64,000 nucleotides of DNA from Cytophagaceae bacterium (GTDB lineage: Bacteria; Bacteroidota; Bacteroidia; Cytophagales; Flexibacteraceae), in assembly GCA_027490155.1 (NCBI GenBank), contig JAIXYP010000009.1:62001-126000 (forward strand), read 5' to 3'. A model generated the notes under the pieces. That model did no database searches, had not been told where the DNA came from, and was given only the letters and a program-made list of their open reading frames with translations. Each line of letters begins with the position of its first letter. The stretch's first letter is position 1. Positions 1 through 64,000 of the stretch are shown here, in pieces. The position numbers and the translations under genes were made by a program.

Positions 1-1989
1 GTGGTGGACTCGTTAGCCAAATTTGCTGGAGAGGATGGCAAACCGCTTATCCCGATCTTTATCAGTGAGAGTATCAGTAAATACTATGCAAGTGCAAAAC
101 CCTTCCGCACCCACGAGGACGTCATCAAAACCAAGGTAAAAGGAGTTGGTCTGGACGAAAGCTCATTCATCACAAACATCATTGGTACAAGCCTACAGCA
201 ATATAACTTCTATGATAACCAGGTCGAAATTTTAGGCAAGGCTTTCATCAGCCCCATAGCCTCAGGTTGGCGCTTCAGCTACGATTTCGAGCTTAAGGAC
301 AGCATGTTTGTTGGTGAAGACTGGTGTTACAAACTGGTTGTTTATCCGCGTCGTGAGGCTGACCTAGCATTTAGTGGCACCATCTGGATTACCAAAGAGG
401 ACTATGCCCTCAAACGACTAGACCTCATAACAACAAGCAGTACCAACATCAACTTTGTATCGAAGCTAAAGCTGCAACAAGAGCTGACAAGGATGCGAAA
501 CGGAGCTTGGCTACCGAGCAAAAACCGCTTATTGGTCGATATCGCTAACCTAAATGACCAATGGGCCGGCCTGTTGGCTAAAAGTTATAGCTCGAACCGT
601 AACTTCCGGATCAATAACCAAGCCCCAGACGAGCTTTTTGACAAAGCCGTCGAGTTTTCGGAAGATGCCAAAACGCCGTCTGAAGACTATTGGACCACCG
701 CACGGCATGATACCCTAAGTGGCGACGAGCTCAAGATGATGAAGATGATCGACACCATCAGGAATATGCCTGTGGTTAAAACCTACGTGGAGATAATTGA
801 CATTGCAATCAACGGATCTCAACGGTTTGGCAAGGTAGATGTAGGGCCATATTTGGGAACCATTGCCGTCAATAACATCGAGGGCCTAAGGCTAAGGTCT
901 GGGTTCCGGACCAACTCTTTTTTCAACAAAAAATGGACTATTGATGCTTATGGGGCATACGGCACTACGGATGGTCGATTTAAAGGGAGCCTTGGGCTAG
1001 AGTATATCTTCAGCCGGAAGAAGTGGACCAATGCAGGGGTCTATGTCCAGCATGACATCGACCAATTGGCCTTACAAGACAACCAATTTTCACGGTCGGG
1101 GCTTTTTTATGCCCTGACCAAATGGGGGGACATCAAGGTTGGTAGGCCTTTCCTAAATACCTCTGTGTCAGCCTTTGTGTCGCGTGACCTTTTCAAAGGA
1201 TTTAGCCCCACCCTGACGATCAAACGGACACAATTTGAGCCCCTGTTTGATTTCGTTTATCCTTCAATGCAGAGTGACGGGAGCGTGGTGCCCAATTACA
1301 ATGGCTTTAGCACCACAGAAGGACAGCTTGACATTCGGTATGCTGCTAAAGAATTCCTCCTGGAAGATAATACCAATAGTCGCTATGGTATATATGGTCG
1401 CCTTTCCCCCATCTGGACGCTGAAAATCATAGCAGGCCGTGCGGCAATGGGTGGCGAGGTCCTGAACTATTATCGTTTCTCTGCTGGCTTAAACCAATAC
1501 CTCAACTACGGTGCATTAGGCAGCGGTCGCTACATCATCGATGTCGGTATGGTACCTAACAAAGTACCATATCCCCTACTCAAAACCCACCTTGGCAACC
1601 CATTTGCGATCTACGCAGCTCAGTCGTTTAACACGATGAACTTTTTTGAGTTCGTGAGCGACCGTTGGGTATCGGTTTCGTATCAGCACTTTTTCGAAGG
1701 CCTCTTACTCAACAGCATCCCAGCCATCAAAAAGCTCAACCTACGGCTAACTATGCAAGGCAAGTTACTTTATGGTGGGATAACTGCCGCAAACCAAGAA
1801 TACAACACATTGCCTGGCGTCCCTAGTCAGTTCTCAAGCCTAGATGGCAGACCATACGCCGAAGTTGGCTACGGCATCGAGAACATTTTTCGGTTTATCC
1901 GTGTGGACTTTTTGCATCGCCTAACCTATCTGGACAGGCCCAATGCGCGCCCCTTCCATATCAAAATTGGCGCCTCCTTTAAGCTCTAG
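1..1989 (+). CDS. DUF5686 family outer-membrane protein, C-terminal part
   Basis: The first base is already inside the gene; the GTG at position 1 is probably an internal valine and the N-terminus lies outside the window. The visible 662 residues match the DUF5686 family of Bacteroidota, in which an N-terminal carboxypeptidase-regulatory-like domain (not visible here) precedes a large outer-membrane region. The C-terminal half is rich in alternating aromatic/polar strands (for example around residues 290-360 and 480-660), as expected for a beta-barrel, and it ends in HIKIGASFKL, a barrel-like final strand. Function in the family is unknown; an envelope role is inferred. It converges with hemF, the stops being about 22 bases apart. 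Confidence 0.85.
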   Translation: MVDSLAKFAGEDGKPLIPIFISESISKYYASAKPFRTHEDVIKTKVKGVGLDESSFITNIIGTSLQQYNFYDNQVEILGKAFISPIASGWRFSYDFELKDSMFVGEDWCYKLVVYPRREADLAFSGTIWITKEDYALKRLDLITTSSTNINFVSKLKLQQELTRMRNGAWLPSKNRLLVDIANLNDQWAGLLAKSYSSNRNFRINNQAPDELFDKAVEFSEDAKTPSEDYWTTARHDTLSGDELKMMKMIDTIRNMPVVKTYVEIIDIAINGSQRFGKVDVGPYLGTIAVNNIEGLRLRSGFRTNSFFNKKWTIDAYGAYGTTDGRFKGSLGLEYIFSRKKWTNAGVYVQHDIDQLALQDNQFSRSGLFYALTKWGDIKVGRPFLNTSVSAFVSRDLFKGFSPTLTIKRTQFEPLFDFVYPSMQSDGSVVPNYNGFSTTEGQLDIRYAAKEFLLEDNTNSRYGIYGRLSPIWTLKIIAGRAAMGGEVLNYYRFSAGLNQYLNYGALGSGRYIIDVGMVPNKVPYPLLKTHLGNPFAIYAAQSFNTMNFFEFVSDRWVSVSYQHFFEGLLLNSIPAIKKLNLRLTMQGKLLYGGITAANQEYNTLPGVPSQFSSLDGRPYAEVGYGIENIFRFIRVDFLHRLTYLDRPNARPFHIKIGASFKL

Positions 1990-2011
1990 CCTTTTGCATC
2001 ACGTGTTGGCT

Positions 2012-2935
2012 CTAGTCTGCATCAGGATGGGTCAGCCAATCGATGCTTTTTTGCAAATTTTGCTGGGTATACTCCTCGGCAGAGCCTGGCTCAACTTTGT
2101 GGTCATAGACCCATTGAGCCATCGGTGGCATTGACATCAGGATACTTTCGGTGCGTCCATCGGTGTCAAGGCCAAACTTGGTTCCTTTATCAAGGACAAG
2201 GTTAAACTCAACATACCGACCGCGACGCAAAGCCTGCCATTTCTGGTGTGCCTCCGTGTAAGGCAACTCGTGATTCTTGGTCATTAGGTGGCTGTAGGTT
2301 GGCGCAAAGGCATTGCCCACGGACTGAACAAAGGCAAAAAGCTCAGCCTTGTTATCCGTTCCATCAGCAGCAACGGTTGGCATTAGGTGGTCAAAGAAAA
2401 TCCCTCCGATACCTCTGGTTTCTTGCCTGTGCTTGATGTAAAAATAGTCATCAGCCCAAGCCTTGTACTTAGGATAATAGGTCGGGTCGTGGGTGTCGCA
2501 AGCAGCCTTCATTTGTTGGTGGAACCAACGGGCATCCTTAGGGTCAATATAATGTGGTGTAAGGTCGATGCCGCCACCAAACCAGCTTGTGCCATTAGTC
2601 ATCTCGAAGTAACGAACGTTCATGTGAATGATCGGGACCATTGGACTGATTGGGTGCATCACGATGCTCACACCGGTGGCAAAAAAGTCAGCCTCGGGGA
2701 GATTAAGAGCCTGTAGTATTTTTTTGGGAGTCTGGCCATAAACAGCCGAAAATCCGACGCCAGCCTTAGCCAAGATGCGCCCATTTGTAAGGATCCTGGT
2801 TCGGCCACCTCCACCACCATGTCGTTCCCAAGCATCCTCTTTGAAGGTCCCGACACCATCAGTAGCTGAGATCTGGGTCGTGATCCTATCCTGAAGCCCT
2901 ATAAACCACTTTTGGATTTCCTCTTTCGTTATCAT
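2012..2935 (-). CDS. hemF: Oxygen-dependent coproporphyrinogen III oxidase
   Basis: Catalyses oxidative decarboxylation of coproporphyrinogen III to protoporphyrinogen IX in heme synthesis, using molecular oxygen, in the cytoplasm. The 307-residue product has the usual HemF length and its landmarks: a GGGGGRTRI segment near residues 40-48, HPISPMVPIIHMNVRYFE at 94-111, WFGGGIDLTPHY at 118-129 and RGIGGIFFDHL at about 174-184. The open frame extends 25 codons further upstream, but the ATG at 2935 is preceded by AGGAAG at suitable distance and starts the family's typical N-terminus, so I chose it. An aerobic heme pathway fits the cytochrome-like gene next door. Sure of the assignment. Confidence 0.96.
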   Translation of the reverse strand: MITKEEIQKWFIGLQDRITTQISATDGVGTFKEDAWERHGGGGGRTRILTNGRILAKAGVGFSAVYGQTPKKILQALNLPEADFFATGVSIVMHPISPMVPIIHMNVRYFEMTNGTSWFGGGIDLTPHYIDPKDARWFHQQMKAACDTHDPTYYPKYKAWADDYFYIKHRQETRGIGGIFFDHLMPTVAADGTDNKAELFAFVQSVGNAFAPTYSHLMTKNHELPYTEAHQKWQALRRGRYVEFNLVLDKGTKFGLDTDGRTESILMSMPPMAQWVYDHKVEPGSAEEYTQQNLQKSIDWLTHPDAD

Positions 2936-3083
2936 GTTGTACTTCCTAGTGCTTAAAATATTGGTCTTGGTACATCCTTTGCTGATATACGTCGTAATTA
3001 TAGGCATCAAACCAACGGGCCAATCCTGTATCTGACGAAAATCATATCAAGCTCCGTATATTGTTGCGGTTTTCATCTTTACA

Positions 3084-3488
3084 ATGACAAAAGTTAGCAC
3101 CATGGACAAACTAATTCCGATCCGACTAGGCTTTGTGTTGATCGCCATCTTATTGCTAGGCCCGTTTGCCTGCTCCAGCGACAAGTACCAAAACATCAAA
3201 CCAGTAAGTACTGACTCCTGTAGTACTACGAACCTGAGTTATGCTGCGGATATAAGGCCTATTCTTGAGGCTAAATGCGATAATTGTCATTCAGATGCCA
3301 ACAGTGGCTCAGGTGGCGGCATTGTCTTAGATAACTATAATGCTGTCAAGGCATTAGGATCAAGCATCCAAAACAGGGTAAGCCTACCCAATAATGACGG
3401 ATCATTTATGCCTAAAGGTGGTAGCAGTATCGGCACCTGCAAGATCGACAAGATCAGTGCCTGGATCAATCAAGGATCAAATCCGTAG
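3084..3488 (+). CDS. Small c-type cytochrome-like lipoprotein
   Basis: A 134-residue exported protein with one heme-attachment motif, CDNCH, about halfway along, and a possible distal methionine in the later SFMPKGG segment, an arrangement typical of single-heme cytochrome c domains. The N-terminus has a hydrophobic segment ending GPFACSS; the cysteine could be lipidated but the lipobox is weak. A second ATG at 3102 would give 128 residues and an equally good signal peptide. It is followed 70 bases later by a DUF5777 beta-barrel gene, and the two probably form a transcription unit ending at the 4564-4604 terminator. Likely periplasmic electron transfer; the partner is unknown. Confidence 0.8.
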   Translation: MTKVSTMDKLIPIRLGFVLIAILLLGPFACSSDKYQNIKPVSTDSCSTTNLSYAADIRPILEAKCDNCHSDANSGSGGGIVLDNYNAVKALGSSIQNRVSLPNNDGSFMPKGGSSIGTCKIDKISAWINQGSNP

Positions 3489-3558
3489 CAGCAACTAGAA
3501 CTCACCTAATTTTCCGCAATCTGGTCAAACCAATGACCACTATATTGACGATACGGAC

Positions 3559-4491
3559 ATGAAACCAACAATACCTAATTTCTTGGCCCTATTAGGGCTG
3601 GTCCTGACTTTGGCCTGCGGTAGTGCATTTGCGCAAGACGACCTCGACAAGCTGTTAAGTGATAGCAAACCCAATGAGGTCAATTATACCTTGGCCACGT
3701 TTAAGGCCACTCGTATGGTCAATACACATACGGTTGAAGGTCTTAGAGCCAACCACCTAGATTTCAGGATCCATCACCGTTTTGGAGCCCTCAACACTGG
3801 GTTAGACCAATTCTGGGGCTTGGACCAAGCCTCTATAAAACTATCCCTTGAGTACGGCATCACTGACGACTTGATGGTCGGGATTGGTCGGTCCAGCATC
3901 AACAAACTGGTCGATGGATTTTTCAAGCTCAAAGTGCTTAAGCAAAGCACTGGGGCCCGCAATATGCCTGTTTCAGTATCCTTGTTTGGCAATGCAGGGT
4001 ATATCAGTACCAAGGTGCCAATAGGCTCAGAGGCAGACGGTGTGGCTTGGACTGTTGACCGAAGGATGTCATACGCAGCCCAGCTCCTGATTGCACGCAA
4101 GTTCAATGAAAGTCTGAGTCTGCAACTTTCACCCAGCTACATTCACCGCAATGTCGTTGCCCGCCAGGAAGACCAGAATGATCTGTTTGCAGTTGCCATT
4201 GGCGGACGATACAAACTCACCAAAAGGCTGAGCCTAACATCTGAATACATTTACCAAATGCCCGGCACCAATCGTGATAATCATTTTGACTCCTTCTCAG
4301 CAGGAATGGACATCGAAACTGGGGGACACGTCTTTCAGCTTTTCTTCACCAACTCCATGGGCATGGTCGAGCAGCAGTTTATCGCTGAAAATGAAGGCGG
4401 TTGGGGCAAGGGCACCATTTCGTTTGGTTTCAACATTAGCCGAACGTTTGGGCTGAGTAGGGCTGCAACTGCGCGCGCCACAGAGTGGTAG
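3559..4491 (+). CDS. DUF5777 family beta-barrel protein
   Basis: 310 residues with a clear signal peptide cleaved near AFA/QD (residue 26). The rest consists of alternating amphipathic strands such as HVFQLFFTN and GTISFGFNISRTF, as expected for an outer-membrane barrel. It matches the Bacteroidota DUF5777 family, which I recall as often neighbouring cytochrome c-like or YceI-like exported proteins; here the upstream gene encodes such a cytochrome. Molecular function is unknown. The context suggests an envelope or respiratory accessory role, which is inference. Confidence 0.8.
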   Translation: MKPTIPNFLALLGLVLTLACGSAFAQDDLDKLLSDSKPNEVNYTLATFKATRMVNTHTVEGLRANHLDFRIHHRFGALNTGLDQFWGLDQASIKLSLEYGITDDLMVGIGRSSINKLVDGFFKLKVLKQSTGARNMPVSVSLFGNAGYISTKVPIGSEADGVAWTVDRRMSYAAQLLIARKFNESLSLQLSPSYIHRNVVARQEDQNDLFAVAIGGRYKLTKRLSLTSEYIYQMPGTNRDNHFDSFSAGMDIETGGHVFQLFFTNSMGMVEQQFIAENEGGWGKGTISFGFNISRTFGLSRAATARATEW

Positions 4492-4563
4492 GGTTTGATT
4501 TCCAAAGTGCATAAGCACTAAGCTAACTAGAACAAAGGTCAGGTAGGTACATCATACTTCCCA

Positions 4564-4604
4564 ATACAAAAGCCCTCTGGAGATGATCTAGAGGGCTTTT
4601 GTAT
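4564..4604. terminator. Bidirectional terminator
   Basis: Perfect 15-bp inverted repeat (4564-4578 with 4590-4604) around an 11-base loop. The arms carry AAAA/TTTT so that U-runs form on both strands. It lies between the convergent DUF5777 gene (+) and the DUF4340 gene (-) and probably ends both transcripts. Confidence 0.9.
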
Positions 4605-4675
4605 GTTGTAAAGGATGATGGCTTAGGTGTTGAACCATAAATACTGATCCTGCCCCAATCAAATATAGTCTAGTG

Positions 4676-5632
4676 TTATTTGGCCTTTGCCGCCAGTTTG
4701 TCGGCCCGCACCAAAAATGGGCTAAACAGATCTTTGCTAACCATCCCGATACTTCCTTGAGGCATCACGACAACCTGCCAATAGTGTTCGGTTTCTTGGT
4801 TAGCGTATAGCTTAATCAGACGATTAAGTTTAGGGTTTTCGTCCTCAATCTGGACTGTGGCCTGAGCAGGTTTCTGGTTGAGTGAGTCGGCAACTGCTAG
4901 GCCTTTGGTCGGTTTCCACTCGCCTACATAGACACGATTGAAGTTGTCGAGGTATGTATTTAGTTTTTGCTGGTCAAGCACATGCACACCTTCGGCAGCC
5001 CAGTCTTTTCCTGATCGGCTTAGTTGGAGGGCTGTCTGCCCGCCAGAATTGAGAGTGACTGCTTTTATGCTTTTACTAGTGCCAAAGAAAATCTTCGGAG
5101 ACTTCCAACCTACCGTGTCAACATCGTACCGAACATCCAGATAACCCTCAAAGCCCGGAATGTGGCAGACATAAGGATTTTGGCCGTCAGTGAGCATGAA
5201 GTAGGTGCCTAGGTGATCCACGGTCGAGCCACCCACGTAATAACTACGGACCAATTCGTTATTGGCATAGATCTCGACCTTTTTATGTTCCGCTGCCAGA
5301 TGTTTGACAACCTCAGTACGCTCGGCAGCTGTGCATGGGCGTTTCATATCCACATCTCGGACAACTTCTAGCAAGGCATTTACCAAGATTGGAGAGGCCA
5401 CGATGTTCTTATTGATGGTCCAGGTAGTCCGGCTCGTTCGATCTAGCAGATAGCGACTTCCGTCTTTGTCTGCCACAAATATTTTATTGATGCTAGACGT
5501 ATCCCGGACAGCAAACATGACATCTAGATCATCAACCGAAGTATTGGCATTGCGTTTGACAGTCGCAAACCAAGCTAAAACACCCAGGATCAGGAGACCT
5601 GCTAATAAAAATATGGTTCTTTTGGACATCAT
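4676..5632 (-). CDS. DUF4340-like membrane-anchored protein
   Basis: 318 residues with one N-terminal membrane segment (about residues 6-24, TIFLLAGLLILGVLAWF) and a large soluble domain built of repeated short beta units (for example IFVADKDGSRYLLDR and VEIYANNELVRSYYVGG). This is the pattern of DUF4340 proteins, which in many bacteria sit beside an ABC-2 permease and a GldG-like periplasmic protein. Here it follows gldG by 57 bases on the same strand, so it is likely the last gene of the gldF-gldG operon and may act with that transporter. Function is not established. The DUF assignment is from overall pattern and context, so moderately sure. Confidence 0.7.
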   Translation of the reverse strand: MMSKRTIFLLAGLLILGVLAWFATVKRNANTSVDDLDVMFAVRDTSSINKIFVADKDGSRYLLDRTSRTTWTINKNIVASPILVNALLEVVRDVDMKRPCTAAERTEVVKHLAAEHKKVEIYANNELVRSYYVGGSTVDHLGTYFMLTDGQNPYVCHIPGFEGYLDVRYDVDTVGWKSPKIFFGTSKSIKAVTLNSGGQTALQLSRSGKDWAAEGVHVLDQQKLNTYLDNFNRVYVGEWKPTKGLAVADSLNQKPAQATVQIEDENPKLNRLIKLYANQETEHYWQVVVMPQGSIGMVSKDLFSPFLVRADKLAAKAK

Positions 5633-5689
5633 TAGGTGTGTACGTGGTTTGAAAGGAGGAGTTAAAGAGATCGATGAACGAAGGGATCT

Positions 5690-7375
5690 CTAAATGCGTT
5701 TTTTACCAAACTTCGCTTTCCGTCTTGCTGACCAAACAAGCCCAAATAAGCCAATAAGAGCAACTGGGGCGACCATGTTGATAGCCTGCCAACGGGTTTT
5801 CTCCTTGCCTACACGCACCTTATCTAATGGGCGAATCTGGATCTCTTTGGTTTTGGCCAGAATCAACCCATCGTTATCCAGCATATAGGCCAAGGTATTC
5901 AGCACAAAGTCCTTGTTGGCAAACTGCACCTGTGCAAACCTGTCAAAACCAAGTGGGTAGGTGGATTTTTGGGTATAGTTAATGTCATTACGGACAAAAT
6001 CACCATCGGACACGACCAAAACTTTGCCGGCTTTATCCTTCGCCTTGAAGGCAAATGTGGTCATGGTCTCAGGGGCTAGCCTATTGGTATATAGGCTCTG
6101 GAAGGTTCCTTCGAGCAGATAGGCCAACGGTATGTTTTTGACCTTATATTGCTCTGGTTTAGGCTGTAGGCGGGCATCGTTAAAGCTAAGGCGCACTGGT
6201 GCTGGTATGATGCGGCTGTAATTACTTGTAAAGAAAAGTGGGGTCTTCTGGATTCCGGCTGCCATTACGGTATCCATCGAGCTTGCAAAGCGTACCTGGA
6301 GGGCGTCCATGTTTTTGACAATCGGGTGGTTGCCAAAGAAGTTGACAATCGGGAAATAGCGCCAAGGAGCCATTTGGGTTTGAGGTTTGTCTCCCAGATA
6401 GCCTGTCACTAAGGGGATATACGCCGAGTTCATATCCATCACGATATCGGCATTGATCCTTACTCCAAACCGGAACAAAAGATCGGTTAACTTGGTGTCT
6501 GTTGGTAAGTGGAGCGACCCATCTGGTTTGATGCTATCGAGTTGGACTTTAATCGCATCAAGGAAAAATAAAGCATTCCCGCCCTTTACAACAAACTGAT
6601 CAATCTTGAATTTGTCAGGCTCCGAGAAAGTCGAGTCTGGCCTAGCAACGATAATGGCATCAAATCCGTTGAGGTCCACCACCTTTTGGAGATCAACCTT
6701 TTCGACCCCATAATACTCCTTTAGTGTGGAGCCAATATCATAAAGCTCCGTACCATTAAGCTCACGATGCCCCTGGATGACGCCAATACGTTTACGATTA
6801 GTGGTCGATATTTTCTGAATTACAGTTGCAAGCTCAAACTCCACGCCCTCGATGCTTTGATTGAGGCGCTGCTCAGCACTAGCAGACTGGTTACCCTTGA
6901 GGAACTGGACCGGAAGCTCACGATCTGCTAAACGAACCAATGCTGAAGGGAAAATGATTTTCTCGATCGTCTTACCGTCCTCATTGGCATGAAGGTTGGT
7001 AGGTTGCAGTCCCTTCTGTGCCAGCTGAAGGTAAAAATCATTCCGTTTTTTGGCGTCTACTGCCTGGCTAGGGTCTGTGAATTTGTACTGTACCCTTCCG
7101 TCCGAATAGGCCGCAAAATCATCTAGTTTCTCTTTGATCGCACGCTTGAGCCGGTCAAAACCCGCCGGAAAATCACCTTCAAGATAGACCTCAACCAAAA
7201 TTGGGTCCTTGACTTGACTTAACAGTTTTCGGCTTGCCTCAGTGATCGTGAATCGTTTGTCTGACGTAAAGTCAAACCGAACAAAGTACTCGGTTGCAAT
7301 GACATTGACTAAAAGCAACACAACGGCAATAATCAGGATGCCTGCATAGTCTGTAAGTTTGGAAGATATCTTCAT
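5690..7375 (-). CDS. gldG: Gliding-motility ABC transporter auxiliary protein GldG
   Basis: 561 residues. An N-terminal membrane helix (about 12-30) is followed by a large extracytoplasmic region, with a second helix near the C-terminus (about residues 535-553, VAPVALIGLFGLVWSARRK). The segment VEVYLEGDFPAGFDRLKRA near residues 60-80 and the later IGVIQGHREL are characteristic of GldG. With GldF (membrane) and GldA (ATPase) this family forms an ABC exporter-like complex required for gliding and T9SS-linked motility in Flavobacterium. GldF lies immediately upstream with a 117-base gap; no gldA is in the window. Confidence 0.9.
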   Translation of the reverse strand: MKISSKLTDYAGILIIAVVLLLVNVIATEYFVRFDFTSDKRFTITEASRKLLSQVKDPILVEVYLEGDFPAGFDRLKRAIKEKLDDFAAYSDGRVQYKFTDPSQAVDAKKRNDFYLQLAQKGLQPTNLHANEDGKTIEKIIFPSALVRLADRELPVQFLKGNQSASAEQRLNQSIEGVEFELATVIQKISTTNRKRIGVIQGHRELNGTELYDIGSTLKEYYGVEKVDLQKVVDLNGFDAIIVARPDSTFSEPDKFKIDQFVVKGGNALFFLDAIKVQLDSIKPDGSLHLPTDTKLTDLLFRFGVRINADIVMDMNSAYIPLVTGYLGDKPQTQMAPWRYFPIVNFFGNHPIVKNMDALQVRFASSMDTVMAAGIQKTPLFFTSNYSRIIPAPVRLSFNDARLQPKPEQYKVKNIPLAYLLEGTFQSLYTNRLAPETMTTFAFKAKDKAGKVLVVSDGDFVRNDINYTQKSTYPLGFDRFAQVQFANKDFVLNTLAYMLDNDGLILAKTKEIQIRPLDKVRVGKEKTRWQAINMVAPVALIGLFGLVWSARRKAKFGKKRI

Positions 7376-7492
7376 GATCAGGCCTAGGCCAAATTGGCTG
7401 GTTTGATTTCGGAATACTTTGTTTGGAGGTTACAAATCAAGATGGAACACCTTATTATTGGTTGGTCTTGAGTCCATCTGGAAGGGGTCAGG

Positions 7493-8221
7493 TCAATGTA
7501 GCCTTGCCCTTGTCGCAAACCGAGTTAAATACAATGCAAGGGTGATTAGCGAGGCAAAGTATACCAGATTCCTGGTGTCAATCAGGCCTTTGGACATAGC
7601 GTTATAATGGTAGGCTACGCCTAACTGGCTTACATATACCGACCATTGTTGCCAAATGTCGATCGTGGCCAAGGACCCGAAACCCATGTAAAGCATAAAG
7701 CATAGGAAAGTCGCCAATACAAAAGCCACAATCTGGCTATCCGTTAAGGCCGACGCAAGCACACCGATGCTGCAAAAGCCAGCACCTAGCAGAGCCAAAC
7801 CAAGATAAGAGCCGAAAACACCCGCACTATCGATGTTGCCTTTGGGGTTGCCTAAAAGGTACAAGGTCAAGTAATAAAGCAAAGTTGGTAAAAGGCTAAA
7901 CAGAACCAACGAAACACTAGCTAGGTACTTGCCTATTACAATCTCCCAGTCGGTGATTGGCATTGTGAAAAGTAGCTCAAGGGTACCTGCTTTTCGCTCC
8001 TCTGCAAATGTGCGCATCGTGATTGCAGGCACTAGGAACATCAGCACAAATGGCGCAATGCTAAACAAGGTGCCCAAATCAGCATAGCCGTAAGCTAGGA
8101 CAGAGGTGTCAGGGAAAATCCAGACAAAAAGCCCTACTGCAACCAAAAAAATGGCCATCACTATGTAGGCAATCAACGAGTTGAAGGAGCTGCGTAACTC
8201 CTTGAGGTAAATGCTGAGCAT
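7493..8221 (-). CDS. gldF: Gliding-motility ABC permease GldF
   Basis: 242-residue ABC-2 type permease with about six membrane helices. It contains the typical ABC-2 segment TFAEERKAGTLELLFTMPIT near residues 71-90, followed by WEIVIGKYLA. Length and position directly upstream of gldG identify it as GldF. A TACTTTTG box on the minus strand at 8239-8246 sits a few bases upstream of the ATG, giving a very short leader. The ATPase GldA is not adjacent, so it must be encoded elsewhere in the genome if the complex is complete. Confidence 0.9.
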   Translation of the reverse strand: MLSIYLKELRSSFNSLIAYIVMAIFLVAVGLFVWIFPDTSVLAYGYADLGTLFSIAPFVLMFLVPAITMRTFAEERKAGTLELLFTMPITDWEIVIGKYLASVSLVLFSLLPTLLYYLTLYLLGNPKGNIDSAGVFGSYLGLALLGAGFCSIGVLASALTDSQIVAFVLATFLCFMLYMGFGSLATIDIWQQWSVYVSQLGVAYHYNAMSKGLIDTRNLVYFASLITLALYLTRFATRARLH

Positions 8222-8238
8222 GAATATTGGTTAAGGAC

Positions 8239-8246
8239 CAAAAGTA
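8239..8246 (-). promoter_or_regulatory. Candidate -7 box of gldF promoter
   Basis: TACTTTTG on the minus strand matches the Bacteroidota -7 consensus TAnnTTTG. It lies 18-25 bases before the gldF ATG. No good TTTG -33 element is seen. Confidence 0.45.
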
Positions 8247-8386
8247 TCAGGATGCTGAGTTTGCAACCTGCCTGAGCAATAAGAAACCAGTGGCCACTAT
8301 CTGGACCAAGCTTGCAAAGATAGCCACGGGCTCGATACGTGGAAGCCTCCAACTAAGCTAAACCCTCGATTAGGAAACACCTGTCT

Positions 8387-9316
8387 TTATTGTTTAGACT
8401 TAACCTCTCGCATTTCGGTTGCCTGGGTGTCCACTTTAGTGTCAAATATTTTGATCCCAGAGGCTAAAAACAGCCTATACCCCACTAGGATGGCGAGAGC
8501 AACAATCATCCATGCTTTATTGATGCCATAACCTAAATCTGGGGCGATGCCATAAGACCCATGGTGTGTCTGGACCCGAGCCCACACTGGTAATACAATG
8601 AGGGCAGGGGACAAAATCAGTAAAATATTAGCCAAAAAAAGTTCTGGAACTTGAGAGGCAATGAGGAGCATACTGCTAACAACAAATGGGATCAGGACAG
8701 CGTATAAGATAAACTTCTTCTTACTGTCATTGTCTTCAAGAAGCTCAAGGGAACTGGCGGTGTACATAAAGAAGTTAATGAACTTGATACCCACAGTCAG
8801 CAAAATGACCAAGGCCAAGGCAGCGATTATAAAGCATGCGATCATGGGCATGTATGCCCAACGGATGGCATATCCAAACCCTGAACGGGTGAAAACACCG
8901 ACAGCCGCTGCACCAAAAAACATCACAAAGCCATGGACAACCCCCCAAACGTAGAACAGCTTGGCAAGTCCTGGCTTCTTATAGGTCCTGAAGTACATCC
9001 GGAAGCAGAATACAGCCCAGAAAAAACAAATGGTAGGCCCTACTCCATAGATTGTCACTACAGATGACCTAGACCAATTGCCACGGAACTCCTTGAAGTC
9101 TGCTCCGTAATAGAACAAGGTATTACTAATGTCCCAATAATGACCAACGATGCTGTTTGCAACGTAAAAGATCACAAACACTACCATAAACGACAACAAG
9201 TACATCGTTGTGGAGTTGATGGCAGTCTCACGCAAGAGGACGTCAATCGGCTTTATTTCCACACTTTGATGATCTGACTGACTGGGTGACAGTGATCCGG
9301 AGGTGGCAGAGGTCAT
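8387..9316 (-). CDS. Conserved polytopic membrane protein, unknown function
   Basis: 309 residues with about seven hydrophobic helices, for example near 39-58, 85-106, 118-138, 150-175, 205-222, 225-246 and 270-288. The N-terminus (about 30 residues) is polar and Ser/Gln-rich and the C-terminus is charged. I recognise no catalytic motif. The gene stands alone between gldF and a small membrane protein; it and the 65-residue gene upstream both begin MTSA, perhaps by chance. Function unknown; the coding call rests on length, hydrophobic pattern and absence of a competing frame. Confidence 0.7.
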   Translation of the reverse strand: MTSATSGSLSPSQSDHQSVEIKPIDVLLRETAINSTTMYLLSFMVVFVIFYVANSIVGHYWDISNTLFYYGADFKEFRGNWSRSSVVTIYGVGPTICFFWAVFCFRMYFRTYKKPGLAKLFYVWGVVHGFVMFFGAAAVGVFTRSGFGYAIRWAYMPMIACFIIAALALVILLTVGIKFINFFMYTASSLELLEDNDSKKKFILYAVLIPFVVSSMLLIASQVPELFLANILLILSPALIVLPVWARVQTHHGSYGIAPDLGYGINKAWMIVALAILVGYRLFLASGIKIFDTKVDTQATEMREVKSKQ

Positions 9317-9509
9317 GATCTTTGGAGTAAATGGCGTTTAGATAGCCAATATACCAAATTTGGGCGAAGCAAAGCAAGTCAGTCTGAAGGACCTGCCAAA
9401 AACCAACAAATTACTTTGGCAAAAGGCAAAAAATCTAAGCTAGTTTTGAACTGCGACAGAAGTTTGCTGGATAGAGATTTGGCCAGCCAAGTAGTCGGAG
9501 TATGCTAGA

Positions 9510-9707
9510 CTACTTCCCTGCTTGTTGTACCTTGGTATTGTCTGGCGAAGCAGAATACCAAGCATCGTCTACTGAGGTACTAGGCATCGATAACTTGAGG
9601 ACAATCTTGGCCACAACAATAAGGGCCATCACAAATAGAAGGGTCCGCTCTAGCTTTTTGGAGGTAAATGCGGAGATGTAATCAGAGGAGATCATAGCGG
9701 AGGTCAC
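9510..9707 (-). CDS. Small single-helix membrane protein
   Basis: 65 residues with one predicted membrane helix (about residues 19-38, RTLLFVMALIVVAKIVLKL) and polar ends. No family recognised. It lies upstream of, and on the same strand as, the seven-helix protein, 193 bases apart; an 8-bp hairpin (9489-9496 with 9508-9515) overlaps its stop codon. A short frame like this could be spurious, but the composition is that of a real membrane peptide. Confidence 0.45.
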   Translation of the reverse strand: MTSAMISSDYISAFTSKKLERTLLFVMALIVVAKIVLKLSMPSTSVDDAWYSASPDNTKVQQAGK

Positions 9708-9891
9708 AATTTTAGGTCGTTGGTGTACGCTGTTTAGCTCAAAGTCGAAGGTAAGCTTAGGGAGCTCCCCAATGTTACCACACGATTAAGAACCCTACAT
9801 ATACCAGACCTAAAAGCATGCCAAAATGTTGCACGGCCCTAAAAATATTTTTACTGAGCTTGATCCTAAGGTAACCATATAGATACAAAAA

Positions 9892-9919
9892 CACCCTGTC
9901 TAAGTCAATAGACAGGGTG
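9892..9919 (-). terminator. Terminator of the aconitase gene
   Basis: 9-bp perfect stem (9892-9900 with 9911-9919) and 10-base loop, followed on the minus strand by a run of T residues (the AAAA at 9887-9890 region of the plus strand). It is 39 bases past the aconitase stop codon. Confidence 0.8.
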
Positions 9920-9957
9920 CTTAATGAGTCCCTAATTAAGGTCAATAGACCTTATAG

Positions 9958-12216
9958 CTAGGCTTTACCAATCAAATTAAGGGCACTACCAGATTTGAAC
10001 CATCCGATCTGGCCGTCGTTGTAGGTATGGTTGACGGTGATGGTATCGATGCTACCATCAGCATGGTTAAGGACAACAGATAATGGTTTGCCCGGAGCAA
10101 AGGTATCTAGGCCGACAATATCGATGTTGTCGTCTTCCCGAACGAGGTCATAGTCGGCCACGTTTGCGAATGTGAGGGCCAACATACCTTGTTTCTTGAG
10201 GTTGGTCTCATGGATACGGGCGAAAGATTTGACCAAGATGGCCCTGACGCCAAGGTGGCGTGGCTCCATGGCGGCATGCTCGCGGCTGCTACCCTCGCCA
10301 TAGTTTTCGTCACCAACCACAATGCTACCCAAGCCTACGGCTTTATAGGCACGTTGCACAGCAGGGACTTCGCCATACGATCCGTCAAGCTGTTTTTTGA
10401 CAGTGTTAGGCTTGTCGTTATAGGCATTGATGGCACCTATGAGCAAGTTGTTGCTGATATTGTCAAGGTGTCCACGGAACTTGAGCCAAGGACCAGCCAT
10501 TGAGATATGGTCAGTGGTACATTTGCCTTTAGCTTTGATCAAGAGCTTGAGGCCCTTGATGTCAGTACCTTCCCATGCTTTGAAAGGCTCAAGGAGCTGG
10601 AGGCGATCACTAGTTTCACTAACTAGAACCTGAACGGTGCTGCCATCTACGGCTGGGGCTTGGTAGCCTGCGTCTTCAACTGCAAAACCAAGGATCGGGA
10701 GCTCCAGGCCTTGTGGCTCATCAAGCTTCACCTGTACTCCAGCTTCGTTGGTCAAGGTGTCTGTTATAGGGTTGAAGGTCAAATCTCCTGCAATAGCAAA
10801 AGCCGTAACGATCTCTGGGCTCGCTACGAAGGCATGGGTGTTAGGGTTACCATCTTGCCTTTTGGCAAAGTTCCGGTTAAAGCTAGTGATGATGCTGTTG
10901 GCACGGGTCGGATCATCTGTATGTCGGCTCCATTGGCCGATACATGGTCCGCAGGCATTTGCCATTACGACACCACCCATTTGGTCGAAGGTGGCGAGCA
11001 ACCCATCACGATCGGTGGTATAGCGCACCATTTCCGAGCCTGGAGTGATGGTGTATTCAGCCTTGGCCTTCAGGTTTTTGCTGACAGCTTGACCGGCAAT
11101 GGATGCAGCACGGGTAATATCCTCATAGCTACTATTGGTGCAGCTACCGATAAGGCCAACTTCGAGCTTGGCTGGCCATTTGTTTTCTTTAACAGCAGCA
11201 GCAAATTTGCTTAGAGGCCAAGCCAAATCTGGTGTGAAAGGACCGTTGATGTGCGGCTCCAGCTCGTCGAGGTTGATCTCGATGAGTTGGTCATAGTAGG
11301 CCGAAGGATCAGCCAAGACCTCGTCGTCAGCACGTAAGTGCTCGGCTACAGCATCTGCCAAGGCAGCAACATCAGCGCGATCAGTGCCTGCGAGGTATGC
11401 AGCCATTTTGGGGTCGTAGCCAAAGACCGAAGTCGTAGCTCCAATCTCAGCTCCCATGTTGCAGATTGTACCCTTGCCTGTACAGCTCAGGTTATTAGCA
11501 CCTTCGCCAAAATACTCAACAATGGCACCTGTGCCGCCTTTGACGGTAAGGATACCAGCTACTTTCAGGATCACATCCTTGGCTGAAGCCCAACCACTGA
11601 GTTTGCCTGTTAGGTGTACACCAATGAGTTTCGGGAATTTAAGCTCCCATGCCATACCAGCCATTACATCGACAGCATCTGCACCACCGACACCAATCGC
11701 GATCATGCCGAGGCCACCTGCGTTTGGTGTGTGCGAGTCTGTACCGATCATCATGCCGCCAGGGAAGGCGTAGTTCTCCAGAACGACTTGGTGAATAATA
11801 CCAGCACCCGGTTTCCAGAACCCGATGCCATATTTGTTAGATACCGAGGCTAAGAAATCATAAACTTCCTTGTTGGTATTTTTGGCCACCTCTAGGTCAG
11901 TATCAGCACCCACTTTGGCCTGGATCAGGTGATCACAGTGCACAGTGCTAGGGACGGCGACCTTAGCTTTACCAGCAGACATAAACTGAAGTAATGCCAT
12001 TTGGGCCGTTGCGTCTTGCATTGCAACACGATCCGGAGCAAAATCTACATAAGTCTTGCCACGCTCGAAGGCTTCTTTGGCCTTGCCGTCAAAGAGGTGA
12101 GAATACAAAATTTTCTCAGAAAGTGTCAGCGGACGACCAACTGCTGTGCGAGCAGCGGCAATGCGGGCGGGCATCTGGGCATACAAGCCCTTTATCATCT
12201 CTATATCAAAAGCCAT
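9958..12216 (-). CDS. acnA: Aconitate hydratase, mitochondrial type
   Basis: Interconverts citrate and isocitrate in the TCA cycle with a [4Fe-4S] cluster. The 752-residue product carries the cluster cysteines in SCTNSS (Cys359) and ACGPCIGQW (Cys422, Cys425), the DSH motif at 160-162, and the swivel-domain [10 protein letters not shown] near residue 640. Length and motif spacing match the mitochondrial-type (ACO2-like) aconitases common in Bacteroidota rather than the roughly 890-residue AcnA/IRP type, so the symbol is only approximate. I start at ATG 12216 ([10 protein letters not shown]); the frame runs 35 codons further upstream without family resemblance. A TACTTTTG box at 12363-12370 and a terminator at 9892-9919 suggest a single-gene transcript. 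Confidence 0.96.
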
Positions 12217-12362
12217 AAGCGGATTAGGTTGATATGAATGGGGAAAAATTAGGTGACATGATGTTAGTAACGTCCGGTATGGGTTTCCTAGCCATGACCT
12301 TAGGACGCCCCTGACCGACACTAGTGAAGACCGTTATGGTCGCAGGATCGGCTTTGGGTGCC

Positions 12363-12370
12363 CAAAAGTA
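12363..12370 (-). promoter_or_regulatory. Candidate -7 box of aconitase promoter
   Basis: Minus-strand TACTTTTG (consensus TAnnTTTG), about 150 bases before the chosen aconitase start, with a TTTG 25 bases further upstream (12396-12399). Spacing is longer than usual. It lies in the 320-base divergent region 12217-12536, which holds no gene. Confidence 0.45.
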
Positions 12371-12449
12371 GGAAAAATGCCTGCACCAATGGCCACAAAA
12401 TCTGGATTTAGATTATACAATAAGCGGCAAGGGGTCGCGTTTTCTTTCC

Positions 12450-12457
12450 TACTTTTG
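12450..12457 (+). promoter_or_regulatory. Candidate -7 box for cyanophycinase-like gene
   Basis: TACTTTTG followed by CC, 80 bases before the ATG at 12537, in the same divergent region as the aconitase promoter. No clear -33 TTTG. It would place the in-frame ATG at 12462 at or next to the transcript start, supporting the downstream start codon. Confidence 0.45.
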
Positions 12458-12536
12458 CCTTTTGGCAAGTAAGGGTTGGCATTGTCGACCCCTACACAGC
12501 CCGCTTGTTACATCTGAGGCACCCTATCCCCTAAGC

Positions 12537-13415
12537 ATGACCTATCCTAAAGGTAAACTTATCGCCATCGGCGGCAACGTAGATAAAGGCACTGATCCAG
12601 AAGGTGCTGCCAACTATCACGTGGTCAACTTCTTTAGCTCTGGTATCCTGAAGCGGATCATAACCGAAAGTCGTAAAGGCATTGACTCTCAGATAGAGGT
12701 CATCACGACTGCAAGCATGATCCCGGAAGAAGTTGGCAAGAGCTATGAAGAGGCCTTTAGGCGCCTAGGATGCCCCAATGTCGGCCAACTACATATACGG
12801 AATCGGGAGGATGCTCAACGTGCCGAATATGTCGAACGAGTAGCCAAGGCTGATACTGTCATGTTCACTGGTGGCAATCAACTGCGACTTAGTAGCATCT
12901 TTGGTGGGACAGAAGTAGCCCGGACCCTCAAGCGCAAGTACCAACAAGAGGTCTTTCTGATCGCAGGCACAAGTGCAGGTGCTATGGTCATGAGCAACCC
13001 TATGATCTATGGTGGCGAAAGCCATGAATCCTTGATGAAGGGCGAAGTCCACATCACTACAGGACTTGGGCTGATAGAAAACGTGATTATCGATACCCAT
13101 TTTGTCAAACGTGGTCGGTTTGGTAGGCTTGCACAGTCAGTAGCGGCCAACCCAGGCTGCCTCGGCATCGGTCTAGGTGATGACACAGGGGTCTTGATCC
13201 AGAACGGGCACCACATCGAAACGGTGGGCAGTGGTCTTGTCCTGATGTTTGACGGACACAGCATTGGCCATACCAACATTGCTGATTTACCAGAAGGCTA
13301 CCCTATCGCCATCGAGAATTTGATCGTCCACGTGTTAGCCAAGGGCTATATGTATGATATCGAATCTCGCAAGTTTATCCCTACCCTAGAGCCCGTCATT
13401 GATGATGCTGATTAA
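12537..13415 (+). CDS. Cyanophycinase-like S51 family peptidase
   Basis: 292 residues of the class I glutamine-amidotransferase-like fold. FTGGNQLRL at 110-118 and the nucleophile elbow GTSAGA at 144-149 (Ser146) are typical of CphB-type cyanophycinases, as is IIDTHFVKRGRFGRL at 184-198 with His188. The family hydrolyses cyanophycin (multi-L-arginyl-poly-L-aspartate) to beta-Asp-Arg dipeptides. No signal peptide is seen, so the enzyme is probably cytoplasmic. No cyanophycin synthetase or isoaspartyl dipeptidase is in the window, so the true substrate is uncertain. ATG 12537 is chosen over 12462 because similarity starts there. Confidence 0.85.
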   Translation: MTYPKGKLIAIGGNVDKGTDPEGAANYHVVNFFSSGILKRIITESRKGIDSQIEVITTASMIPEEVGKSYEEAFRRLGCPNVGQLHIRNREDAQRAEYVERVAKADTVMFTGGNQLRLSSIFGGTEVARTLKRKYQQEVFLIAGTSAGAMVMSNPMIYGGESHESLMKGEVHITTGLGLIENVIIDTHFVKRGRFGRLAQSVAANPGCLGIGLGDDTGVLIQNGHHIETVGSGLVLMFDGHSIGHTNIADLPEGYPIAIENLIVHVLAKGYMYDIESRKFIPTLEPVIDDAD

Positions 13416-13517
13416 TTCAGTTGCTTATCACGATCTCTTTCCAAGCCCACCCTATTGTTTCGAAGTGCCTTTGTGCCAAATTTCATCCTCGCCATAAGTT
13501 AACATCACTAAGCCAAA

Positions 13518-16118
13518 ATGGCTGGTATCGGGTCTCGCAATTCAGAAAATCAGGCGACTGTTGGCACCAAGAAGCCACGTCATGCCCACAAGCCGAAGCC
13601 GCAATGGTTGCTTTTGCTTGAGGACAAGCGCGCCATCAAGTCTGTCGGGATGCTGGAAGTGATAGGTTCCTTGCTCCTGATTTTGGCCTGTATTTCCTAC
13701 CTGTTCACAGGGGTTGAGGATCAGAGTTTTATCCTAGGGACGAGCACGGCACCCTACAGCGAGGTAGCCAAAGATGCCGAAAACTGGATAGGCATCATTG
13801 GGGCTTATTGTTCGCACTGGTTGCTTTATACCGGCATCGGTATTGGGGCATTTCTTTTGCTTTTCATCGTCCTCATCCATGGAATCAAGACCTTGTTCAA
13901 GATCGAAAGCATCAATATACGGTCGGTCAATAACTTCTGTTTGTTTTGGGCCTTTTGGCTTTCTATCACCCTTAGCTTCTTGTTTCTGGTCACTGACATA
14001 GACGTGTCATACACCTATCTAGGCGGGTCAATCGGTTACGAGCTTGCGGTTTTCTTGTTCGGACTCGTCGGTTGGGGCTTACCAGTCTTGATTTTAGTGG
14101 CTGCTGTGCTACATTTTGTTTGGTATTTTGGGATGGTTAGTTGGCCAAACCTTTGGGGCGGCCAGAAGTTACCAGAGTCCGGGCCAGACCTCGAAGTAGT
14201 CCCAGAGGTAGGCAAACCTAGGGTTAGATCAAGTACAAACGTTGGTCGTAGTAAGTCACAATTAGACGATGATGTTGATACCGAGGAGGACGATACCGAC
14301 GATTTCGATCAAGACGAAATAGAGGTTATTGATCCTTTCAAAGAAAGTGAAAATGGCAGTATGGTGGATAAATTTGGGCATGGCAACAGAACCAATGTCC
14401 AGACTAATAGCTCAAATACCGAGCCCGCTCCTACCCTTTTTACCTACGAGCGTCCGGCTGGCACCCCTCCCATTAACTTGCCATTTACGGCAGGCACCAC
14501 CACAGGCCCAGGGTTCGAAATCATAAAACCTCCCGTGATGGCCTCAGAGCCTATCTTAGAGTTTGAGACCATCACCCGTGTCGAAAACGAACCAACAGCA
14601 CGCAAGGTCGAGAACTATGACCCTACTTTAGATCTTAGTACCTATCAGCACCCAGTACTGCCGCTCCTGAACCAAGCGCCACAGCAAACCTTCGAGGTGG
14701 ATGAGGACGAACTAGCCGCCAACAAGGACCGCATCCTAGAAACCCTCGGCAACTATGGTGTAAGTATTGCGACGATCAAAGCCACTATTGGGCCGACAGT
14801 TACCCTTTACGAAATTGTACCTGAAGCGGGAGTAAGGGTAAGCAAAATCAAGAATCTTGAGGACGACATTGCTTTGAGCCTTGCAGCTCTCGGGATCAGG
14901 ATTATTGCCCCAATGCCAGGACGTGGCACTATCGGAATAGAGGTCCCGAACAAAAGGCGGGAAACGGTCTATCTGAGCTCGGTCATGACGACTGAGAAAT
15001 TCATGCGAAGCACGATGGATTTGCCTATTGTCCTTGGCAAAACAATTAGCAATGAGGTAATGGTTGTCGATCTGGCCCGGATGCCTCACCTCCTGATGGC
15101 AGGTGCCACAGGCCAAGGCAAGTCCGTTGGAATCAACATCTTGTTGACTTCTCTTTTATTCAAGAAACACCCATCTCAGCTCAAGTTGGTCTTGGTCGAC
15201 CCAAAAAAGGTTGAGCTGTCAGTTTATAGCAAGATCGAGAACCACTTCTTGGCCAAGCTTCCTGGCGATGATGAGGCCATCATTACCGATACCCGTAAGG
15301 TGGTCCATACGCTCAATTCCCTATGTGAGGAGATGGATACCCGCTACTTGCTGCTTAAAGATGCAGGCTGCCGGAACATCAAGGAATACAACGAAAAATT
15401 CATCGAACGACGCTTACTGCCAACCAAGGGACATAAGTTTCTTCCATTCATAGTCTTGGTGATTGATGAGCTGGCTGATTTGATGATGACTGCAGGCAAA
15501 GAAGTCGAAACACCTATTGCACGCCTTGCACAGCTGGCTAGGGCGATCGGTATCCACCTTGTAGTTGCCACCCAGCGCCCCTCGGTCAACGTTATTACTG
15601 GTCTCATCAAGGCCAACTTCCCAGCTAGGCTATCCTTTAAGGTAACCAGCAAGGTTGACTCACGCACCATCCTTGATGCTGGCGGGGCTGAGCAACTTGT
15701 AGGCCAAGGAGATATGCTACTGTCCCAAGGGTCAGAGATTATTAGGCTACAATGTCCTTTTGTGGATACACCAGAGGTTGAGCGCATCTGTGACTATATC
15801 GGTGGGCAGAAAGGGTATGATCAAGCATACGAGCTACCAGTAGTCGAAAGCATGGACGAAGGTGACAAAGGCGACTTTGACCCATCAGAGATTGACCCGC
15901 TTTTTGCAGAGGCGGCCAGGATCATCGTCAATATGCAGATCGGCAGTACTTCGCAGCTACAACGCAAGCTCAAGCTGGGTTATAATAGGGCTGGTCGTCT
16001 CATGGATCAGCTGCAACAGCATGGTATCGTGGGTGCCAACCAAGGCAGCAAACCACGAGAGGTACTGATCGCTGAACCAGATTTCCTTGAAGCTAGGTTG
16101 CGTGAGCTCGGCATGTAG
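13518..16118 (+). CDS. ftsK: DNA translocase FtsK/SpoIIIE
   Basis: Membrane-anchored hexameric DNA pump that clears and aligns chromosome termini at the division septum. 866 residues: four membrane helices in the first 205 residues (about 46-64, 100-121, 142-159, 173-203), a linker with a strongly acidic run (about 249-275), then the motor with Walker A GATGQGKS at 529-536 and the FtsK segment LVLVDPKKVELSVY shortly after, and a C-terminal winged-helix gamma domain (about 800-866) that would read KOPS-like sites. Length and order are normal for Bacteroidota. An inverted repeat follows the stop codon. Confidence 0.97.
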   Translation: MAGIGSRNSENQATVGTKKPRHAHKPKPQWLLLLEDKRAIKSVGMLEVIGSLLLILACISYLFTGVEDQSFILGTSTAPYSEVAKDAENWIGIIGAYCSHWLLYTGIGIGAFLLLFIVLIHGIKTLFKIESINIRSVNNFCLFWAFWLSITLSFLFLVTDIDVSYTYLGGSIGYELAVFLFGLVGWGLPVLILVAAVLHFVWYFGMVSWPNLWGGQKLPESGPDLEVVPEVGKPRVRSSTNVGRSKSQLDDDVDTEEDDTDDFDQDEIEVIDPFKESENGSMVDKFGHGNRTNVQTNSSNTEPAPTLFTYERPAGTPPINLPFTAGTTTGPGFEIIKPPVMASEPILEFETITRVENEPTARKVENYDPTLDLSTYQHPVLPLLNQAPQQTFEVDEDELAANKDRILETLGNYGVSIATIKATIGPTVTLYEIVPEAGVRVSKIKNLEDDIALSLAALGIRIIAPMPGRGTIGIEVPNKRRETVYLSSVMTTEKFMRSTMDLPIVLGKTISNEVMVVDLARMPHLLMAGATGQGKSVGINILLTSLLFKKHPSQLKLVLVDPKKVELSVYSKIENHFLAKLPGDDEAIITDTRKVVHTLNSLCEEMDTRYLLLKDAGCRNIKEYNEKFIERRLLPTKGHKFLPFIVLVIDELADLMMTAGKEVETPIARLAQLARAIGIHLVVATQRPSVNVITGLIKANFPARLSFKVTSKVDSRTILDAGGAEQLVGQGDMLLSQGSEIIRLQCPFVDTPEVERICDYIGGQKGYDQAYELPVVESMDEGDKGDFDPSEIDPLFAEAARIIVNMQIGSTSQLQRKLKLGYNRAGRLMDQLQQHGIVGANQGSKPREVLIAEPDFLEARLRELGM

Positions 16119-16119
16119 G

Positions 16120-16168
16120 CGGCCTTAGCGATTTGACCTTGGGGCTGATGTTTGTTAACCTAAGGCCG
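16120..16168 (+). repeat. Inverted repeat after ftsK
   Basis: Nine-base arms CGGCCTTAG (16120-16128) and CTAAGGCCG (16160-16168) flank a 31-base loop that also contains TTGACC, complementary to GGTCAA about 25 bases beyond the right arm. There is no U-run, so it is not a standard intrinsic terminator. Function unknown. The 235-base convergent gap 16119-16353 holds nothing else recognisable. Confidence 0.4.
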
Positions 16169-16353
16169 TTAAGGAAAGTAGACACTACGGTCAAGGATAT
16201 GATAAGGCCATATCGTAAAAAGCCCTGTGATTCTAATGTCATTGGCACTGCGGAAGATGCCACCGCAATCTTGCTGTCCTAGCTGAAAAATTCGGAGACC
16301 CCAAGCGTAAAATAGGTGCAGTGATACTATTTGGCCTCGAATTTAGGTAATAG

Positions 16354-16686
16354 CTAGGCCATCTCCCTCTCTATCACCACACCTTGCCGGCCAATCGAAA
16401 GCTGATTGCCTGCCTCTGATTGGTCTTGAGCCAAAAGGTCAGCAAGTAGTTTACGCGATTTGTCCGTGAATTTGTCTTGGCTTAATTCTATGTTACGGAG
16501 GATATCCACAAGGCAGTTAACCTTGCCTTCGAGCGGGTAATAGGCATTGACCAAAACCATTTTGGTATCCTTCAGGACACAATAGCCACTCTTGAAGTTG
16601 CCCTTCTCATATCGCAGCATATAGTCACTTTCAGCAAAAAGGTCCTCGAGCTTGTGCAAAAAATGGGGTGTGTACTTGATGACCAT
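16354..16686 (-). CDS. Conserved small soluble protein, unknown function
   Basis: 110 residues starting MVIKYTPHFLHKLEDLFAESDY. The sequence, with a central beta region (YEKGNFKSGYCVLKDTKMVLVNAYYPLEGK), resembles a small conserved protein common beside ftsK and lolA-type genes in Bacteroidota, as far as I can recall; no function is known. The open frame extends to 16725, but ATG 16686 gives the family-like N-terminus. Transcribed convergently with ftsK and divergently from the DUF6787 gene. Soluble, with no signal peptide or membrane segment. Confidence 0.75.
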   Translation of the reverse strand: MVIKYTPHFLHKLEDLFAESDYMLRYEKGNFKSGYCVLKDTKMVLVNAYYPLEGKVNCLVDILRNIELSQDKFTDKSRKLLADLLAQDQSEAGNQLSIGRQGVVIEREMA

Positions 16687-16801
16687 TGGGATAAGGCGCT
16701 TGGTGTGAGCCAAAGAAGGAACCAAATTTAAGCAAAAGGCTTAAATCAAAAGGTCTGAATAGGTAATCTGTTCTGCACCTTTATACGTAGGTATGTAAAG
16801 C

Positions 16802-16809
16802 TAATTTTG
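16802..16809 (+). promoter_or_regulatory. Candidate -7 box for DUF6787 gene
   Basis: TAATTTTG (consensus TAnnTTTG), about 133 bases before ATG 16942. It overlaps the first ATT-type codon of the extended frame, which argues for the downstream start. No convincing -33 element. Confidence 0.35.
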
Positions 16810-16941
16810 ATTGAGCTAGACCAGAACCCGTTGAGTCAGTTTAATCAAGGCTCCTTAACTGCGAAATGTGGGCAAAAAATCTTGGGCATTTGGGCCTTGC
16901 CCTGCCTAGCAGTACCTTTGTCAAGACCTCGATATCAACTT

Positions 16942-17301
16942 ATGTCAGATACGTACGAAGCTAACAAAACGCCTCAAGCAGCTACAATCAACCCTAGCTT
17001 TTTAGCCAAACTTAAGCTACGCTGGCAGCTGGAGTCTAACCTGCAGGTATTTATGGTCCTGTTGACTTTTACACTTACTGGCAGCACGGTAGCCTACCTA
17101 CGCAAATCGATCTTTTTGTGGTTTGGTTTCACGCCAGATACACCATGGTATGTCAAGACGGTCACTTACATCTTGGTAGTTTTTCCGCTATACCAAGTAC
17201 TGATTCTGGTCTATGGCAGCATCTTGGGCCAGTTTTCTTTCTTCTGGAACTACGAGAAGAAAATGATCTCACGTTTCAGGCGTAAGCGCAAAGCCCAATA
17301 G
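16942..17301 (+). CDS. DUF6787 family small membrane protein
   Basis: 119 residues with two long membrane helices (about residues 35-55 and 70-95, the second containing VVFPLYQVLILVYGSILGQFSFFW) and a basic C-terminal tail (KMISRFRRKRK). The LKLRWQLESNLQVFMVLLTF start and the GQFSFFWNYEKKM end are characteristic of DUF6787, a Bacteroidota family often found beside menaquinone genes or other conserved small genes. Function unknown. Its last 33 bases overlap the 3' end of the convergent menE-like gene. Confidence 0.8.
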   Translation: MSDTYEANKTPQAATINPSFLAKLKLRWQLESNLQVFMVLLTFTLTGSTVAYLRKSIFLWFGFTPDTPWYVKTVTYILVVFPLYQVLILVYGSILGQFSFFWNYEKKMISRFRRKRKAQ

Positions 17302-18399
17302 ATTCAAAACCTGTGCTTGGTTTGCGACAAAGTCAATTTTTCCGGTTGGGGTCCGTAAAAATGCAGGCAAATTGAGTATGGCCTTGGGCATTTTGTATCG
17401 GTCTATTTGTTCCAGCTCGGCTAGCAGGTTCGACCTAAATTCAGCCAATTGGATAAGTTCGGACGCTCCCAGGCCTTCCAAAACAACAACAAGTTGTTGG
17501 CCAAGGCGTAGATCTGGTATGGCTGTTACCCAATAGCACCTGCCATCAAAGTGTCGTTTCATGGTAGGTGCTATTTGATATTCCACCCAGTCGGCACTGA
17601 CTTTAAGCCCACCAGTGTTGAAGACCCGATCTGCTCTTCCAAGATACACAAGCAATCGACCGTCAATTGTAACTAAGTCATTGGTCGTAACCCATTTATT
17701 GTCCGTGACTTCAGCTTTGATCATAAAGCACCCGCGCTCATCTTGCTCTACTTGAATGTTGTCGAATAACTGATAAGCAGGAGTACCATCTAGCATTAGA
17801 GCCTGACCACCTAATTTCATTAGGGCGATGTGACTTGCTGTTTCAGTCATGCCATAACCTATCCAGACCTCTAGTCCATGATCTTTAATTTGGGTATTTA
17901 GAGATGGATTGACAGCAGCACCACCAAGGAGCATTTGGCGACAAGTGGACTTTAGCCTTGGCAAATTGTATCCCAATGCTGACTGAAACTGCATTGGCAC
18001 CATAGAGACAAAGTCAAAGTGTACCTCAGGAGGGACCCATCCAAAAGGATCAGATGCAGGAGCCACGACATAGCAATCAGCATTGAGTTTGGTAGCACGA
18101 TAAAGCATCATGAACCCTGCGATGTAGGCTACATTTAGGCAACACAAGAAGGTCTGTCCAGGCAATAGTCCAAAGTAATTGGCGGTGTTAAGGACACTAG
18201 CATCTAGCTGTTGCCGCTTTAGGCGTACCGTTTGAGGAACCCCTGTGGACCCAGAGGTAGTAAACTCGAAGACATCACGATCAGCTAAAATCTGATGCCA
18301 TGCCCCAATCACTTCCTGCTCATATTCGCTTAGTGGGAAGTGGGACATATCCCCAGAGTTATGGCTATCGAGGTATCCGTGTTGAAGGTGCAGCCTCAT
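17269..18399 (-). CDS. menE: o-Succinylbenzoate-CoA ligase-like AMP-binding enzyme
   Basis: 376-residue adenylate-forming enzyme: the P-loop TTSGSTGVP at 47-55, GYGMTETASHIAL near residue 190, YLGRADRVFNTGGLKV near 265-280, and C-terminal PTGKIDF near residue 355 with the catalytic lysine. The short length and lack of an N-terminal subdomain match the abbreviated MenE of Bacteroidota, which activates o-succinylbenzoate for menaquinone synthesis. It lies 54 bases downstream of lpxB on the same strand, and a MenI-like thioesterase is encoded at 56.6 kb. A different acyl-CoA ligase function cannot be excluded. Convergent overlap of 33 bases with the DUF6787 gene. Confidence 0.82.
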   Translation of the reverse strand: MRLHLQHGYLDSHNSGDMSHFPLSEYEQEVIGAWHQILADRDVFEFTTSGSTGVPQTVRLKRQQLDASVLNTANYFGLLPGQTFLCCLNVAYIAGFMMLYRATKLNADCYVVAPASDPFGWVPPEVHFDFVSMVPMQFQSALGYNLPRLKSTCRQMLLGGAAVNPSLNTQIKDHGLEVWIGYGMTETASHIALMKLGGQALMLDGTPAYQLFDNIQVEQDERGCFMIKAEVTDNKWVTTNDLVTIDGRLLVYLGRADRVFNTGGLKVSADWVEYQIAPTMKRHFDGRCYWVTAIPDLRLGQQLVVVLEGLGASELIQLAEFRSNLLAELEQIDRYKMPKAILNLPAFLRTPTGKIDFVANQAQVLNLLGFALTPET

Positions 18400-18453
18400 T
18401 GCTATTGACTATACATCTGGAATACAGAGAGGCCTTTAATCTTAGGGACAGGC

Positions 18454-19596
18454 TTAGGCACTCGGTGCTGACTTGTCAACACCCCACTCACGCAGGTATT
18501 TGACCATGAGGCGAGCTGTTGTTTCAGAAGCACCAGGATGTCCTAACAGTGACTTAATCTTTTGGTACTGACGACCTTGCTCAGCCCTGACATTATCATC
18601 CTCTGCCACTTTGGTGAGTTCGGTAATTAAATTATTAGGGTTAAAATTGTCTTGGATTAGCTCCTTTAAGAATCCTTCGTTGGCGATTAGGTTGGGTAAA
18701 GAGATATACTTGACCTTAACTACAGCCCTTGCGATGGCATAGCTTATAGTAGAGCCTCGGTAGCAAACGACCTGCGGGACTTCAAACATGGCCGTCTCGA
18801 GCGTAGCTGTACCGCTAGTGACGACTGCAGCATGTGCATTAGCTAGCAGGTCATAGGTCTGGCTATAAACTACCTTGATGTTCGAATGACGACGGAAACT
18901 CTCGTAATATTTTTTGGGGAAGTGTGGCACTGCCGCAATCACGAACTGGTATCGGGTAATAAATCCTGGGAATATGCTGACCATAAAGTGCAGCATATGT
19001 TCGATTTCTTGTTTGCGACTCCCAGGCAAGACGGCAATAATTGGTAGGTCATTTAGGTCGTTCTCGGTCCTAAAATTAGGATTGAGCCTAAACTTATGGA
19101 CGGCATCGTTGACTGGATTACCTACATAGTCAACCATATAGTCATACTTGGCAAAAAACTCAGGCTCAAATGGCAGAATACTGAATAGCCTATCCACATA
19201 CTTCTTGAGCTTGTGGACACGACCGGTGTTCCATGCCCATACCTTAGGGGCAATATAATAGAAGGTACGGAAGCCATTTTCCTTGGCCCAACGTGCTATC
19301 CGCATATTGAACCCTGCATAGTCGACCAAGATAACTACATCTGGCTGCCAAGCTGCGATGTCCTTCTTACAAAATTTAAGCGCCTTCAGGATCACCCCAA
19401 GGCTAGCAACTATCTCAATAAAGCCCATGAGGGCAAGATCACGATAGTGACGGACTAGATGCCCGCCAGCCTCTTGGGACAACTCCCCTCCCCAACACCT
19501 GATGTCAGCATTAGGGTCTTCTAGCTTGAGGGCCCTAATAAGGTTAGAGGCATGGAGGTCACCAGATGGTTCGCCTGCGATTATGTAGTACTTCAT
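18454..19596 (-). CDS. lpxB: Lipid-A-disaccharide synthase
   Basis: GT19 glycosyltransferase condensing UDP-diacylglucosamine with lipid X to form the lipid A disaccharide at the inner membrane. The 380-residue product starts MKYYIIAGEPSGDLHAS, the LpxB signature, and keeps LVDYAGFNMRIARWAK near 112-127, IAPKVWAWNTGRVHKLKKYV at about 138-157, LPGSRKQEIEHML near 215, and the donor-site VTSGTATLETAMFEVPQVVCYR near 285-305. Normal length. It probably forms a two-gene transcript with the following menE-like gene. Confidence 0.97.
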   Translation of the reverse strand: MKYYIIAGEPSGDLHASNLIRALKLEDPNADIRCWGGELSQEAGGHLVRHYRDLALMGFIEIVASLGVILKALKFCKKDIAAWQPDVVILVDYAGFNMRIARWAKENGFRTFYYIAPKVWAWNTGRVHKLKKYVDRLFSILPFEPEFFAKYDYMVDYVGNPVNDAVHKFRLNPNFRTENDLNDLPIIAVLPGSRKQEIEHMLHFMVSIFPGFITRYQFVIAAVPHFPKKYYESFRRHSNIKVVYSQTYDLLANAHAAVVTSGTATLETAMFEVPQVVCYRGSTISYAIARAVVKVKYISLPNLIANEGFLKELIQDNFNPNNLITELTKVAEDDNVRAEQGRQYQKIKSLLGHPGASETTARLMVKYLREWGVDKSAPSA

Positions 19597-19712
19597 CGGG
19601 GTCTATATCATTCTCTGGCGGCGGTCAGTGGATTGCGTTTGAGCAGGGCCATGATGCTAGCAGAAAGCGTGGGTTTTAGAATTCCTGGCTTTGTCGATTT
19701 TAAGGCAAATAC

Positions 19713-20129
19713 CTATCCATAGTACTCGACAAAGTTACGTGGAGTTTCGTAAAGGGTGAGTTTATGCAAGTCGGCAACAGGGGCGGCTGCTTTGATGGCA
19801 GGAGCCAATATGCGCCAAATTTCGGCGACAAAGATCTCGCAACTAGCCATTTTGCCCTGCATGAAATCAACCTCCATGTTCAGGTTTTTATGGTCCACTT
19901 TATCAATGACCAAGGTCTTGACCAAGGAACTGAGCACTTTGAGGTCAATAACAAAGCCGGTTTCAGGGTTGGGCTCGCCTTTGACGGTCACGATGAGCTC
20001 AAAATTATGACCATGGTAATACTCATTGGCGCACGCACCAAACACTTCCTTGTTACGCTCTTGCGTCCAGGTAGGGTTGTACAGCTTGTGCGCTGCGTTG
20101 AAGTGTTCTTTTCTGCTTACAAAAACCAT
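19713..20129 (-). CDS. queD: 6-Pyruvoyl-tetrahydropterin synthase / QueD family protein
   Basis: 138-residue T-fold enzyme. Zinc ligands are His14 (HFNAAHKL) and His39/His41 (YHGHNF), the catalytic cysteine is Cys33 (FGACANEYYHGH), and there are the KVDHKNLN segment and the terminal LYETPRNF with the substrate-anchoring glutamate. Members either make 6-carboxy-5,6,7,8-tetrahydropterin for queuosine/7-deazaguanine synthesis or 6-pyruvoyltetrahydropterin; the sequence alone does not decide, and no other queuosine gene is in view. The start at 20129 lies 4 bases after the stop codon of the upstream FecCD permease, so the two are probably co-transcribed. Confidence 0.88.
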   Translation of the reverse strand: MVFVSRKEHFNAAHKLYNPTWTQERNKEVFGACANEYYHGHNFELIVTVKGEPNPETGFVIDLKVLSSLVKTLVIDKVDHKNLNMEVDFMQGKMASCEIFVAEIWRILAPAIKAAAPVADLHKLTLYETPRNFVEYYG

Positions 20130-20133
20130 TTCG

Positions 20134-21153
20134 CTAGAATTGCGGCGTTGTCTTAGGGCTGGCAAATATACCTAGTAAATAAACAAAGAAGGGCAAACCT
20201 GCCAAGGATGTAACAATCCCGACGGGCAAACCTGCTGGCGGATAGGCCAAACGAGCCACTACATCGGCCATTGAGACTAATAAGGCCCCTACAATGCCAC
20301 ACCAAACTGTGGTCCAGACCTTACCGGGCCCAAGGACATACCGTACAAGATGTGGTACCATCAGCCCCACAAAGCCGATGATGCCAGCCTGCGCCACTGC
20401 AAAGCCAACCATCAGACTGCTACCAATCAGTACTAGCCAATAAACTTGTTGTCCCTCCATACCAAGTTGTTTAGCTCTGTCAAGGCCAAGGCCCAACATC
20501 AGGATGTGTCTATGCAAGACAACAGTCAGTACACCTACAAGGCACACGACGCCTAGTAAGATGGTTATTAAAGTGGGTTCGGCAGTACCAAAGCCGCCCA
20601 TGGCCCAAAAGATGATAGACTTCAGTCGGTTCTCATCACCTGCCATATAGGTCAGAAGGCTGTTAACAGCCCCAAGCAAACTACTAAAGCCAATCCCCAC
20701 CAACAAGATAGATCCTGGCTGGCCATTTCCCCAACGTTTGCCAATCGACAAAACAAAGATCGTTATGACCAAGGCAAGGACAGACCCTATGCCTGGCGCT
20801 AAGTACTGCAGTGGAATTGCTATCGGAAATAGACCCAAAATGACCAAGTTGGCACCAAGCGCTGCGGCACTTGCGGTCCCGGTCGTGAAAGGATCAACAA
20901 GTGGATTATTAAACAAGGATTGCATCAGGTGTCCTGCCATACCAAGAGCTGCACCACAACCCAAGGCAAGCAAAAGCCTATTGATCCGCAGGGCAATTAT
21001 GGCCTGCGTCGTTTGGTCCACATCCTGAGCTTGCCCCATAATGACAGTCATGATAGCACCAAAATCAATGGTAAATTCTCCTTGCCTCAGGTGCTGCCAA
21101 ACAATACATGCTGTAAGTGAAGTCAAAAGGAATAGGGTCAGAAGGCGGCGCAT
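20134..21153 (-). CDS. FecCD-family ABC transporter permease
   Basis: 339-residue BtuC/FecCD-type permease with about nine to ten membrane helices. ALGMAGHLMQSLFNNPLVDPFTTGTASAAALGANL (about residues 60-95) corresponds to the family hallmark, and LGMEGQQVYWLVLIGSS and GLMVPHLVRYVLG occur further on. Such permeases import iron-siderophore, heme or cobalamin with an ATPase and a binding protein; neither lies nearby, so substrate is unknown. I take ATG 21153 (MRRLLTLFLL); the frame runs to 21207, overlapping the upstream E1 gene. Co-directional with the E1 fusion upstream and queD downstream, 4 bases apart. Confidence 0.88.
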   Translation of the reverse strand: MRRLLTLFLLTSLTACIVWQHLRQGEFTIDFGAIMTVIMGQAQDVDQTTQAIIALRINRLLLALGCGAALGMAGHLMQSLFNNPLVDPFTTGTASAAALGANLVILGLFPIAIPLQYLAPGIGSVLALVITIFVLSIGKRWGNGQPGSILLVGIGFSSLLGAVNSLLTYMAGDENRLKSIIFWAMGGFGTAEPTLITILLGVVCLVGVLTVVLHRHILMLGLGLDRAKQLGMEGQQVYWLVLIGSSLMVGFAVAQAGIIGFVGLMVPHLVRYVLGPGKVWTTVWCGIVGALLVSMADVVARLAYPPAGLPVGIVTSLAGLPFFVYLLGIFASPKTTPQF

Positions 21154-21200
21154 AATTGTCCCTGCAGCAGAATTTGTAGCACTATGGACTAGCCGATTGC

Positions 21201-23636
21201 CTACCAAAGTGTGGGATATTGGGTTGGCATAGCCTCGTGCATTAGGTTATAGGCGGCTTCGAGGACGTCATCTGCACTAGGTTTGCTAAAATAATCGCCA
21301 TCTGACCCATACGGTGGGCGATGTGCTTTAGCCGTGACAGTAAGTGGTGCTGAATCTAGCCAACGATAGCCATTCTGGACCTCTAATACTTGTTGCATCA
21401 TGAAGCTAGTTGCTCCACCAGGAACATCTTCATCAGCAAATATGATGCGATTGGTCTGCTTCAGGTGCTGGACAATAGTGTGTTTGGTATCGAATGGCAA
21501 AAGACTCTGGACATCAATCACTTGGGCCGAAATACCTAGTTTTTGTAAGCCCTCAGCTGCATCCATCACAATACGACACATGCTACCATAGGTCACGATG
21601 GTAACATCTGTGCCTTGGCGCAATACCTCGGGCTCACCTAAGGCAAGTTGCATCGTATCGAGATTGTTCGGCATCGCCTCTTTCAGACGATATCCGTTGA
21701 GGCACTCAATGACCAAAGCAGGCTCGTCCGAAGCCAGCAATGTGTTATAGAAGCTTGCCGCTTGGGTCATATTCCTCGGGACCAAAATATGCATTCCCCT
21801 CAGGCTATGGATTATTGTTCCCATTGGCGAACCAGAATGCCATATACCTTCGAGCCGATGTCCACGTGTTCGGACAATCAGTGGCGATTTTTGCCCACCA
21901 CGCGTACGGTATTGCATCGTTGCGACGTCATCAGACAAGATCTGGAGCGCATAGAGGAAGTAGTCGAGGTATTGGATCTCGACAATCGGCCTTAGGCCAC
22001 GCATAGCAGCACCAATGCCCTGGCCTACAATGCTACACTCACGGATACCAGTATCTGTAATACGAAGAGCTCCATACTTTTCTTGCAGACCTGCAAAACC
22101 TTGGTTGACGTCGCCAATCTTACCAACATCCTCCCCAATTGCAAAAATCCGCTGATCACGGGCAAATGCCTGATCAAAAAACTGACGTACGACCTCCCGA
22201 CCATCCACCAAAGGGGCATCCTGGTCATAGGTTGGGCGATGCGTTTGTTGATTACTAGCTGCTTCTACTGATTTACTTTGCTCACAAGAGTTGAACCGAT
22301 CAGCATTGTCGATTTGTGCTTGTTTGAGCCAATTTTTCAAGCCTAAAATGGCAGGGCTGTCACTGTCCCGTAGCTCACGCAAAGCCTGTTTGGTTGCCTT
22401 GACACCATCTAGATATTGTGGAGTAGTTGCCTCGGCAATTTGTTCGGAAAGGGCCTTGATACTGGCACTATCATGAGCAGCAGCAGCAGCAGATAACAAG
22501 GTAGCCACTCGATTGTTTGCCTCTTTGATTGGGGCACAAAATGCATCCCACGCCTCAGCACGGGCAGCAGCAGCGGTGCGTTTGGCCTGCTGATCAATTT
22601 GGTCTAGATCTACTTCGGTAGCAATGCCTGCGGCAATGAGCCAGTTCCGGAACTTGAGATTACAATCATGCTCTGCTTCCCAAGCAAGGCGCTCAGCACC
22701 CTTGTAGCGTTCGTGGGATCCAGAGGTGCTATGTCCTTGTGGTTGAGTCAGTTGCTGAACGTGGACAATAGCTGGTTCGTGTTTGGTCCGGCACTGTTCA
22801 GCAGCTCGTTGGTAGGTAGCAACAAGCGCTAAGTAGTCCCAACCATTGACGCGGTAGATGGCGTATCCAGCCTGTGAGTCTGTAGCAGCAAAGCCATGCA
22901 ATACTTCCGAAATATTACCCTTAGTGGTGTGATACTCTTTCGGAACAGAAATGCCATATTCATCATCCCAGACACTAACGACCATCGGTACCTGCAGGAC
23001 GCCACCAGCATTAATGACCTCATAGAACATGCCTTCACTAGTGCTGGCATTGCCAATGGTACCCCAAGCGATTTCGTCGCCATTATGGCTGAATTTAGCT
23101 TGATGGTTGGCAAGGAAAGGATTATTGCGGTAGAGTTTGCTAGCATAAGCCATCCCTAATAACCTAGGCATTTGGGAGCCAGTAGGGGAAATATCAGACG
23201 AGGAGTTAGGCTGAGCTAGCTGGTCTAGCCAGTTGCCGTTTTCGTCCAAAAGTCTAGACCCAAAGTGCCCGTTCATCATCCGACCAGCACTAGCAGGCTC
23301 GGCTTCGACACTGGTATGGGCATAAAGCTGGGCGAAGTATTGCTGAAGGGTAAGCATACCAGTGGCCAACATAAAAGTTTGGTCACGATAGTACCCCGAA
23401 CGCATATCCCCTGCCCTAAAAGCCTTTGCCATCGCAATTTGGGGTAGCTCTTTCCCATCGCCGAAAATGCCAAACTTAGCCTTTCCCATAAAGACCTCCT
23501 TGCGGCCGATCAGACTTGCTTGACGGCTTTCGGAGGCCAACTGGTAGTCAGCCAAAAGACTTTCTCTGCTGAGGTTGAGTTGCTTCAATATTTCTTGCTG
23601 GTCGGTGGACGCTGCGGCATCAATAATGCTATGCAC
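21201..23636 (-). CDS. Fused E1 alpha/beta 2-oxoacid dehydrogenase
   Basis: 811 residues: an alpha-type thiamine-diphosphate domain (about 40-400), a linker rich in Ala/Gln (about 400-470), and a beta-type transketolase domain (about 480-800, with FAIGEDVGKIGDVNQGF and RTRGGQKSPLIVRTRGHR). E1 decarboxylates a 2-oxoacid and passes the acyl group to E2 lipoate. The fused form is common in Bacteroidota and thought to serve branched-chain or pyruvate-type substrates. In the cofactor site the canonical GD...NN reads GN (195-196) ... DD (224-225). I recall this subfamily using the same residues. No E2/E3 gene is adjacent. Confidence 0.9.
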   Translation of the reverse strand: MHSIIDAAASTDQQEILKQLNLSRESLLADYQLASESRQASLIGRKEVFMGKAKFGIFGDGKELPQIAMAKAFRAGDMRSGYYRDQTFMLATGMLTLQQYFAQLYAHTSVEAEPASAGRMMNGHFGSRLLDENGNWLDQLAQPNSSSDISPTGSQMPRLLGMAYASKLYRNNPFLANHQAKFSHNGDEIAWGTIGNASTSEGMFYEVINAGGVLQVPMVVSVWDDEYGISVPKEYHTTKGNISEVLHGFAATDSQAGYAIYRVNGWDYLALVATYQRAAEQCRTKHEPAIVHVQQLTQPQGHSTSGSHERYKGAERLAWEAEHDCNLKFRNWLIAAGIATEVDLDQIDQQAKRTAAAARAEAWDAFCAPIKEANNRVATLLSAAAAAHDSASIKALSEQIAEATTPQYLDGVKATKQALRELRDSDSPAILGLKNWLKQAQIDNADRFNSCEQSKSVEAASNQQTHRPTYDQDAPLVDGREVVRQFFDQAFARDQRIFAIGEDVGKIGDVNQGFAGLQEKYGALRITDTGIRECSIVGQGIGAAMRGLRPIVEIQYLDYFLYALQILSDDVATMQYRTRGGQKSPLIVRTRGHRLEGIWHSGSPMGTIIHSLRGMHILVPRNMTQAASFYNTLLASDEPALVIECLNGYRLKEAMPNNLDTMQLALGEPEVLRQGTDVTIVTYGSMCRIVMDAAEGLQKLGISAQVIDVQSLLPFDTKHTIVQHLKQTNRIIFADEDVPGGATSFMMQQVLEVQNGYRWLDSAPLTVTAKAHRPPYGSDGDYFSKPSADDVLEAAYNLMHEAMPTQYPTLW

Positions 23637-23775
23637 GATGACAAAATCAGTTTTGGTGTGTGGTAGTTTGCTAATGAGTACTGCTGATGATTCCCTGGCC
23701 TAGTAAAATATGATGGTTAATTAGCTACCTAAAAAAGGAGGCATTCATACTTACGACGGAGGAAAGGTGTCAAAT

Positions 23776-24783
23776 CTAGTGCAAGTTAATGGCCTTGCCT
23801 TGGTTTTTGATACTGAGCTCGGCCGCTTCGAGGATCTTGACTACTTCGGCACCAAGGGCACCACTACTTTGAGGTGCCACTTTATTGATAATGGCGTAGG
23901 CAAAATCATTGGCCAAGGCCATTAGGGGCTCGGTTGGGTCTAAGGTCGGCACCGAATAGCCTGCTTGGTTATACTGCACGCTTATCCGTTTGCCCGCCTC
24001 TATGACCTGATGATCGAAGTTGCAGTCATATACCCGGAGTTTTTCTTCTGGCAACATATCATCCCAGCTCATTACACCTTTGTCACCACCCACAAGAGTC
24101 AAACGCAACTTGTACGGAACAGACCAGCTGCAACGGAAGGTCGCTACAAAACCAGAGGCATAATTGATGGTTAGGTGGGCATGGTTCTCGATACCGTTTC
24201 CAGTATGGCATGCACCTAAAGCATTAACACTGACAGGTCGCTCTGCTTGAAGATGTAGCATTACGGCGATATCGTGGGGCGCTAGATCCCATAGGACGTT
24301 AACATCTGGTTGGAATAGCCCAAAGGCATATCGAGTAGCGTCATAGTATTTCAGGTTGCCGATGGCTCCTTGCTGGACTATCTCAGCCATTTTTTGGGCC
24401 ACCCCAGTATAAAGTAGGATATGGTCCACCATGAGGGTTAGGCCAAAGCGCTCCGCAAGTTCGACAAGGTCATTGGCTTCACTTGCCACGTTAGTCAGAG
24501 GCTTTTCGACTAACAGATGTTTGCCGTTTTCAATCGCAAGCTTGGCTAGGTTGTAGTGGGTATAGGTAGGTGTAGCGATCACGACTGCATCTACATCAGG
24601 GCGCTGAATCAGGGCAAGGCCCTCTTCGCAGACTTCAATGTCTGGATACTTTTCCAGTAATGCAGCCTGCCGCTCTGGCCTTGCGTCCGCCACTACGACC
24701 ACCTTGCTGCCAGCAGCCGTATGAAATGCGCGGACCAAGTTGGGGCCCCAATGTCCGTAGCCAATAATGCCTACCTTTATCAT
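23776..24783 (-). CDS. Gfo/Idh/MocA family oxidoreductase
   Basis: 335-residue NAD(P)-dependent dehydrogenase. The Rossmann start VGIIGYGHWGPNLVRAF (residues 4-20), the LVEKPLT motif near residue 93 with the conserved lysine, and a DLAPHDIAVMLHL segment near 165-180 with the histidine expected in the active site. The family oxidises or reduces sugar derivatives; similarity in style to WlbA/WbpB nucleotide-sugar dehydrogenases is suggestive only. It starts alone; the 285-base region upstream to the next divergent gene contains no gene and no clear promoter box. Probably envelope-sugar metabolism, substrate unknown. Confidence 0.88.
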   Translation of the reverse strand: MIKVGIIGYGHWGPNLVRAFHTAAGSKVVVVADARPERQAALLEKYPDIEVCEEGLALIQRPDVDAVVIATPTYTHYNLAKLAIENGKHLLVEKPLTNVASEANDLVELAERFGLTLMVDHILLYTGVAQKMAEIVQQGAIGNLKYYDATRYAFGLFQPDVNVLWDLAPHDIAVMLHLQAERPVSVNALGACHTGNGIENHAHLTINYASGFVATFRCSWSVPYKLRLTLVGGDKGVMSWDDMLPEEKLRVYDCNFDHQVIEAGKRISVQYNQAGYSVPTLDPTEPLMALANDFAYAIINKVAPQSSGALGAEVVKILEAAELSIKNQGKAINLH

Positions 24784-25068
24784 CTTCGTTCTGTTGAGAT
24801 TTCGTCTGCTTATCAGTTGCGCCTAGCGCAGTGACATCCAGAATTGGTGTTGTCTCTTACTTGGGCCATGTTACCATCGCCTAAGACGGCCTAAAGGTAG
24901 TTAATGATCAGATAGGTGCGATGAGCCTATAAATGTTGCATATCTGTCGCCCAAACCATCAAAACACAAGGTTTTTGGCCCATCTTGGCTTGCTTTGTGG
25001 GGGCAAATGCACCTCAAAAGCAAATATTTGTTTAGATTGCGCCTAGTTTTTAGGCACTAAAACTTTTT

Positions 25069-25719
25069 ATGAAGCACTTAACTTTCTACTTGTCAATCAC
25101 CATAGCGGCCCTAATCGCTCTGTCATCCTGCAACAACCGTGATGCCGCAGACGTGGTTATTGATCTCCGAAACAACCTAACAGGTACCTACAAAGTTGAC
25201 ACGGCCTACACTTATGTCCGTGGTAGCGATCGTGCTTTACGCATCTATTCGTCTACAACAGAGCGTGCTGTACCTGTAAACGATAGTACTGTATTAGACA
25301 CCACTTCCATCCTGACGCTCAGCAAAGACGGATACGAAAACTTTAAGCTAGATCTAAAACTACCGAATGGCCAGTTTGGCAAAGTCACTGGTTTCCAGAC
25401 CATGCTCAAAAAGTCTGACAGCTTGTCGTTCACCATTCAGTCCACTGAGTTTGATGCCCTCAACGCAGATGGCACCATTGATACCCTTAACCGCAATTCA
25501 GTGATTCTGGCGGGCACCTCAGCGGATGCTACTAAAGGATTCCCATACAATAAAAATCTATCTAGCGGTTTTTTACAGCTGACAGCACCCAACAAATTGT
25601 ACATAGCAGTTACCGGTTTTCACAAACAGTTCCGCTATCGCGCCACAGGGAATCCGCGTCTGGATACAGTTTACCAAACGCCTTTCACCATCTATCTGAA
25701 GGCCACCAAACGTCAATAA
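25069..25719 (+). CDS. Lipoprotein of unknown function
   Basis: 216 residues with a lipoprotein signal ending LSSC (Cys21). The mature part is predicted beta-rich, opening with the LRNNLTGTYKVDTAYTYV pattern seen in Bacteroidota lipocalin-like or calycin-like lipoproteins; I cannot name a family with confidence. Single gene, followed by the terminator at 25753-25795. Confidence 0.75.
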   Translation: MKHLTFYLSITIAALIALSSCNNRDAADVVIDLRNNLTGTYKVDTAYTYVRGSDRALRIYSSTTERAVPVNDSTVLDTTSILTLSKDGYENFKLDLKLPNGQFGKVTGFQTMLKKSDSLSFTIQSTEFDALNADGTIDTLNRNSVILAGTSADATKGFPYNKNLSSGFLQLTAPNKLYIAVTGFHKQFRYRATGNPRLDTVYQTPFTIYLKATKRQ

Positions 25720-25752
25720 CGGTTTGCATTAGCAACCTTTGAATTCATATTT

Positions 25753-25795
25753 TGGTGCTTTCTGACTCTTTGAGGCATTCAGAAAGCACCATTTT
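25753..25795 (+). terminator. Terminator after the lipoprotein gene
   Basis: Perfect 13-bp stem (25753-25765 with 25779-25791), 13-base loop, then TTTT. It overlaps the upstream in-frame ATG of the following pdhA frame (25752), which rules out that earlier start. Confidence 0.85.
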
Positions 25796-25835
25796 CATAT
25801 CTATAGGCTATCTTGGCCACACAAACCCGGTTAGA

Positions 25836-26882
25836 ATGTCAGCAGCAGTAGCAACGCCCAAATCCTCCACAAAAAAAGCAGCAACGGCCCCTAAGGCTAG
25901 TTTTAGCAAAGAGCAGTACCTATGGTGGTACGAGAACATGCAGCTGCAACGCAAATTCGAAGAAAAAGCTGGCCAGCTTTACGGTCAGCAAAAGATCAAA
26001 GGATTTTGCCACCTATATATCGGCCAAGAGGCTTGCAGCTCTGGCACAGCCTCAGCTTTGCGTCCGTCTGACAAATACATCACAGCTTATCGTGATCACG
26101 GCCTTCCATTGGCCCTCGGCACAACCGCCAATGCCATCATGGCCGAGCTTTTTGCTAAAGCCACAGGTTGCTCCAAAGGCAAAGGTGGATCTATGCACAT
26201 TTTTGACAAGTCAGTCAATTTTGTGGGTGGACATGGCATCGTCGGTGGTCAGATCCCACTAGGTGCTGGACTTGCCTTTGCTGAAAAATACCTCAAGACC
26301 GACAACGTAGCGATTGCCTTCATGGGTGATGGAGCTATCCGCCAAGGTGCTATACATGAGGCTTTCAATATGGCCATGCTCTGGAAACTACCTGTCATCT
26401 TCGTTGTCGAAAACAACGGGTATGCCATGGGTACTTCTGTCGAGCGGACAAGCAATGTAACGGAGCTTTTTAAAATCGGCTCCGGATTTGACATGCCCAG
26501 CTTTCCGGTTAATGGCATGAACGTAGAAGACGTACATAACGCAGTTGCCGAGGCTGCCGAACGCGCTCGTAGCGGCGGCGGACCAACCTTCCTTGAGTTC
26601 CGTACCTATCGGTACAAAGGCCACTCGATGTCAGACCCTGCCAAGTATAGGAGCAAGGAAGAGCTTGAAAGCTATAAAAAGCAAGATCCCATTGAGCAGG
26701 TGCGTGATATCTTGTTAGAGAAATCCTATGCAACCGAAGCTGAAATAGAAGCCATCGACGACAAAATCAAAGCCATCGTGGCCGAATCAGTCACTTTTGC
26801 AGAGGAGTCACCCTACCCTACCATCGATGAAGTCTACAAAGACATCTATGTTGAGGAAAACTATCCTTACATAGTCGAGTAG
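25836..26882 (+). CDS. pdhA: Pyruvate dehydrogenase E1 component, alpha subunit
   Basis: 348 residues with an Ala/Lys-rich N-terminal tail (residues 2-20), then the ThDP fold: IGQEA near 62, YRDHG at about 85, GDGAIRQG starting at residue 164, VVENNGYAMGTS around 191-202, and YRYKGHSMSDPAKYR further on, which carries the phosphorylation-loop-like region of E1 alpha. Converts pyruvate with the E1 beta subunit and passes acetyl to E2. The beta subunit is not adjacent, unusual but common in Bacteroidota where pdhB lies elsewhere. ATG 25836 is chosen because the earlier one lies in a terminator. Followed by its own terminator. Confidence 0.95.
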   Translation: MSAAVATPKSSTKKAATAPKASFSKEQYLWWYENMQLQRKFEEKAGQLYGQQKIKGFCHLYIGQEACSSGTASALRPSDKYITAYRDHGLPLALGTTANAIMAELFAKATGCSKGKGGSMHIFDKSVNFVGGHGIVGGQIPLGAGLAFAEKYLKTDNVAIAFMGDGAIRQGAIHEAFNMAMLWKLPVIFVVENNGYAMGTSVERTSNVTELFKIGSGFDMPSFPVNGMNVEDVHNAVAEAAERARSGGGPTFLEFRTYRYKGHSMSDPAKYRSKEELESYKKQDPIEQVRDILLEKSYATEAEIEAIDDKIKAIVAESVTFAEESPYPTIDEVYKDIYVEENYPYIVE

Positions 26883-26911
26883 TCATATTGCCCTTCATCA
26901 AATACTCAAAC

Positions 26912-26942
26912 AAAGGCTATCATTATATGTGGTAGCCTTTTG
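26912..26942 (+). terminator. Terminator of pdhA
   Basis: About 11-bp stem AAAGGCTATCA / TGGTAGCCTTT (one G-T pair) with a short loop, followed by TTTTG, 30 bases after the pdhA stop. The rest of the 430-base region to the peroxiredoxin gene (26943-27312) contains a candidate promoter and no gene that I can support. Confidence 0.85.
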
Positions 26943-27163
26943 CTTTCAATTACCATGAAGGTCATACGCCAAGTGCAAACTTGAGCTCGTTTTTTAGATT
27001 AGGGCCTTAACATACATCGAGTGCAAAGCCAAAACTTCGGGCCCTTAATAAGTAAGACCAACAGTTGCCCCACTGGCTAGGGCTTTGCCTAGTCCCTACA
27101 GAATCTAGGGTAATCAGTGCTATTGACAATGATTCTGATTTGGTAACAAGGCCGCTGAATATC

Positions 27164-27198
27164 TTTGAGGCGGAATTGAGGCATAATTGTTAGGTTTG
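27164..27198 (+). promoter_or_regulatory. Candidate promoter of peroxiredoxin gene
   Basis: TTTG at 27164-27167 and TAGGTTTG at 27191-27198, separated by 23 bases, fit the Bacteroidota pair TTTG / TAnnTTTG with slightly long spacing. It would give a leader of about 105 bases before ATG 27313. Confidence 0.5.
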
Positions 27199-27312
27199 GC
27201 TTCGTAATTGCAACTCAGACCAAAACAGCTAAACCTTGTTATCAACGCTCCGATAGCCAGAGCCAATCTTCTGTCAGTACCCACTAATCCTTCCCCCTCC
27301 CCACAACATACT

Positions 27313-27780
27313 ATGAGCCTAACACTCGGCCAACAAGCCCCAGATTTTACCCTACCTAGTTCAGACAAAGAGATGGTTAGCCTAAGCAACCTTGCTGGCA
27401 AACCTGTGCTGATTCTTTTTTTTCCATTCGCTTTCACAGGCGTCTGTACTAATGAGCTCTGCAACATCCGGAACACGTTCAAGCTGTACGAAAGCACCGA
27501 GGTCTTAGCCATTTCGGTTGACTCTCCTTTCACACTTGGTGTGTTCAAGGAAGAAAACCAGTTTCCCTTTCAGATGCTTTCAGACTTCAACAAAACAGCA
27601 TCGCAGGCCTACGGCGCATTTTATGACGAGTTTGTCTTTGGGCTAAAGGGTGTGTCCAAACGTTCGGCCTTTGTCCTTGACAAGGACCACAAAATCGTTT
27701 ATGCCGAGGTCCTAGAGAGTGCCGGAGACCTACCAAGTTTTGAAGCAATCCAGCAGGCTATTGATCGGCTGCAGGCCTAG
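27313..27780 (+). CDS. Peroxiredoxin (AhpE/Bcp-like)
   Basis: 155-residue thioredoxin-fold peroxidase that reduces hydroperoxides in the cytoplasm. APDFTLPSSDK opens the fold at 9-19; PFAFTGVCT (38-46) holds the peroxidatic Cys45, and a further Cys50 lies five residues later. VYAEVLES near the C-terminus is typical. Length and the TGVCT motif match the AhpE/1-Cys-like subgroup widespread in Bacteroidota; whether Cys50 resolves the disulfide is not clear from sequence. ATG 27313 is the family-like start; the frame extends 35 codons upstream without similarity. Confidence 0.9.
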   Translation: MSLTLGQQAPDFTLPSSDKEMVSLSNLAGKPVLILFFPFAFTGVCTNELCNIRNTFKLYESTEVLAISVDSPFTLGVFKEENQFPFQMLSDFNKTASQAYGAFYDEFVFGLKGVSKRSAFVLDKDHKIVYAEVLESAGDLPSFEAIQQAIDRLQA

Positions 27781-27902
27781 GTTGTGTAGATAACCTAGTT
27801 ACTTTTTTGCACCAAGAGGGACATGCATTGCAATATTTTGTTCCCACGGCTGTTACTATAACGCACCTACTGGTATAAATAGCCAGCACTCAAGCCTATT
27901 CC

Positions 27903-28292
27903 ATGCCGAGATCATTCCATCCCGAACTATCTGGAAGCCTAGCAGACCCAGTTCTGCAGTCAAAGATATTTTACCTGATGCTGTCAGTTGCTTTTGTCGA
28001 TGGCACGTTGGACAAGACCGAACTCGAGGCCATGATCGGTAAACTGTCCTTGTTTAAGCATTTCGAGGTGACTTATCGGCAAGAGGTCCTTGAGGCCACA
28101 ACAGCGGAGTTTGTAGCAGATAATCCAGTAGACCGACAAATGAAAGTCATCAGCTACGCACCTGACATTTGTAACATCCCCGCCCTCAAATCTGCCTTGA
28201 TGACTGACCTCGAGGCTATAATCGACGCAGATGGGAAGATTTGTCAAGCCGAGCTCGTGGCTTATCGACATATCCAGAATGCCTTGATATAA
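27903..28292 (+). CDS. TerB-like domain protein
   Basis: 129-residue all-alpha protein with two similar acidic helix-loop segments: AFVDGTLDKTELEAM (about 36-50) and IIDADGKICQAELV (about 106-119). These are the hallmark of the TerB/DjlA-N fold, which in TerB binds metal through acidic residues in these loops. No signal peptide or membrane segment is seen, so it is probably cytoplasmic. Role unknown; no Ter operon is present. A second TerB-like domain is fused to the ABC transporter at 62410. A terminator follows the gene. Confidence 0.72.
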   Translation: MPRSFHPELSGSLADPVLQSKIFYLMLSVAFVDGTLDKTELEAMIGKLSLFKHFEVTYRQEVLEATTAEFVADNPVDRQMKVISYAPDICNIPALKSALMTDLEAIIDADGKICQAELVAYRHIQNALI

Positions 28293-28356
28293 AGGTAATA
28301 GGCAGTAGCCAAGGCCTTTTAAGTTGGGCCTAGACGAAATAATATTGTGCATAATG

Positions 28357-28388
28357 ACCTTGGCAGCTTCGGAAGCCAAGGTTTTTTG
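28357..28388 (+). terminator. Terminator after the TerB-like gene
   Basis: 8-bp stem ACCTTGGC / GCCAAGGT (28357-28364 with 28375-28382) with a TTCG-containing loop, followed by TTTTTT. Confidence 0.85.
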
Positions 28389-28440
28389 TTTTAGATTGCT
28401 AGTCTATTACACGTTCACCTAATCACCAACTCTCGTCCCG

Positions 28441-29850
28441 ATGTCGGAAATTGCCGTTCAACCACCTAACCCGAAGACTTTATTTGGCCACCCCATAGGT
28501 CTGTATTTGCTTTTCCTGACCGAAATGTGGGAACGATTCAGCTACTATGGTATGCGCGGATTGTTGACCCTTTTTTTGTCTAAAACTGTTATTGAGGGCG
28601 GTATGGGGTTTGACAAAGCCAACGCAACGCTCATATATGGCTACTTCACTGGTTTTGTATATCTGACCCCTATCGTCGGCGGCTGGATTGCTGATAACTT
28701 CATCGGTCAGCGCCGTGCTATCCTCATTGGCGGCATCACAATGATGATCGCCCAGTTCAGCCTAGGATCTGGTTTGGGCAACGTGTCAGTCTATGCTGGT
28801 TTGCTATTGCTGATCATCGGTAACGGATTCTTCAAACCGAATATCTCGACCATTGTGGGTGCCTTATATCCACAAGCAGATCCTCGTCGTGACTCAGCTT
28901 TTACAATTTTCTACATGGGGATCAATCTTGGAGCCTTTTTGGCCCCGTTGGTTTGCGGTTTCTTGGCTGAAGATATGTTTGCTGTCAAAGAGGGTGATAC
29001 CATTATTAGCTATGGTTTCAAGTATGGCTTTTTGGCCGCTGGCGTCGGAATGATGTTTGGCCAGATCATGTTCAGCTCACTTTCGCAACGATTCCTTGGG
29101 GATGTCGGAAAAGCCCCGAGTGTCAAAAAGAAGGACAAAGACAACCCTGAGGCCGAAATTCCATTGACTAAAGAGGAAACTGATCGTCTGAAAGTTATCT
29201 TCATCGTCGTGACCTTCGTGACCTTCTTCTGGGCAGGATTTGAACAGGCTGGTAGCTCCTTAACATTGTATACAGATGAGTTTATAGACCGTCATATCGG
29301 AAGCTTCTTGGTGCCTACTAGCTGGTTTCAATCCGTCAATCCGTTGTTCATCCTGCTAGTAGGGCCGTTATTTAGTGCTTTGTGGCTAGGACTTGCCAAG
29401 TCCGGCAAAGACCTAAGCATCCCCGTAAAGATGTCCTTAGGGATGTTTTTGCTCGGTATTGGCTTTTTCTTGATGATTGGTGCCGTATATGAGCGTGCCA
29501 TGATTGCTGGTATGGGCCCTCAAGATGCCATAGATGCTAGCATTAAAGCGAACATCTGGTGGTTGATCGGTGCCTACTTCTTCCACACCATTGGTGAGCT
29601 CTGCCTCAGTCCGATAGGCCTTTCGATGATCACCAAACTCAGCCCAATCAAACTGGTGAGTTTGCTTTATGGTGTTTGGTTCCTATCGCCCTTTGTTGCC
29701 CAGATTGCCGGTGGGTATATCGCCGCCTATGTCGAAGAACTTGGTGCGTTTAACATCTTTGCACTGATCGCTGGCTTCGTGATCCTGGCTGGTATTGTCC
29801 TCTGGTCTATGAGCGGTATGCTTGTGCGCTGGATGCACGGAAGGGGATAA
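28441..29850 (+). CDS. POT family proton-dependent oligopeptide transporter
   Basis: 469-residue MFS protein with about 12-14 helices that imports di/tripeptides with protons. The N-terminus carries the family signature FLTEMWERFSYYGMRGLLTLFL (residues about 24-45, with the ExxER-type residues E28, E31, R32), then GGWIADNFIGQRRAI near 80 and the helix-5 PTR2 motif FYMGINLGAFLAPLVCG around 155-172. Slightly shorter than E. coli DtpA but the usual size for Bacteroidota POTs. It is alone in its unit and is followed by a strong terminator. Confidence 0.93.
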   Translation: MSEIAVQPPNPKTLFGHPIGLYLLFLTEMWERFSYYGMRGLLTLFLSKTVIEGGMGFDKANATLIYGYFTGFVYLTPIVGGWIADNFIGQRRAILIGGITMMIAQFSLGSGLGNVSVYAGLLLLIIGNGFFKPNISTIVGALYPQADPRRDSAFTIFYMGINLGAFLAPLVCGFLAEDMFAVKEGDTIISYGFKYGFLAAGVGMMFGQIMFSSLSQRFLGDVGKAPSVKKKDKDNPEAEIPLTKEETDRLKVIFIVVTFVTFFWAGFEQAGSSLTLYTDEFIDRHIGSFLVPTSWFQSVNPLFILLVGPLFSALWLGLAKSGKDLSIPVKMSLGMFLLGIGFFLMIGAVYERAMIAGMGPQDAIDASIKANIWWLIGAYFFHTIGELCLSPIGLSMITKLSPIKLVSLLYGVWFLSPFVAQIAGGYIAAYVEELGAFNIFALIAGFVILAGIVLWSMSGMLVRWMHGRG

Positions 29851-29877
29851 CATTAGCGCCATAATGGCAAATTTTGG

Positions 29878-29917
29878 GGGTCAAAGCTGATGACAACATC
29901 AGCTTTGACCCTTTTTT
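29878..29917 (+). terminator. Terminator of the peptide transporter
   Basis: Perfect 15-bp stem (29878-29892 with 29897-29911) closed by an ACAA loop, then TTTTTT at 29912-29917. Among the strongest intrinsic terminators in the window. Confidence 0.95.
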
Positions 29918-30004
29918 ATTGCCCTTATCATGAGACATTTTAAACACACTTTACCAAATATTATAGATGTATATTTAATAAATTAACAACTAATCTACCA
30001 CAGA

Positions 30005-30668
30005 ATGAGACCATCACAAAATTTAATCGCCGAAGGACTCCTTAACTTTGAGTGCAAGAAACACCTACTGCTGGCCTATCTCCAGCAGATTGACCAAAAC
30101 TTTGCCTCCGCCAAGCTCTATCCACCATATCTGGACCTCTTCCCCCATTACCAGAAAATCCTGCAGCTACACAATAACAAACAGAACATCATCAACAGCT
30201 TTCCGAAAAGGCTAGCATTGGTAGTGAAGCCCCGATACCCTTTGCCTCCAAGTGTGTCCTTGTCGATGATGTTGTGATGCAGAAACTTCAAGACAATATC
30301 GACTTTTCGGTATCAGGGTTAGAGAATTACCAACAGGAAGGACGCAACCTAAATCACTTGGTCCAGGACCAGCTGACCATCGACCCTATCGGACTTATCC
30401 AGCTCAACACCAATCATGGGCTCCATATGCTTTAGCTACCCAACCAGCGTAAGCTGCCTGTCCATAAGGACAACCTAACGATCTGTAAGTCAATTGAGGA
30501 GCGATACCGTGGAATCAGTTTTCAGACCTAGAGTCTATCCCCAAAAACTAATCTCAAACCTACCAGAACTTAAAGATTGGCATTAGCAAACGCTACTTCA
30601 GCCTAGTGGTACCTGTTGTCTGTATAGTCGGCACCAAAAGGTCTTTGGTACGCTACATTTCTGATTAA
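30005..30668 (+). pseudogene. Decayed gene of a conserved Bacteroidota protein
   Basis: A 90-codon frame (30005-30277) starting MRPSQNLIAEGLLNFE and reading KLYPPYLDLFPHYQ and NSFPKRLA resembles the N-terminal third of a conserved Bacteroidota protein of about 240 residues. The match continues in other frames: from 30265, VMQKLQDNIDFSVS, then DQLTIDPIGLIQL, a stop at 30433-30435, then after it IEERYRGISFQT, another stop, and finally in a third frame KIGISKRYFS and LVRYISD to the stop at 30666-30668. Thus at least two frameshifts and two in-frame stops. The order of these segments follows the intact family as I recall it. The 5' end may have been an intact start; there is no transposon nearby. 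Confidence 0.75.
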
Positions 30669-30673
30669 GTTTG
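30644..30673 (+). promoter_or_regulatory. Promoter of the DUF4397 gene
   Basis: TTTG at 30644-30647 and TAAGTTTG at 30666-30673, separated by 18 bases: the best match in the window to the Bacteroidota TTTG / TAnnTTTG promoter. It lies in the last codons of the pseudogene and 53 bases before the next ATG. Confidence 0.65.
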
Positions 30674-30725
30674 CCTAGTTGATCGCGCTGTGCTCATAGC
30701 TCTGACTGGCGACTTACTCCTAGAT

Positions 30726-31730
30726 ATGAAAACAAATCTACTTGGCAATTTGCGCCTAGCTCTGCTTACTACACTCTGCCTTGGCATCACCTCAATCTGT
30801 TTCGGCCAAGCAATGGTCCAGTTTATCCATAACGGCTCTATTGCTGGTGTGGATACAGTTGACATCTGGTATGGGGCAAACAAGGTTGCTGCAAACTTGA
30901 CATATCGGAGTGCGACAGATTTCGTAACTGTGCCAGCCAGTACCCCACTCACCGTTAACATAACATCACCTAACAGCACAGACCCTAGCAATCCACTTTT
31001 TTCGATTGCAGGTACTGAGTTCCCAACTAACGGGCACTACCATTACATCGCCTATGGAGACAGCCCGCTAAATGTGACTATTGCGATTATAAATGCAGCT
31101 AAGCCAACACAGCCACGGGACACTGTCCTTAGCTATGGGTTCAACGGACTGGTCACGAACAACCTTTGGAGCCTACGCTACAGCCGCGGAACAAGGCGCC
31201 TGCACCAAGGAGTTGGTGGGGCCAGCATGGGAACATTTAATTACATTGACACAGTGGCGGGCCGCATCGGTCTTGACGTACTGGAGCGGTTGGGTAATAA
31301 TACGTTCACGAACTTTTCGGGCAGTTTTCCTGACTCACTTATCAAGGCAGGCAAAAGCTGTTTTGTACTGCTAAGCGGTGCCACTGCCAACACTCCACCT
31401 TATGAAAAAAAAGCCTTCGTCATTCCTGCTCTAGGTGGTCGATTTATCTCACTTTCTGGGGTGGTGACCAAATCAACTAGGCCAAGTATTTCATCCAACA
31501 CTTTAGTGACACCTAATCCTGTGCAATTACATACAATGCTCAATGTCGATCAAGGTGATTTACTCGATGTTAGCCTAATCAGTGCAAATGGCCAGGTCAC
31601 CTCATTACCCTATGAAGCCGTGGGCAAAGGGCAAGTCCGTCTGGACCTTAACCTTGTTCCTGCTGGCCTATATAGCCTTAGGGCATGTACAAAGGCTGCC
31701 ACCTTTATGACCAAGTTAGTAGTGCAGTAA
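30726..31730 (+). CDS. Secreted DUF4397 protein with T9SS sorting domain
   Basis: 334 residues: a signal peptide (LGITSICFGQ, cleavage near residue 28), a DUF4397 immunoglobulin-like repeat region (AMVQFIHNGSIAGVDTVDIWYG, followed by a second, weaker repeat at about 150-240), and a C-terminal type IX secretion domain of about 80 residues that begins VTPNPVQ and ends GLYSLRACTKAATFMTKLVVQ. It should be exported by the T9SS and anchored or released at the surface. The stretch around residues 145-165 is basic and unlike the usual DUF4397 repeat. ATG 30726 is preferred over 30690 because of the promoter and signal peptide. Confidence 0.85.
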   Translation: MKTNLLGNLRLALLTTLCLGITSICFGQAMVQFIHNGSIAGVDTVDIWYGANKVAANLTYRSATDFVTVPASTPLTVNITSPNSTDPSNPLFSIAGTEFPTNGHYHYIAYGDSPLNVTIAIINAAKPTQPRDTVLSYGFNGLVTNNLWSLRYSRGTRRLHQGVGGASMGTFNYIDTVAGRIGLDVLERLGNNTFTNFSGSFPDSLIKAGKSCFVLLSGATANTPPYEKKAFVIPALGGRFISLSGVVTKSTRPSISSNTLVTPNPVQLHTMLNVDQGDLLDVSLISANGQVTSLPYEAVGKGQVRLDLNLVPAGLYSLRACTKAATFMTKLVVQ

Positions 31731-31758
31731 CATCTTCGAATTGGACCTGAGATTTAAC

Positions 31759-31787
31759 TAGCCGAAGATTAACCTTCGGCTATTTTT
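31759..31787 (+). terminator. Terminator of the DUF4397 gene
   Basis: 9-bp stem TAGCCGAAG / CTTCGGCTA (31759-31767 with 31774-31782) and TTTTT, about 30 bases past the stop codon. Confidence 0.88.
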
Positions 31788-31840
31788 GTTTGGAAAAGGC
31801 CAACGAGCTTCGAATCTCGCATTTCAGCATCTGAGGGCTG

Positions 31841-31848
31841 TATATTTG
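31841..31848 (+). promoter_or_regulatory. Candidate -7 box at the priA start
   Basis: TATATTTG ends 6 bases before the priA ATG (31855). Transcription would begin at about the start codon, so the mRNA would be leaderless or nearly so. No -33 TTTG is clear. Confidence 0.4.
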
Positions 31849-31854
31849 TAGGGC

Positions 31855-34386
31855 ATGAGCAAACTAGAGTTTACGTCTGAGGATCCAAATGCTGCACCAG
31901 CTTATACGGATATATATGCCGATGTGGCAGTGCCCCGTGCCGTTCCGGGTTTGTTTACCTACCGTGTGCCGATGCTGATGCAGCCGCACCTGCTGATCGG
32001 CATGCGGGTTGTTGTCCAATTTGGGCCACGTGGTGTCCTGACAGGAGTAGTCCATCGTATTCACGGCCAAGCACCTCTGAAGGGCAACGCAAAAGACGTG
32101 CTTGACATCCTAGACCTCTACCCTGCCCTGACGCCTAACCAGTTGAAACTACATGGCTGGATGGCAGATTATTACCTCTGTACAATTGGCGAAGTAACCA
32201 ATGCTGCCCTCCCCGCTGGTCTCAAAATAAGTAGCGAAAGTAGAGTCCAGCTTTATCCTGGGTTTGAATTGGAGTTAGGCCTCAAACTGACGGCACGCGA
32301 GTCTGAATTACTAGATCAGCTCCAGCGACAAGAGTCCATGAGTTATGATGAGGTAGGTGGCCTGCTCCAGACCAAAAGTGTCTATCAGACACTCAAAAAC
32401 CTACAGGCCCTTCGGGCTATCGTCGTTTATGACCAAGCCTACGACAAATACACACCCAAGAAGGAGCGGAGAGTTCGGCTTGTTGCAAATCTACTAGACG
32501 ATGATGCTGCCCTAACCGAGGCCTCGGACTTACTGCATAAAGCCCCTCGACAATACCAAATCCTGATGGCCTACCTGAAGGAGGTGCCAGTTTGGGATAA
32601 CCCTGCCGCCAACGAAAAAGGACTAACAGTCCAGTACCTCATACAACAGACCAATAGCAACGATGCCGCCGTTAAAGGGCTTGTCCAGAAGGGGATCATG
32701 GAGCAGTTTGAGCTGATTATCCCTCGTTTCAGCTTTGGCCCAGTATCAAGCCCCTATCAACCAACATTATCTGGTTTACAACAAGAGGCCCGTCAGTCCA
32801 TATTGGCCGGGTTTGATGAGCAAAAGCCAGTCCTCCTCCATGGTATCACAGGCAGCGGCAAAACAGAAGTCTACATTAGCCTAGCCAATGATGCGATTTC
32901 TTCAGGTCAACAAGTCCTTATCCTCCTGCCCGAAATCGCACTAACTGCCCAAATGGTCGATCGGCTCCATGCAGCCTTTGGCGAGAAACTTGGTGTGTAT
33001 CACAGTCGCTTTTCGGACAACGAACGGGTTGAACTATGGCAGCAGCTACAAGGAGGAATTATCCAGGTAGTGTTGGGTGTTCGGTCGGCTGTTTTCCTGC
33101 CTTTTCAAGATCTTGGACTGATCATTGTGGATGAGGAGCACGACACCAGCTATAAGCAATATGACCCCAATCCACGATACAATGGTCGGGATGTGGCCTT
33201 GGTCCTAGGTCGGTTCTATGATGCAGCAGTGCTACTAGGTAGTGGCACACCCTCTATAGATAGCTATTACAAAGCAAAAACCAAGCAGTGGCATTTGGTC
33301 AGCCTACAAGAGCGACATGGCGCAGCCCTGCTACCCGACATTGCTTGTATAGATCTACGGACCGAAGTAGCGGCCGACACCATGAATGGGCCATTTTCAT
33401 CAGCCCTGCTCACCAAAATCGACGAAGTAGTGGCAGGCAAGCATCAAGCAATTTTATTCCAGAACAGGCGCGGATTTGCCCCCCTGATCGTCTGTCAACA
33501 ATGTGCCTCGTGCCCCGGCTGCCCCAATTGTGACGTGTCGTTGACCTACCATCAGGTCCAGAGCCAAATGCGCTGCCATTATTGTGGACATAAAGAAAAT
33601 GTGCCGAAAACTTGTCATCACTGCGGCGCCTCTCACCTCACGACCTCTGGTTACGGCACCGAACAGCTTGAGGAACGCTTAATTGCCCTTCGGCCCAATC
33701 TGCGTATCAGACGGATGGACCAAGACACCACCCAGAAAAAGAACAGTTTCAACCGCTTGGTCAAGGAGCTTGAAGAGGACCAAGTAGATGTTTTGATCGG
33801 GACCCAGATGGTCAGTAAAGGGTTTGACTTTAAGAGGGTGACCATGGTAGGTGTGTTTGACACGGACCGTCTGATGCATCTTCCGAACTACCGCGCCAAG
33901 GAGCAAACCTATCAGTTAATCACCCAGGTTGCTGGGCGTGCTGGCAGGCACAAAACGAAGGGTGAAGTCTATATCCAGACCTACAACCCTGCACTACCCC
34001 TTATCCAGACCATCATCAACCATGACTATGGCCAGCTTTATGAGGCCGAAATCACAGAGCGAGCTTCCTACGCCTATCCTCCATTTGTCTGGCTTATTGA
34101 GCTTACAATCAGGCATGCAGACCTTGCCACTGTCATCCGAAGTAGCCAACTGCTGGCCGAGCGCTTAGGAGCCAAAATTGGCAAACATCGGGTCTTGGGT
34201 CCTGCTGAGCCTAGTGTGTCTAAGGTCAGGAACTACTTTTTAAGGACCATCCTGATCAAACTTGAAAAACAAGGTATCAAACGGGATAATGTCAAAAAGT
34301 TGATCGCTGATGTGGTAAAGCACCACACGACTGACCTTCCAAACAAAGGGGTTTGGGTTTCGATTGATGTTGATCCTGTTGGGTAA
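31855..34386 (+). CDS. priA: Primosomal protein N', replication-restart helicase
   Basis: 3'-to-5' superfamily 2 helicase that recognises stalled forks and reloads the replicative helicase. 843 residues: N-terminal 3'-BD and winged-helix region (about 1-290), Walker A GITGSGKTE at 330-338, DEEHD box at 426-430, and the zinc-binding domain with cysteines 547, 550, 556, 559 and 574, 577, 587, 590 (an additional Cys553 lies within the first set). The second RecA domain includes DVLIGTQMVSKGFDF and AGRAGRH. Typical length for Bacteroidota. The terminator upstream separates it from the secreted protein gene. Confidence 0.97.
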   Translation: MSKLEFTSEDPNAAPAYTDIYADVAVPRAVPGLFTYRVPMLMQPHLLIGMRVVVQFGPRGVLTGVVHRIHGQAPLKGNAKDVLDILDLYPALTPNQLKLHGWMADYYLCTIGEVTNAALPAGLKISSESRVQLYPGFELELGLKLTARESELLDQLQRQESMSYDEVGGLLQTKSVYQTLKNLQALRAIVVYDQAYDKYTPKKERRVRLVANLLDDDAALTEASDLLHKAPRQYQILMAYLKEVPVWDNPAANEKGLTVQYLIQQTNSNDAAVKGLVQKGIMEQFELIIPRFSFGPVSSPYQPTLSGLQQEARQSILAGFDEQKPVLLHGITGSGKTEVYISLANDAISSGQQVLILLPEIALTAQMVDRLHAAFGEKLGVYHSRFSDNERVELWQQLQGGIIQVVLGVRSAVFLPFQDLGLIIVDEEHDTSYKQYDPNPRYNGRDVALVLGRFYDAAVLLGSGTPSIDSYYKAKTKQWHLVSLQERHGAALLPDIACIDLRTEVAADTMNGPFSSALLTKIDEVVAGKHQAILFQNRRGFAPLIVCQQCASCPGCPNCDVSLTYHQVQSQMRCHYCGHKENVPKTCHHCGASHLTTSGYGTEQLEERLIALRPNLRIRRMDQDTTQKKNSFNRLVKELEEDQVDVLIGTQMVSKGFDFKRVTMVGVFDTDRLMHLPNYRAKEQTYQLITQVAGRAGRHKTKGEVYIQTYNPALPLIQTIINHDYGQLYEAEITERASYAYPPFVWLIELTIRHADLATVIRSSQLLAERLGAKIGKHRVLGPAEPSVSKVRNYFLRTILIKLEKQGIKRDNVKKLIADVVKHHTTDLPNKGVWVSIDVDPVG

Positions 34387-34509
34387 TATCAATTATGTTG
34401 TTGCAACTACCTATATTGGCCTAGTTTTAATACCGATGGGTAACTTGCGCCCATTTGTCTCCTATCCCAACACCGACTTATTGCCAGACTACACTGCCGT
34501 TCGAGCCGT

Positions 34510-35415
34510 ATGTACCGAAAATTGTTATTTTTTGCAGGCATTTTATACCTAAGTGCAGGTCTTATGGGCTGCGAAGGTGAAAAAGAGCAGACCCCGAACT
34601 ACATGTACCGCATTCAGGAGCTCGAGCAAGAGCTAGACTCCTTGAGATCGAGCTACAAGGTGAAGGACGAGCAACTAAATGAAATCACGGCTGCTGTTTC
34701 TGCCATCGAAGACAACATGATGGCCATCAGGGGTCGAGAGCGAACCATTAGGATGCTGGAGCACACCCAAGTACCAAATAGGGTGGTTTATATCAAGCAG
34801 GTGTTAGAGGAAATCAACAATTACCTCCTCCAGAACCGGAAGATCATCACCAAACTGGAGGACAAAATGTCCACTGGTCCAAAGTCAGACCAAGCCAACA
34901 AGGTAGTATCATCGCTCCGTACGACTGTCTCCCAGATAGAGGTCGAGAGCACCAACCTAAAGTCGCAAATCACAGCCCTCAATTCCAAAATCGGCGAGCT
35001 AAACAGTACCTTAAATCAAAAAGACGCCGAGCTTGAAAAGCGAAACGAAGAGCTACAAACCAAACAAGCCCAGCTTGACGAACGTACCCGTCAGCTAAAT
35101 ACCTGCTTCTTTACCAGTGGTTCTTACCATGACCTACTCGAAAAAGGTGTGCTTGTCAAAGCTGGTGGCGTTTTAGGCGTCGGCAAAACCCTTCGACTGG
35201 CCGACAAACTTGAAAAAACCGACTTCAAGGCAATCAACATCCGGTACACTACGATCCTAGATCTGGGCAATGGTGTAAAGGCTCAACTAGTTACTGTGCA
35301 CCCGTCTGATAGCTACCGTATCGAGCAGGAAGGAAATGGCAGCTACCAACTAGTGGTCACAGATCCCGCACGGTTCTGGTCTTTATCTCGATACATGGTA
35401 GCCATGGTTGAGTAG
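34510..35415 (+). CDS. Coiled-coil lipoprotein
   Basis: 301 residues. A lipoprotein signal (LYLSAGLMGC, Cys21), then a long coiled coil (about 30-200) with an alpha-helical, Glu/Gln/Lys-rich register, and a small C-terminal globular domain (about 205-301, beginning CFFTSGSYHDLLEKGVLVKAGGVLGVGKTLRL). This layout is a conserved Bacteroidota lipoprotein family sometimes annotated as Cbp1-like adhesins; I am not sure the name means the function. It probably sits on the periplasmic side of the outer membrane as a spacer or scaffold. Confidence 0.78.
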   Translation: MYRKLLFFAGILYLSAGLMGCEGEKEQTPNYMYRIQELEQELDSLRSSYKVKDEQLNEITAAVSAIEDNMMAIRGRERTIRMLEHTQVPNRVVYIKQVLEEINNYLLQNRKIITKLEDKMSTGPKSDQANKVVSSLRTTVSQIEVESTNLKSQITALNSKIGELNSTLNQKDAELEKRNEELQTKQAQLDERTRQLNTCFFTSGSYHDLLEKGVLVKAGGVLGVGKTLRLADKLEKTDFKAINIRYTTILDLGNGVKAQLVTVHPSDSYRIEQEGNGSYQLVVTDPARFWSLSRYMVAMVE

Positions 35416-35714
35416 TAGTTAACAGAGTCTCAGGACGCACTATCTGACCCATAATGATCTTCCGTATCCTGTAAGCAGCTGATCGTGCCAATCATGCCAA
35501 CAACATCAATCTCAGGAAACTGACGCCGATCTAGTGGCAATTTTGTAGTTTCGCCCGCCCGTTCTGATAAAACACCTTAGTGCAAAGTAAGGATCCAATA
35601 GCTGAACCATGCCCAGTCTGATGACTATTTGATTACTGGCATGGCTACCCCATTCTGATCTGAAGCACCTATGCAAACTGAGCCAACAGGCTTGATACTA
35701 CCATATTTTTCAAA

Positions 35715-36770
35715 ATGAAATACCATCTCGTTTCAGGTGCCTGCGGTTTCGTGGGGCGCAACCTGGTCAAGCGACTGCTCAGCACCACCACAGACAACAT
35801 TGTGATCGTTGATGACCTTAGTGTAGGCACTCATCCAAGCACCTGGCTTCCAGACTATACATCAAGTAGGGTCAACGATATGGAGGTGATCAATGGTCGA
35901 CTCCTTTATTTTGAGACAGACTTTCGTGATTGGCTGAACCGCCTGCACAAAGACCCAACATGGCTAAAAGATAGCTACGGACTCGACTTTGACAAGTTTG
36001 AAGACGTATTTCACTTTGCCGCCATTGTCGGCGGGCGGGCTAAGATCGATGGGGACCCAATGATGGTAGCCCTAGACCTTGCGATCGATGCAGAGTTTTT
36101 TTACTGGGTAACACGTCACAAACCGAAACGAGTGATGTTCCCGAGCAGCAGTGCTGCCTACCCTGTCAGCAAACAAACTGACACGGCTGCTATCGCCCTT
36201 AGCGAAACGGATATTGACTTTACCCAAATGGGACAGCCAGACATGACCTATGGCTGGTCCAAACTGACTGGCGAATACCTTGCCCAAATTGCAGCTCAGT
36301 ATTACGGCATCTCGGTGGCCTCGGTCCGCCCATTTAGTGGGTATGGTGAGGATCAAGACCTAAGTTACCCTGTGCCTGCAATTGCTGCTCGTGCTGCAGG
36401 CAAAGAGGCCCCTTTCGAAGTTTGGGGCAGCGGGCACCAAGGCCGTGACTTTGTCCATATAGATGACTGCATTGACTGTATCCTGATGGCAATGGACAAC
36501 ATCAGCGACGGTAGTGCCATCAATATTGGCTCTGGCAAGCTGACCTCATTCCGTGAGTTAATTGGTCTGTTTACCAAGTTTGCAGGTTATAACCCTGAGA
36601 TCAAGCCCTTGCTGGACAAGCCAGTCGGCGTACACTCGCGTTATGCCAACATGGACCATGTCAACAATACTTTTGGCTGGTATCCCAAAATCAGCCTAGA
36701 GGAAGGAATGAGGCGAGTCTATGATGCTTCCGTTGCCCGCCTTGCCGAGCGCAACAAACAGTCCACCTAG
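35715..36770 (+). CDS. NAD-dependent nucleotide-sugar epimerase/dehydratase
   Basis: 351-residue extended-SDR enzyme. It has a variant NAD motif SGACGFVGRNL (7-17), SSSAAYP (144-150) and the catalytic pair Tyr179-x3-Lys183 (YGWSK), followed by RPFSGYGEDQDLSYP and GRDFVHIDDCI. The pattern is closest in style to GDP-mannose 3,5-epimerase and related sugar epimerases. It likely makes an activated sugar for surface polysaccharide. Not flanked by glycosyltransferases here; the 299-base region before it contains nothing recognisable. Confidence 0.85.
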   Translation: MKYHLVSGACGFVGRNLVKRLLSTTTDNIVIVDDLSVGTHPSTWLPDYTSSRVNDMEVINGRLLYFETDFRDWLNRLHKDPTWLKDSYGLDFDKFEDVFHFAAIVGGRAKIDGDPMMVALDLAIDAEFFYWVTRHKPKRVMFPSSSAAYPVSKQTDTAAIALSETDIDFTQMGQPDMTYGWSKLTGEYLAQIAAQYYGISVASVRPFSGYGEDQDLSYPVPAIAARAAGKEAPFEVWGSGHQGRDFVHIDDCIDCILMAMDNISDGSAINIGSGKLTSFRELIGLFTKFAGYNPEIKPLLDKPVGVHSRYANMDHVNNTFGWYPKISLEEGMRRVYDASVARLAERNKQST

Positions 36771-36963
36771 CCCCTCATGCTGGTGTCCTATCTGGATCAG
36801 ATTAGATACCGTATTTCGCCGATGGCAGGTTAGTCCGTGATTTTGGCTTTAGGCAACAGCCTCGTTAACCTGTCAAAACTATTAGGATGTCCTTTCCGTT
36901 AAAGTACAGGAAGATATCATAACAAATAAGCAAGCACGCTCCCAAACGGGGCGTTGGCAAGTC

Positions 36964-38064
36964 ATGAACTACACACCATTCGAAGCCACAATAGCCAAAG
37001 TTACTCAGCTAACTGCAGACACGATCAGCATTGCATTTGAGCAACCAGAAGGCGCCCCCCTGAGCTATTATCCTGGCCAATACCTGACACTGATTGCTGA
37101 TGTAAACGCCAATGAGGTCCGGAGAGCATATTCGCTTTGCAGCAGTACTTATGCCAACGAATTGCCAACTGTTGCTGTAAAAGCAGTGCCCAATGGGGTG
37201 CTCAGTACCTACCTATTAGCCCAAGCTAAGGCCGGTAGCAAGTTGCGTCTCTTGGCACCGATGGGCCACTTCATGCTCGAAGTCCAACCACTAAAGGCAC
37301 GCCATATCGTCCTTATTGGGGCAGGAAGCGGCATTACCCCACTTTACAGCATACTGAAAGCTGTACTGCTAGCTGAGCCAAATAGCCTTGTGACGCTCAT
37401 TTATGGCAACCGCACCGAGGATAGTATTATCTTCGGTCAGGAGCTAAATGACTGGCAACAAAAGTACCCTGCGCGACTCAAGGTCATTAACTGCCTTAGT
37501 AAAGCGCCTGAGACTTGGTATGGACCCAAAGGTCGGCTAGATGCTGAGTTATTGGCTGAGTTGCTAGAGCAATCTGCACCTGTTATCAGTGTCAGCGAAA
37601 CACACTATTACCTCTGTGGCCCCGATGGCCTGATGGAAACGGCAACAGCGGAACTCAAAAAGGCAGGTGTAAAACCATATCAGATCCATAAGGAAAGCTT
37701 TTTCCATGCTGTAGACGAGGCTGCTCGTGAAGCTGCGTTGGCCGCTGCTGCTGCTGCTGTCACCTCAGCACATGACGATCCTGGCCAAGGACGTGAGGTG
37801 CTTATCAAGTTCGAGGGTGACGAGTACACTGTATTAGTTAAACCAGAGGATACCATTTTGAGTGCCGCCCTAGACCAAGACATTCCATTGCCGTACAGTT
37901 GCCAAGCAGGGCTCTGTACAGCCTGCCGCGCCCGCTGTATGGACGGCAAGGTGCATATGGATGAGATGGAAGGCCTCAGCCAGTCCGAAGCTGACGATGG
38001 TTATGTCCTTTGCTGCGTTGCCCACCCATTGACTAAGGGTGTCGTGATCGATTATAATGCCTAG
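36964..38064 (+). CDS. Flavin reductase fused to 2Fe-2S ferredoxin domain
   Basis: 366 residues: FAD-binding domain with RAYS (54-57), NAD(P)-binding domain with GAGSGITP (119-126) and YLCGPDGLME, then an Ala-rich hinge (about 258-275) and a plant-type ferredoxin domain with cluster ligands Cys313, Cys318, Cys321 and Cys351. This is the layout of PaaE, HmpX-like or class IA-type oxygenase reductases that pass electrons from NAD(P)H to an oxygenase. No partner oxygenase is nearby, so the acceptor is unknown. Followed by a bidirectional terminator. Confidence 0.9.
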   Translation: MNYTPFEATIAKVTQLTADTISIAFEQPEGAPLSYYPGQYLTLIADVNANEVRRAYSLCSSTYANELPTVAVKAVPNGVLSTYLLAQAKAGSKLRLLAPMGHFMLEVQPLKARHIVLIGAGSGITPLYSILKAVLLAEPNSLVTLIYGNRTEDSIIFGQELNDWQQKYPARLKVINCLSKAPETWYGPKGRLDAELLAELLEQSAPVISVSETHYYLCGPDGLMETATAELKKAGVKPYQIHKESFFHAVDEAAREAALAAAAAAVTSAHDDPGQGREVLIKFEGDEYTVLVKPEDTILSAALDQDIPLPYSCQAGLCTACRARCMDGKVHMDEMEGLSQSEADDGYVLCCVAHPLTKGVVIDYNA

Positions 38065-38129
38065 CAAGTATTTCGGTTAGTGGCGCGGGCCATACCTTTT
38101 AATGTCCCAAAAATGTTACCCTAAACACA

Positions 38130-38166
38130 AAAACTCCCGACCAACCCTAAGTTGGTCTGGAGTTTT
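38130..38166. terminator. Bidirectional terminator
   Basis: Stem AAAACTCC-C-GACCAAC / GTTGGTC-T-GGAGTTTT with a single internal mismatch, between the reductase gene (+) and the PAS gene (-). A/T runs on both ends suit both directions. Confidence 0.9.
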
Positions 38167-38195
38167 AGCTTTGACCAGATTGGTTTCAGGACAGA

Positions 38196-40292
38196 CTAGG
38201 CACTTCGGCGAATAAATCGATGGCTTGCTTCGGTCGTAGGATCTGCAGATTTGGGCAATGGTGTACGCACGATGACACAATCAAACCGCGTTTCGTAAGG
38301 GTCATAATTGGTTGTGACCTTATCCAATACCCCCGCGAGCCTATATGGTTGGCCCAATATATTGTTCATGATCACCCCTTGCATCGTGACTAAGGTATAA
38401 TCTCCATTGGCATTTCGAAGACGGACTATCCAATCAAAGCGTTCGATGTCTTCATAGTTGTTGAGCAACTTGGTCCAGGAAGCAACAAAAGGCATAAAGT
38501 CCTCAGGATGAATCATGGCACGCACGTCTTGGCAGGTGATAGGCATGTTATGTTGGCCATAGCCTAGCATCTTGGCAAATCCCTCAGACCAGACACAGAT
38601 GTCATAATCCTGAACGAGGAAACTAGTTGGGAGCTCCCAGGTATATGCCTGAACATCAAATCCTTCTCGGCGGAAATGCCCCATCGGCGGGACATGAGAC
38701 GGAGTGGCGACAAAGTCATTAATCGTTGTCCAGAATCCACGCAAACGCATCGGATGGCCATTTTCTGTACGCTCTGTGGCAGCCTCTAGGTCAACCCTAA
38801 TGTACTCGCCAGTGGATTGTTTCAGGCGACAAACCATCTGGAGTGGAGTCTTGCCAGAAAGATCTTGGAGATGTGTCCGGAGGACTTGCAAAAAAGTAAA
38901 TCTCTCGTCCGGATGAAAAAGTTCTAACAAGGTGGCAAAGGTCGTTGCCGGCGGCATTTGGTACCCCAAAGCCTTACTGCCAACTGCCGAAATCCAGATG
39001 GGATGTTTGCCAGTCAGCTGCAAGTCCGATGGCAAAGAGAACTCAAACCACGTTTCGGACCTAAAAGCCTCGCTCTGATGGCTAGCCTGCATTTCGTTGA
39101 CAAATGATGGTCTGCTGCGAGATAAGCTGATCATTTCCAGCGGTTCGACCAGATCATTGTTGGCTTCAGTCCTGTCCTGTGGCTCAGCACTAAGGTCGGG
39201 CAAATCGATTATATGGGCACCGTGCCCGTCGGTATGCACTGCATAATAAGTATTGTTCTCGTCAAAGCCCAGGAAGGTAGTCTCTTGTTCTGGCTCCTCT
39301 AAAAGCTCTGCATCCTCTACGACCAGCGACTTGGCCTCGGGCATGGTTGAAAAATCCGTGACAGTCGTAATCCCAAAGTCCTGAACTTCTAGATCTTCTG
39401 GCAACCTGGTCTTGACCTCACGCAAGGGATGAACAACTTCCTCCTCGTCAAAAAACAGGTCGAGATGCTCTTCATCCAGAATCTCTACAGGTTGGGCAAA
39501 ACTGCTGATGTAGGCTTTGTACTCGTCCGTTGTGAGGGCAGATTTGGTTTGGATTGCATTGGTATTTACTAGTTGAGGCCTAGAATAGCCAAAAAACTCC
39601 TTGTCTAGGAATGCCCTTACTGAGCTTAGCTGACCAGGAAGTACAGCCCTTAGGTAATAGAAAACCATTCCTACAAAAAACACAAGTATGCTGAAGCAAA
39701 AGACAATAATCCCTGCAAGTTGAATATTGCGGGAACGGTCAGCTGCATGACGAAAGGCATTAATACTGCTAAGTAGCTGTGCATGAAATGTCTTAACAGA
39801 GGCTCTATACTGTTTGTATGCCTTCCGGTCAAGCCGTTTCATCGTAGGATCATTGATCAGTAGGGCCTCATGATACTGCTGAAGGTCATGCCATGAGTCA
39901 ATGACGGCATCTGCACTTTTGGTAAGGGATGCAACGTTCGAAAGTTTAGAGTCGGCCAGGATCTGCTCGTTATAGACCAGTTTTTGCCAAAAAGTCGATT
40001 GCAGGTCATTTAAGTAGGCTAACTCCCCTTTGTAACGTGAATGTGCTCGGGCTACTTTAGTGCCAACAAGTTTAGTACGCGATAATTGCTGCTCCCAGCG
40101 GGTAACGCCGTGTTCAAACCGCACCATTCGGCTGGCCGTCGTAATCAACTCAATCTCTTCTTGTTGATAATAGTAGATCACCGACGCCGAGCAAATACCC
40201 AAGATAAACATCCCAAGCAGGGCACGTAATATCTGCAGTTTTATATCATACCTGCGGGCCAGACGGTTAATGCTGAGTTTTCGGATGGGCAT
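38196..40292 (-). CDS. Membrane PAS-domain sensor without visible output domain
   Basis: 698 residues. Two membrane helices (about residues 20-40 and 195-220) flank an extracytoplasmic helical domain of about 150 residues rich in Lys/Arg/Gln; then comes an acidic low-complexity linker (about 260-400) and two tandem PAS domains (about 415-525 and 545-665). Each PAS ends in a pattern like MRLRGFWTTI or YRLAGVLDKV, the PAC-like strand. No histidine kinase, GGDEF, SpoIIE or receiver domain follows; the protein ends about 30 residues after the second PAS. ATG 40292 is chosen because a promoter box lies at 40319-40326. Function: sensory, output unknown. Confidence 0.82.
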   Translation of the reverse strand: MPIRKLSINRLARRYDIKLQILRALLGMFILGICSASVIYYYQQEEIELITTASRMVRFEHGVTRWEQQLSRTKLVGTKVARAHSRYKGELAYLNDLQSTFWQKLVYNEQILADSKLSNVASLTKSADAVIDSWHDLQQYHEALLINDPTMKRLDRKAYKQYRASVKTFHAQLLSSINAFRHAADRSRNIQLAGIIVFCFSILVFFVGMVFYYLRAVLPGQLSSVRAFLDKEFFGYSRPQLVNTNAIQTKSALTTDEYKAYISSFAQPVEILDEEHLDLFFDEEEVVHPLREVKTRLPEDLEVQDFGITTVTDFSTMPEAKSLVVEDAELLEEPEQETTFLGFDENNTYYAVHTDGHGAHIIDLPDLSAEPQDRTEANNDLVEPLEMISLSRSRPSFVNEMQASHQSEAFRSETWFEFSLPSDLQLTGKHPIWISAVGSKALGYQMPPATTFATLLELFHPDERFTFLQVLRTHLQDLSGKTPLQMVCRLKQSTGEYIRVDLEAATERTENGHPMRLRGFWTTINDFVATPSHVPPMGHFRREGFDVQAYTWELPTSFLVQDYDICVWSEGFAKMLGYGQHNMPITCQDVRAMIHPEDFMPFVASWTKLLNNYEDIERFDWIVRLRNANGDYTLVTMQGVIMNNILGQPYRLAGVLDKVTTNYDPYETRFDCVIVRTPLPKSADPTTEASHRFIRRSA

Positions 40293-40318
40293 AACAATAG
40301 GTGTTGAATGAAGCTGGA

Positions 40319-40326
40319 CAAATGTA
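40319..40326 (-). promoter_or_regulatory. Candidate -7 box of the PAS sensor gene
   Basis: Minus-strand TACATTTG (consensus TAnnTTTG), 27-34 bases before ATG 40292, supporting that start. It lies in the divergent region with purE, in which nothing else is evident. Confidence 0.4.
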
Positions 40327-40619
40327 TATCCGACATATCCGCTAGTCGTAAGCCATCTAGAGGCAAACATTACATCCGTTAGGGATTGCCGAAGTTTGCA
40401 TTTTCGTCATTCTACACCCCAATTATACTTTGTTAATCTGAGATTAAAAAGCGAAGACCTGACAAAAACGACCACATAGGTCATTTAAGAGATCAGACCA
40501 TCCAATCAAGACATCAACACAGAGGGTAGGTAGTTTCAGAAATCTAGCGGACCTTTGCGACCTGAATTGTCGGCTCTTTCTATCCCGAGGAAGGACTTCA
40601 TATCCACAGACTAGCAAAA

Positions 40620-41111
40620 ATGGTTTCAATCATAATGGGATCGGCCTCTGATATGCCGATCATGGAGCAAGCTTCCGATATTCTCCAGAAGCTCGGTATC
40701 CCCTTCGAGCTTGACATTGTATCAGCCCATAGGACACCAGAAAAGATGTTTGCCTACGCCAAAGCCGCCCGTGGTCGTGGTGTAAAGGTTGTGGTGGCTG
40801 GAGCAGGTGGTGCGGCCCATTTGCCAGGCATGGTGGCCTCATTGACGAGTCTACCAGTGGTTGGGGTGCCAATCAAAAGCAGCAATAGCATCGACGGCTG
40901 GGACTCGATGTTATCGATCCTGCAGATGCCTAATGGAATACCTGTCGCAACCGTGGCGGTAAATGCAGGTATGAATGGTGGATTATTGGCTGCTCGCATT
41001 CTGGGCGCCACTGATCAAGTAATTGCTTCCAAACTTGATCAATATCAGGCAGATCTGGCCCAAAAGGTACTTCAGGCATCTGCCTTGCTAAACCCTAAAA
41101 ACGAGCTTTAA
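40620..41111 (+). CDS. purE: N5-carboxyaminoimidazole ribonucleotide mutase
   Basis: Step 6b of de novo purine synthesis: converts N5-CAIR to CAIR. The 163-residue product shows the class I PurE signatures GSASDMP (7-13), SAHRTPEKM near 40-48, AGAGGAAHLPGM around 60-71 and NAGMNGGLLAARIL near 121-134. Normal length, cytoplasmic octamer in the family. No purK is adjacent. It is monocistronic, transcribed away from the PAS sensor. Confidence 0.97.
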   Translation: MVSIIMGSASDMPIMEQASDILQKLGIPFELDIVSAHRTPEKMFAYAKAARGRGVKVVVAGAGGAAHLPGMVASLTSLPVVGVPIKSSNSIDGWDSMLSILQMPNGIPVATVAVNAGMNGGLLAARILGATDQVIASKLDQYQADLAQKVLQASALLNPKNEL

Positions 41112-41158
41112 AGCTAATCTGTACGCAGACTAGGTATCAGATTCGACAAAGGACCTCC

Positions 41159-42097
41159 CTATTTTGTAGTCGATGTTGTAATCTGTTGGCTATAAGTTAT
41201 GGTCACTGGGAAACGGCGTTCGGATGGCATCAGCTTTTCGAACGTGCTTTTAGACAGGCGGACAACAAGTTTTTCATTTGGACCAATCTCAGGCAACTTA
41301 CCGACCACCTTGGCATAAACTGATAGACCATTGAGGTCGTTCTTGACCTTGAGCACTGAGCCAATCGCTGCTGTGCGGTGTAGACATTGTTGTTTGTTAT
41401 TGTCATCTTGATCGATGCCCTCTGCCAGACCTTTTTCGACTTGTTGCACTAGGCCACTTTCTTTGCCAACGGTAGGGGCACCAGCAACAACTGCAATACT
41501 TTCAGGCATTGCCTCTTTGGCAGGAACAGTCCCTGGCTTAGGTGTAGGACTGCTAATCTTAGGTGCGGCAACCGCAGTGGCCATTGCTGCTGGTGGTCCA
41601 ACAATGATACGCTGCCCTATCCGGATATTTGGGTTGGTCATATTATTCCACTTCAGAATTTCAGCGACAGTCGTTTTGTAGGTCTTGGCGATCATTCCGA
41701 GGGTTTGTCCTACGCCAACAACATGTTGGGCACGGCCAGCCGGATCTGGAGTAGTGGCGGTAGCGCTATTATCAGGTAGTGGACCTGGTTTGACAGCAGG
41801 TGTAACCTCCTTAGCGGCAAGACCTGCCTTTACTGGTACCTTGATAACCTGATCGACTTTTAGCCCCTCTTGAAGGCCATCATTTAGCGCCCTAATGTCA
41901 CTTACTGAAGCTTGGTACTTACGTGCGATGCCAAATAAAGTCTGACCCTTTTCGACCTTGTGCATCACGACATTCTGGTCATTTTGGGCAAATGCGGAGA
42001 CGCCCCCTCCTAGTTGGAGTAGGCAAAACAGGACCCCAAAACAAGCCAAACGTGAAATGGTGGTCGAAATAGGATAGGATATTATGGAATAAACCAT
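41159..42097 (-). CDS. LysM-domain exported protein with DPBB-like C-terminus
   Basis: 312 residues with a signal peptide (hydrophobic LACFGVLFCLLQLGGGVSAFAQ), two LysM motifs (HKVEKGQTLFGIARKYQ and HVVGVGQTLGMIAKTYKTTV), a Pro/Ala-rich linker, and a C-terminal region reading TAAIGSVLKVKNDLNGLSVYAKVVGKLP that resembles the double-psi barrel of RlpA-like proteins. LysM binds peptidoglycan, so it is likely periplasmic and wall-associated. Frame continues upstream to 42181; ATG 42097 starts the signal peptide. Shares a 530-base gene-free divergent region (42098-42627) with gatB. Confidence 0.82.
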   Translation of the reverse strand: MVYSIISYPISTTISRLACFGVLFCLLQLGGGVSAFAQNDQNVVMHKVEKGQTLFGIARKYQASVSDIRALNDGLQEGLKVDQVIKVPVKAGLAAKEVTPAVKPGPLPDNSATATTPDPAGRAQHVVGVGQTLGMIAKTYKTTVAEILKWNNMTNPNIRIGQRIIVGPPAAMATAVAAPKISSPTPKPGTVPAKEAMPESIAVVAGAPTVGKESGLVQQVEKGLAEGIDQDDNNKQQCLHRTAAIGSVLKVKNDLNGLSVYAKVVGKLPEIGPNEKLVVRLSKSTFEKLMPSERRFPVTITYSQQITTSTTK

Positions 42098-42534
42098 GGA
42101 GTGATGAAGCAAAACGGTGGACATCTGCAGATCAGGATTGGGAGGCAACCTCAAGCGACATACGTGGCATAAAAGGACCAAAGTGCAAATACATAGCGAG
42201 GCGTTAAAGGAAATTACTGGTATCCATCAACAACCATAGTCGGAAGGCCTAGGCCCAAATATACTATCAAAAGTTGGCCAATGAATATGGGCAAGAGAGA
42301 GAGAAGCTCATTCAGATGGTTTATCCATAAACGACTAGCGCATGCTGCATCCGGATCGGACAGGGATAAACCTAGATCAATCAAGTTTAATAAGCGGTAC
42401 CACCTTTGCCTAGGTTGCTAGGCTGATTTGGAACAGGCCTGAAGAGAGAAGCTGCTACCTTAACCTATACCCATTGATAGCTGTTTGGCAGATCCGAGGG
42501 CAAGTAAGGCGACAAAAAATGCCGCAAAATTGCC

Positions 42535-42542
42535 TATTTTTG
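42535..42542 (+). promoter_or_regulatory. Candidate -7 box of gatB promoter
   Basis: TATTTTTG (TAnnTTTG), 86 bases before ATG 42628. No clear -33 TTTG. Apart from it I see nothing in the 42098-42627 divergent region. Confidence 0.4.
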
Positions 42543-42627
42543 CTGTTACTGACTGAGGCAAACCTCTGCTAGAGGTTTTGGTGGTTTGCACCTTGGTTCT
42601 CAGTTCCCAAAAATATCCAGCGCACAA

Positions 42628-44085
42628 ATGTCTGCAACCGACCGTTACGACCTGATCATTGGGATCGAGGTACACGCCCAGCTTCTAACGGCAAGCAAGG
42701 CCTATTCGTCCGATGCCAACGAATTTGGCAGCATGCCGAACGAAAATATCTCTACAATCACTTTGGCACATCCAGGCACTTTGCCTCGAAGCAATGCCAA
42801 AGTGTTGGAGTATGCTATCAAGATGGGGCTTGCCCTCGGCTGCGAAATTACGGAGTACAACTATTACGACCGCAAAAATTACTTCTACCCCGATCTTCCA
42901 AAAGGATACCAGATCACGCAGGATAAGACCCCGATCTGCCGTAAAGGCCAAGTACTAATAAAACCCAAAGGTGGTGTACCCAAGGTCATAAACTTAACCC
43001 GCATCCATATGGAAGAGGATGCAGGTAAGTCCATGCACCTTGCGGGTGAAGAAGACTCGCTAATTGATCTTAACAGGGCAGGTGTGCCATTGATCGAGAT
43101 CGTGAGCGAACCAGAGATATCCACGGCAGAGGAAGCTTATGCCTACCTTACCGAGATCAGGCGAATGGTGCGATATCTGGACATTTGTGATGGCAACATG
43201 GAGGAAGGATCATTAAGAGCAGACGTAAACATTTCGCTTAAACCAAAAGGCCAAGTAGAGTTTGGTAAAAAGGTGGAAGTCAAGAACATGAACTCGTTCC
43301 GGAACGTAATGCGGGCCATTGAGCATGAGGTCGAACGGCAGTCCACAATGCTTGACGCTGGCGAAGAAATTCCTTCCGAAACCCGCATGTTTAATGCCGA
43401 AACAGGCCTTACCTATAGCCTCAGGAGCAAGGAGTCACTCAATGACTACCGTTATTTTCCTGAGCCTGACTTGCAGCCAATCGTGATAGATGCGGCTAGG
43501 CTTGCTACTATAAAAGCGAGTTTACCTGCTTTGCCACAAGCACTCTATGACAAATTCACTGGTCAATTTGGCCTGCCAGATTATGATGCTGGTGTACTTA
43601 CAGACACAAAGGAGGTAGCTTTGTTTTTCAGCGCAATCTGCGAGCATACCACCAATTACAAAGCAGCCAGCAACTGGGTCATGGGGCCAGTCAAAAGCTA
43701 CCTGAACGATTTGACGATGTCAATTGAGCAACTGCCCATTAGCCCAGTAACCATTGCAGCCATTATTAAACTTGTGGATGATGGTAAGGTCAGTTATAGC
43801 ATTGCTGCCCAGCGCATCTTCCCTGAGCTTGCAAACGGAACCAAGGAATCACCACTAGAAGTTGCCACAAGGCTAAACATCTTGCAGGAAGGTACCGAGG
43901 AAGACCTGATGCCGATCGTAGCCGATATCATTGCCAAATGGCCCCAAAAAGTAGCCGAATACAAAAGCGGCAAAAAGGGTATCGTAGGCATGTTCATGGG
44001 CGAGCTAATGAAAGCCACCAAAGGCAAATCAGACCCCAAAATGGCTAGTGCTCTTATTGAGCGGATGCTAGACCAGCAAGCCTAA
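42628..44085 (+). CDS. gatB: Aspartyl/glutamyl-tRNA(Asn/Gln) amidotransferase subunit B
   Basis: 485 residues. YDLIIGIEVHAQLLT at the start, HPGTLPRSNAKVLEYAIKMGLALGCEI and FYPDLPKGYQITQDKTPIC are GatB signatures; the C-terminal YqeY-like domain ends in the PKMASALIERML segment. GatCAB converts misacylated Glu-tRNA(Gln) or Asp-tRNA(Asn) to the amide form in organisms lacking the direct synthetases. gatA and gatC are not adjacent, as is usual in Bacteroidota. ATG 42628 is used; the frame's earlier ATG (42586) adds 14 residues with no family similarity. Confidence 0.97.
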   Translation: MSATDRYDLIIGIEVHAQLLTASKAYSSDANEFGSMPNENISTITLAHPGTLPRSNAKVLEYAIKMGLALGCEITEYNYYDRKNYFYPDLPKGYQITQDKTPICRKGQVLIKPKGGVPKVINLTRIHMEEDAGKSMHLAGEEDSLIDLNRAGVPLIEIVSEPEISTAEEAYAYLTEIRRMVRYLDICDGNMEEGSLRADVNISLKPKGQVEFGKKVEVKNMNSFRNVMRAIEHEVERQSTMLDAGEEIPSETRMFNAETGLTYSLRSKESLNDYRYFPEPDLQPIVIDAARLATIKASLPALPQALYDKFTGQFGLPDYDAGVLTDTKEVALFFSAICEHTTNYKAASNWVMGPVKSYLNDLTMSIEQLPISPVTIAAIIKLVDDGKVSYSIAAQRIFPELANGTKESPLEVATRLNILQEGTEEDLMPIVADIIAKWPQKVAEYKSGKKGIVGMFMGELMKATKGKSDPKMASALIERMLDQQA

Positions 44086-44133
44086 ACCAGTAGATAAACT
44101 TTGCTCTTGGTGCTTAGGCACATGAAAATAAGC

Positions 44134-44178
44134 AAAAATGCGCCATCGACGCTAAACAGGTCAATGGCGTATTTTTTT
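44134..44178 (+). terminator. Terminator of gatB
   Basis: Stem ATGCGCCAT / ATGGCGTAT with A/T extensions on both sides, followed by a run of seven or more T, about 50 bases after the stop codon. The 276 bases to parA otherwise hold the candidate promoter at 44234. Confidence 0.85.
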
Positions 44179-44233
44179 GAGCCCTAGAGACAAGCTATTG
44201 CATTAGCATGCTGGAATGTTGTGCCAGATGGCG

Positions 44234-44241
44234 TATATTTG
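44234..44241 (+). promoter_or_regulatory. Candidate -7 box of the parAB operon
   Basis: TATATTTG (TAnnTTTG), about 120 bases before the parA ATG at 44362. The run of T preceding is part of the gatB terminator. No -33 TTTG seen. Confidence 0.45.
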
Positions 44242-44361
44242 CCTACCTATAACTGTGCCCTTTTTCTGGCAGGCTTGCCTACCTACCTATCGTCACATTA
44301 AATAGTCTCCCTTCAGTTTCATACCCTCGGTAATCCCAATTTTTCACTGACCATCTGTTTT

Positions 44362-45144
44362 ATGGCCAAGATAATAGCAGTAGCGAACCAGAAAGGCGGA
44401 GTTGGCAAGACGACCACGACCATCAACTTGGCAGCTAGCCTCGCAGCTTTTGAATACCGGACGCTGCTGGTGGACTGTGATCCGCAAGCCAACAGTACAA
44501 GTGGATTAGGCCACGATCCGAACAAAATCACGAATAGTATTTACGAATGTATGGTCGAGGGCGTGAACCCCAAGGACCTGATTCTGACCACCGCCATCGA
44601 CCATCTATTTCTTCTTCCTTCGCACATCAACTTGGTTGGTGCAGAGATCGAGATGATTAACATCCAGGACCGTGAAGAAAGAATGAAGAAGGTACTAGGG
44701 CCAGTGCAAGACGATTTTGACTTTATCTTGCTTGACTGTTCTCCATCCTTAGGATTGATAACGGTAAATGCACTTACAGCCAGCAACTCGGTCATCATCC
44801 CGGTGCAGTGCGAGTTTTTTGCGCTAGAAGGCCTAGGCAAGTTGCTTAACACGATCAGGATAATCCAGCAGCGTCTTAACAAAGAGCTTACAATCGAGGG
44901 CATCTTGCTCACGATGTATGACTCACGCCTCAAACTAAGCAACCAAGTGGTCGAAGAAGTGAAACTGCATTTCAAGAATCTAGTTTTCAAGACCTTGATC
45001 CCAAGAACTACACGCTTGGCCGAAGCCCCAAGCTATGGCCTGCCAGCTGTTAGCATCGATGTCGAGAACAAAGGATCTGTTAGCTACCTCAATCTGGCTA
45101 AGGAGATATTGCAGAAAAATAGCCTTCCAGTGACAAAAAGCTAA
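44362..45144 (+). CDS. parA: Chromosome partition ATPase ParA/Soj
   Basis: 260-residue deviant Walker ATPase that positions ParB-parS complexes on the nucleoid. The P-loop KGGVGKTT with signature Lys11 and Lys16 is at 11-18, [10 protein letters not shown] at 38-47 is switch I, and LDCSPSLGL near 128 is Walker B-like. Short (no N-terminal HTH), as expected for chromosomal Soj-type ParA. It starts a unit parA-parB-DUF5683-dapB; parB begins 9 bases after the stop. Confidence 0.96.
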
Positions 45145-45153
45145 ACAGCCCTG

Positions 45154-46155
45154 ATGGATAAAGACGCAATCAAGAAAAAAGGTGGTCTTGGCCGCGGCCT
45201 GAGTGCCATCCTGAGGGATAATGATGCCATACAAACGGATGATGCGTCTGTCAGCACACATTACACAGACTATTCGCAAACAGATATTAGCAATGGTAGC
45301 GCCAACAACATCAGCCAACCTAGGCTAGATACTGTAGGCAGCATCGCAAGCATCCCGACCGCTTCGGTTGAAACCAATCCATACCAACCTCGTACAGACT
45401 TTGAAGCTGAGGCACTGCAAGAGCTAGCCGAAAGCATAAAGGTTCAGGGCATTATTCAGCCAATTACCGTTAGGCAACTGGCTGTAGGGCAATACCAACT
45501 CATAAGTGGCGAGCGGCGATTGCAGGCTAGCAAACTGGCAGGACTAGAGTCTATCCCGGCATACATCAGGACGGCAAATGACCAGCAGATGCTGGAAATG
45601 GCCCTAATCGAGAATATCCAGCGCGAAAACCTCAACCCTATCGAGATTGCACTCAGCTACCAAAGGCTAATTTCTGAAATCAACCTCAAACAAGAAGAGT
45701 TAGGAGACCGTGTTGGCAAAAAGCGTACTACGGTCAACAACTACCTACGGCTGTTGAGGTTGCCACCAGACATTCAGGCTGGCCTGCGTGACAAAAAAAT
45801 CAGCATGGGCCACGCGCGTGCCCTTGTCAATGTCGAACAGATTGACGTGCAGCTCAATATTTATAGTCGAATACTGACCCAAGATCTGAGTGTTCGCAAA
45901 GTGGAGGAGCTAGTCCGGCAGCTGCACTTTGCTGCCGAAGATGAAAATAGCAAAGCTCCCAAGGAGCCGACCAGCCTTGCTCGAAACAATGCCTACCAGG
46001 TCGAGGTCCAGAAAGTTCAGCAAAACCTCAGTACACAACTTAGCACAAGGGTTCTGATCAAAGAAGGACCCAACCAAAGTGGTGAGATCAAGATCCCCTT
46101 TGCAAACACTGATGATCTGAACCGCATTCTGGAGCTAATCAGCTACCAAGGCTAA
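45154..46155 (+). CDS. parB: Chromosome-partitioning protein ParB
   Basis: 333 residues. Basic N-terminus (KKKGGLGRGLSAIL) then an N-terminal CTPase domain with NPYQPR near 74 and GERRLQASK near 118, where ParB binds CTP, a helix-turn-helix region including GKKRTTVNNYLRLLRLP (about 188-205) and a C-terminal dimerisation part with GEIKIPFANTDDLNRIL. Binds parS and slides on DNA. No parS site was found by eye in this window, so it must lie elsewhere. Confidence 0.95.
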   Translation: MDKDAIKKKGGLGRGLSAILRDNDAIQTDDASVSTHYTDYSQTDISNGSANNISQPRLDTVGSIASIPTASVETNPYQPRTDFEAEALQELAESIKVQGIIQPITVRQLAVGQYQLISGERRLQASKLAGLESIPAYIRTANDQQMLEMALIENIQRENLNPIEIALSYQRLISEINLKQEELGDRVGKKRTTVNNYLRLLRLPPDIQAGLRDKKISMGHARALVNVEQIDVQLNIYSRILTQDLSVRKVEELVRQLHFAAEDENSKAPKEPTSLARNNAYQVEVQKVQQNLSTQLSTRVLIKEGPNQSGEIKIPFANTDDLNRILELISYQG

Positions 46156-46244
46156 GCAAAGCCTACACCCTTTTGCGGATGTTTATCTACTTATTTTTCC
46201 TAGGTGTGCAACCCAAAACCATTACATCAGGACCTGAAGCGCAC

Positions 46245-46991
46245 ATGACTGGCCTAGGCTTTTCTGGTTCAGGACAATTTAGACTTGTAGCTAAATACTG
46301 TACCATTGTCCTGACATTAACTCTGATATTCCAAGGTCATGTGGCAATGGCACAGACCGAACCCAACAACCCAGCACCAGCTGCCAAACCTAGCCTCACA
46401 GACAGCACACGTCTCCAAACTGCTAAACCAGAGCCGGACTCTGTAGATGCCAAATTCAAGGCTATGCCGATGTTTAAACCAATCGTATTGGCAGACACAT
46501 CACTTGATGGTAAAATGGTCGAGAAGGTGCGTCCATCAACAAGTCCACGCAAAGCCGCCCTTTATTCGGCTATTTTGCCAGGCTTGGGCCAGTTTTACAA
46601 TCGGAAGTACTGGAAGATCCCGATCATATACGCTGGGGCGCTCACGGCAATTTATGCCTTCAATTTCAACAACACCGAGTACCAACGGTTCCGTGAAGCT
46701 TATATCCTGCGTCGTAACGGTGATCTGACATCCAACAGCCTCTATCAGTTCTATCCGGACATTAATCAACTAAGTAACGCGCGGGATTTCTATAGGTACT
46801 ACCGCGATTTTTCAGTCATTCTGGGTTTGATGCTATATGGCCTACAGATGGCAGACGCGGCAGTAGATGCCCACCTAATGAGCTTCTCAGTTAAAGATGA
46901 CCTGACGCTGACCATAGCACCTAAAATGCACTATATGCATGATGGCAGCCAAACTATGGGGATGGCCCTACAGTTCAGGCTAGGCAAATAG
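46245..46991 (+). CDS. DUF5683 domain membrane protein
   Basis: 248 residues. A possible signal or anchor helix (about 18-38, KYCTIVLTLTLIFQGHVAMAQ) precedes a Pro/Ala-rich stretch and the DUF5683 core: SPRKAALYSAILPGLGQFYNRKYWKIPIIYAGALTAIYAF, which resembles TM2-domain proteins with the motif PGLGQFYN and two short helices. In Bacteroidota this gene sits between parB and dapB, as here (18-90 bases after parB depending on start). Role unknown, envelope-associated. ATG 46245 is chosen over 46173 because the earlier residues are not family-like. Confidence 0.8.
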   Translation: MTGLGFSGSGQFRLVAKYCTIVLTLTLIFQGHVAMAQTEPNNPAPAAKPSLTDSTRLQTAKPEPDSVDAKFKAMPMFKPIVLADTSLDGKMVEKVRPSTSPRKAALYSAILPGLGQFYNRKYWKIPIIYAGALTAIYAFNFNNTEYQRFREAYILRRNGDLTSNSLYQFYPDINQLSNARDFYRYYRDFSVILGLMLYGLQMADAAVDAHLMSFSVKDDLTLTIAPKMHYMHDGSQTMGMALQFRLGK

Positions 46992-47050
46992 ACAGAGCTA
47001 ACCGGAAGGCCTACGACAAAACCTCGAAGGTAATCCCATCAACAACTCTT

Positions 47051-47773
47051 ATGAAAATACTACTGATCGGGTATGGCAAAATGGGCAAAACCATCGAGCA
47101 GGTGGCCACAGATGCTGGTCATCAGGTAATTGGATATGCAGACCATCAGCACCCAATCACGGTGGAGCAAATGTCGGAAGCTGATGTTGCGATAGAATTT
47201 ACACAGCCTGAAGCCGCATTTGACAATATCCTGAAGTGCTTGCGACATCAATTGCCAGTCGTCTCTGGCACCACAGGCTGGCTTGAACGTAAACCAGACC
47301 TGGACCGACTATGCAAAGATCTTGGTGGCACCTACTTACAAGCCAGCAATTTTAGCATTGGGGTACACCTATACCTTCATATCGTTAGGCAAGCTAGTGC
47401 CCTGCTAAAAGCATATCCAGAGTACCTGGCATCGATCGACGAAACCCATCATACTGCCAAATTAGATATGCCAAGCGGCACCGCCCTTTTGGTTCATCAG
47501 GCTTTGGCAACTGTCAGCTCAAGGCATCAAGAATGGCACCTGACAAACAAAACCGACAGCCAGGTCTCAGGCAGCGTGCCTATCACCTCATTGCGGGAGG
47601 AAGATGTCCCAGGGACACATACCCTAAAGTTTGGTGGACCGATCGACCAGATAAACATAAGCCATATTGCTCATAACCGGCTCGGTTTTGCGACAGGTGC
47701 AGTACGCGCTGCCGAGTGGATCATTGGCCGCAAAGGCATTTTTACAATGTCAGACGTATTGGGCATAAGCTAG
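47051..47773 (+). CDS. dapB: 4-Hydroxy-tetrahydrodipicolinate reductase
   Basis: 240-residue NAD(P)H enzyme of the lysine/meso-diaminopimelate pathway. Nucleotide site GYGKMGKTIEQ (7-17), VVSGTTGW near 74-81, the catalytic DETHHTAKLDMPSGTAL near 135-152 with His-His pair and Lys, and the C-terminal GFATGAVRAAEWI. Slightly short but complete, as usual in Bacteroidota. Last gene of the parA-parB-DUF5683-dapB unit; feeds peptidoglycan and lysine. Confidence 0.96.
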   Translation: MKILLIGYGKMGKTIEQVATDAGHQVIGYADHQHPITVEQMSEADVAIEFTQPEAAFDNILKCLRHQLPVVSGTTGWLERKPDLDRLCKDLGGTYLQASNFSIGVHLYLHIVRQASALLKAYPEYLASIDETHHTAKLDMPSGTALLVHQALATVSSRHQEWHLTNKTDSQVSGSVPITSLREEDVPGTHTLKFGGPIDQINISHIAHNRLGFATGAVRAAEWIIGRKGIFTMSDVLGIS

Positions 47774-47817
47774 GTCCAATACGTTGTTCCACATTGGCTG
47801 TCAATTAAATGCCTCAA

Positions 47818-48591
47818 TTATATAGTAGCTTCGCCTTTGGCTGCTAGGATGGCATTGAGTTCCACTAAGGGTTTGCGCGGCTCGTTTGGGGTGTCAGACT
47901 CTACCAAGCCATCACGCAATCTAACAATTCTGCGTGCATACCTAGCGATGTCCTCCTCGTGGGTGACCATGATGATGGTGTTACCTTTTTGGGACAAATC
48001 GTCAAATAGCGCCATGATGTCATAGCTCGTTTTGGTGTCAAGGTTACCCGTAGGTTCATCAGCTAAGATAATCGATGGGTGATTAACTAAGGCTCTTGCG
48101 ATGGCGACTCGTTGACGCTGCCCACCGCTGAGCTCATTAGGGCGGTGAAGGGCACGATTTTCTAGGCCAACATCTTTCAGGACCTGCATAGCACGTTCAT
48201 TCCGTTCGGACTTAGAATAACCTGCATAGATCAGCGGCAAGGCTACATTGTCAAGGGCTGTATTGCGTGGCAATAGGTTAAAGGTCTGGAACACAAAACC
48301 AATCTCTTTGTTACGCACCTCAGCAAGGTCATTCTCAGTCATGTTACTGACATCGTTTCCGTTCAGGATATACTGTCCTGTTGTTGGGGAGTCCAGCGCA
48401 CCGACGATGTTCATCAAGGTTGATTTTCCGGAGCCTGAAGGCCCCATAAAAGCTACATACTCGCCCTTCGCAATCGTGATGGTGATGTCCTTTAGTGCGT
48501 CAACAACCTCATGCCCCATGACATAACGTTTGCTCACATGTTTGGTTTCGATGATGTTTTGTGGCATTGGGCTCGGTGTTAGGGTGGCCAT
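47818..48591 (-). CDS. MacB/LolD-type ABC transporter ATP-binding protein
   Basis: 257-residue ATPase: Walker [11 protein letters not shown]-loop [18 protein letters not shown], signature [15 protein letters not shown], Walker [11 protein letters not shown] and the H-loop VTHEEDIA. The [19 protein letters not shown] region marks the MacB/LolD/FtsE subgroup, which drive mechanotransmission across the envelope (lipoprotein release or export). No permease is beside it. The frame continues 60 codons upstream, but a TACTTTTG promoter box lies at 48640-48647, so I use ATG 48591; 48567 is another option. Confidence 0.9.
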
Positions 48592-48639
48592 ACGATGAAA
48601 TACGGGCAAATGCTTAAGGTTGCTGCTGTATCCTGGATA

Positions 48640-48647
48640 CAAAAGTA
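48640..48647 (-). promoter_or_regulatory. Candidate -7 box of the MacB-like ATPase gene
   Basis: Minus-strand TACTTTTG (TAnnTTTG), about 50 bases before ATG 48591. It lies inside the upstream part of the open frame, which argues against the longest start. The rest of the 48592-49060 divergent region holds no gene that I can support. Confidence 0.42.
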
Positions 48648-49060
48648 CCGCAAAGTCATTGGTACAGTAGCCTAGCAAATCGTTAAAGCATGTGGCTAGT
48701 TGGCAGATGTAAGATTTCCTTCGATAAAAATACCCCAAAGCACTAACTATAACCTCAATATATGTGGTCAAATGGCGTATAACAAGGATTAGTAGCCAAA
48801 TGGACCAGATTTTGATAAGTGCCGTATAAACGAGTGTTTGCTTCAGGATTCACAAAGAAATCGACTTCTTTCACTTCGATGCAATCAATATGAAGCCATG
48901 ATGTCGGAATAGTGATTTTTGATAGGTCAACTTACACCCCCAGAGCATGCCAACTTTTTGACTTCGGACCAATCCCATTACTTTAGCGTTCGGAAATCCA
49001 CAATAACCACGCAGTTAGACCATTGAGGTCTAGCCTTGGCGGAGGATTAACACCCAAACT

Positions 49061-50947
49061 ATGCCCATTCTCAGCCGATATATCAAAACACTGACAGGCC
49101 GCATGCTTGCTGCCTTCTTGGTGTTATTTGTATTGGCAATCTTCATGTCAAAGGTGATCAGCTACTTGTCTAGCGAAAAGTCTACTGTCGAGGATGTCAC
49201 GATAATCAAGTCCATCATCAACTACCAGAAGGACCTGATTAAGGAGACTACCAACAGATTCGACAACACAAAAGCTGACTCTGCAGCCAATGCCAACCTA
49301 ACGCGCGAGAACCTAAAGCTCCTTAAGGTCAACCTCTCGATCTTCAAGGCCTATTTGCTGGACCGAAAAATTATCGCCAGCCTATCGGACTCAACGCGCA
49401 ACATCAACCACCAGCGGGTGATAATGTCTTGCGACAAGTTCATTAGTTTTATAGAGGACGAATTGCGGCGCAGCATACGGACAGACTCGGTGCTCCAAAT
49501 CCAGAAAGAGTACCTCACTCAACAGTCCACCTTGCTGAACCAAGCTTGTATGCGCTATGGCATCATGAGTTTTGGGAAGGTTAAACAAGCCGAAAGCCGC
49601 ATCATTGCGACACCCGATAGCACCTCTGCGCAAGCATTTGACCTTGCACTAGTCAACTTTGAGCTCGAGCTTGCCAAAAACGTACAGCTCACTGGTGTAC
49701 AACAACAGGACCTTGCCCTACAGTTTGATCTGTATAAACAACAGGCATATAGTATCAGCTATGGCGAAGTGGTACCTGTTTGGAAAAGCAATGACTTGTT
49801 TAGGGACCTCAAGACGCAGTATGCTGCCTTGCTCTACTCGCTTGATGCATTCGAGACCGAAGGAAGTTCATACGTCAACTTAATGATGTCCTCCACGAAC
49901 TTCTACACACTTTTAGCCATGAGCTTTACGCTGGTCTGTAGCCTTGGCATTAGTATGTACTACTCCCGTGCATTGACCTTACCAATTGGCAAACTGTCCA
50001 AAATGGTAGACAATATGGTCAGCAACAATTTTAGGCAAATCAGCCAACAGACCCTAAATACCGAGATCACGGAGTTGCAGATGCTTAATACCAGCGTCTT
50101 TATGATGGCCAACACGATCCAGGAAAACCTTGAGATGATTGCCAGAAAGAATGAGGACCTAGCTAATCTATACAACGAGACCCTCGATAACATCAATACG
50201 GCCCGGACGATCCAGCATTCTTTGATGCCGCCGATGACTGAGGTCCTGAAGGCGCTACCCGAAAGCTTTGTACTTAACAGACCTAAGGACATCGTGAGTG
50301 GTGACTTCTACTGGATCGATAACAACAGCGACGTACTTAAGATTGCTGTTGCGGACTGCACGGGGCATGGTGTAGCAGGAGCCTTTATGTCATTCGTAGG
50401 CCACTCCTTGCTGACTAGAATCACAGATGAGACCCCGATCTTTTTTGATGCAGCCTCAATCCTTGATCGCCTAAATGACGGTGTCAAACAAACACTTCGC
50501 CAAGCCGATGACGGATCGTTCACCCAAAACGGTATGGATATCAGCTTGGTCTGTATTGATTTCTTCAGAGGGGTGCTACACTTTGCTGGCGCAAACCAAA
50601 CACTTTACCTGATCCGCAATGGTGAGCTAAACACCATCAAGTCCAATAAGTTTAGCATAGGTGGGCCAACACATAAAGCGAACCTCGCCTTCACGAACCA
50701 CAAAGTGGCCTTCTTACCAGGGGACTCTATCTACCTCAGCTCAGACGGCTTTGCGGACCAAATCGGTGGACCAACAGGGGATGAGAAGTTCAAATCCTCA
50801 AGGCTCCGGACCTTATTCCAGAACATTAACAACCTACCGATGGAAGAACAAGGCAAAGTACTGTCCAAGGTTCTGGAGCAATGGCTGGGCCCAAACCAAC
50901 TGTTGGATGATGTTTTGGTGATAGGCTTTAAGGTACCTGACATTTAG
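49061..50947 (+). CDS. SiaA-like membrane PP2C/SpoIIE phosphatase
   Basis: 628 residues. Two membrane helices (about 14-36 and 281-303) flank a helical sensor domain of about 240 residues, a HAMP-like region follows (about 302-360, beginning SRALTLPIGKLSKMV), then a SpoIIE phosphatase (about 395-626): SGDFYW at 413-418 (Asp415), VADCTGHGVAGAFMS from 430 (Asp432), SSDGFADQ at 560-567 (Asp562) and DDV at 616-618. These are the metal-binding acids of PP2C, so it is predicted to be active. With the SiaB-like and SiaC-like genes just downstream, it is expected to dephosphorylate the SiaC-type protein, as SiaA does in Pseudomonas. Confidence 0.88.
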   Translation: MPILSRYIKTLTGRMLAAFLVLFVLAIFMSKVISYLSSEKSTVEDVTIIKSIINYQKDLIKETTNRFDNTKADSAANANLTRENLKLLKVNLSIFKAYLLDRKIIASLSDSTRNINHQRVIMSCDKFISFIEDELRRSIRTDSVLQIQKEYLTQQSTLLNQACMRYGIMSFGKVKQAESRIIATPDSTSAQAFDLALVNFELELAKNVQLTGVQQQDLALQFDLYKQQAYSISYGEVVPVWKSNDLFRDLKTQYAALLYSLDAFETEGSSYVNLMMSSTNFYTLLAMSFTLVCSLGISMYYSRALTLPIGKLSKMVDNMVSNNFRQISQQTLNTEITELQMLNTSVFMMANTIQENLEMIARKNEDLANLYNETLDNINTARTIQHSLMPPMTEVLKALPESFVLNRPKDIVSGDFYWIDNNSDVLKIAVADCTGHGVAGAFMSFVGHSLLTRITDETPIFFDAASILDRLNDGVKQTLRQADDGSFTQNGMDISLVCIDFFRGVLHFAGANQTLYLIRNGELNTIKSNKFSIGGPTHKANLAFTNHKVAFLPGDSIYLSSDGFADQIGGPTGDEKFKSSRLRTLFQNINNLPMEEQGKVLSKVLEQWLGPNQLLDDVLVIGFKVPDI

Positions 50948-51081
50948 ACAAAAAAACCCTTGGTAAAGTCATATTGACAGATAATCCCTTGACCAATAGG
51001 GGAAATTGACTGATTTAACCAGATATTCTGCTCCGGCCTTTGATTTTCTCGCTTTAGTATCTCAACTTTAGCAATCAGGTT

Positions 51082-51681
51082 ATGAAAACGACGACTACGA
51101 TGCCATCATCCTCCGCTGGGAGCGGTTTGCCTCAGGAAGCCATTACGCTTCAATTTAGCGGAAAGGCGACAACGATGCAGATCGACGCCCTATTAGATTT
51201 GCTGGAGAAGATGCTCGTGAACGAAGGGATTAACAATAGCCTAAGGCGAAGGATCTATAGCATCTCGATGGAGGCCCTCCAAAACCTTAACAATCATGCA
51301 CCAGACCAAGTGCTTGATGCTATCAATGAAAAAGCGATCGACCCAGCCTACATCAAGTTTTTGTTCGAGGGTTGTGACGGCAAGTTCCGGATCGAGACCA
51401 GCAATTATATATTGCTCAATAACATTGACCCTTTCATCCAGAAGTTAGACTACATCAACTCGCTAGACGATTTGGCCAAAAAAGAATACTACAACTATCT
51501 AATCAAGAACTTACCCTTTAGCGAAAAGGGCGGAGCTGGCCTAGGTCTTGTAGACATTGCTCGAAAAAGCAAGCAACCTATCAACTATCGTGTAGTAGGC
51601 ACAAATACCTACTACTCATTGGTGACCCTTTCTGTCGGCCTAGAGGCTGCCTCTGTGTCAGTGCCATTAGTGACTGGCTAG
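51082..51681 (+). CDS. SiaB family protein kinase
   Basis: 199 residues with a Ser/Thr-rich N-terminus, then a GHKL-like fold: EALQNLNNHA at 65-74 (N-box-like) and FSEKGGAGLGLVDIARKS at 146-163 (G-box-like), both characteristic of SiaB/DUF6272 kinases. In Pseudomonas SiaB phosphorylates SiaC on a threonine. The gene follows the phosphatase after 134 bases and precedes the SiaC-like gene by 45, a conserved order. Soluble. Family assignment is from motifs and context. Confidence 0.85.
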   Translation: MKTTTTMPSSSAGSGLPQEAITLQFSGKATTMQIDALLDLLEKMLVNEGINNSLRRRIYSISMEALQNLNNHAPDQVLDAINEKAIDPAYIKFLFEGCDGKFRIETSNYILLNNIDPFIQKLDYINSLDDLAKKEYYNYLIKNLPFSEKGGAGLGLVDIARKSKQPINYRVVGTNTYYSLVTLSVGLEAASVSVPLVTG

Positions 51682-51726
51682 AATTTTGTTAACTTTAAAA
51701 TCGCATATCAACCAAGGATTGAATCT

Positions 51727-52107
51727 ATGAACGTGTTGAAGATAGAAGCGCGACCCAAAACCCCTTACGTCCATTTTGATGGAGAGTCAGGGCGAATGGT
51801 CTTCCGCGGGATGTCCTGTGCCGAAAACTCGCCTGAGTTTTATCGGAGCATCCTGTCTTGGGTCGAGAACTATGCCCTGCGTCCTAGCCCACAGACCGTG
51901 ATCGAGATGCAATTCAAATACTTTAACACCAGCTCAGCCAAGTGTCTTCTTGATGTTTTGAACAGATTCCTTAGGGTTAGAGAAATGGGGAGCCTATTGG
52001 TAGTCAACTGGTTTTACGAAGACGATGACGAACAGATGCTAGAAGCGGGGGAACACCTGAGCGAAATCATCGGCTACCCTTTCCAATACACGATACTGCA
52101 GGCATAA
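51727..52107 (+). CDS. SiaC family regulatory phosphoprotein (DUF1987)
   Basis: 126 residues reading TPYVHFDGESGRMVFRG near the start, then EMQFKYFNTSSAKCLLD at 60-76 and VVNWFYEDDDEQMLEAGEHLSEI further on, all DUF1987 hallmarks. The threonine of FNTSS is at position 68, the same number as the phosphorylated Thr of Pseudomonas SiaC (recalled, not checked). In Pseudomonas unphosphorylated SiaC binds and activates the diguanylate cyclase SiaD; no GGDEF gene is present here, so the target is unknown. Last gene of the module, followed by a terminator. Confidence 0.88.
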   Translation: MNVLKIEARPKTPYVHFDGESGRMVFRGMSCAENSPEFYRSILSWVENYALRPSPQTVIEMQFKYFNTSSAKCLLDVLNRFLRVREMGSLLVVNWFYEDDDEQMLEAGEHLSEIIGYPFQYTILQA

Positions 52108-52187
52108 GTCACTTATTAGCCTAGCGACTGGCCCCACAAGCCTAGTCTTGGCAAATTAACAGACCTGCACAGCAACTTACCATTACC

Positions 52188-52229
52188 AAAAGAGCGCATC
52201 TTTACTGAGGCGCTCTTTTGTTTTTTTTG
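52188..52229 (+). terminator. Terminator of the Sia module
   Basis: 10-bp perfect stem AAAAGAGCGC / GCGCTCTTTT (52188-52197 with 52210-52219), then G and a run of T (52221-52228). About 80 bases past the SiaC-like stop. Confidence 0.9.
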
Positions 52230-52355
52230 GTTACCCCCTACCCCACTAAGTGGAGCTTTACCACGGTACACTTCAACATCGATCCACTTCCTGATCAGTC
52301 CTTAGCTCAATTCAGATCGAGAATTCGACTCAGGTACCAAAACGGCTGTTTTGCC

Positions 52356-55300
52356 CTATTCAATTGGGGTCAAAACGGTGCCATCATAAGCTGGGTCCAG
52401 AGCTTTAAGTTCCGTGACAAGCTGAGCCCAGTCCGCAGTTGTGGCTTTAGCCTTGTATGTGCGTAGCTGATCAGCTGCAAAACTGCGGAGCCGAAGCTTG
52501 AAGCACTGCGTGATGTAAAGCCGACTAGCCCACATTGGTGGGTTAGGTTCAAACTCCAGATAGTTCAGGATCAGGTCGTATGCCAAATCACGTTTGGTTT
52601 CGGCATTAAGGTTATCAATGGCCTTGGTCAGGATGTCTCTGTCCAGCGGCCATGCCTGATGGATTCTCTGGCTGGTTTTGGTGCCCTTGCTTATACCAAC
52701 ACCACCCCAAGCCACCAAACTATTGGAGTGATCCTCGGTTGCTTTTGGCTTTAACTGCTTGATGGCATCAGGATTGCCAGCCAAGGCCTTGACCCAAAGC
52801 GGCCAGATTGCATTCGACATTTTAGGGTCTAATTGCTCTTTGTTACTGATGGCAACTGCTAGGGCCAAAATTGCTTGTTGCGTTTCTGGTCGGAGGCCAG
52901 GATAGATCAGTGCAAAGGCAAGGAGACGCAAGTTAGGCTCTGATATGCCCGAAGCGATTTGGGTCAGTACATCGTCGGCATATTTGGTACGAAAATAAGC
53001 CAACAGGGCTATCCTACCACCTATGGTCAGCTCAGCGAAGTTTGTACTGCCTTTTTGCTCGAATGCAATGGCCTCAGAAACATGCCCAGGCTGGACTGGT
53101 AGCACCAAGTCTAGGTCTGTAGGGTTAATTAACTTCATCAAAGCATCGGCTTGCCTGGTTTGTCCTGCAATGGCCGAAAGCTCAGCATAAAGCAATCTAG
53201 CGGGCATATTGATGGCTAAAGATTGCCTGCTATTGACTCCACCAGACATATCAGACCCCATGGCTTGGCTTTGGATATTTGGCATGGCCGCAAAGACGCT
53301 TCCTGACATTGCCAAAGCTTGGCCATAGAGGTAGGCAAACTCTGCCTCTTGGCCTCCACTGCTTAGTGCTCGCAGCGTGGTGAGTGCTTTAGCACGCAAA
53401 CCTGTACGCATATAGCTAATAGCTTTAGCCTCGTTTAGGGCCTTCATAAATTCACGAGCATTAGGTGTTTTGCTATAAAACTTGACGATTGTGGCCGCAG
53501 CGGTGTCATCTGCCATCACTCGGTTGATCCCATAATTGTATAGGTAGCTAAAACTGAGCTGGTGCAGCGTGCTATCGGCAGCATAGTCCAGCACATTGTC
53601 TTGGCTGAGTGCTGTGCCTTGGGCGTTGGCCACTGCAAGCAGGTTGTTCAAGTAGGGCATATCCTGACTTGGGCCATTTTCAGTGGCAGTTCGGAGGTTC
53701 ACCTTGGTCGTTTGTGCCTCTAGGGCAAGCTCGTTGGCGACCAAAACTGGATTTGATGGTGCTAGTTTTTTTGCCAGCAGTAGATATTTCTTGACTGAAT
53801 CGTTGCTAGCAACGGTACCTTGATGCTGATGATAGAACAGCGCTAGATTGTTGCAAAAAGACCAATGATCAGGAAAAAATTCCCTTGCGACATAAAGGGT
53901 TGCTACTTGGTCCTTTGGCCTATTGGCATCTTGATACTGCTGTGCTAACATCAGATAAGCCTGTGGGCTACCTTTGTATTCTAACCCATCGATCAGGATT
54001 TCGGTTGCTTTAAGATGGTCATACTTGCTGGCTGCAACCGCCGCTTTACCGAACATCGACAGCTGGGCTTCTACATCCTCCTGCGCAGCTAGTTGGAACA
54101 GATCAGAGGCAGTACCCAAATCGTTCTGGTGATAGGCCACCAATGCCTGAGCGTTCAGCAACGCAGAATAGTATTGAAGGACTGGCACATTGAACGTCGC
54201 CTTTACATAGGCAAACATCCCGAAGATCACCCCTAGCCAAATGACCCAATAAGGCATCCGGACGGGTTTGTATAGGACTTTATATAGGTTGGACATTTGC
54301 CCGAAAAGGCCACCAAAATTGATGTAGATATAGGCCAAGTACATCAAGCAAAATGCAAACTGAGACACTAACAGGACATCATTGAGCAACCGGATGAGGC
54401 TGTCGTTGTTGGTTGCGAAGGCCCACCCCCAAAAGGCAACACTTATCATCGCCAGGCCAGTATATAACCAGCGCCCCATTACCAAGAAACTATCTGAACT
54501 ATCAATGTATAGGCGCTCTCCTATCTGCATCCCGAACCATCCAGCAACCACCGTAACCGGAAACAAAAATGTAGGACCAAATACCGTTATCCCAATATGA
54601 AATCCCCAGCGATTTGAGGCCAACGACAGCAGCAGATTAATGCAGTATATCAGGACAAAAACCGTGAGGTTAAGGCTTACATTTTTGGTCGGGCTATTGA
54701 CGGGGCTTTTTGTTAGGAGTTTATATACCCAAACCACAAGACCCGGTGCGCTAATCAGCAGGAACCCAACAGTGGTGAAGAAAAAGGTCGTCCCCCCTGT
54801 TGCAAGCACTTTTGCAGCAGCTACCTCCGTCCCGTCTAACTTAATGACATACCAAACAGCTGCCAAGACCATTGGCAGCCCAAGCATTAACCATCGACGA
54901 ATAAAGCTTACCTCTTCTAGCCAATTATGGACGACATAAACCGCAAGGGTGCAAACCACCAATGCGATCATGAAGGTGTATTGACCAAAAGAACTGGCAC
55001 CAAACAAAAATGGCAACTTAAGGCCAAATATGGCTAGCGCTAAGAGCCCAAGCATAACATATTGTCCGACCCCTTTTGTGTATGACAAGGCCGCATTGAC
55101 AAGGCTGAAGCCCAAAACAATAAACCCTAGCGCAAACCAAGATGCCCATATAGGTAGCCGCACCACACCCGCAGACATAGTCTGGGTGATGAGGTAGCTT
55201 TTGGCCATAACAGGATAGTCAAACAAGGCCAACCGAAACTGATCCGCTTGTACTGCAATGGCGTCCAGATAGTACTCCGCATAAATCGGCATCGCCCCCT

Positions 55301-55433
55301 CGGACCCTAGGTACCAGCTGTATACAAAAAAGCAGAGGGCAGGAAGGACCAACAAGCCTAACAGGATTTGGGACCCAATCGATGGATTTTCACTGTTGGA
55401 ACTAGATGCTGATGAGGTTGATGATTGATTCAA
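52356..55433 (-). CDS. Large membrane protein with TPR-like repeats
   Basis: 1025 residues. A Ser-rich N-terminal tail is followed by about ten membrane helices in the first 430 residues, then a helical solenoid (about 440-720) with tetratricopeptide-like spacing: QALVAYHQNDLGTASDLFQLAAQ, QAYLMLAQQYQDANRPKDQVATLYVAREFFPDHW and similar. The C-terminal 300 residues stay helical, with repeated Ala/Leu pairs, and end soluble. I recognise no enzymatic motif. The architecture resembles conserved Bacteroidota membrane-TPR proteins of unknown function. It follows the LuxE-like gene by 88 bases on the same strand and may be part of that unit. Confidence 0.78.
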   Translation of the reverse strand: MNQSSTSSASSSNSENPSIGSQILLGLLVLPALCFFVYSWYLGSEGAMPIYAEYYLDAIAVQADQFRLALFDYPVMAKSYLITQTMSAGVVRLPIWASWFALGFIVLGFSLVNAALSYTKGVGQYVMLGLLALAIFGLKLPFLFGASSFGQYTFMIALVVCTLAVYVVHNWLEEVSFIRRWLMLGLPMVLAAVWYVIKLDGTEVAAAKVLATGGTTFFFTTVGFLLISAPGLVVWVYKLLTKSPVNSPTKNVSLNLTVFVLIYCINLLLSLASNRWGFHIGITVFGPTFLFPVTVVAGWFGMQIGERLYIDSSDSFLVMGRWLYTGLAMISVAFWGWAFATNNDSLIRLLNDVLLVSQFAFCLMYLAYIYINFGGLFGQMSNLYKVLYKPVRMPYWVIWLGVIFGMFAYVKATFNVPVLQYYSALLNAQALVAYHQNDLGTASDLFQLAAQEDVEAQLSMFGKAAVAASKYDHLKATEILIDGLEYKGSPQAYLMLAQQYQDANRPKDQVATLYVAREFFPDHWSFCNNLALFYHQHQGTVASNDSVKKYLLLAKKLAPSNPVLVANELALEAQTTKVNLRTATENGPSQDMPYLNNLLAVANAQGTALSQDNVLDYAADSTLHQLSFSYLYNYGINRVMADDTAAATIVKFYSKTPNAREFMKALNEAKAISYMRTGLRAKALTTLRALSSGGQEAEFAYLYGQALAMSGSVFAAMPNIQSQAMGSDMSGGVNSRQSLAINMPARLLYAELSAIAGQTRQADALMKLINPTDLDLVLPVQPGHVSEAIAFEQKGSTNFAELTIGGRIALLAYFRTKYADDVLTQIASGISEPNLRLLAFALIYPGLRPETQQAILALAVAISNKEQLDPKMSNAIWPLWVKALAGNPDAIKQLKPKATEDHSNSLVAWGGVGISKGTKTSQRIHQAWPLDRDILTKAIDNLNAETKRDLAYDLILNYLEFEPNPPMWASRLYITQCFKLRLRSFAADQLRTYKAKATTADWAQLVTELKALDPAYDGTVLTPIE

Positions 55434-55521
55434 GGCTGATTTATGTTGGATTGGACCGCTTGTTGATTAAATAACTAATCGGCTAAATAACTCGAAACAG
55501 ATGTATGTAACCTCCTAAGGA

Positions 55522-56559
55522 TCAGACCAATAGATTACACCCTCTTACATCCGAATGATCAGAACGACCAAGGACTTCAAAGGTAGCACCATTGGCCGAA
55601 AGTACGCCCACATCCTGGGTTGCAACAAAGGCGCATGATTCGATATTGGCTAGGTCTGCTACAGAAATTAGTCCGCGTTGACCAAAGGACAACCATGTAA
55701 GTGGGTCTCGATCGTCGCGGATGCTAACCCGCATGGTAGCACTAGGGCTATAAATACCATCTTGGTCCGAATAGGCTTGGCTTAGCAGTTCCGTCATGCC
55801 ATATTCGCCCATTATGCTAGGGACACCAAGTTGGTTGATAAGTAGGTTATGTAGCTCTTCCCTAATCATCTCACGACCGTGTCCTTTCATACCGCCAGTC
55901 TCAAGTATATGATAGAGGTTGGATAAAGGCCGTTGCCCTGACTGTTGTGCCCAGCTAACTAAGGCATGTGTGACACCCCAAAGCAAAAGCTTAGTACCAT
56001 TTTTTGCTACTGCCACCTCTGCACGTTCCATTGCTGCTTTTAGCTCGTGATCTCGCCTAAGATAGAATCCACTCTCAGGGCCTAGCCCTGATTGCATAAA
56101 GAGCTCCAACATGGTGACCAATGACGATCCTGAACGCTCCAGATAACCTGGCAATAAGGCTAGTATCGTCCATTCAGACAAAGGTCCATGATGTCGTTCC
56201 CATATCTTGACCGCAACAGTTCGGTACCAGTCCAAACCCGAGACCCAATGGGTACTAGTGGTTTGGCCAGTTGTCCCACTACTGCTGAAGGCCAATATGT
56301 TGGGCATTGCCTTGGGGTCAGTATAAACTGATACCACTTGGGTCTTAAATAGCTCAATCGGGATGTATGGGATCTGATCAAACCGCTGAACATCAACCGG
56401 ATTAATCCTTAAGGCTTCCACAAACCACTTATACGGTAGGCAGTGCCGTACCTGGAACCGAAAAACAGCAAGTGATACCTCTTCAAACCTGTCTGGTTGA
56501 TCAAACAGGCCCAAAACCTGCTCCTGAAGCATTGATATTCGGCTACTTAAAGAAACCAA
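55522..56559 (-). CDS. LuxE/PaaK-like acyl-activating enzyme
   Basis: 345 residues of the LuxE acyl-protein synthetase fold. FSSSGTTGQTTS (about 92-103) is the adenylation P-loop, GEYGMTELLSQAY (about 252-264) is the A8-like core motif, and GRSDHSDVRGCNLLV closes the protein, short of the usual C-terminal subdomain. LuxE makes acyl-AMP and thioesters for acyl transfer in bioluminescence; in Bacteroidota this family is present without lux genes and its substrate is unknown. The gene begins 5 bases after the stop codon of the MenI-like thioesterase, a clear translational coupling. Confidence 0.85.
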   Translation of the reverse strand: MVSLSSRISMLQEQVLGLFDQPDRFEEVSLAVFRFQVRHCLPYKWFVEALRINPVDVQRFDQIPYIPIELFKTQVVSVYTDPKAMPNILAFSSSGTTGQTTSTHWVSGLDWYRTVAVKIWERHHGPLSEWTILALLPGYLERSGSSLVTMLELFMQSGLGPESGFYLRRDHELKAAMERAEVAVAKNGTKLLLWGVTHALVSWAQQSGQRPLSNLYHILETGGMKGHGREMIREELHNLLINQLGVPSIMGEYGMTELLSQAYSDQDGIYSPSATMRVSIRDDRDPLTWLSFGQRGLISVADLANIESCAFVATQDVGVLSANGATFEVLGRSDHSDVRGCNLLV

Positions 56560-56564
56560 AGTCG

Positions 56565-57059
56565 CTAGGAATTTGATTCATTATTGGCCTCACCACCAAT
56601 ATTAAACTTGCGCATACCAGCTGTGAAGGCATTTTTCTTTTCCAAAACAGCCATCGTGATTCGGCTCATACAGACTAGATGATCGCCAACCTCGGTTATG
56701 ATCCTGATTTCCCAAACTTGGGTGGCCCTACCAATATGGATAGGGCGTGTAATGCCAACCACAAACCCTTCGGTGGCACTCCGGATATGGTTAGCATTGA
56801 TATCCAGCCCAACAGCATGGTGGGTGTTATTGTCCAATACACAGTTGGCCGCCACTGAACCCAAGGTCTCGGCCAGGACGACTGAGGCACCACCATGTAG
56901 CAAACCCATTGTTTGTTTTGTCCGACGGTCAACCGGCATTCTGGCCTTCAGATAATCTGGTCCGATCTCGGTGAACTCGATGCCCAAATGGTCGCCCATG
57001 TTCCCCTCACACAGCTTATTAAGGTCCTCAAGGGTGATTTCTGGTCTGAATTTGCTCAT
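56565..57059 (-). CDS. Hotdog-fold thioesterase, MenI/YdiI-like
   Basis: 164 residues very similar to E. coli YdiI (MenI), the 1,4-dihydroxy-2-naphthoyl-CoA thioesterase of menaquinone synthesis. Shared features are EGNMGDHLGIEF, MPVDRRTKQ (41-49), HGGASVVLAETLGSVA (55-70) with the catalytic Glu64 (Glu63 in YdiI), and GLDINANHIRSA (84-95). The C-terminal tail of about 15 residues is extra. A broader PaaI-type acyl-CoA thioesterase role is also possible. ATG 57059 (MSKFRPEITL) matches YdiI's start; the frame's earlier start is at 57143. A LuxE-like ligase follows after 5 bases. Confidence 0.87.
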   Translation of the reverse strand: MSKFRPEITLEDLNKLCEGNMGDHLGIEFTEIGPDYLKARMPVDRRTKQTMGLLHGGASVVLAETLGSVAANCVLDNNTHHAVGLDINANHIRSATEGFVVGITRPIHIGRATQVWEIRIITEVGDHLVCMSRITMAVLEKKNAFTAGMRKFNIGGEANNESNS

Positions 57060-57223
57060 GGTATGCGGTTTTGTTGGTGTGTAGTTATCCAACAGATAAG
57101 GAACTGAGAAGTCGCAAAGGTCCTGATTAGACCCCAAAAACACAAAGCAGGCTATAACACCATTTCTGATGCGATTACCTGCCTAGTAGTATTATAGATT
57201 TTGTCTGTCGACAGGAAGGATTA

Positions 57224-57239
57224 ACAAGCCTAAGCTTGT
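57224..57239 (-). terminator. Weak hairpin after the acidic-protein gene
   Basis: 6-bp stem ACAAGC / GCTTGT with a CTAA loop just past the acidic gene's stop. Downstream on the minus strand it reads TTAATCC, a poor U-run, so termination is uncertain. Confidence 0.35.
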
Positions 57240-57244
57240 CAAGA

Positions 57245-57805
57245 TTAGTCTTCGTCTTCCTCGTCCGGTATTTCGAAGCTGTAACGGGTTTCGTCGAGAC
57301 GCAGGGTGCCATCGTTGAACTCAGCTACAAACTTGGCGATCACCTCATCAGTGATTTCTGGGACGTTGAGCGCAATCTCAAGGCCTACACCATACTCAAA
57401 GTTGGTATCAATATTGACCAACTCCTCAACTTTGTATTCGTCGTCCTCTTCCAACTCAAGGATGATGCTAGCCTTGAACTCTTCTACTTCTTCATCCACT
57501 TCGCCATCTGGTACTAGCTCACCCTCTTCGTTCTTGACCAGCTCCCATGGTTTATGGTCAGGGAACTCTTCGAGGGCACGCTCTTCAGCAATCTCATACA
57601 AGTTGCTTATGTAGAGCATCTCTAGGGTATAGATGACGGCATCAAAGATGACCTCTTGACCTTCGTGCTGTCCTACGAAAAGGAAGTGACGGAACTGCGG
57701 ACTCTGGGGTTCTTCGTCGTTCTCGACAAAGTTGGCACCGTTGGCCAAACATTGTTGGCGTACTTCGGCTATTTCTTCGGCTTGGAAGCCTTTGTTCTCG
57801 CTCAT
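57245..57805 (-). CDS. Conserved acidic protein of unknown function
   Basis: 186 residues, strongly acidic, ending FEIPDEEDED. A central segment FRHFLFVGQHEGQEVIFDAVIYTLEMLYISNLYEIAEERALEEFPDH recurs in a Bacteroidota family I recall without known function. No signal peptide, membrane helix or enzyme motif. The gene stands just upstream of the MenI/LuxE genes on the same strand but the gap is about 185 bases, so co-transcription is not assured. The antisense strand contains a long Ser-rich open frame that is only a shadow. Confidence 0.78.
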   Translation of the reverse strand: MSENKGFQAEEIAEVRQQCLANGANFVENDEEPQSPQFRHFLFVGQHEGQEVIFDAVIYTLEMLYISNLYEIAEERALEEFPDHKPWELVKNEEGELVPDGEVDEEVEEFKASIILELEEDDEYKVEELVNIDTNFEYGVGLEIALNVPEITDEVIAKFVAEFNDGTLRLDETRYSFEIPDEEDED

Positions 57806-57933
57806 GATACTTCGGTTGGTACTAGTTGTTATTGTCTTTAATTTGGGAGAAAGTTATTGCCGTGGCTAGAGTGCCAAGATCTGATTCCGGCCTAAAAATA
57901 CGGCCATCTTAGCCAGCTACGATAATGCTTAAG

Positions 57934-59208
57934 TTACCGATTCATGATGGCTTTGGCATAGTTGTCCCAGCTGAAGGTCCTGGCCATCGCATCAACTTGA
58001 TCACGATCTATGGGTTGCTCGATCGAGAGCAACATTTGGTCGGCCATGTGCTGGTGGTCTTCGGCTTGTGCTAGGTAGCCATTTACACCGTTCCGAACAG
58101 TCTCGGGAAAGTGGCCAACAGCGGTTGCAAGGACAGGCGTTTTGAAGTTGTAAGCCATACTTTCCACCCCAGATGGTGTGGCGTATTCGTAAAACAACAA
58201 TATAGAGTCTGAAACCTGAAAGTACTTATGTACGGCTTCGTTCGGCACAAAGTCGTTAACCACTGTTGTGTAGGGCTCTAAGCCGTATTGTTGGATCAGG
58301 GCTAAAGGATTGTAGTCCTTTTCGTTTGACTGCTTAGATAGGAAAATGGACTTTGCAAAGCCAAACAGTGCTTGTTTGACACGGGTGCTAAACTTGGTCT
58401 GGTCCAAGGTTTGCCAAAAGGACTCGCCCACAATAAGGAGGGAAACATCCTGACGCTGCTTAACGACCTTGGCCAGAGCCTCGAGGCAATGGTGGAGTCC
58501 TTTGTATTTTCGGATAAAGCCAAAGAACAGAAAAACGTGTTTGTTCAGCTTCAGCTCTGCCTTAGTGGCGTCTATATCAAGTTCCGGATTAGGCCTAAAC
58601 ATATCATAGACTGGGTGGTAGAGCTTAATAACAGTGCGGCTACCGTCTGTTGCCCTTTGACCTGTTTCATTGATCGAAAAGGCTGTATTAGGTAGTAGTT
58701 CGGAAAGCTCCTCGGTCGTTTTGTAGGCATGGACAACATAGCTATCGGCAACAGATAGGCCATATTTGCTCAGGATCTTGTCAAGCCCACTTTGCTCCTT
58801 CTGGACCACGAAATGCAGGTCAAACATGACCTCAATATCAGTTTCCTTCTTGAGCCTGCGGGCTATGAAACCTAATGGAAGTCCCTGTACCGCCACTGAC
58901 CACTGAAACACGACTAAATCTGGGTTGATTTCCTTTATCAGCCGAACCGTCTCGAGCCAAGTGCCGGGGTTGTTGTAGTTGGTGATGTACTGGACCTTGA
59001 TATTGGTACCGGCCATTTTGTCCTCCCTGCTGGCACGGTCGATGAAGTCCCGGGGGATAATGGCTGGATATTGTTGGGTCCAGGAGATAAGATGCGTTTC
59101 AACGCCTGCCACACGGTCAAAGGCTTTGGCCAAAGACACTGTATAGTTTGCTAGCCCCCCTTTGAACTTGGGTCCTGGGCCAAAGACGACCACCTTCTTC
59201 TTGCTCAT
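57934..59208 (-). CDS. GT4-like glycosyltransferase
   Basis: 424 residues of a GT-B glycosyltransferase. The N-terminal domain opens KKVVVFGPGPKFKGGLANYT; the C-terminal domain carries HVFLFFGFIRKYKGLHHCLEAL (about 230-250) and DSILLFYEYATPSGVESMAYNFKTPVLATAVGHFPE (about 325-360), which contains the GT4 nucleotide-binding E-x7-E-like pattern. Probably transfers a sugar onto a cell-surface glycan or lipid; acceptor and donor unknown. A promoter-like TACCTTTG lies at 59255-59262. Confidence 0.85.
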   Translation of the reverse strand: MSKKKVVVFGPGPKFKGGLANYTVSLAKAFDRVAGVETHLISWTQQYPAIIPRDFIDRASREDKMAGTNIKVQYITNYNNPGTWLETVRLIKEINPDLVVFQWSVAVQGLPLGFIARRLKKETDIEVMFDLHFVVQKEQSGLDKILSKYGLSVADSYVVHAYKTTEELSELLPNTAFSINETGQRATDGSRTVIKLYHPVYDMFRPNPELDIDATKAELKLNKHVFLFFGFIRKYKGLHHCLEALAKVVKQRQDVSLLIVGESFWQTLDQTKFSTRVKQALFGFAKSIFLSKQSNEKDYNPLALIQQYGLEPYTTVVNDFVPNEAVHKYFQVSDSILLFYEYATPSGVESMAYNFKTPVLATAVGHFPETVRNGVNGYLAQAEDHQHMADQMLLSIEQPIDRDQVDAMARTFSWDNYAKAIMNR

Positions 59209-59254
59209 ATTTGCCTTAGGGCCCTTAATAACGCTAGGGCTGTTGGTTGCGGCA

Positions 59255-59262
59255 CAAAGGTA
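59255..59262 (-). promoter_or_regulatory. Candidate -7 box of the glycosyltransferase gene
   Basis: Minus-strand TACCTTTG (TAnnTTTG), about 50 bases before the ATG at 59208. Confidence 0.4.
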
Positions 59263-59361
59263 GTGATGTCAGGTCAATATCGGCTATCGTTGTTGGGCCA
59301 CATACGGACACTACCCAAAATGCTGACTGGCAGCCCCTTACACAATCATCTTAATGCAAAA

Positions 59362-59399
59362 CAGCCAAATACGGCCCTTTCGGAATACGTATTTGGCTG
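59362..59399 (-). terminator. Terminator of the ECF sigma/anti-sigma operon
   Basis: 12-bp perfect stem CAGCCAAATACG / CGTATTTGGCTG (59362-59373 with 59388-59399) with TTTTG following on the minus strand. It lies 38 bases beyond the stop codon of the anti-sigma-like gene. Confidence 0.85.
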
Positions 59400-59436
59400 A
59401 TTGTTGGGATTACACGACAGGCAAGATTGGCTTGAC

Positions 59437-60378
59437 CTATTTTTTGCGTAGTTTATCTAGGCTGGCCACAATGCTCTTGTCGGCTGTTTGCTCTAGGGCG
59501 GTTATTTTGCTTGTGCCAGGTAGGACCTGATAATAGGTCTCTTGGTAGTAGAGGAACGAACGTTTGCCGTTCTTTCCACTCAGGTCGATCACCTCATAGA
59601 GGCCTTTATTAAACTTGCCATAGAGGTAGAGTTTACCATCGACGAACTGATAGTGCATCTGGTAGGCAGGATCAGTTTTCAAGATTGTCTCGGACACTGC
59701 ACTAGCAGACTCTGCGTTGTTTTTTGGCAAGACAGATGGGCTATTCATGTTATCACCGACACCACTGATCATTTCGGAACCTGCTGGAGCTTTTGACTCG
59801 GCAGATGGCTCGTCAAACGTACTAGTCTGATCCGAAGCTTGGTTAGCACGCTTAACACTTGGTTGCTGTGCCTGGTGTACTTTAGGTTGTGGCGACACAG
59901 GATCAGCATGACTTACCTGACTTGCAGCTGGTTCGGCAGCCGCCAAGGGCTCTTCTAGCACTGAGCTAGCCTCTGGTGCTGGTAATGTAGGAACCGATGG
60001 GCTAGTAGTTGCTTGAGAAGTGGCGCTTTGAACTGCCACTGCAGGACTAGCATCTTGGTTGGTGCTAGATGGTTGATTGATGTACCAGAGGGTCCCAACA
60101 ACAACGGCTGCTGAAATGGCAGCGGCAGACCACTGTGCCAAACCAGACTGCAAGAAGCTAAATCCTGCCGAAACGGGGGTTTGTTGCAACATCGACTTAA
60201 GCTCAGCCCGGCGCTTGGCAACACCTAAACCTTGGGTCAAGGTCTCCTGGAATTCGAGATCTGCCTTCATGGCAGGATCCGCCTCCAAGTGCTGCTCATA
60301 CAGGGCTTTGGTCGATGCATCGAGCTCACCACGGAGGTAAAGGTCGGTTGCATCTGGTGGTAAGGGAGATAAATTCAT
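59437..60378 (-). CDS. Putative membrane anti-sigma factor
   Basis: 313 residues. The N-terminal 55 residues (YLRGELDASTKALYEQHLEADPAMKADLEFQETL) resemble the anti-sigma region of Bacteroidota membrane regulators; a membrane helix follows at about 80-103 (AAAISAAVVVGTLWYI). The periplasmic part has a long Ser/Ala/Pro/Gln-rich spacer (about 105-230) and a small C-terminal domain (about 235-313, LYLYGKFNKGLYEVIDLSGKNGKRSFLYYQETYYQVL). It lies 24 bases downstream of the ECF sigma gene and probably holds that sigma factor inactive until an envelope signal. The zinc motif HxxxCxxC is absent, so it is not a ZAS-type anti-sigma. Confidence 0.72.
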   Translation of the reverse strand: MNLSPLPPDATDLYLRGELDASTKALYEQHLEADPAMKADLEFQETLTQGLGVAKRRAELKSMLQQTPVSAGFSFLQSGLAQWSAAAISAAVVVGTLWYINQPSSTNQDASPAVAVQSATSQATTSPSVPTLPAPEASSVLEEPLAAAEPAASQVSHADPVSPQPKVHQAQQPSVKRANQASDQTSTFDEPSAESKAPAGSEMISGVGDNMNSPSVLPKNNAESASAVSETILKTDPAYQMHYQFVDGKLYLYGKFNKGLYEVIDLSGKNGKRSFLYYQETYYQVLPGTSKITALEQTADKSIVASLDKLRKK

Positions 60379-60402
60379 GGTGCGAATAAGTAGTTTAGCT
60401 GG

Positions 60403-60942
60403 CTAGTCCATGAAATCATGGCGTGAGTAACTGGCTTTTATCTTGTTGTCAAGCTCTTGCTTGCACTTGTATTTTTTGGTCTTGGCGGTGTCTGCGTTTG
60501 CAAACCCCATTTTTTCGGCAATGTCTTGCATCGATAGCTTGTCAAAGTAGTAGTAGATCAGGATGTGTCTACAACTTTCGCCAAGCTGGGCAATGCACTG
60601 GTTTACGATGTCAATACGCTCCTGTCGGTCTTGGTCCACATTTTCTGGCACATCCTGTACCTCATCCGTCAGTCTTCCTTTCCTGTCAAGCTCCTTGCGC
60701 CAAATATTTTGGCAGATGCTGTACAAGTAAGTACTGATTTTTGAGGTAAGCGTTAGTTTGTCAGCGATTACTTTTTCCCAAAACACGATCAGTGCATCCT
60801 GAAATACATCCTTGGCTTCGTCTTCGCTGCCGCTGTTACGCATCACCAGTTTCAACATCATTCGGTAATGCTGTTTGTACAGGTACTGCAACGCTTTTTC
60901 GTCTCCTTGGCGTATTTTTTCGAGAACTTCCTTGTCTTCCAT
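60403..60942 (-). CDS. ECF-type RNA polymerase sigma factor
   Basis: 179 residues of the sigma-70 ECF class. Region 2 includes ALQYLYKQHYRMMLKLVMRNSGSEDEAKDVFQDALIVFW (about 18-56) and region 4 the helix-turn-helix LSMQDIAEKMGFANADTAKTKKYKCKQEL (about 138-166). It likely drives an envelope-related regulon with the anti-sigma gene just downstream. The frame starts at TTG 60951; ATG 60942 (MEDKEVLEK) is the better start. A TATTTTTG box is at 61008-61015. Confidence 0.9.
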   Translation of the reverse strand: MEDKEVLEKIRQGDEKALQYLYKQHYRMMLKLVMRNSGSEDEAKDVFQDALIVFWEKVIADKLTLTSKISTYLYSICQNIWRKELDRKGRLTDEVQDVPENVDQDRQERIDIVNQCIAQLGESCRHILIYYYFDKLSMQDIAEKMGFANADTAKTKKYKCKQELDNKIKASYSRHDFMD

Positions 60943-61007
60943 CGTTCGCAATACAAGGGGTTCTGCGTGTTTATACGCCTACCCACCCCAGAGGTAACCA
61001 CTAATTA

Positions 61008-61015
61008 CAAAAATA
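61008..61015 (-). promoter_or_regulatory. Candidate -7 box of the ECF operon
   Basis: Minus-strand TATTTTTG (TAnnTTTG), 66-73 bases before ATG 60942. The 351-base divergent region 60943-61293 contains no gene; I see no autoregulatory ECF box that I could defend. Confidence 0.4.
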
Positions 61016-61293
61016 AAGCAAACTTTAGCTGGTTAACACCCGTTCGAGGCCCTAGAGCTATAGTCGCTGATGCTAAAATATGGCTAGTCGGTCAATAATC
61101 CTGCACCTAGGGCCGAAAAATTGACTTTGCGTCGGTCTGTTCACACAATTTATGGTCTCTGGGTTTGTTATGTCGTTATTGTGGGTTTGATTTGCCATAA
61201 CGAAGCCTTAGCCATGCTAGTCTAATTGATATCTTCCCTTTGGCTCATGACTAAAGCTCGATCACAGCCATTACACTTTTACCTCCTATCAAT

Positions 61294-62196
61294 ATGCGCC
61301 GTTCTACCTTCAGAACACTCATCGGACTTAGTGCCCTGACAGCCAGTGTTATGCTAACATCCTGTGGGTCAGAAAAAGCCGAAACTACCGAGACCACGGC
61401 ACCATCAGTTGCGCAACCAGACAGTATGCCCAAGGCGCCAAGTGCTGCTGATGACTTTTTTGCCAGGATCCCAACGGCTTCTGCTGTCCCAGCCTTGCTA
61501 GAGCGCTCGGGTGCTGAGTACAACAAAATGCTTGTCAACAAAGCCGGCAAAGCCACTACCTACAGTACTAGCGCTGCCAAAGCCGCTATCAACCTCGGGG
61601 TTTACGGTGCTGACATGGCTTACCTTTGTGCCTACGAAAAGAACAAAGAAGCCCAGGCTTACATTAAAGATATCCAGAAACTGGCCGAGCACCTTAATGC
61701 TAATGATGCATTTGGAGCCGCAATGTTAGAGCGGATGAAGAAAAACATGGAGAACAATGACTCCTTGATGGCCCTCACCGACGAAGGTATTAAGCTTGCC
61801 AACTCATTGCTAAAACAGAGCGAGCGCAAAGCCGATGCCTTCTTGATAGGTGCTGGTGGCTTTATTGAAGGTCTCTATCTAGCAACAGGTCTGGTCGAGA
61901 CTTTTCCGAAAGACATGAAACCAGCCGATCGTGATCTGGTCCTGATGCCCCTGACTCGTACCATCGTTGATCAGAAGAAGCCATTGACAGACCTAGTCGA
62001 AATCGGCAAAGATGTGCCTTCTGGCCCAGAAGTTGATGCCCTGAAGGTGGAACTAGCTGCTTTGCTGGACATCTACAACAAACTCAATATTGATGAGCAG
62101 ATCAAGGCCAACAAAGGCGAAATGATCCTAGGTGATGCCACACTACATGCAATCAGCGAAAAAGTCAAAACGACTAGAACTAGCTTGATCAAATAG
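61294..62196 (+). CDS. Conserved lipoprotein of unknown function
   Basis: 300 residues. Lipoprotein signal LTASVMLTSC (Cys24), a short Thr/Ala/Pro-rich spacer, then an all-helical domain with GVYGADMAYLCAYEKNKEAQAYIKDIQKLAEHL (about 107-139) and GAGGFIEGLYLATGLVETF (about 188-206). A Bacteroidota family without a defined role. Single-gene unit, followed by a terminator. Confidence 0.8.
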   Translation: MRRSTFRTLIGLSALTASVMLTSCGSEKAETTETTAPSVAQPDSMPKAPSAADDFFARIPTASAVPALLERSGAEYNKMLVNKAGKATTYSTSAAKAAINLGVYGADMAYLCAYEKNKEAQAYIKDIQKLAEHLNANDAFGAAMLERMKKNMENNDSLMALTDEGIKLANSLLKQSERKADAFLIGAGGFIEGLYLATGLVETFPKDMKPADRDLVLMPLTRTIVDQKKPLTDLVEIGKDVPSGPEVDALKVELAALLDIYNKLNIDEQIKANKGEMILGDATLHAISEKVKTTRTSLIK

Positions 62197-62234
62197 AGGG
62201 TCAAAAGCTAAGGCTCCCTGCCAATCAAATTTCT

Positions 62235-62271
62235 AAAAGCAGCCAATCTGACCAATCAGATGGCTGCTTTT
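62235..62271 (+). terminator. Terminator after the lipoprotein gene
   Basis: Stem AAAAGCAGCC-ATCTGA / TCAGAT-GGCTGCTTTT with one bulged A, 39 bases past the stop; A/T runs at both ends. Confidence 0.88.
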
Positions 62272-62409
62272 GTCATTTTATGATTTCTAGTTACTAATAT
62301 AGGGGTTGAGATTGGTCACCAAGGCAAGGCCAAACCTCATTCGACTTCACTTTGGGTACGATGGTAACGTAGGTTGATCATTGGCCCCCTTAGGCACCAC
62401 CAACCGCTG

Positions 62410-64000
62410 ATGAACGAACAAATCGTCCTAGCCATCGTGCGACTACTCGCGATGAGCACCAAGCTGGATGGCGTCTCGGCCATTGAGCTCACCTTTGTCC
62501 GTGCTTTTTTTACCGACCTGCTACCCCCTAGGGAAGTACCTCGATACATGGCCTTGTTCGAGCAATACCTAACAACAGCCTCGTCTGATGATGCTGCAAT
62601 CAAAGACCAGTGCGAAAGGTTAAATGCATCGCTGACCTATCCGCAAAAAGTCATTGCCCTGATTAGGTTGCTAGAAGTTGCAATTGCGGACCATAACTTA
62701 TCTACCGCTGAACAGGATTTTCTGGTTCGGGTCAGTAATGGCTTATTGTTACCTGCTACAACGCTAAGCTTATTGCTGCAGTTTGTTGTACCCCAAATGC
62801 TTTCATTGGATAAGGAAGAAGTCAGTAAAGAGCTTTTATACAAACAACATTGGCCCTTCAGCCATCCTAACTTGCTCTGCCTAAATGGTGGTCATACCGA
62901 CCCAGACAAAGGTTTCTACCATCACCATGATCTCGATGGTTGGTTATTGTTTGTGTCCATCCCGGAAACGGAGCTGCTGTTTTTGAGGCCAATAGATATA
63001 TCGGGAGACCTTACCCTATTCGGTGAGCATCTAGAGGTCAACCGAATCTATGCCTTAGCTCCTGGTAGTACAATCAGGAAACTGGGTATGCCCCCAATTT
63101 TCCAGAGTGATATTGTTGCTCACTTTAGGCCTATCCCCCAGGATCAAAAGATTAGACTTCATGCCGAGGGTCTCTGGTATCAGTTCGGGAACAAACATTG
63201 GGGCCTCAGAGATATCAACCTTGAAGCCGAAGGCGGACAACTGGTAGCAATTATGGGGGCTAGTGGTAGCGGTAAAAGCACCCTGCTAAGTGTCCTGAAC
63301 GGCAATACAGAGCCAAGCCAGGGGCATGTCTGGCTTAATGGACAAACTGACCTGCATTTTACCCAACAGCCAATACAAGGTCTGGTTGGGTACGTACCTC
63401 AAGATGACCTCCTAATAGAGGAGCTCACCGTTTGGGAAAACCTCAGGATGGCTGCAAGCCTATGTTTCAAAAACAAACCCATAAGCGAGCTGGATGAGCT
63501 CGTAACCATTACGCTCCAGAGACTTGGCTTATGGGACAGCCGAGACTTGCGGGTTGGCTCTGCCCTTGACAAAACCATTAGCGGTGGGCAACGTAAACGG
63601 GTCAATATTGGACTGGAGCTGCTACGCAAACCACAGCTGCTCTTTGTTGACGAACCAACAAGCGGTCTCAGCTCGCATGATAGCGAAAACATAGTTGACC
63701 TCCTACGCGAGCTTGCCCTAAGTGGCAACCTAGTGTTTGTTGTCATTCACCAGCCGAGTAGTACCATCTTCAAGATGTTCAACAAGCTATTGGTGCTGGA
63801 CACCGGAGGATACCAGCTTTTCTACGGCAATCCGCTCGAGGCTTTAGTATATTTCCGAACTCACGAAGACTTGCTTAACAAAAGCGATGCGGAGTGCCAC
63901 ATCTGCGGCAATGTCAATGCAGAAGAGATTTTCCAGATTATTGAGCGAAAAGAGGTGGACGAATATGGCTGGGAACAAAATCAACGCCGCCTATTGCCTC
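62410..64000 (+). CDS. ABCG-type transporter ATPase with N-terminal TerB-like domain, partial
   Basis: Open frame with no stop before the window end (530 residues visible). The first 130 residues read as an all-helical TerB-like unit: MSTKLDGVSAIELTFVRAFF and IADHNLSTAEQDFLVRV are two acidic helix-loop segments. After a linker comes an ABC ATPase with Walker A GASGSGKS at 283-290, signature SGGQRKRV from residue 391, Walker B FVDEPTSGL with Asp414-Glu415, and an H-loop IHQPSS. The wording DEPTSGLSS and HQPSSTIFKMF is that of the ABCG/WBC-type exporters, which normally carry a C-terminal ABC-2 membrane domain, expected downstream. ATG 62410 is chosen as the first reasonable start. Confidence 0.88.
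   Translation, partial: MNEQIVLAIVRLLAMSTKLDGVSAIELTFVRAFFTDLLPPREVPRYMALFEQYLTTASSDDAAIKDQCERLNASLTYPQKVIALIRLLEVAIADHNLSTAEQDFLVRVSNGLLLPATTLSLLLQFVVPQMLSLDKEEVSKELLYKQHWPFSHPNLLCLNGGHTDPDKGFYHHHDLDGWLLFVSIPETELLFLRPIDISGDLTLFGEHLEVNRIYALAPGSTIRKLGMPPIFQSDIVAHFRPIPQDQKIRLHAEGLWYQFGNKHWGLRDINLEAEGGQLVAIMGASGSGKSTLLSVLNGNTEPSQGHVWLNGQTDLHFTQQPIQGLVGYVPQDDLLIEELTVWENLRMAASLCFKNKPISELDELVTITLQRLGLWDSRDLRVGSALDKTISGGQRKRVNIGLELLRKPQLLFVDEPTSGLSSHDSENIVDLLRELALSGNLVFVVIHQPSSTIFKMFNKLLVLDTGGYQLFYGNPLEALVYFRTHEDLLNKSDAECHICGNVNAEEIFQIIERKEVDEYGWEQNQRRLLP

Follow-up and report, generated by a model that had tools for sequence, protein, structure and literature searches.

The window analysed here, a stretch of 64,000 nucleotides from the genome of a Cytophagaceae bacterium, carries a locus that, judged by protein families and residues, is a genuine SiaABC switch; it is not a SiaABCD pathway if that name implies control of a diguanylate cyclase detected in the genome, and it is apparently independent of c-di-GMP. 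The literature presents SiaABC as a switch for c-di-GMP in a single pathogen, and here it is complete without a detectable diguanylate cyclase. We give a probability of about 0.7 to the explanation as a whole: that the switch is genuine, that elsewhere SiaC docks on a short coiled-coil stalk, that the output in this organism is other than c-di-GMP, and that an ABC-2 exporter is the top candidate for it. By analogy with Pseudomonas, SiaB would phosphorylate Thr68 of SiaC, the membrane phosphatase SiaA would remove this phosphate on an envelope signal, and unphosphorylated SiaC would bind and switch the output protein. Comparison across genomes suggests that in many bacteria the docking site may be a portable coiled-coil stalk of differing outputs; in the window organism the output would not be c-di-GMP synthesis, and a TerB/FHA-like ABC-2 exporter, together with a lipoprotein, is the candidate for it.

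The SiaABC locus and the search for a diguanylate cyclase

The initial annotation had placed the three genes in the order SiaA-SiaB-SiaC, closed by a terminator, and open reading frames (ORFs), Pfam and PDB alignments agree on that order and place. The locus consists of the following features:

49061..50947, + strand: SiaA-like membrane SpoIIE/PP2C phosphatase, 628 aa (ORF, Pfam, NCBIfam, PDB alignment)
51082..51681, + strand: SiaB-like GHKL protein kinase, 199 aa, with Glu64/Asn68 and a GGAGLGL box (ORF, Pfam, NCBIfam, PDB alignment)
51727..52107, + strand: SiaC (DUF1987) phosphoprotein, 126 aa, with Thr68 in YFNTSS (ORF, Pfam, NCBIfam, PDB alignment)
52187..52220, + strand: intrinsic terminator hairpin, then a T run (folding, z -5.0; absent from the pattern-scan list)

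All three ORFs lie on the same strand within 49061-52107, and the family calls made earlier (a GHKL-like SiaB and a DUF1987 SiaC) are borne out by matches in Pfam, NCBIfam and PDB. The Pfam matches are to SpoIIE for SiaA (5.4e-16), DUF6272 for SiaB (2.6e-22) and the SiaC model for SiaC (4.3e-32). Among PDB sequences SiaA aligns with the SiaA phosphatase 6k4e (2.2e-32), SiaB with 6kko_A (SiaB, 3.3e-6) and SiaC with the SiaC chains of 6kko/6kkp/7e6g and 6k4f (about 4e-15). The window SiaB exceeds the cut-off of the NCBIfam model SiaB_fam_kinase; against the equivalog models for SiaA, SiaB and SiaC the window proteins score well under the cut-offs, and are therefore distant relatives of the Pseudomonas proteins. 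Read by eye, the alignments to the Pseudomonas structures include the metal-site acids, the N-box Glu/Asn, the GxGLGL box and the Y-x-N-T-S-S stretch. The phosphatase acids, intact as claimed, are located at GDF (414-416), DCTGHG (from 432), SDG (561-563) and DD (616-617); the N-box Glu of SiaB is residue 64; and the threonine of SiaC is indeed residue 68, in a YFNTSS that begins at 65 and aligns with the Pseudomonas SiaC structures. The two-helix membrane topology proposed for SiaA stands in part: the first helix (residues 7-38) is clear in the hydropathy profile, and the second, near 281, is marginal. The locus thereby holds a SiaA with a membrane segment and metal acids, a SiaB with the N-box Glu and GxGLGL, and a SiaC with Thr68. 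The closing hairpin, followed by its T run, folds at -20 kcal/mol (0 of 200 shuffles were equally good) and was missing from the list of a simple terminator pattern scan; the gap of 134 bases between siaA and siaB showed no unusual structure on folding (z 0.12).

The locus resembles SiaABCD of Pseudomonas aeruginosa in its protein families, in Thr68, in the active-site residues of kinase and phosphatase and in the gene order SiaA-SiaB-SiaC. It differs in that the window genome has no SiaD-like GGDEF gene, adjacent or anywhere. The initial annotation had noted the lack of a neighbouring diguanylate cyclase and proposed a search of the whole genome, and the absence proves wider than claimed: the genome (3.99 Mb, 69 contigs, rated 100% complete) gave no GGDEF match in a search that was positive in 8 of 14 control genomes. 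That a genome rated 100% complete gave no such match supports the inference that the output is other than a diguanylate cyclase, and so that part of the earlier statement that the switch must have another target; the target itself is at the stage of a candidate. It is very improbable that the draft conceals a diguanylate cyclase by which the switch acts on c-di-GMP after all, for which a gap among the 69 contigs would offer a place; the completeness rating and the positive controls speak against this, as do three SiaC genomes of the same order that likewise lack GGDEF. A class III cyclase was rejected as the output in this genome, with no match in a search positive in 5 of the 14 control genomes. 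The genome encodes a second SiaC on another contig, with its own SiaB directly upstream (identity between the two pairs is 32.5% for SiaC and 26.0% for SiaB), and two SpoIIE proteins above the cut-off with a third, weak one. A SiaC 99% identical to that of the window is found in a Cytophagaceae metagenome assembly.

A wider survey does not support viewing the absence of a diguanylate cyclase as something unusual. Among 395 genomes of Bacteroidota, the phylum of the window, SiaC was found in 22 (34 places) and GGDEF in 203. Of the 22 SiaC genomes, six gave no GGDEF match at all and nine just one, which lacks a GGDEF/GGEEF signature (as a control, the two strong GGDEF matches of G390 do show it), and SiaC without a standard diguanylate cyclase is therefore common in this sample. 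The other seven belong to family f30 and gave at least six GGDEF matches each.

A coiled-coil stalk beside SiaC

In other families of the phylum, the neighbours of SiaC have differing catalytic domains and one common short coiled-coil stalk segment. This answers the suggestion that a gene consistently next to DUF1987 be sought in Bacteroidota: in several families it is a stalk-bearing protein. A 14-row alignment of the segment shows four invariant positions: a Leu, an Asp, a Gln and another Leu. The stalk opens GGDEF proteins, class III cyclases, histidine kinases and one SpoIIE protein; it also occurs in stand-alone coiled-coil proteins of 77-99 aa and in one protein of 158 aa whose hydrophobic segments were read by eye as membrane anchoring. 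In the examples scanned, Pfam confirmed the GGDEF, class III cyclase and histidine kinase domains, and SpoIIE in one; the remaining examples were named from sequence by eye.

The stalk profile was built without any Pseudomonas sequence, and its best match among PDB sequences is the SiaD of 7e6g, its complex with SiaC (E 0.0028), followed by designed coiled coils (E 0.019). The SiaD match covers both SiaC-binding segments, at RISDGFQ and RISDRYQ, which taken singly match weakly (independent E 0.48 and 100). In the eLife report on this structure, Thr68 of SiaC contacts Ser82 and Gln86 of SiaD, and residues neighbouring Thr68 contact Gln86 and Asp83 (PMC8457831); the Asp and Gln so described are the invariant Asp and Gln of the stalk alignment.

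The distribution of the stalk follows that of SiaC. Strong matches (E<1e-10) occur in 17 of the 395 phylum genomes; SiaC is present in 16 of these, out of 22 SiaC genomes in all (Fisher p 1e-22, uncorrected for relatedness), G280 being the single genome with a strong match and no SiaC match; the counts of SiaC and stalk are equal in 13 of the 16. Of the 29 strong matches, 21 have a SiaC no more than 2.2 kb away, and for 19 of these the distance is within 250 bases. Fourteen of the 29 are themselves rows of the profile; the 15 others divide into seven near a SiaC and eight elsewhere. A match in G111 was left out as weak (E 7e-4, a 59-aa frame with a stop).

Plasmids lie outside the set from which the profile was built. 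Of 19 plasmid records with SiaC, 12 were fetched (10 from Proteobacteria, 2 from Bacteroidota), and the gene after SiaC bears the stalk in all ten proteobacterial loci, which are not independent of one another (three Paraburkholderia and a Caballeronia, two Azospirillum, two Methylobacterium) and in six of which, for want of gene annotation, the gene after SiaC was read from frames. The best E per proteobacterial record ranges from 1.8e-9 to 4.5e-4 (up to 0.006 in a larger search set). Both Azospirillum records have the stalk in an annotated histidine kinase as well as in an annotated diguanylate cyclase. The two Bacteroidota plasmids, of Bernardetia and Persicobacter, carry SiaBC without a stalk match (0 of 2), and the annotated features of these stretches include no exporter of the size of the window's.

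From these sequence comparisons we infer that SiaC recognises a portable coiled-coil stalk on different outputs in many bacteria, and the general stalk rule is supported at this level. The eLife authors have suggested that DUF1987 proteins modulate adjacent proteins (PMC8457831). The open-access literature searched listed no paper that treats SiaBC in Bacteroidota, or the stalk in any protein but SiaD; one paper containing both SiaABC and a Bacteroid- word refers, in the portions bearing on these terms, to the Pseudomonas pathway only (PMC9239204).

Candidate outputs in the lineage of the window

The stalk profile gave no match at E<=10 in the window genome, in a search that was strong in 16 other SiaC genomes and that a diverged stalk could escape. 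Strong matches are likewise absent from three SiaC-bearing genomes of the same order (G049, G146, G186) and from G045 and G109, the last of which has SiaC with neither a strong stalk match nor the exporter. The weak matches in G049, G146, G186 and G045 are OmpA-like lipoprotein coiled coils or unrelated-looking frames; those of the first three, identified by eye as the former, were taken as chance. Nor was the stalk found in window-like loci, that is, the best 80 of at least 550 confirmed SiaC relatives, a set leaning towards window-like SiaC (E<=0.01 on ORFs; E<=0.05 in six frames).

It is quite possible, if short of likely, that SiaC of this lineage acts on a stalk protein encoded elsewhere in the genome and too diverged for the profile. 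The absences just described count against such a protein. In its favour, SiaC neighbours of other families and of Proteobacteria bear the stalk, and the eight strong matches away from any SiaC show that such an arrangement exists (seven genomes, six of them with SiaC). The SiaC stretch with the SiaD-contact residues 29 and 31 reads GMSCAE in the window and GDSYPE in the part of the Pseudomonas protein compared; GRSIPE is found in 74 of 85 SiaC ORFs from the best 80 of at least 550 loci plus the window. The change at these two positions was rejected as proof of a lost stalk interface, because two GRSIPE-type SiaC, of G160 (L054) and G425 (L294), still have a stalk-membrane protein directly downstream. 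In G425, SiaC, a 183-aa stalk-membrane protein of this kind and the exporter occur together, and such a protein might be what connects SiaC with the exporter; therefore the client in the window organism could be a missed stalk protein.

Our preferred candidate is encoded further downstream in the window:

61294..62196, + strand: lipoprotein c3, candidate output, with a lipobox-type Cys (by eye) and an all-helical predicted fold
62374..64000, + strand, running past the window end: TerB/FHA-like/ABC/ABC-2 exporter, candidate output

The full exporter ORF has 1058 aa from a TTG start (L187:374-3550; first ATG at 62410) and matches TerB (2.4e-7), ABC_tran (3.6e-31) and ABC2_membrane (1.7e-20) in Pfam. 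Its N-terminal region has a predicted structure with mean pLDDT 79, in which the TerB part is nearest to 2h5n (Z 9.7) and the matches listed for the FHA-like part are weak and mostly to FHA proteins (Z 5.6-6.8); Foldseek on this region gave nothing at E<=0.001, and no PDB match to FHA was found by sequence. Phosphothreonine is the usual ligand of FHA domains, as would be fitting for a switch based on Thr68; in the FHA-like part, inspection by eye did not reveal the residues that normally bind it. Lipoprotein c3, for which PDB offered no fold match at E<=0.001, has homologues adjoining the exporter in relatives.

Among the best 80 of at least 550 loci, SiaB directly precedes SiaC in 77 of the 79 with a called SiaC, a SiaA relative is present in 9 of 38 with long flanks (window SiaA as query, 1e-5), and the commonest neighbour of SiaC apart from SiaB is a TerB-domain ABC-2 exporter, which gives the proposed DUF1987 neighbour search a second answer for window-like loci. 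In 32 of the 60 sufficiently flanked loci of this set the exporter lies within 3.5 kb downstream of siaC, always convergent, and in most relatives it is therefore not co-transcribed with siaC. The order SiaA-SiaB-SiaC-exporter on one strand, with gaps of 26-93 bases and the lipoprotein after the exporter, is found in G049, G146 and G186; in the window itself the exporter is about 10 kb downstream of siaC, with other genes between.

Strong exporter matches (E<1e-30) occur in six of the 395 phylum genomes, five of which have SiaC (Fisher p 2e-6, uncorrected), and in the sampled genomes of the window's order the exporter is present in 4 of 4 with SiaC and 0 of 11 without. The phylum co-occurrence is weakened as decisive evidence by a class sample in which, with the exporter alone scored, 185 of 385 genomes have it. 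SiaC lies inside 14 of 46 exporter regions (regions alone scored; 40 hand-picked across families and six extra copies from G049, G146 and G186; six of the 46 extend less than 700 bases after the exporter): in 12 of the 14 SiaC is directly downstream and convergent, in G425 one gene intervenes, and in one the distance is 6.6 kb. Nine of the 11 rows of the exporter profile come from loci found through SiaC or near SiaC.

The exporter may stand beside SiaC as inherited gene order, with the true target of SiaC unlinked, for instance a STAS-type or anti-sigma partner. This seems to us rather unlikely. It would fit the wide occurrence of exporters without an adjacent SiaC and the flanking genes of many Bacteroidales loci, which, named by eye, read as housekeeping. 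Set against it, the exporter keeps its place near SiaC even as the opposite flank of the locus varies; three genomes of the window's order have it immediately downstream of siaC on the same strand, and it is unmatched in the 11 sampled genomes of that order that lack SiaC.

We hypothesize that the exporter and an undetected stalk protein are the leading target candidates in this organism. The TerB/FHA-like ABC-2 exporter with its lipoprotein is the likeliest single output candidate, with perhaps one chance in three. More tentatively still, SiaC might be a general adaptor and not a cyclase activator, docking on the stalk of diguanylate cyclases, class III nucleotide cyclases, histidine kinases, a SpoIIE protein, stand-alone coiled coils and membrane anchors, and the lineage of the window might have rewired it to the exporter and lipoprotein, so that a phosphothreonine switch would drive export directly, without a second messenger; this full form of the idea we consider doubtful.

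Related switches and consequences

RsbU-RsbV-RsbW partner switches share the logic of a phosphatase, a GHKL kinase and a small phosphoprotein. The window SiaC differs in being matched by the Pfam SiaC model and not by a STAS model, and no sigma-factor role is indicated. In G347, the sixth exporter genome and the one lacking SiaC, a related exporter and lipoprotein adjoin an RsbU-RsbV-RsbW-like set: a STAS protein, an RsbW-like kinase (HATPase_c_2) and a receiver-SpoIIE phosphatase. This exporter has no Pfam TerB match, and the lipoprotein matches the c3 profile (7.7e-7); the G347 locus has a different switch at a similar output. The predicted fold also likens the window exporter to Rv1747 of Mycobacterium tuberculosis, an FHA-containing ABC exporter, in that ABC and ABC-2 domains stand behind an N-terminal region with an FHA-like part; it differs from exporters of that type in its TerB domain and its weak FHA match, and any kinase link would be putative. 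For TerB exporters and for partner switches in Bacteroidetes, a search of the open-access literature gave nothing pertinent.

The comparison yields a testable rule, by which a short stalk flags probable targets of SiaC control, and offers one exporter for testing where the stalk was not found. If the stalk rule holds, a family of proteins of unknown function would become predicted regulators of cyclases, kinases and phosphatases.

SpoIIE matches and a second SiaB-SiaC pair in the window's genome

The genome from which the window derives (G000) carries a second pair of genes for the GHKL kinase SiaB and the DUF1987 phosphoprotein SiaC, as well as ORFs at two further loci with SpoIIE matches, as follows (coordinates here and below are counted within each genomic stretch, L).

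L006:9168-10185 (contig C50), second SiaB-SiaC pair
L007:7451-9658 (C64), TPR-like protein (judged by eye) carrying a SpoIIE domain at its C-terminus
L005:118-1986 (C59), two adjoining ORFs, one with a weak SpoIIE match

Comparison with SiaA revealed no SpoIIE gene near the second pair across the 20-kb stretch, and the protein at L007 is a possible phosphatase for it. The next gene downstream of the pair encodes a ClpB-type AAA protein. The two ORFs at L005, from both of which the metal acids appear by eye to be missing, are possibly pseudophosphatases.

Exporter loci

L208:7071-10151 (G000, C30), second TerB/ABC-2 exporter
L210:1983-9704 (G347), STAS protein, RsbW-like kinase, two HATPase ORFs and receiver-SpoIIE phosphatase; lipoprotein and exporter

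Neither SiaB nor SiaC was found in the 19-kb stretch around the exporter at L208, which adjoins a methyltransferase gene. At L210 the lipoprotein and exporter genes are convergent with the switch genes, whose two HATPase ORFs are histidine-kinase-like; the G347 genome yielded no SiaC match.

Stalk proteins in other genomes

L055:5393-9463, L052:9827-13869, L051:6679-9861 (three genomes), consecutive SiaC, short stand-alone protein of the coiled-coil stalk and large AAA ATPase (AAA domains scanned in L055, assigned by similarity in L052 and L051)
L209:6712-7635 (G280), stalk-bearing class III cyclase
L294:12796-14360 (G425), SiaB, SiaC and stalk protein

G280 is the sole stalk-containing genome with no match to SiaC. 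In G425 the exporter genes adjoin those for SiaB, SiaC and the stalk protein, which has hydrophobic segments at its C-terminus and is homologous to the 158-aa protein of L054.
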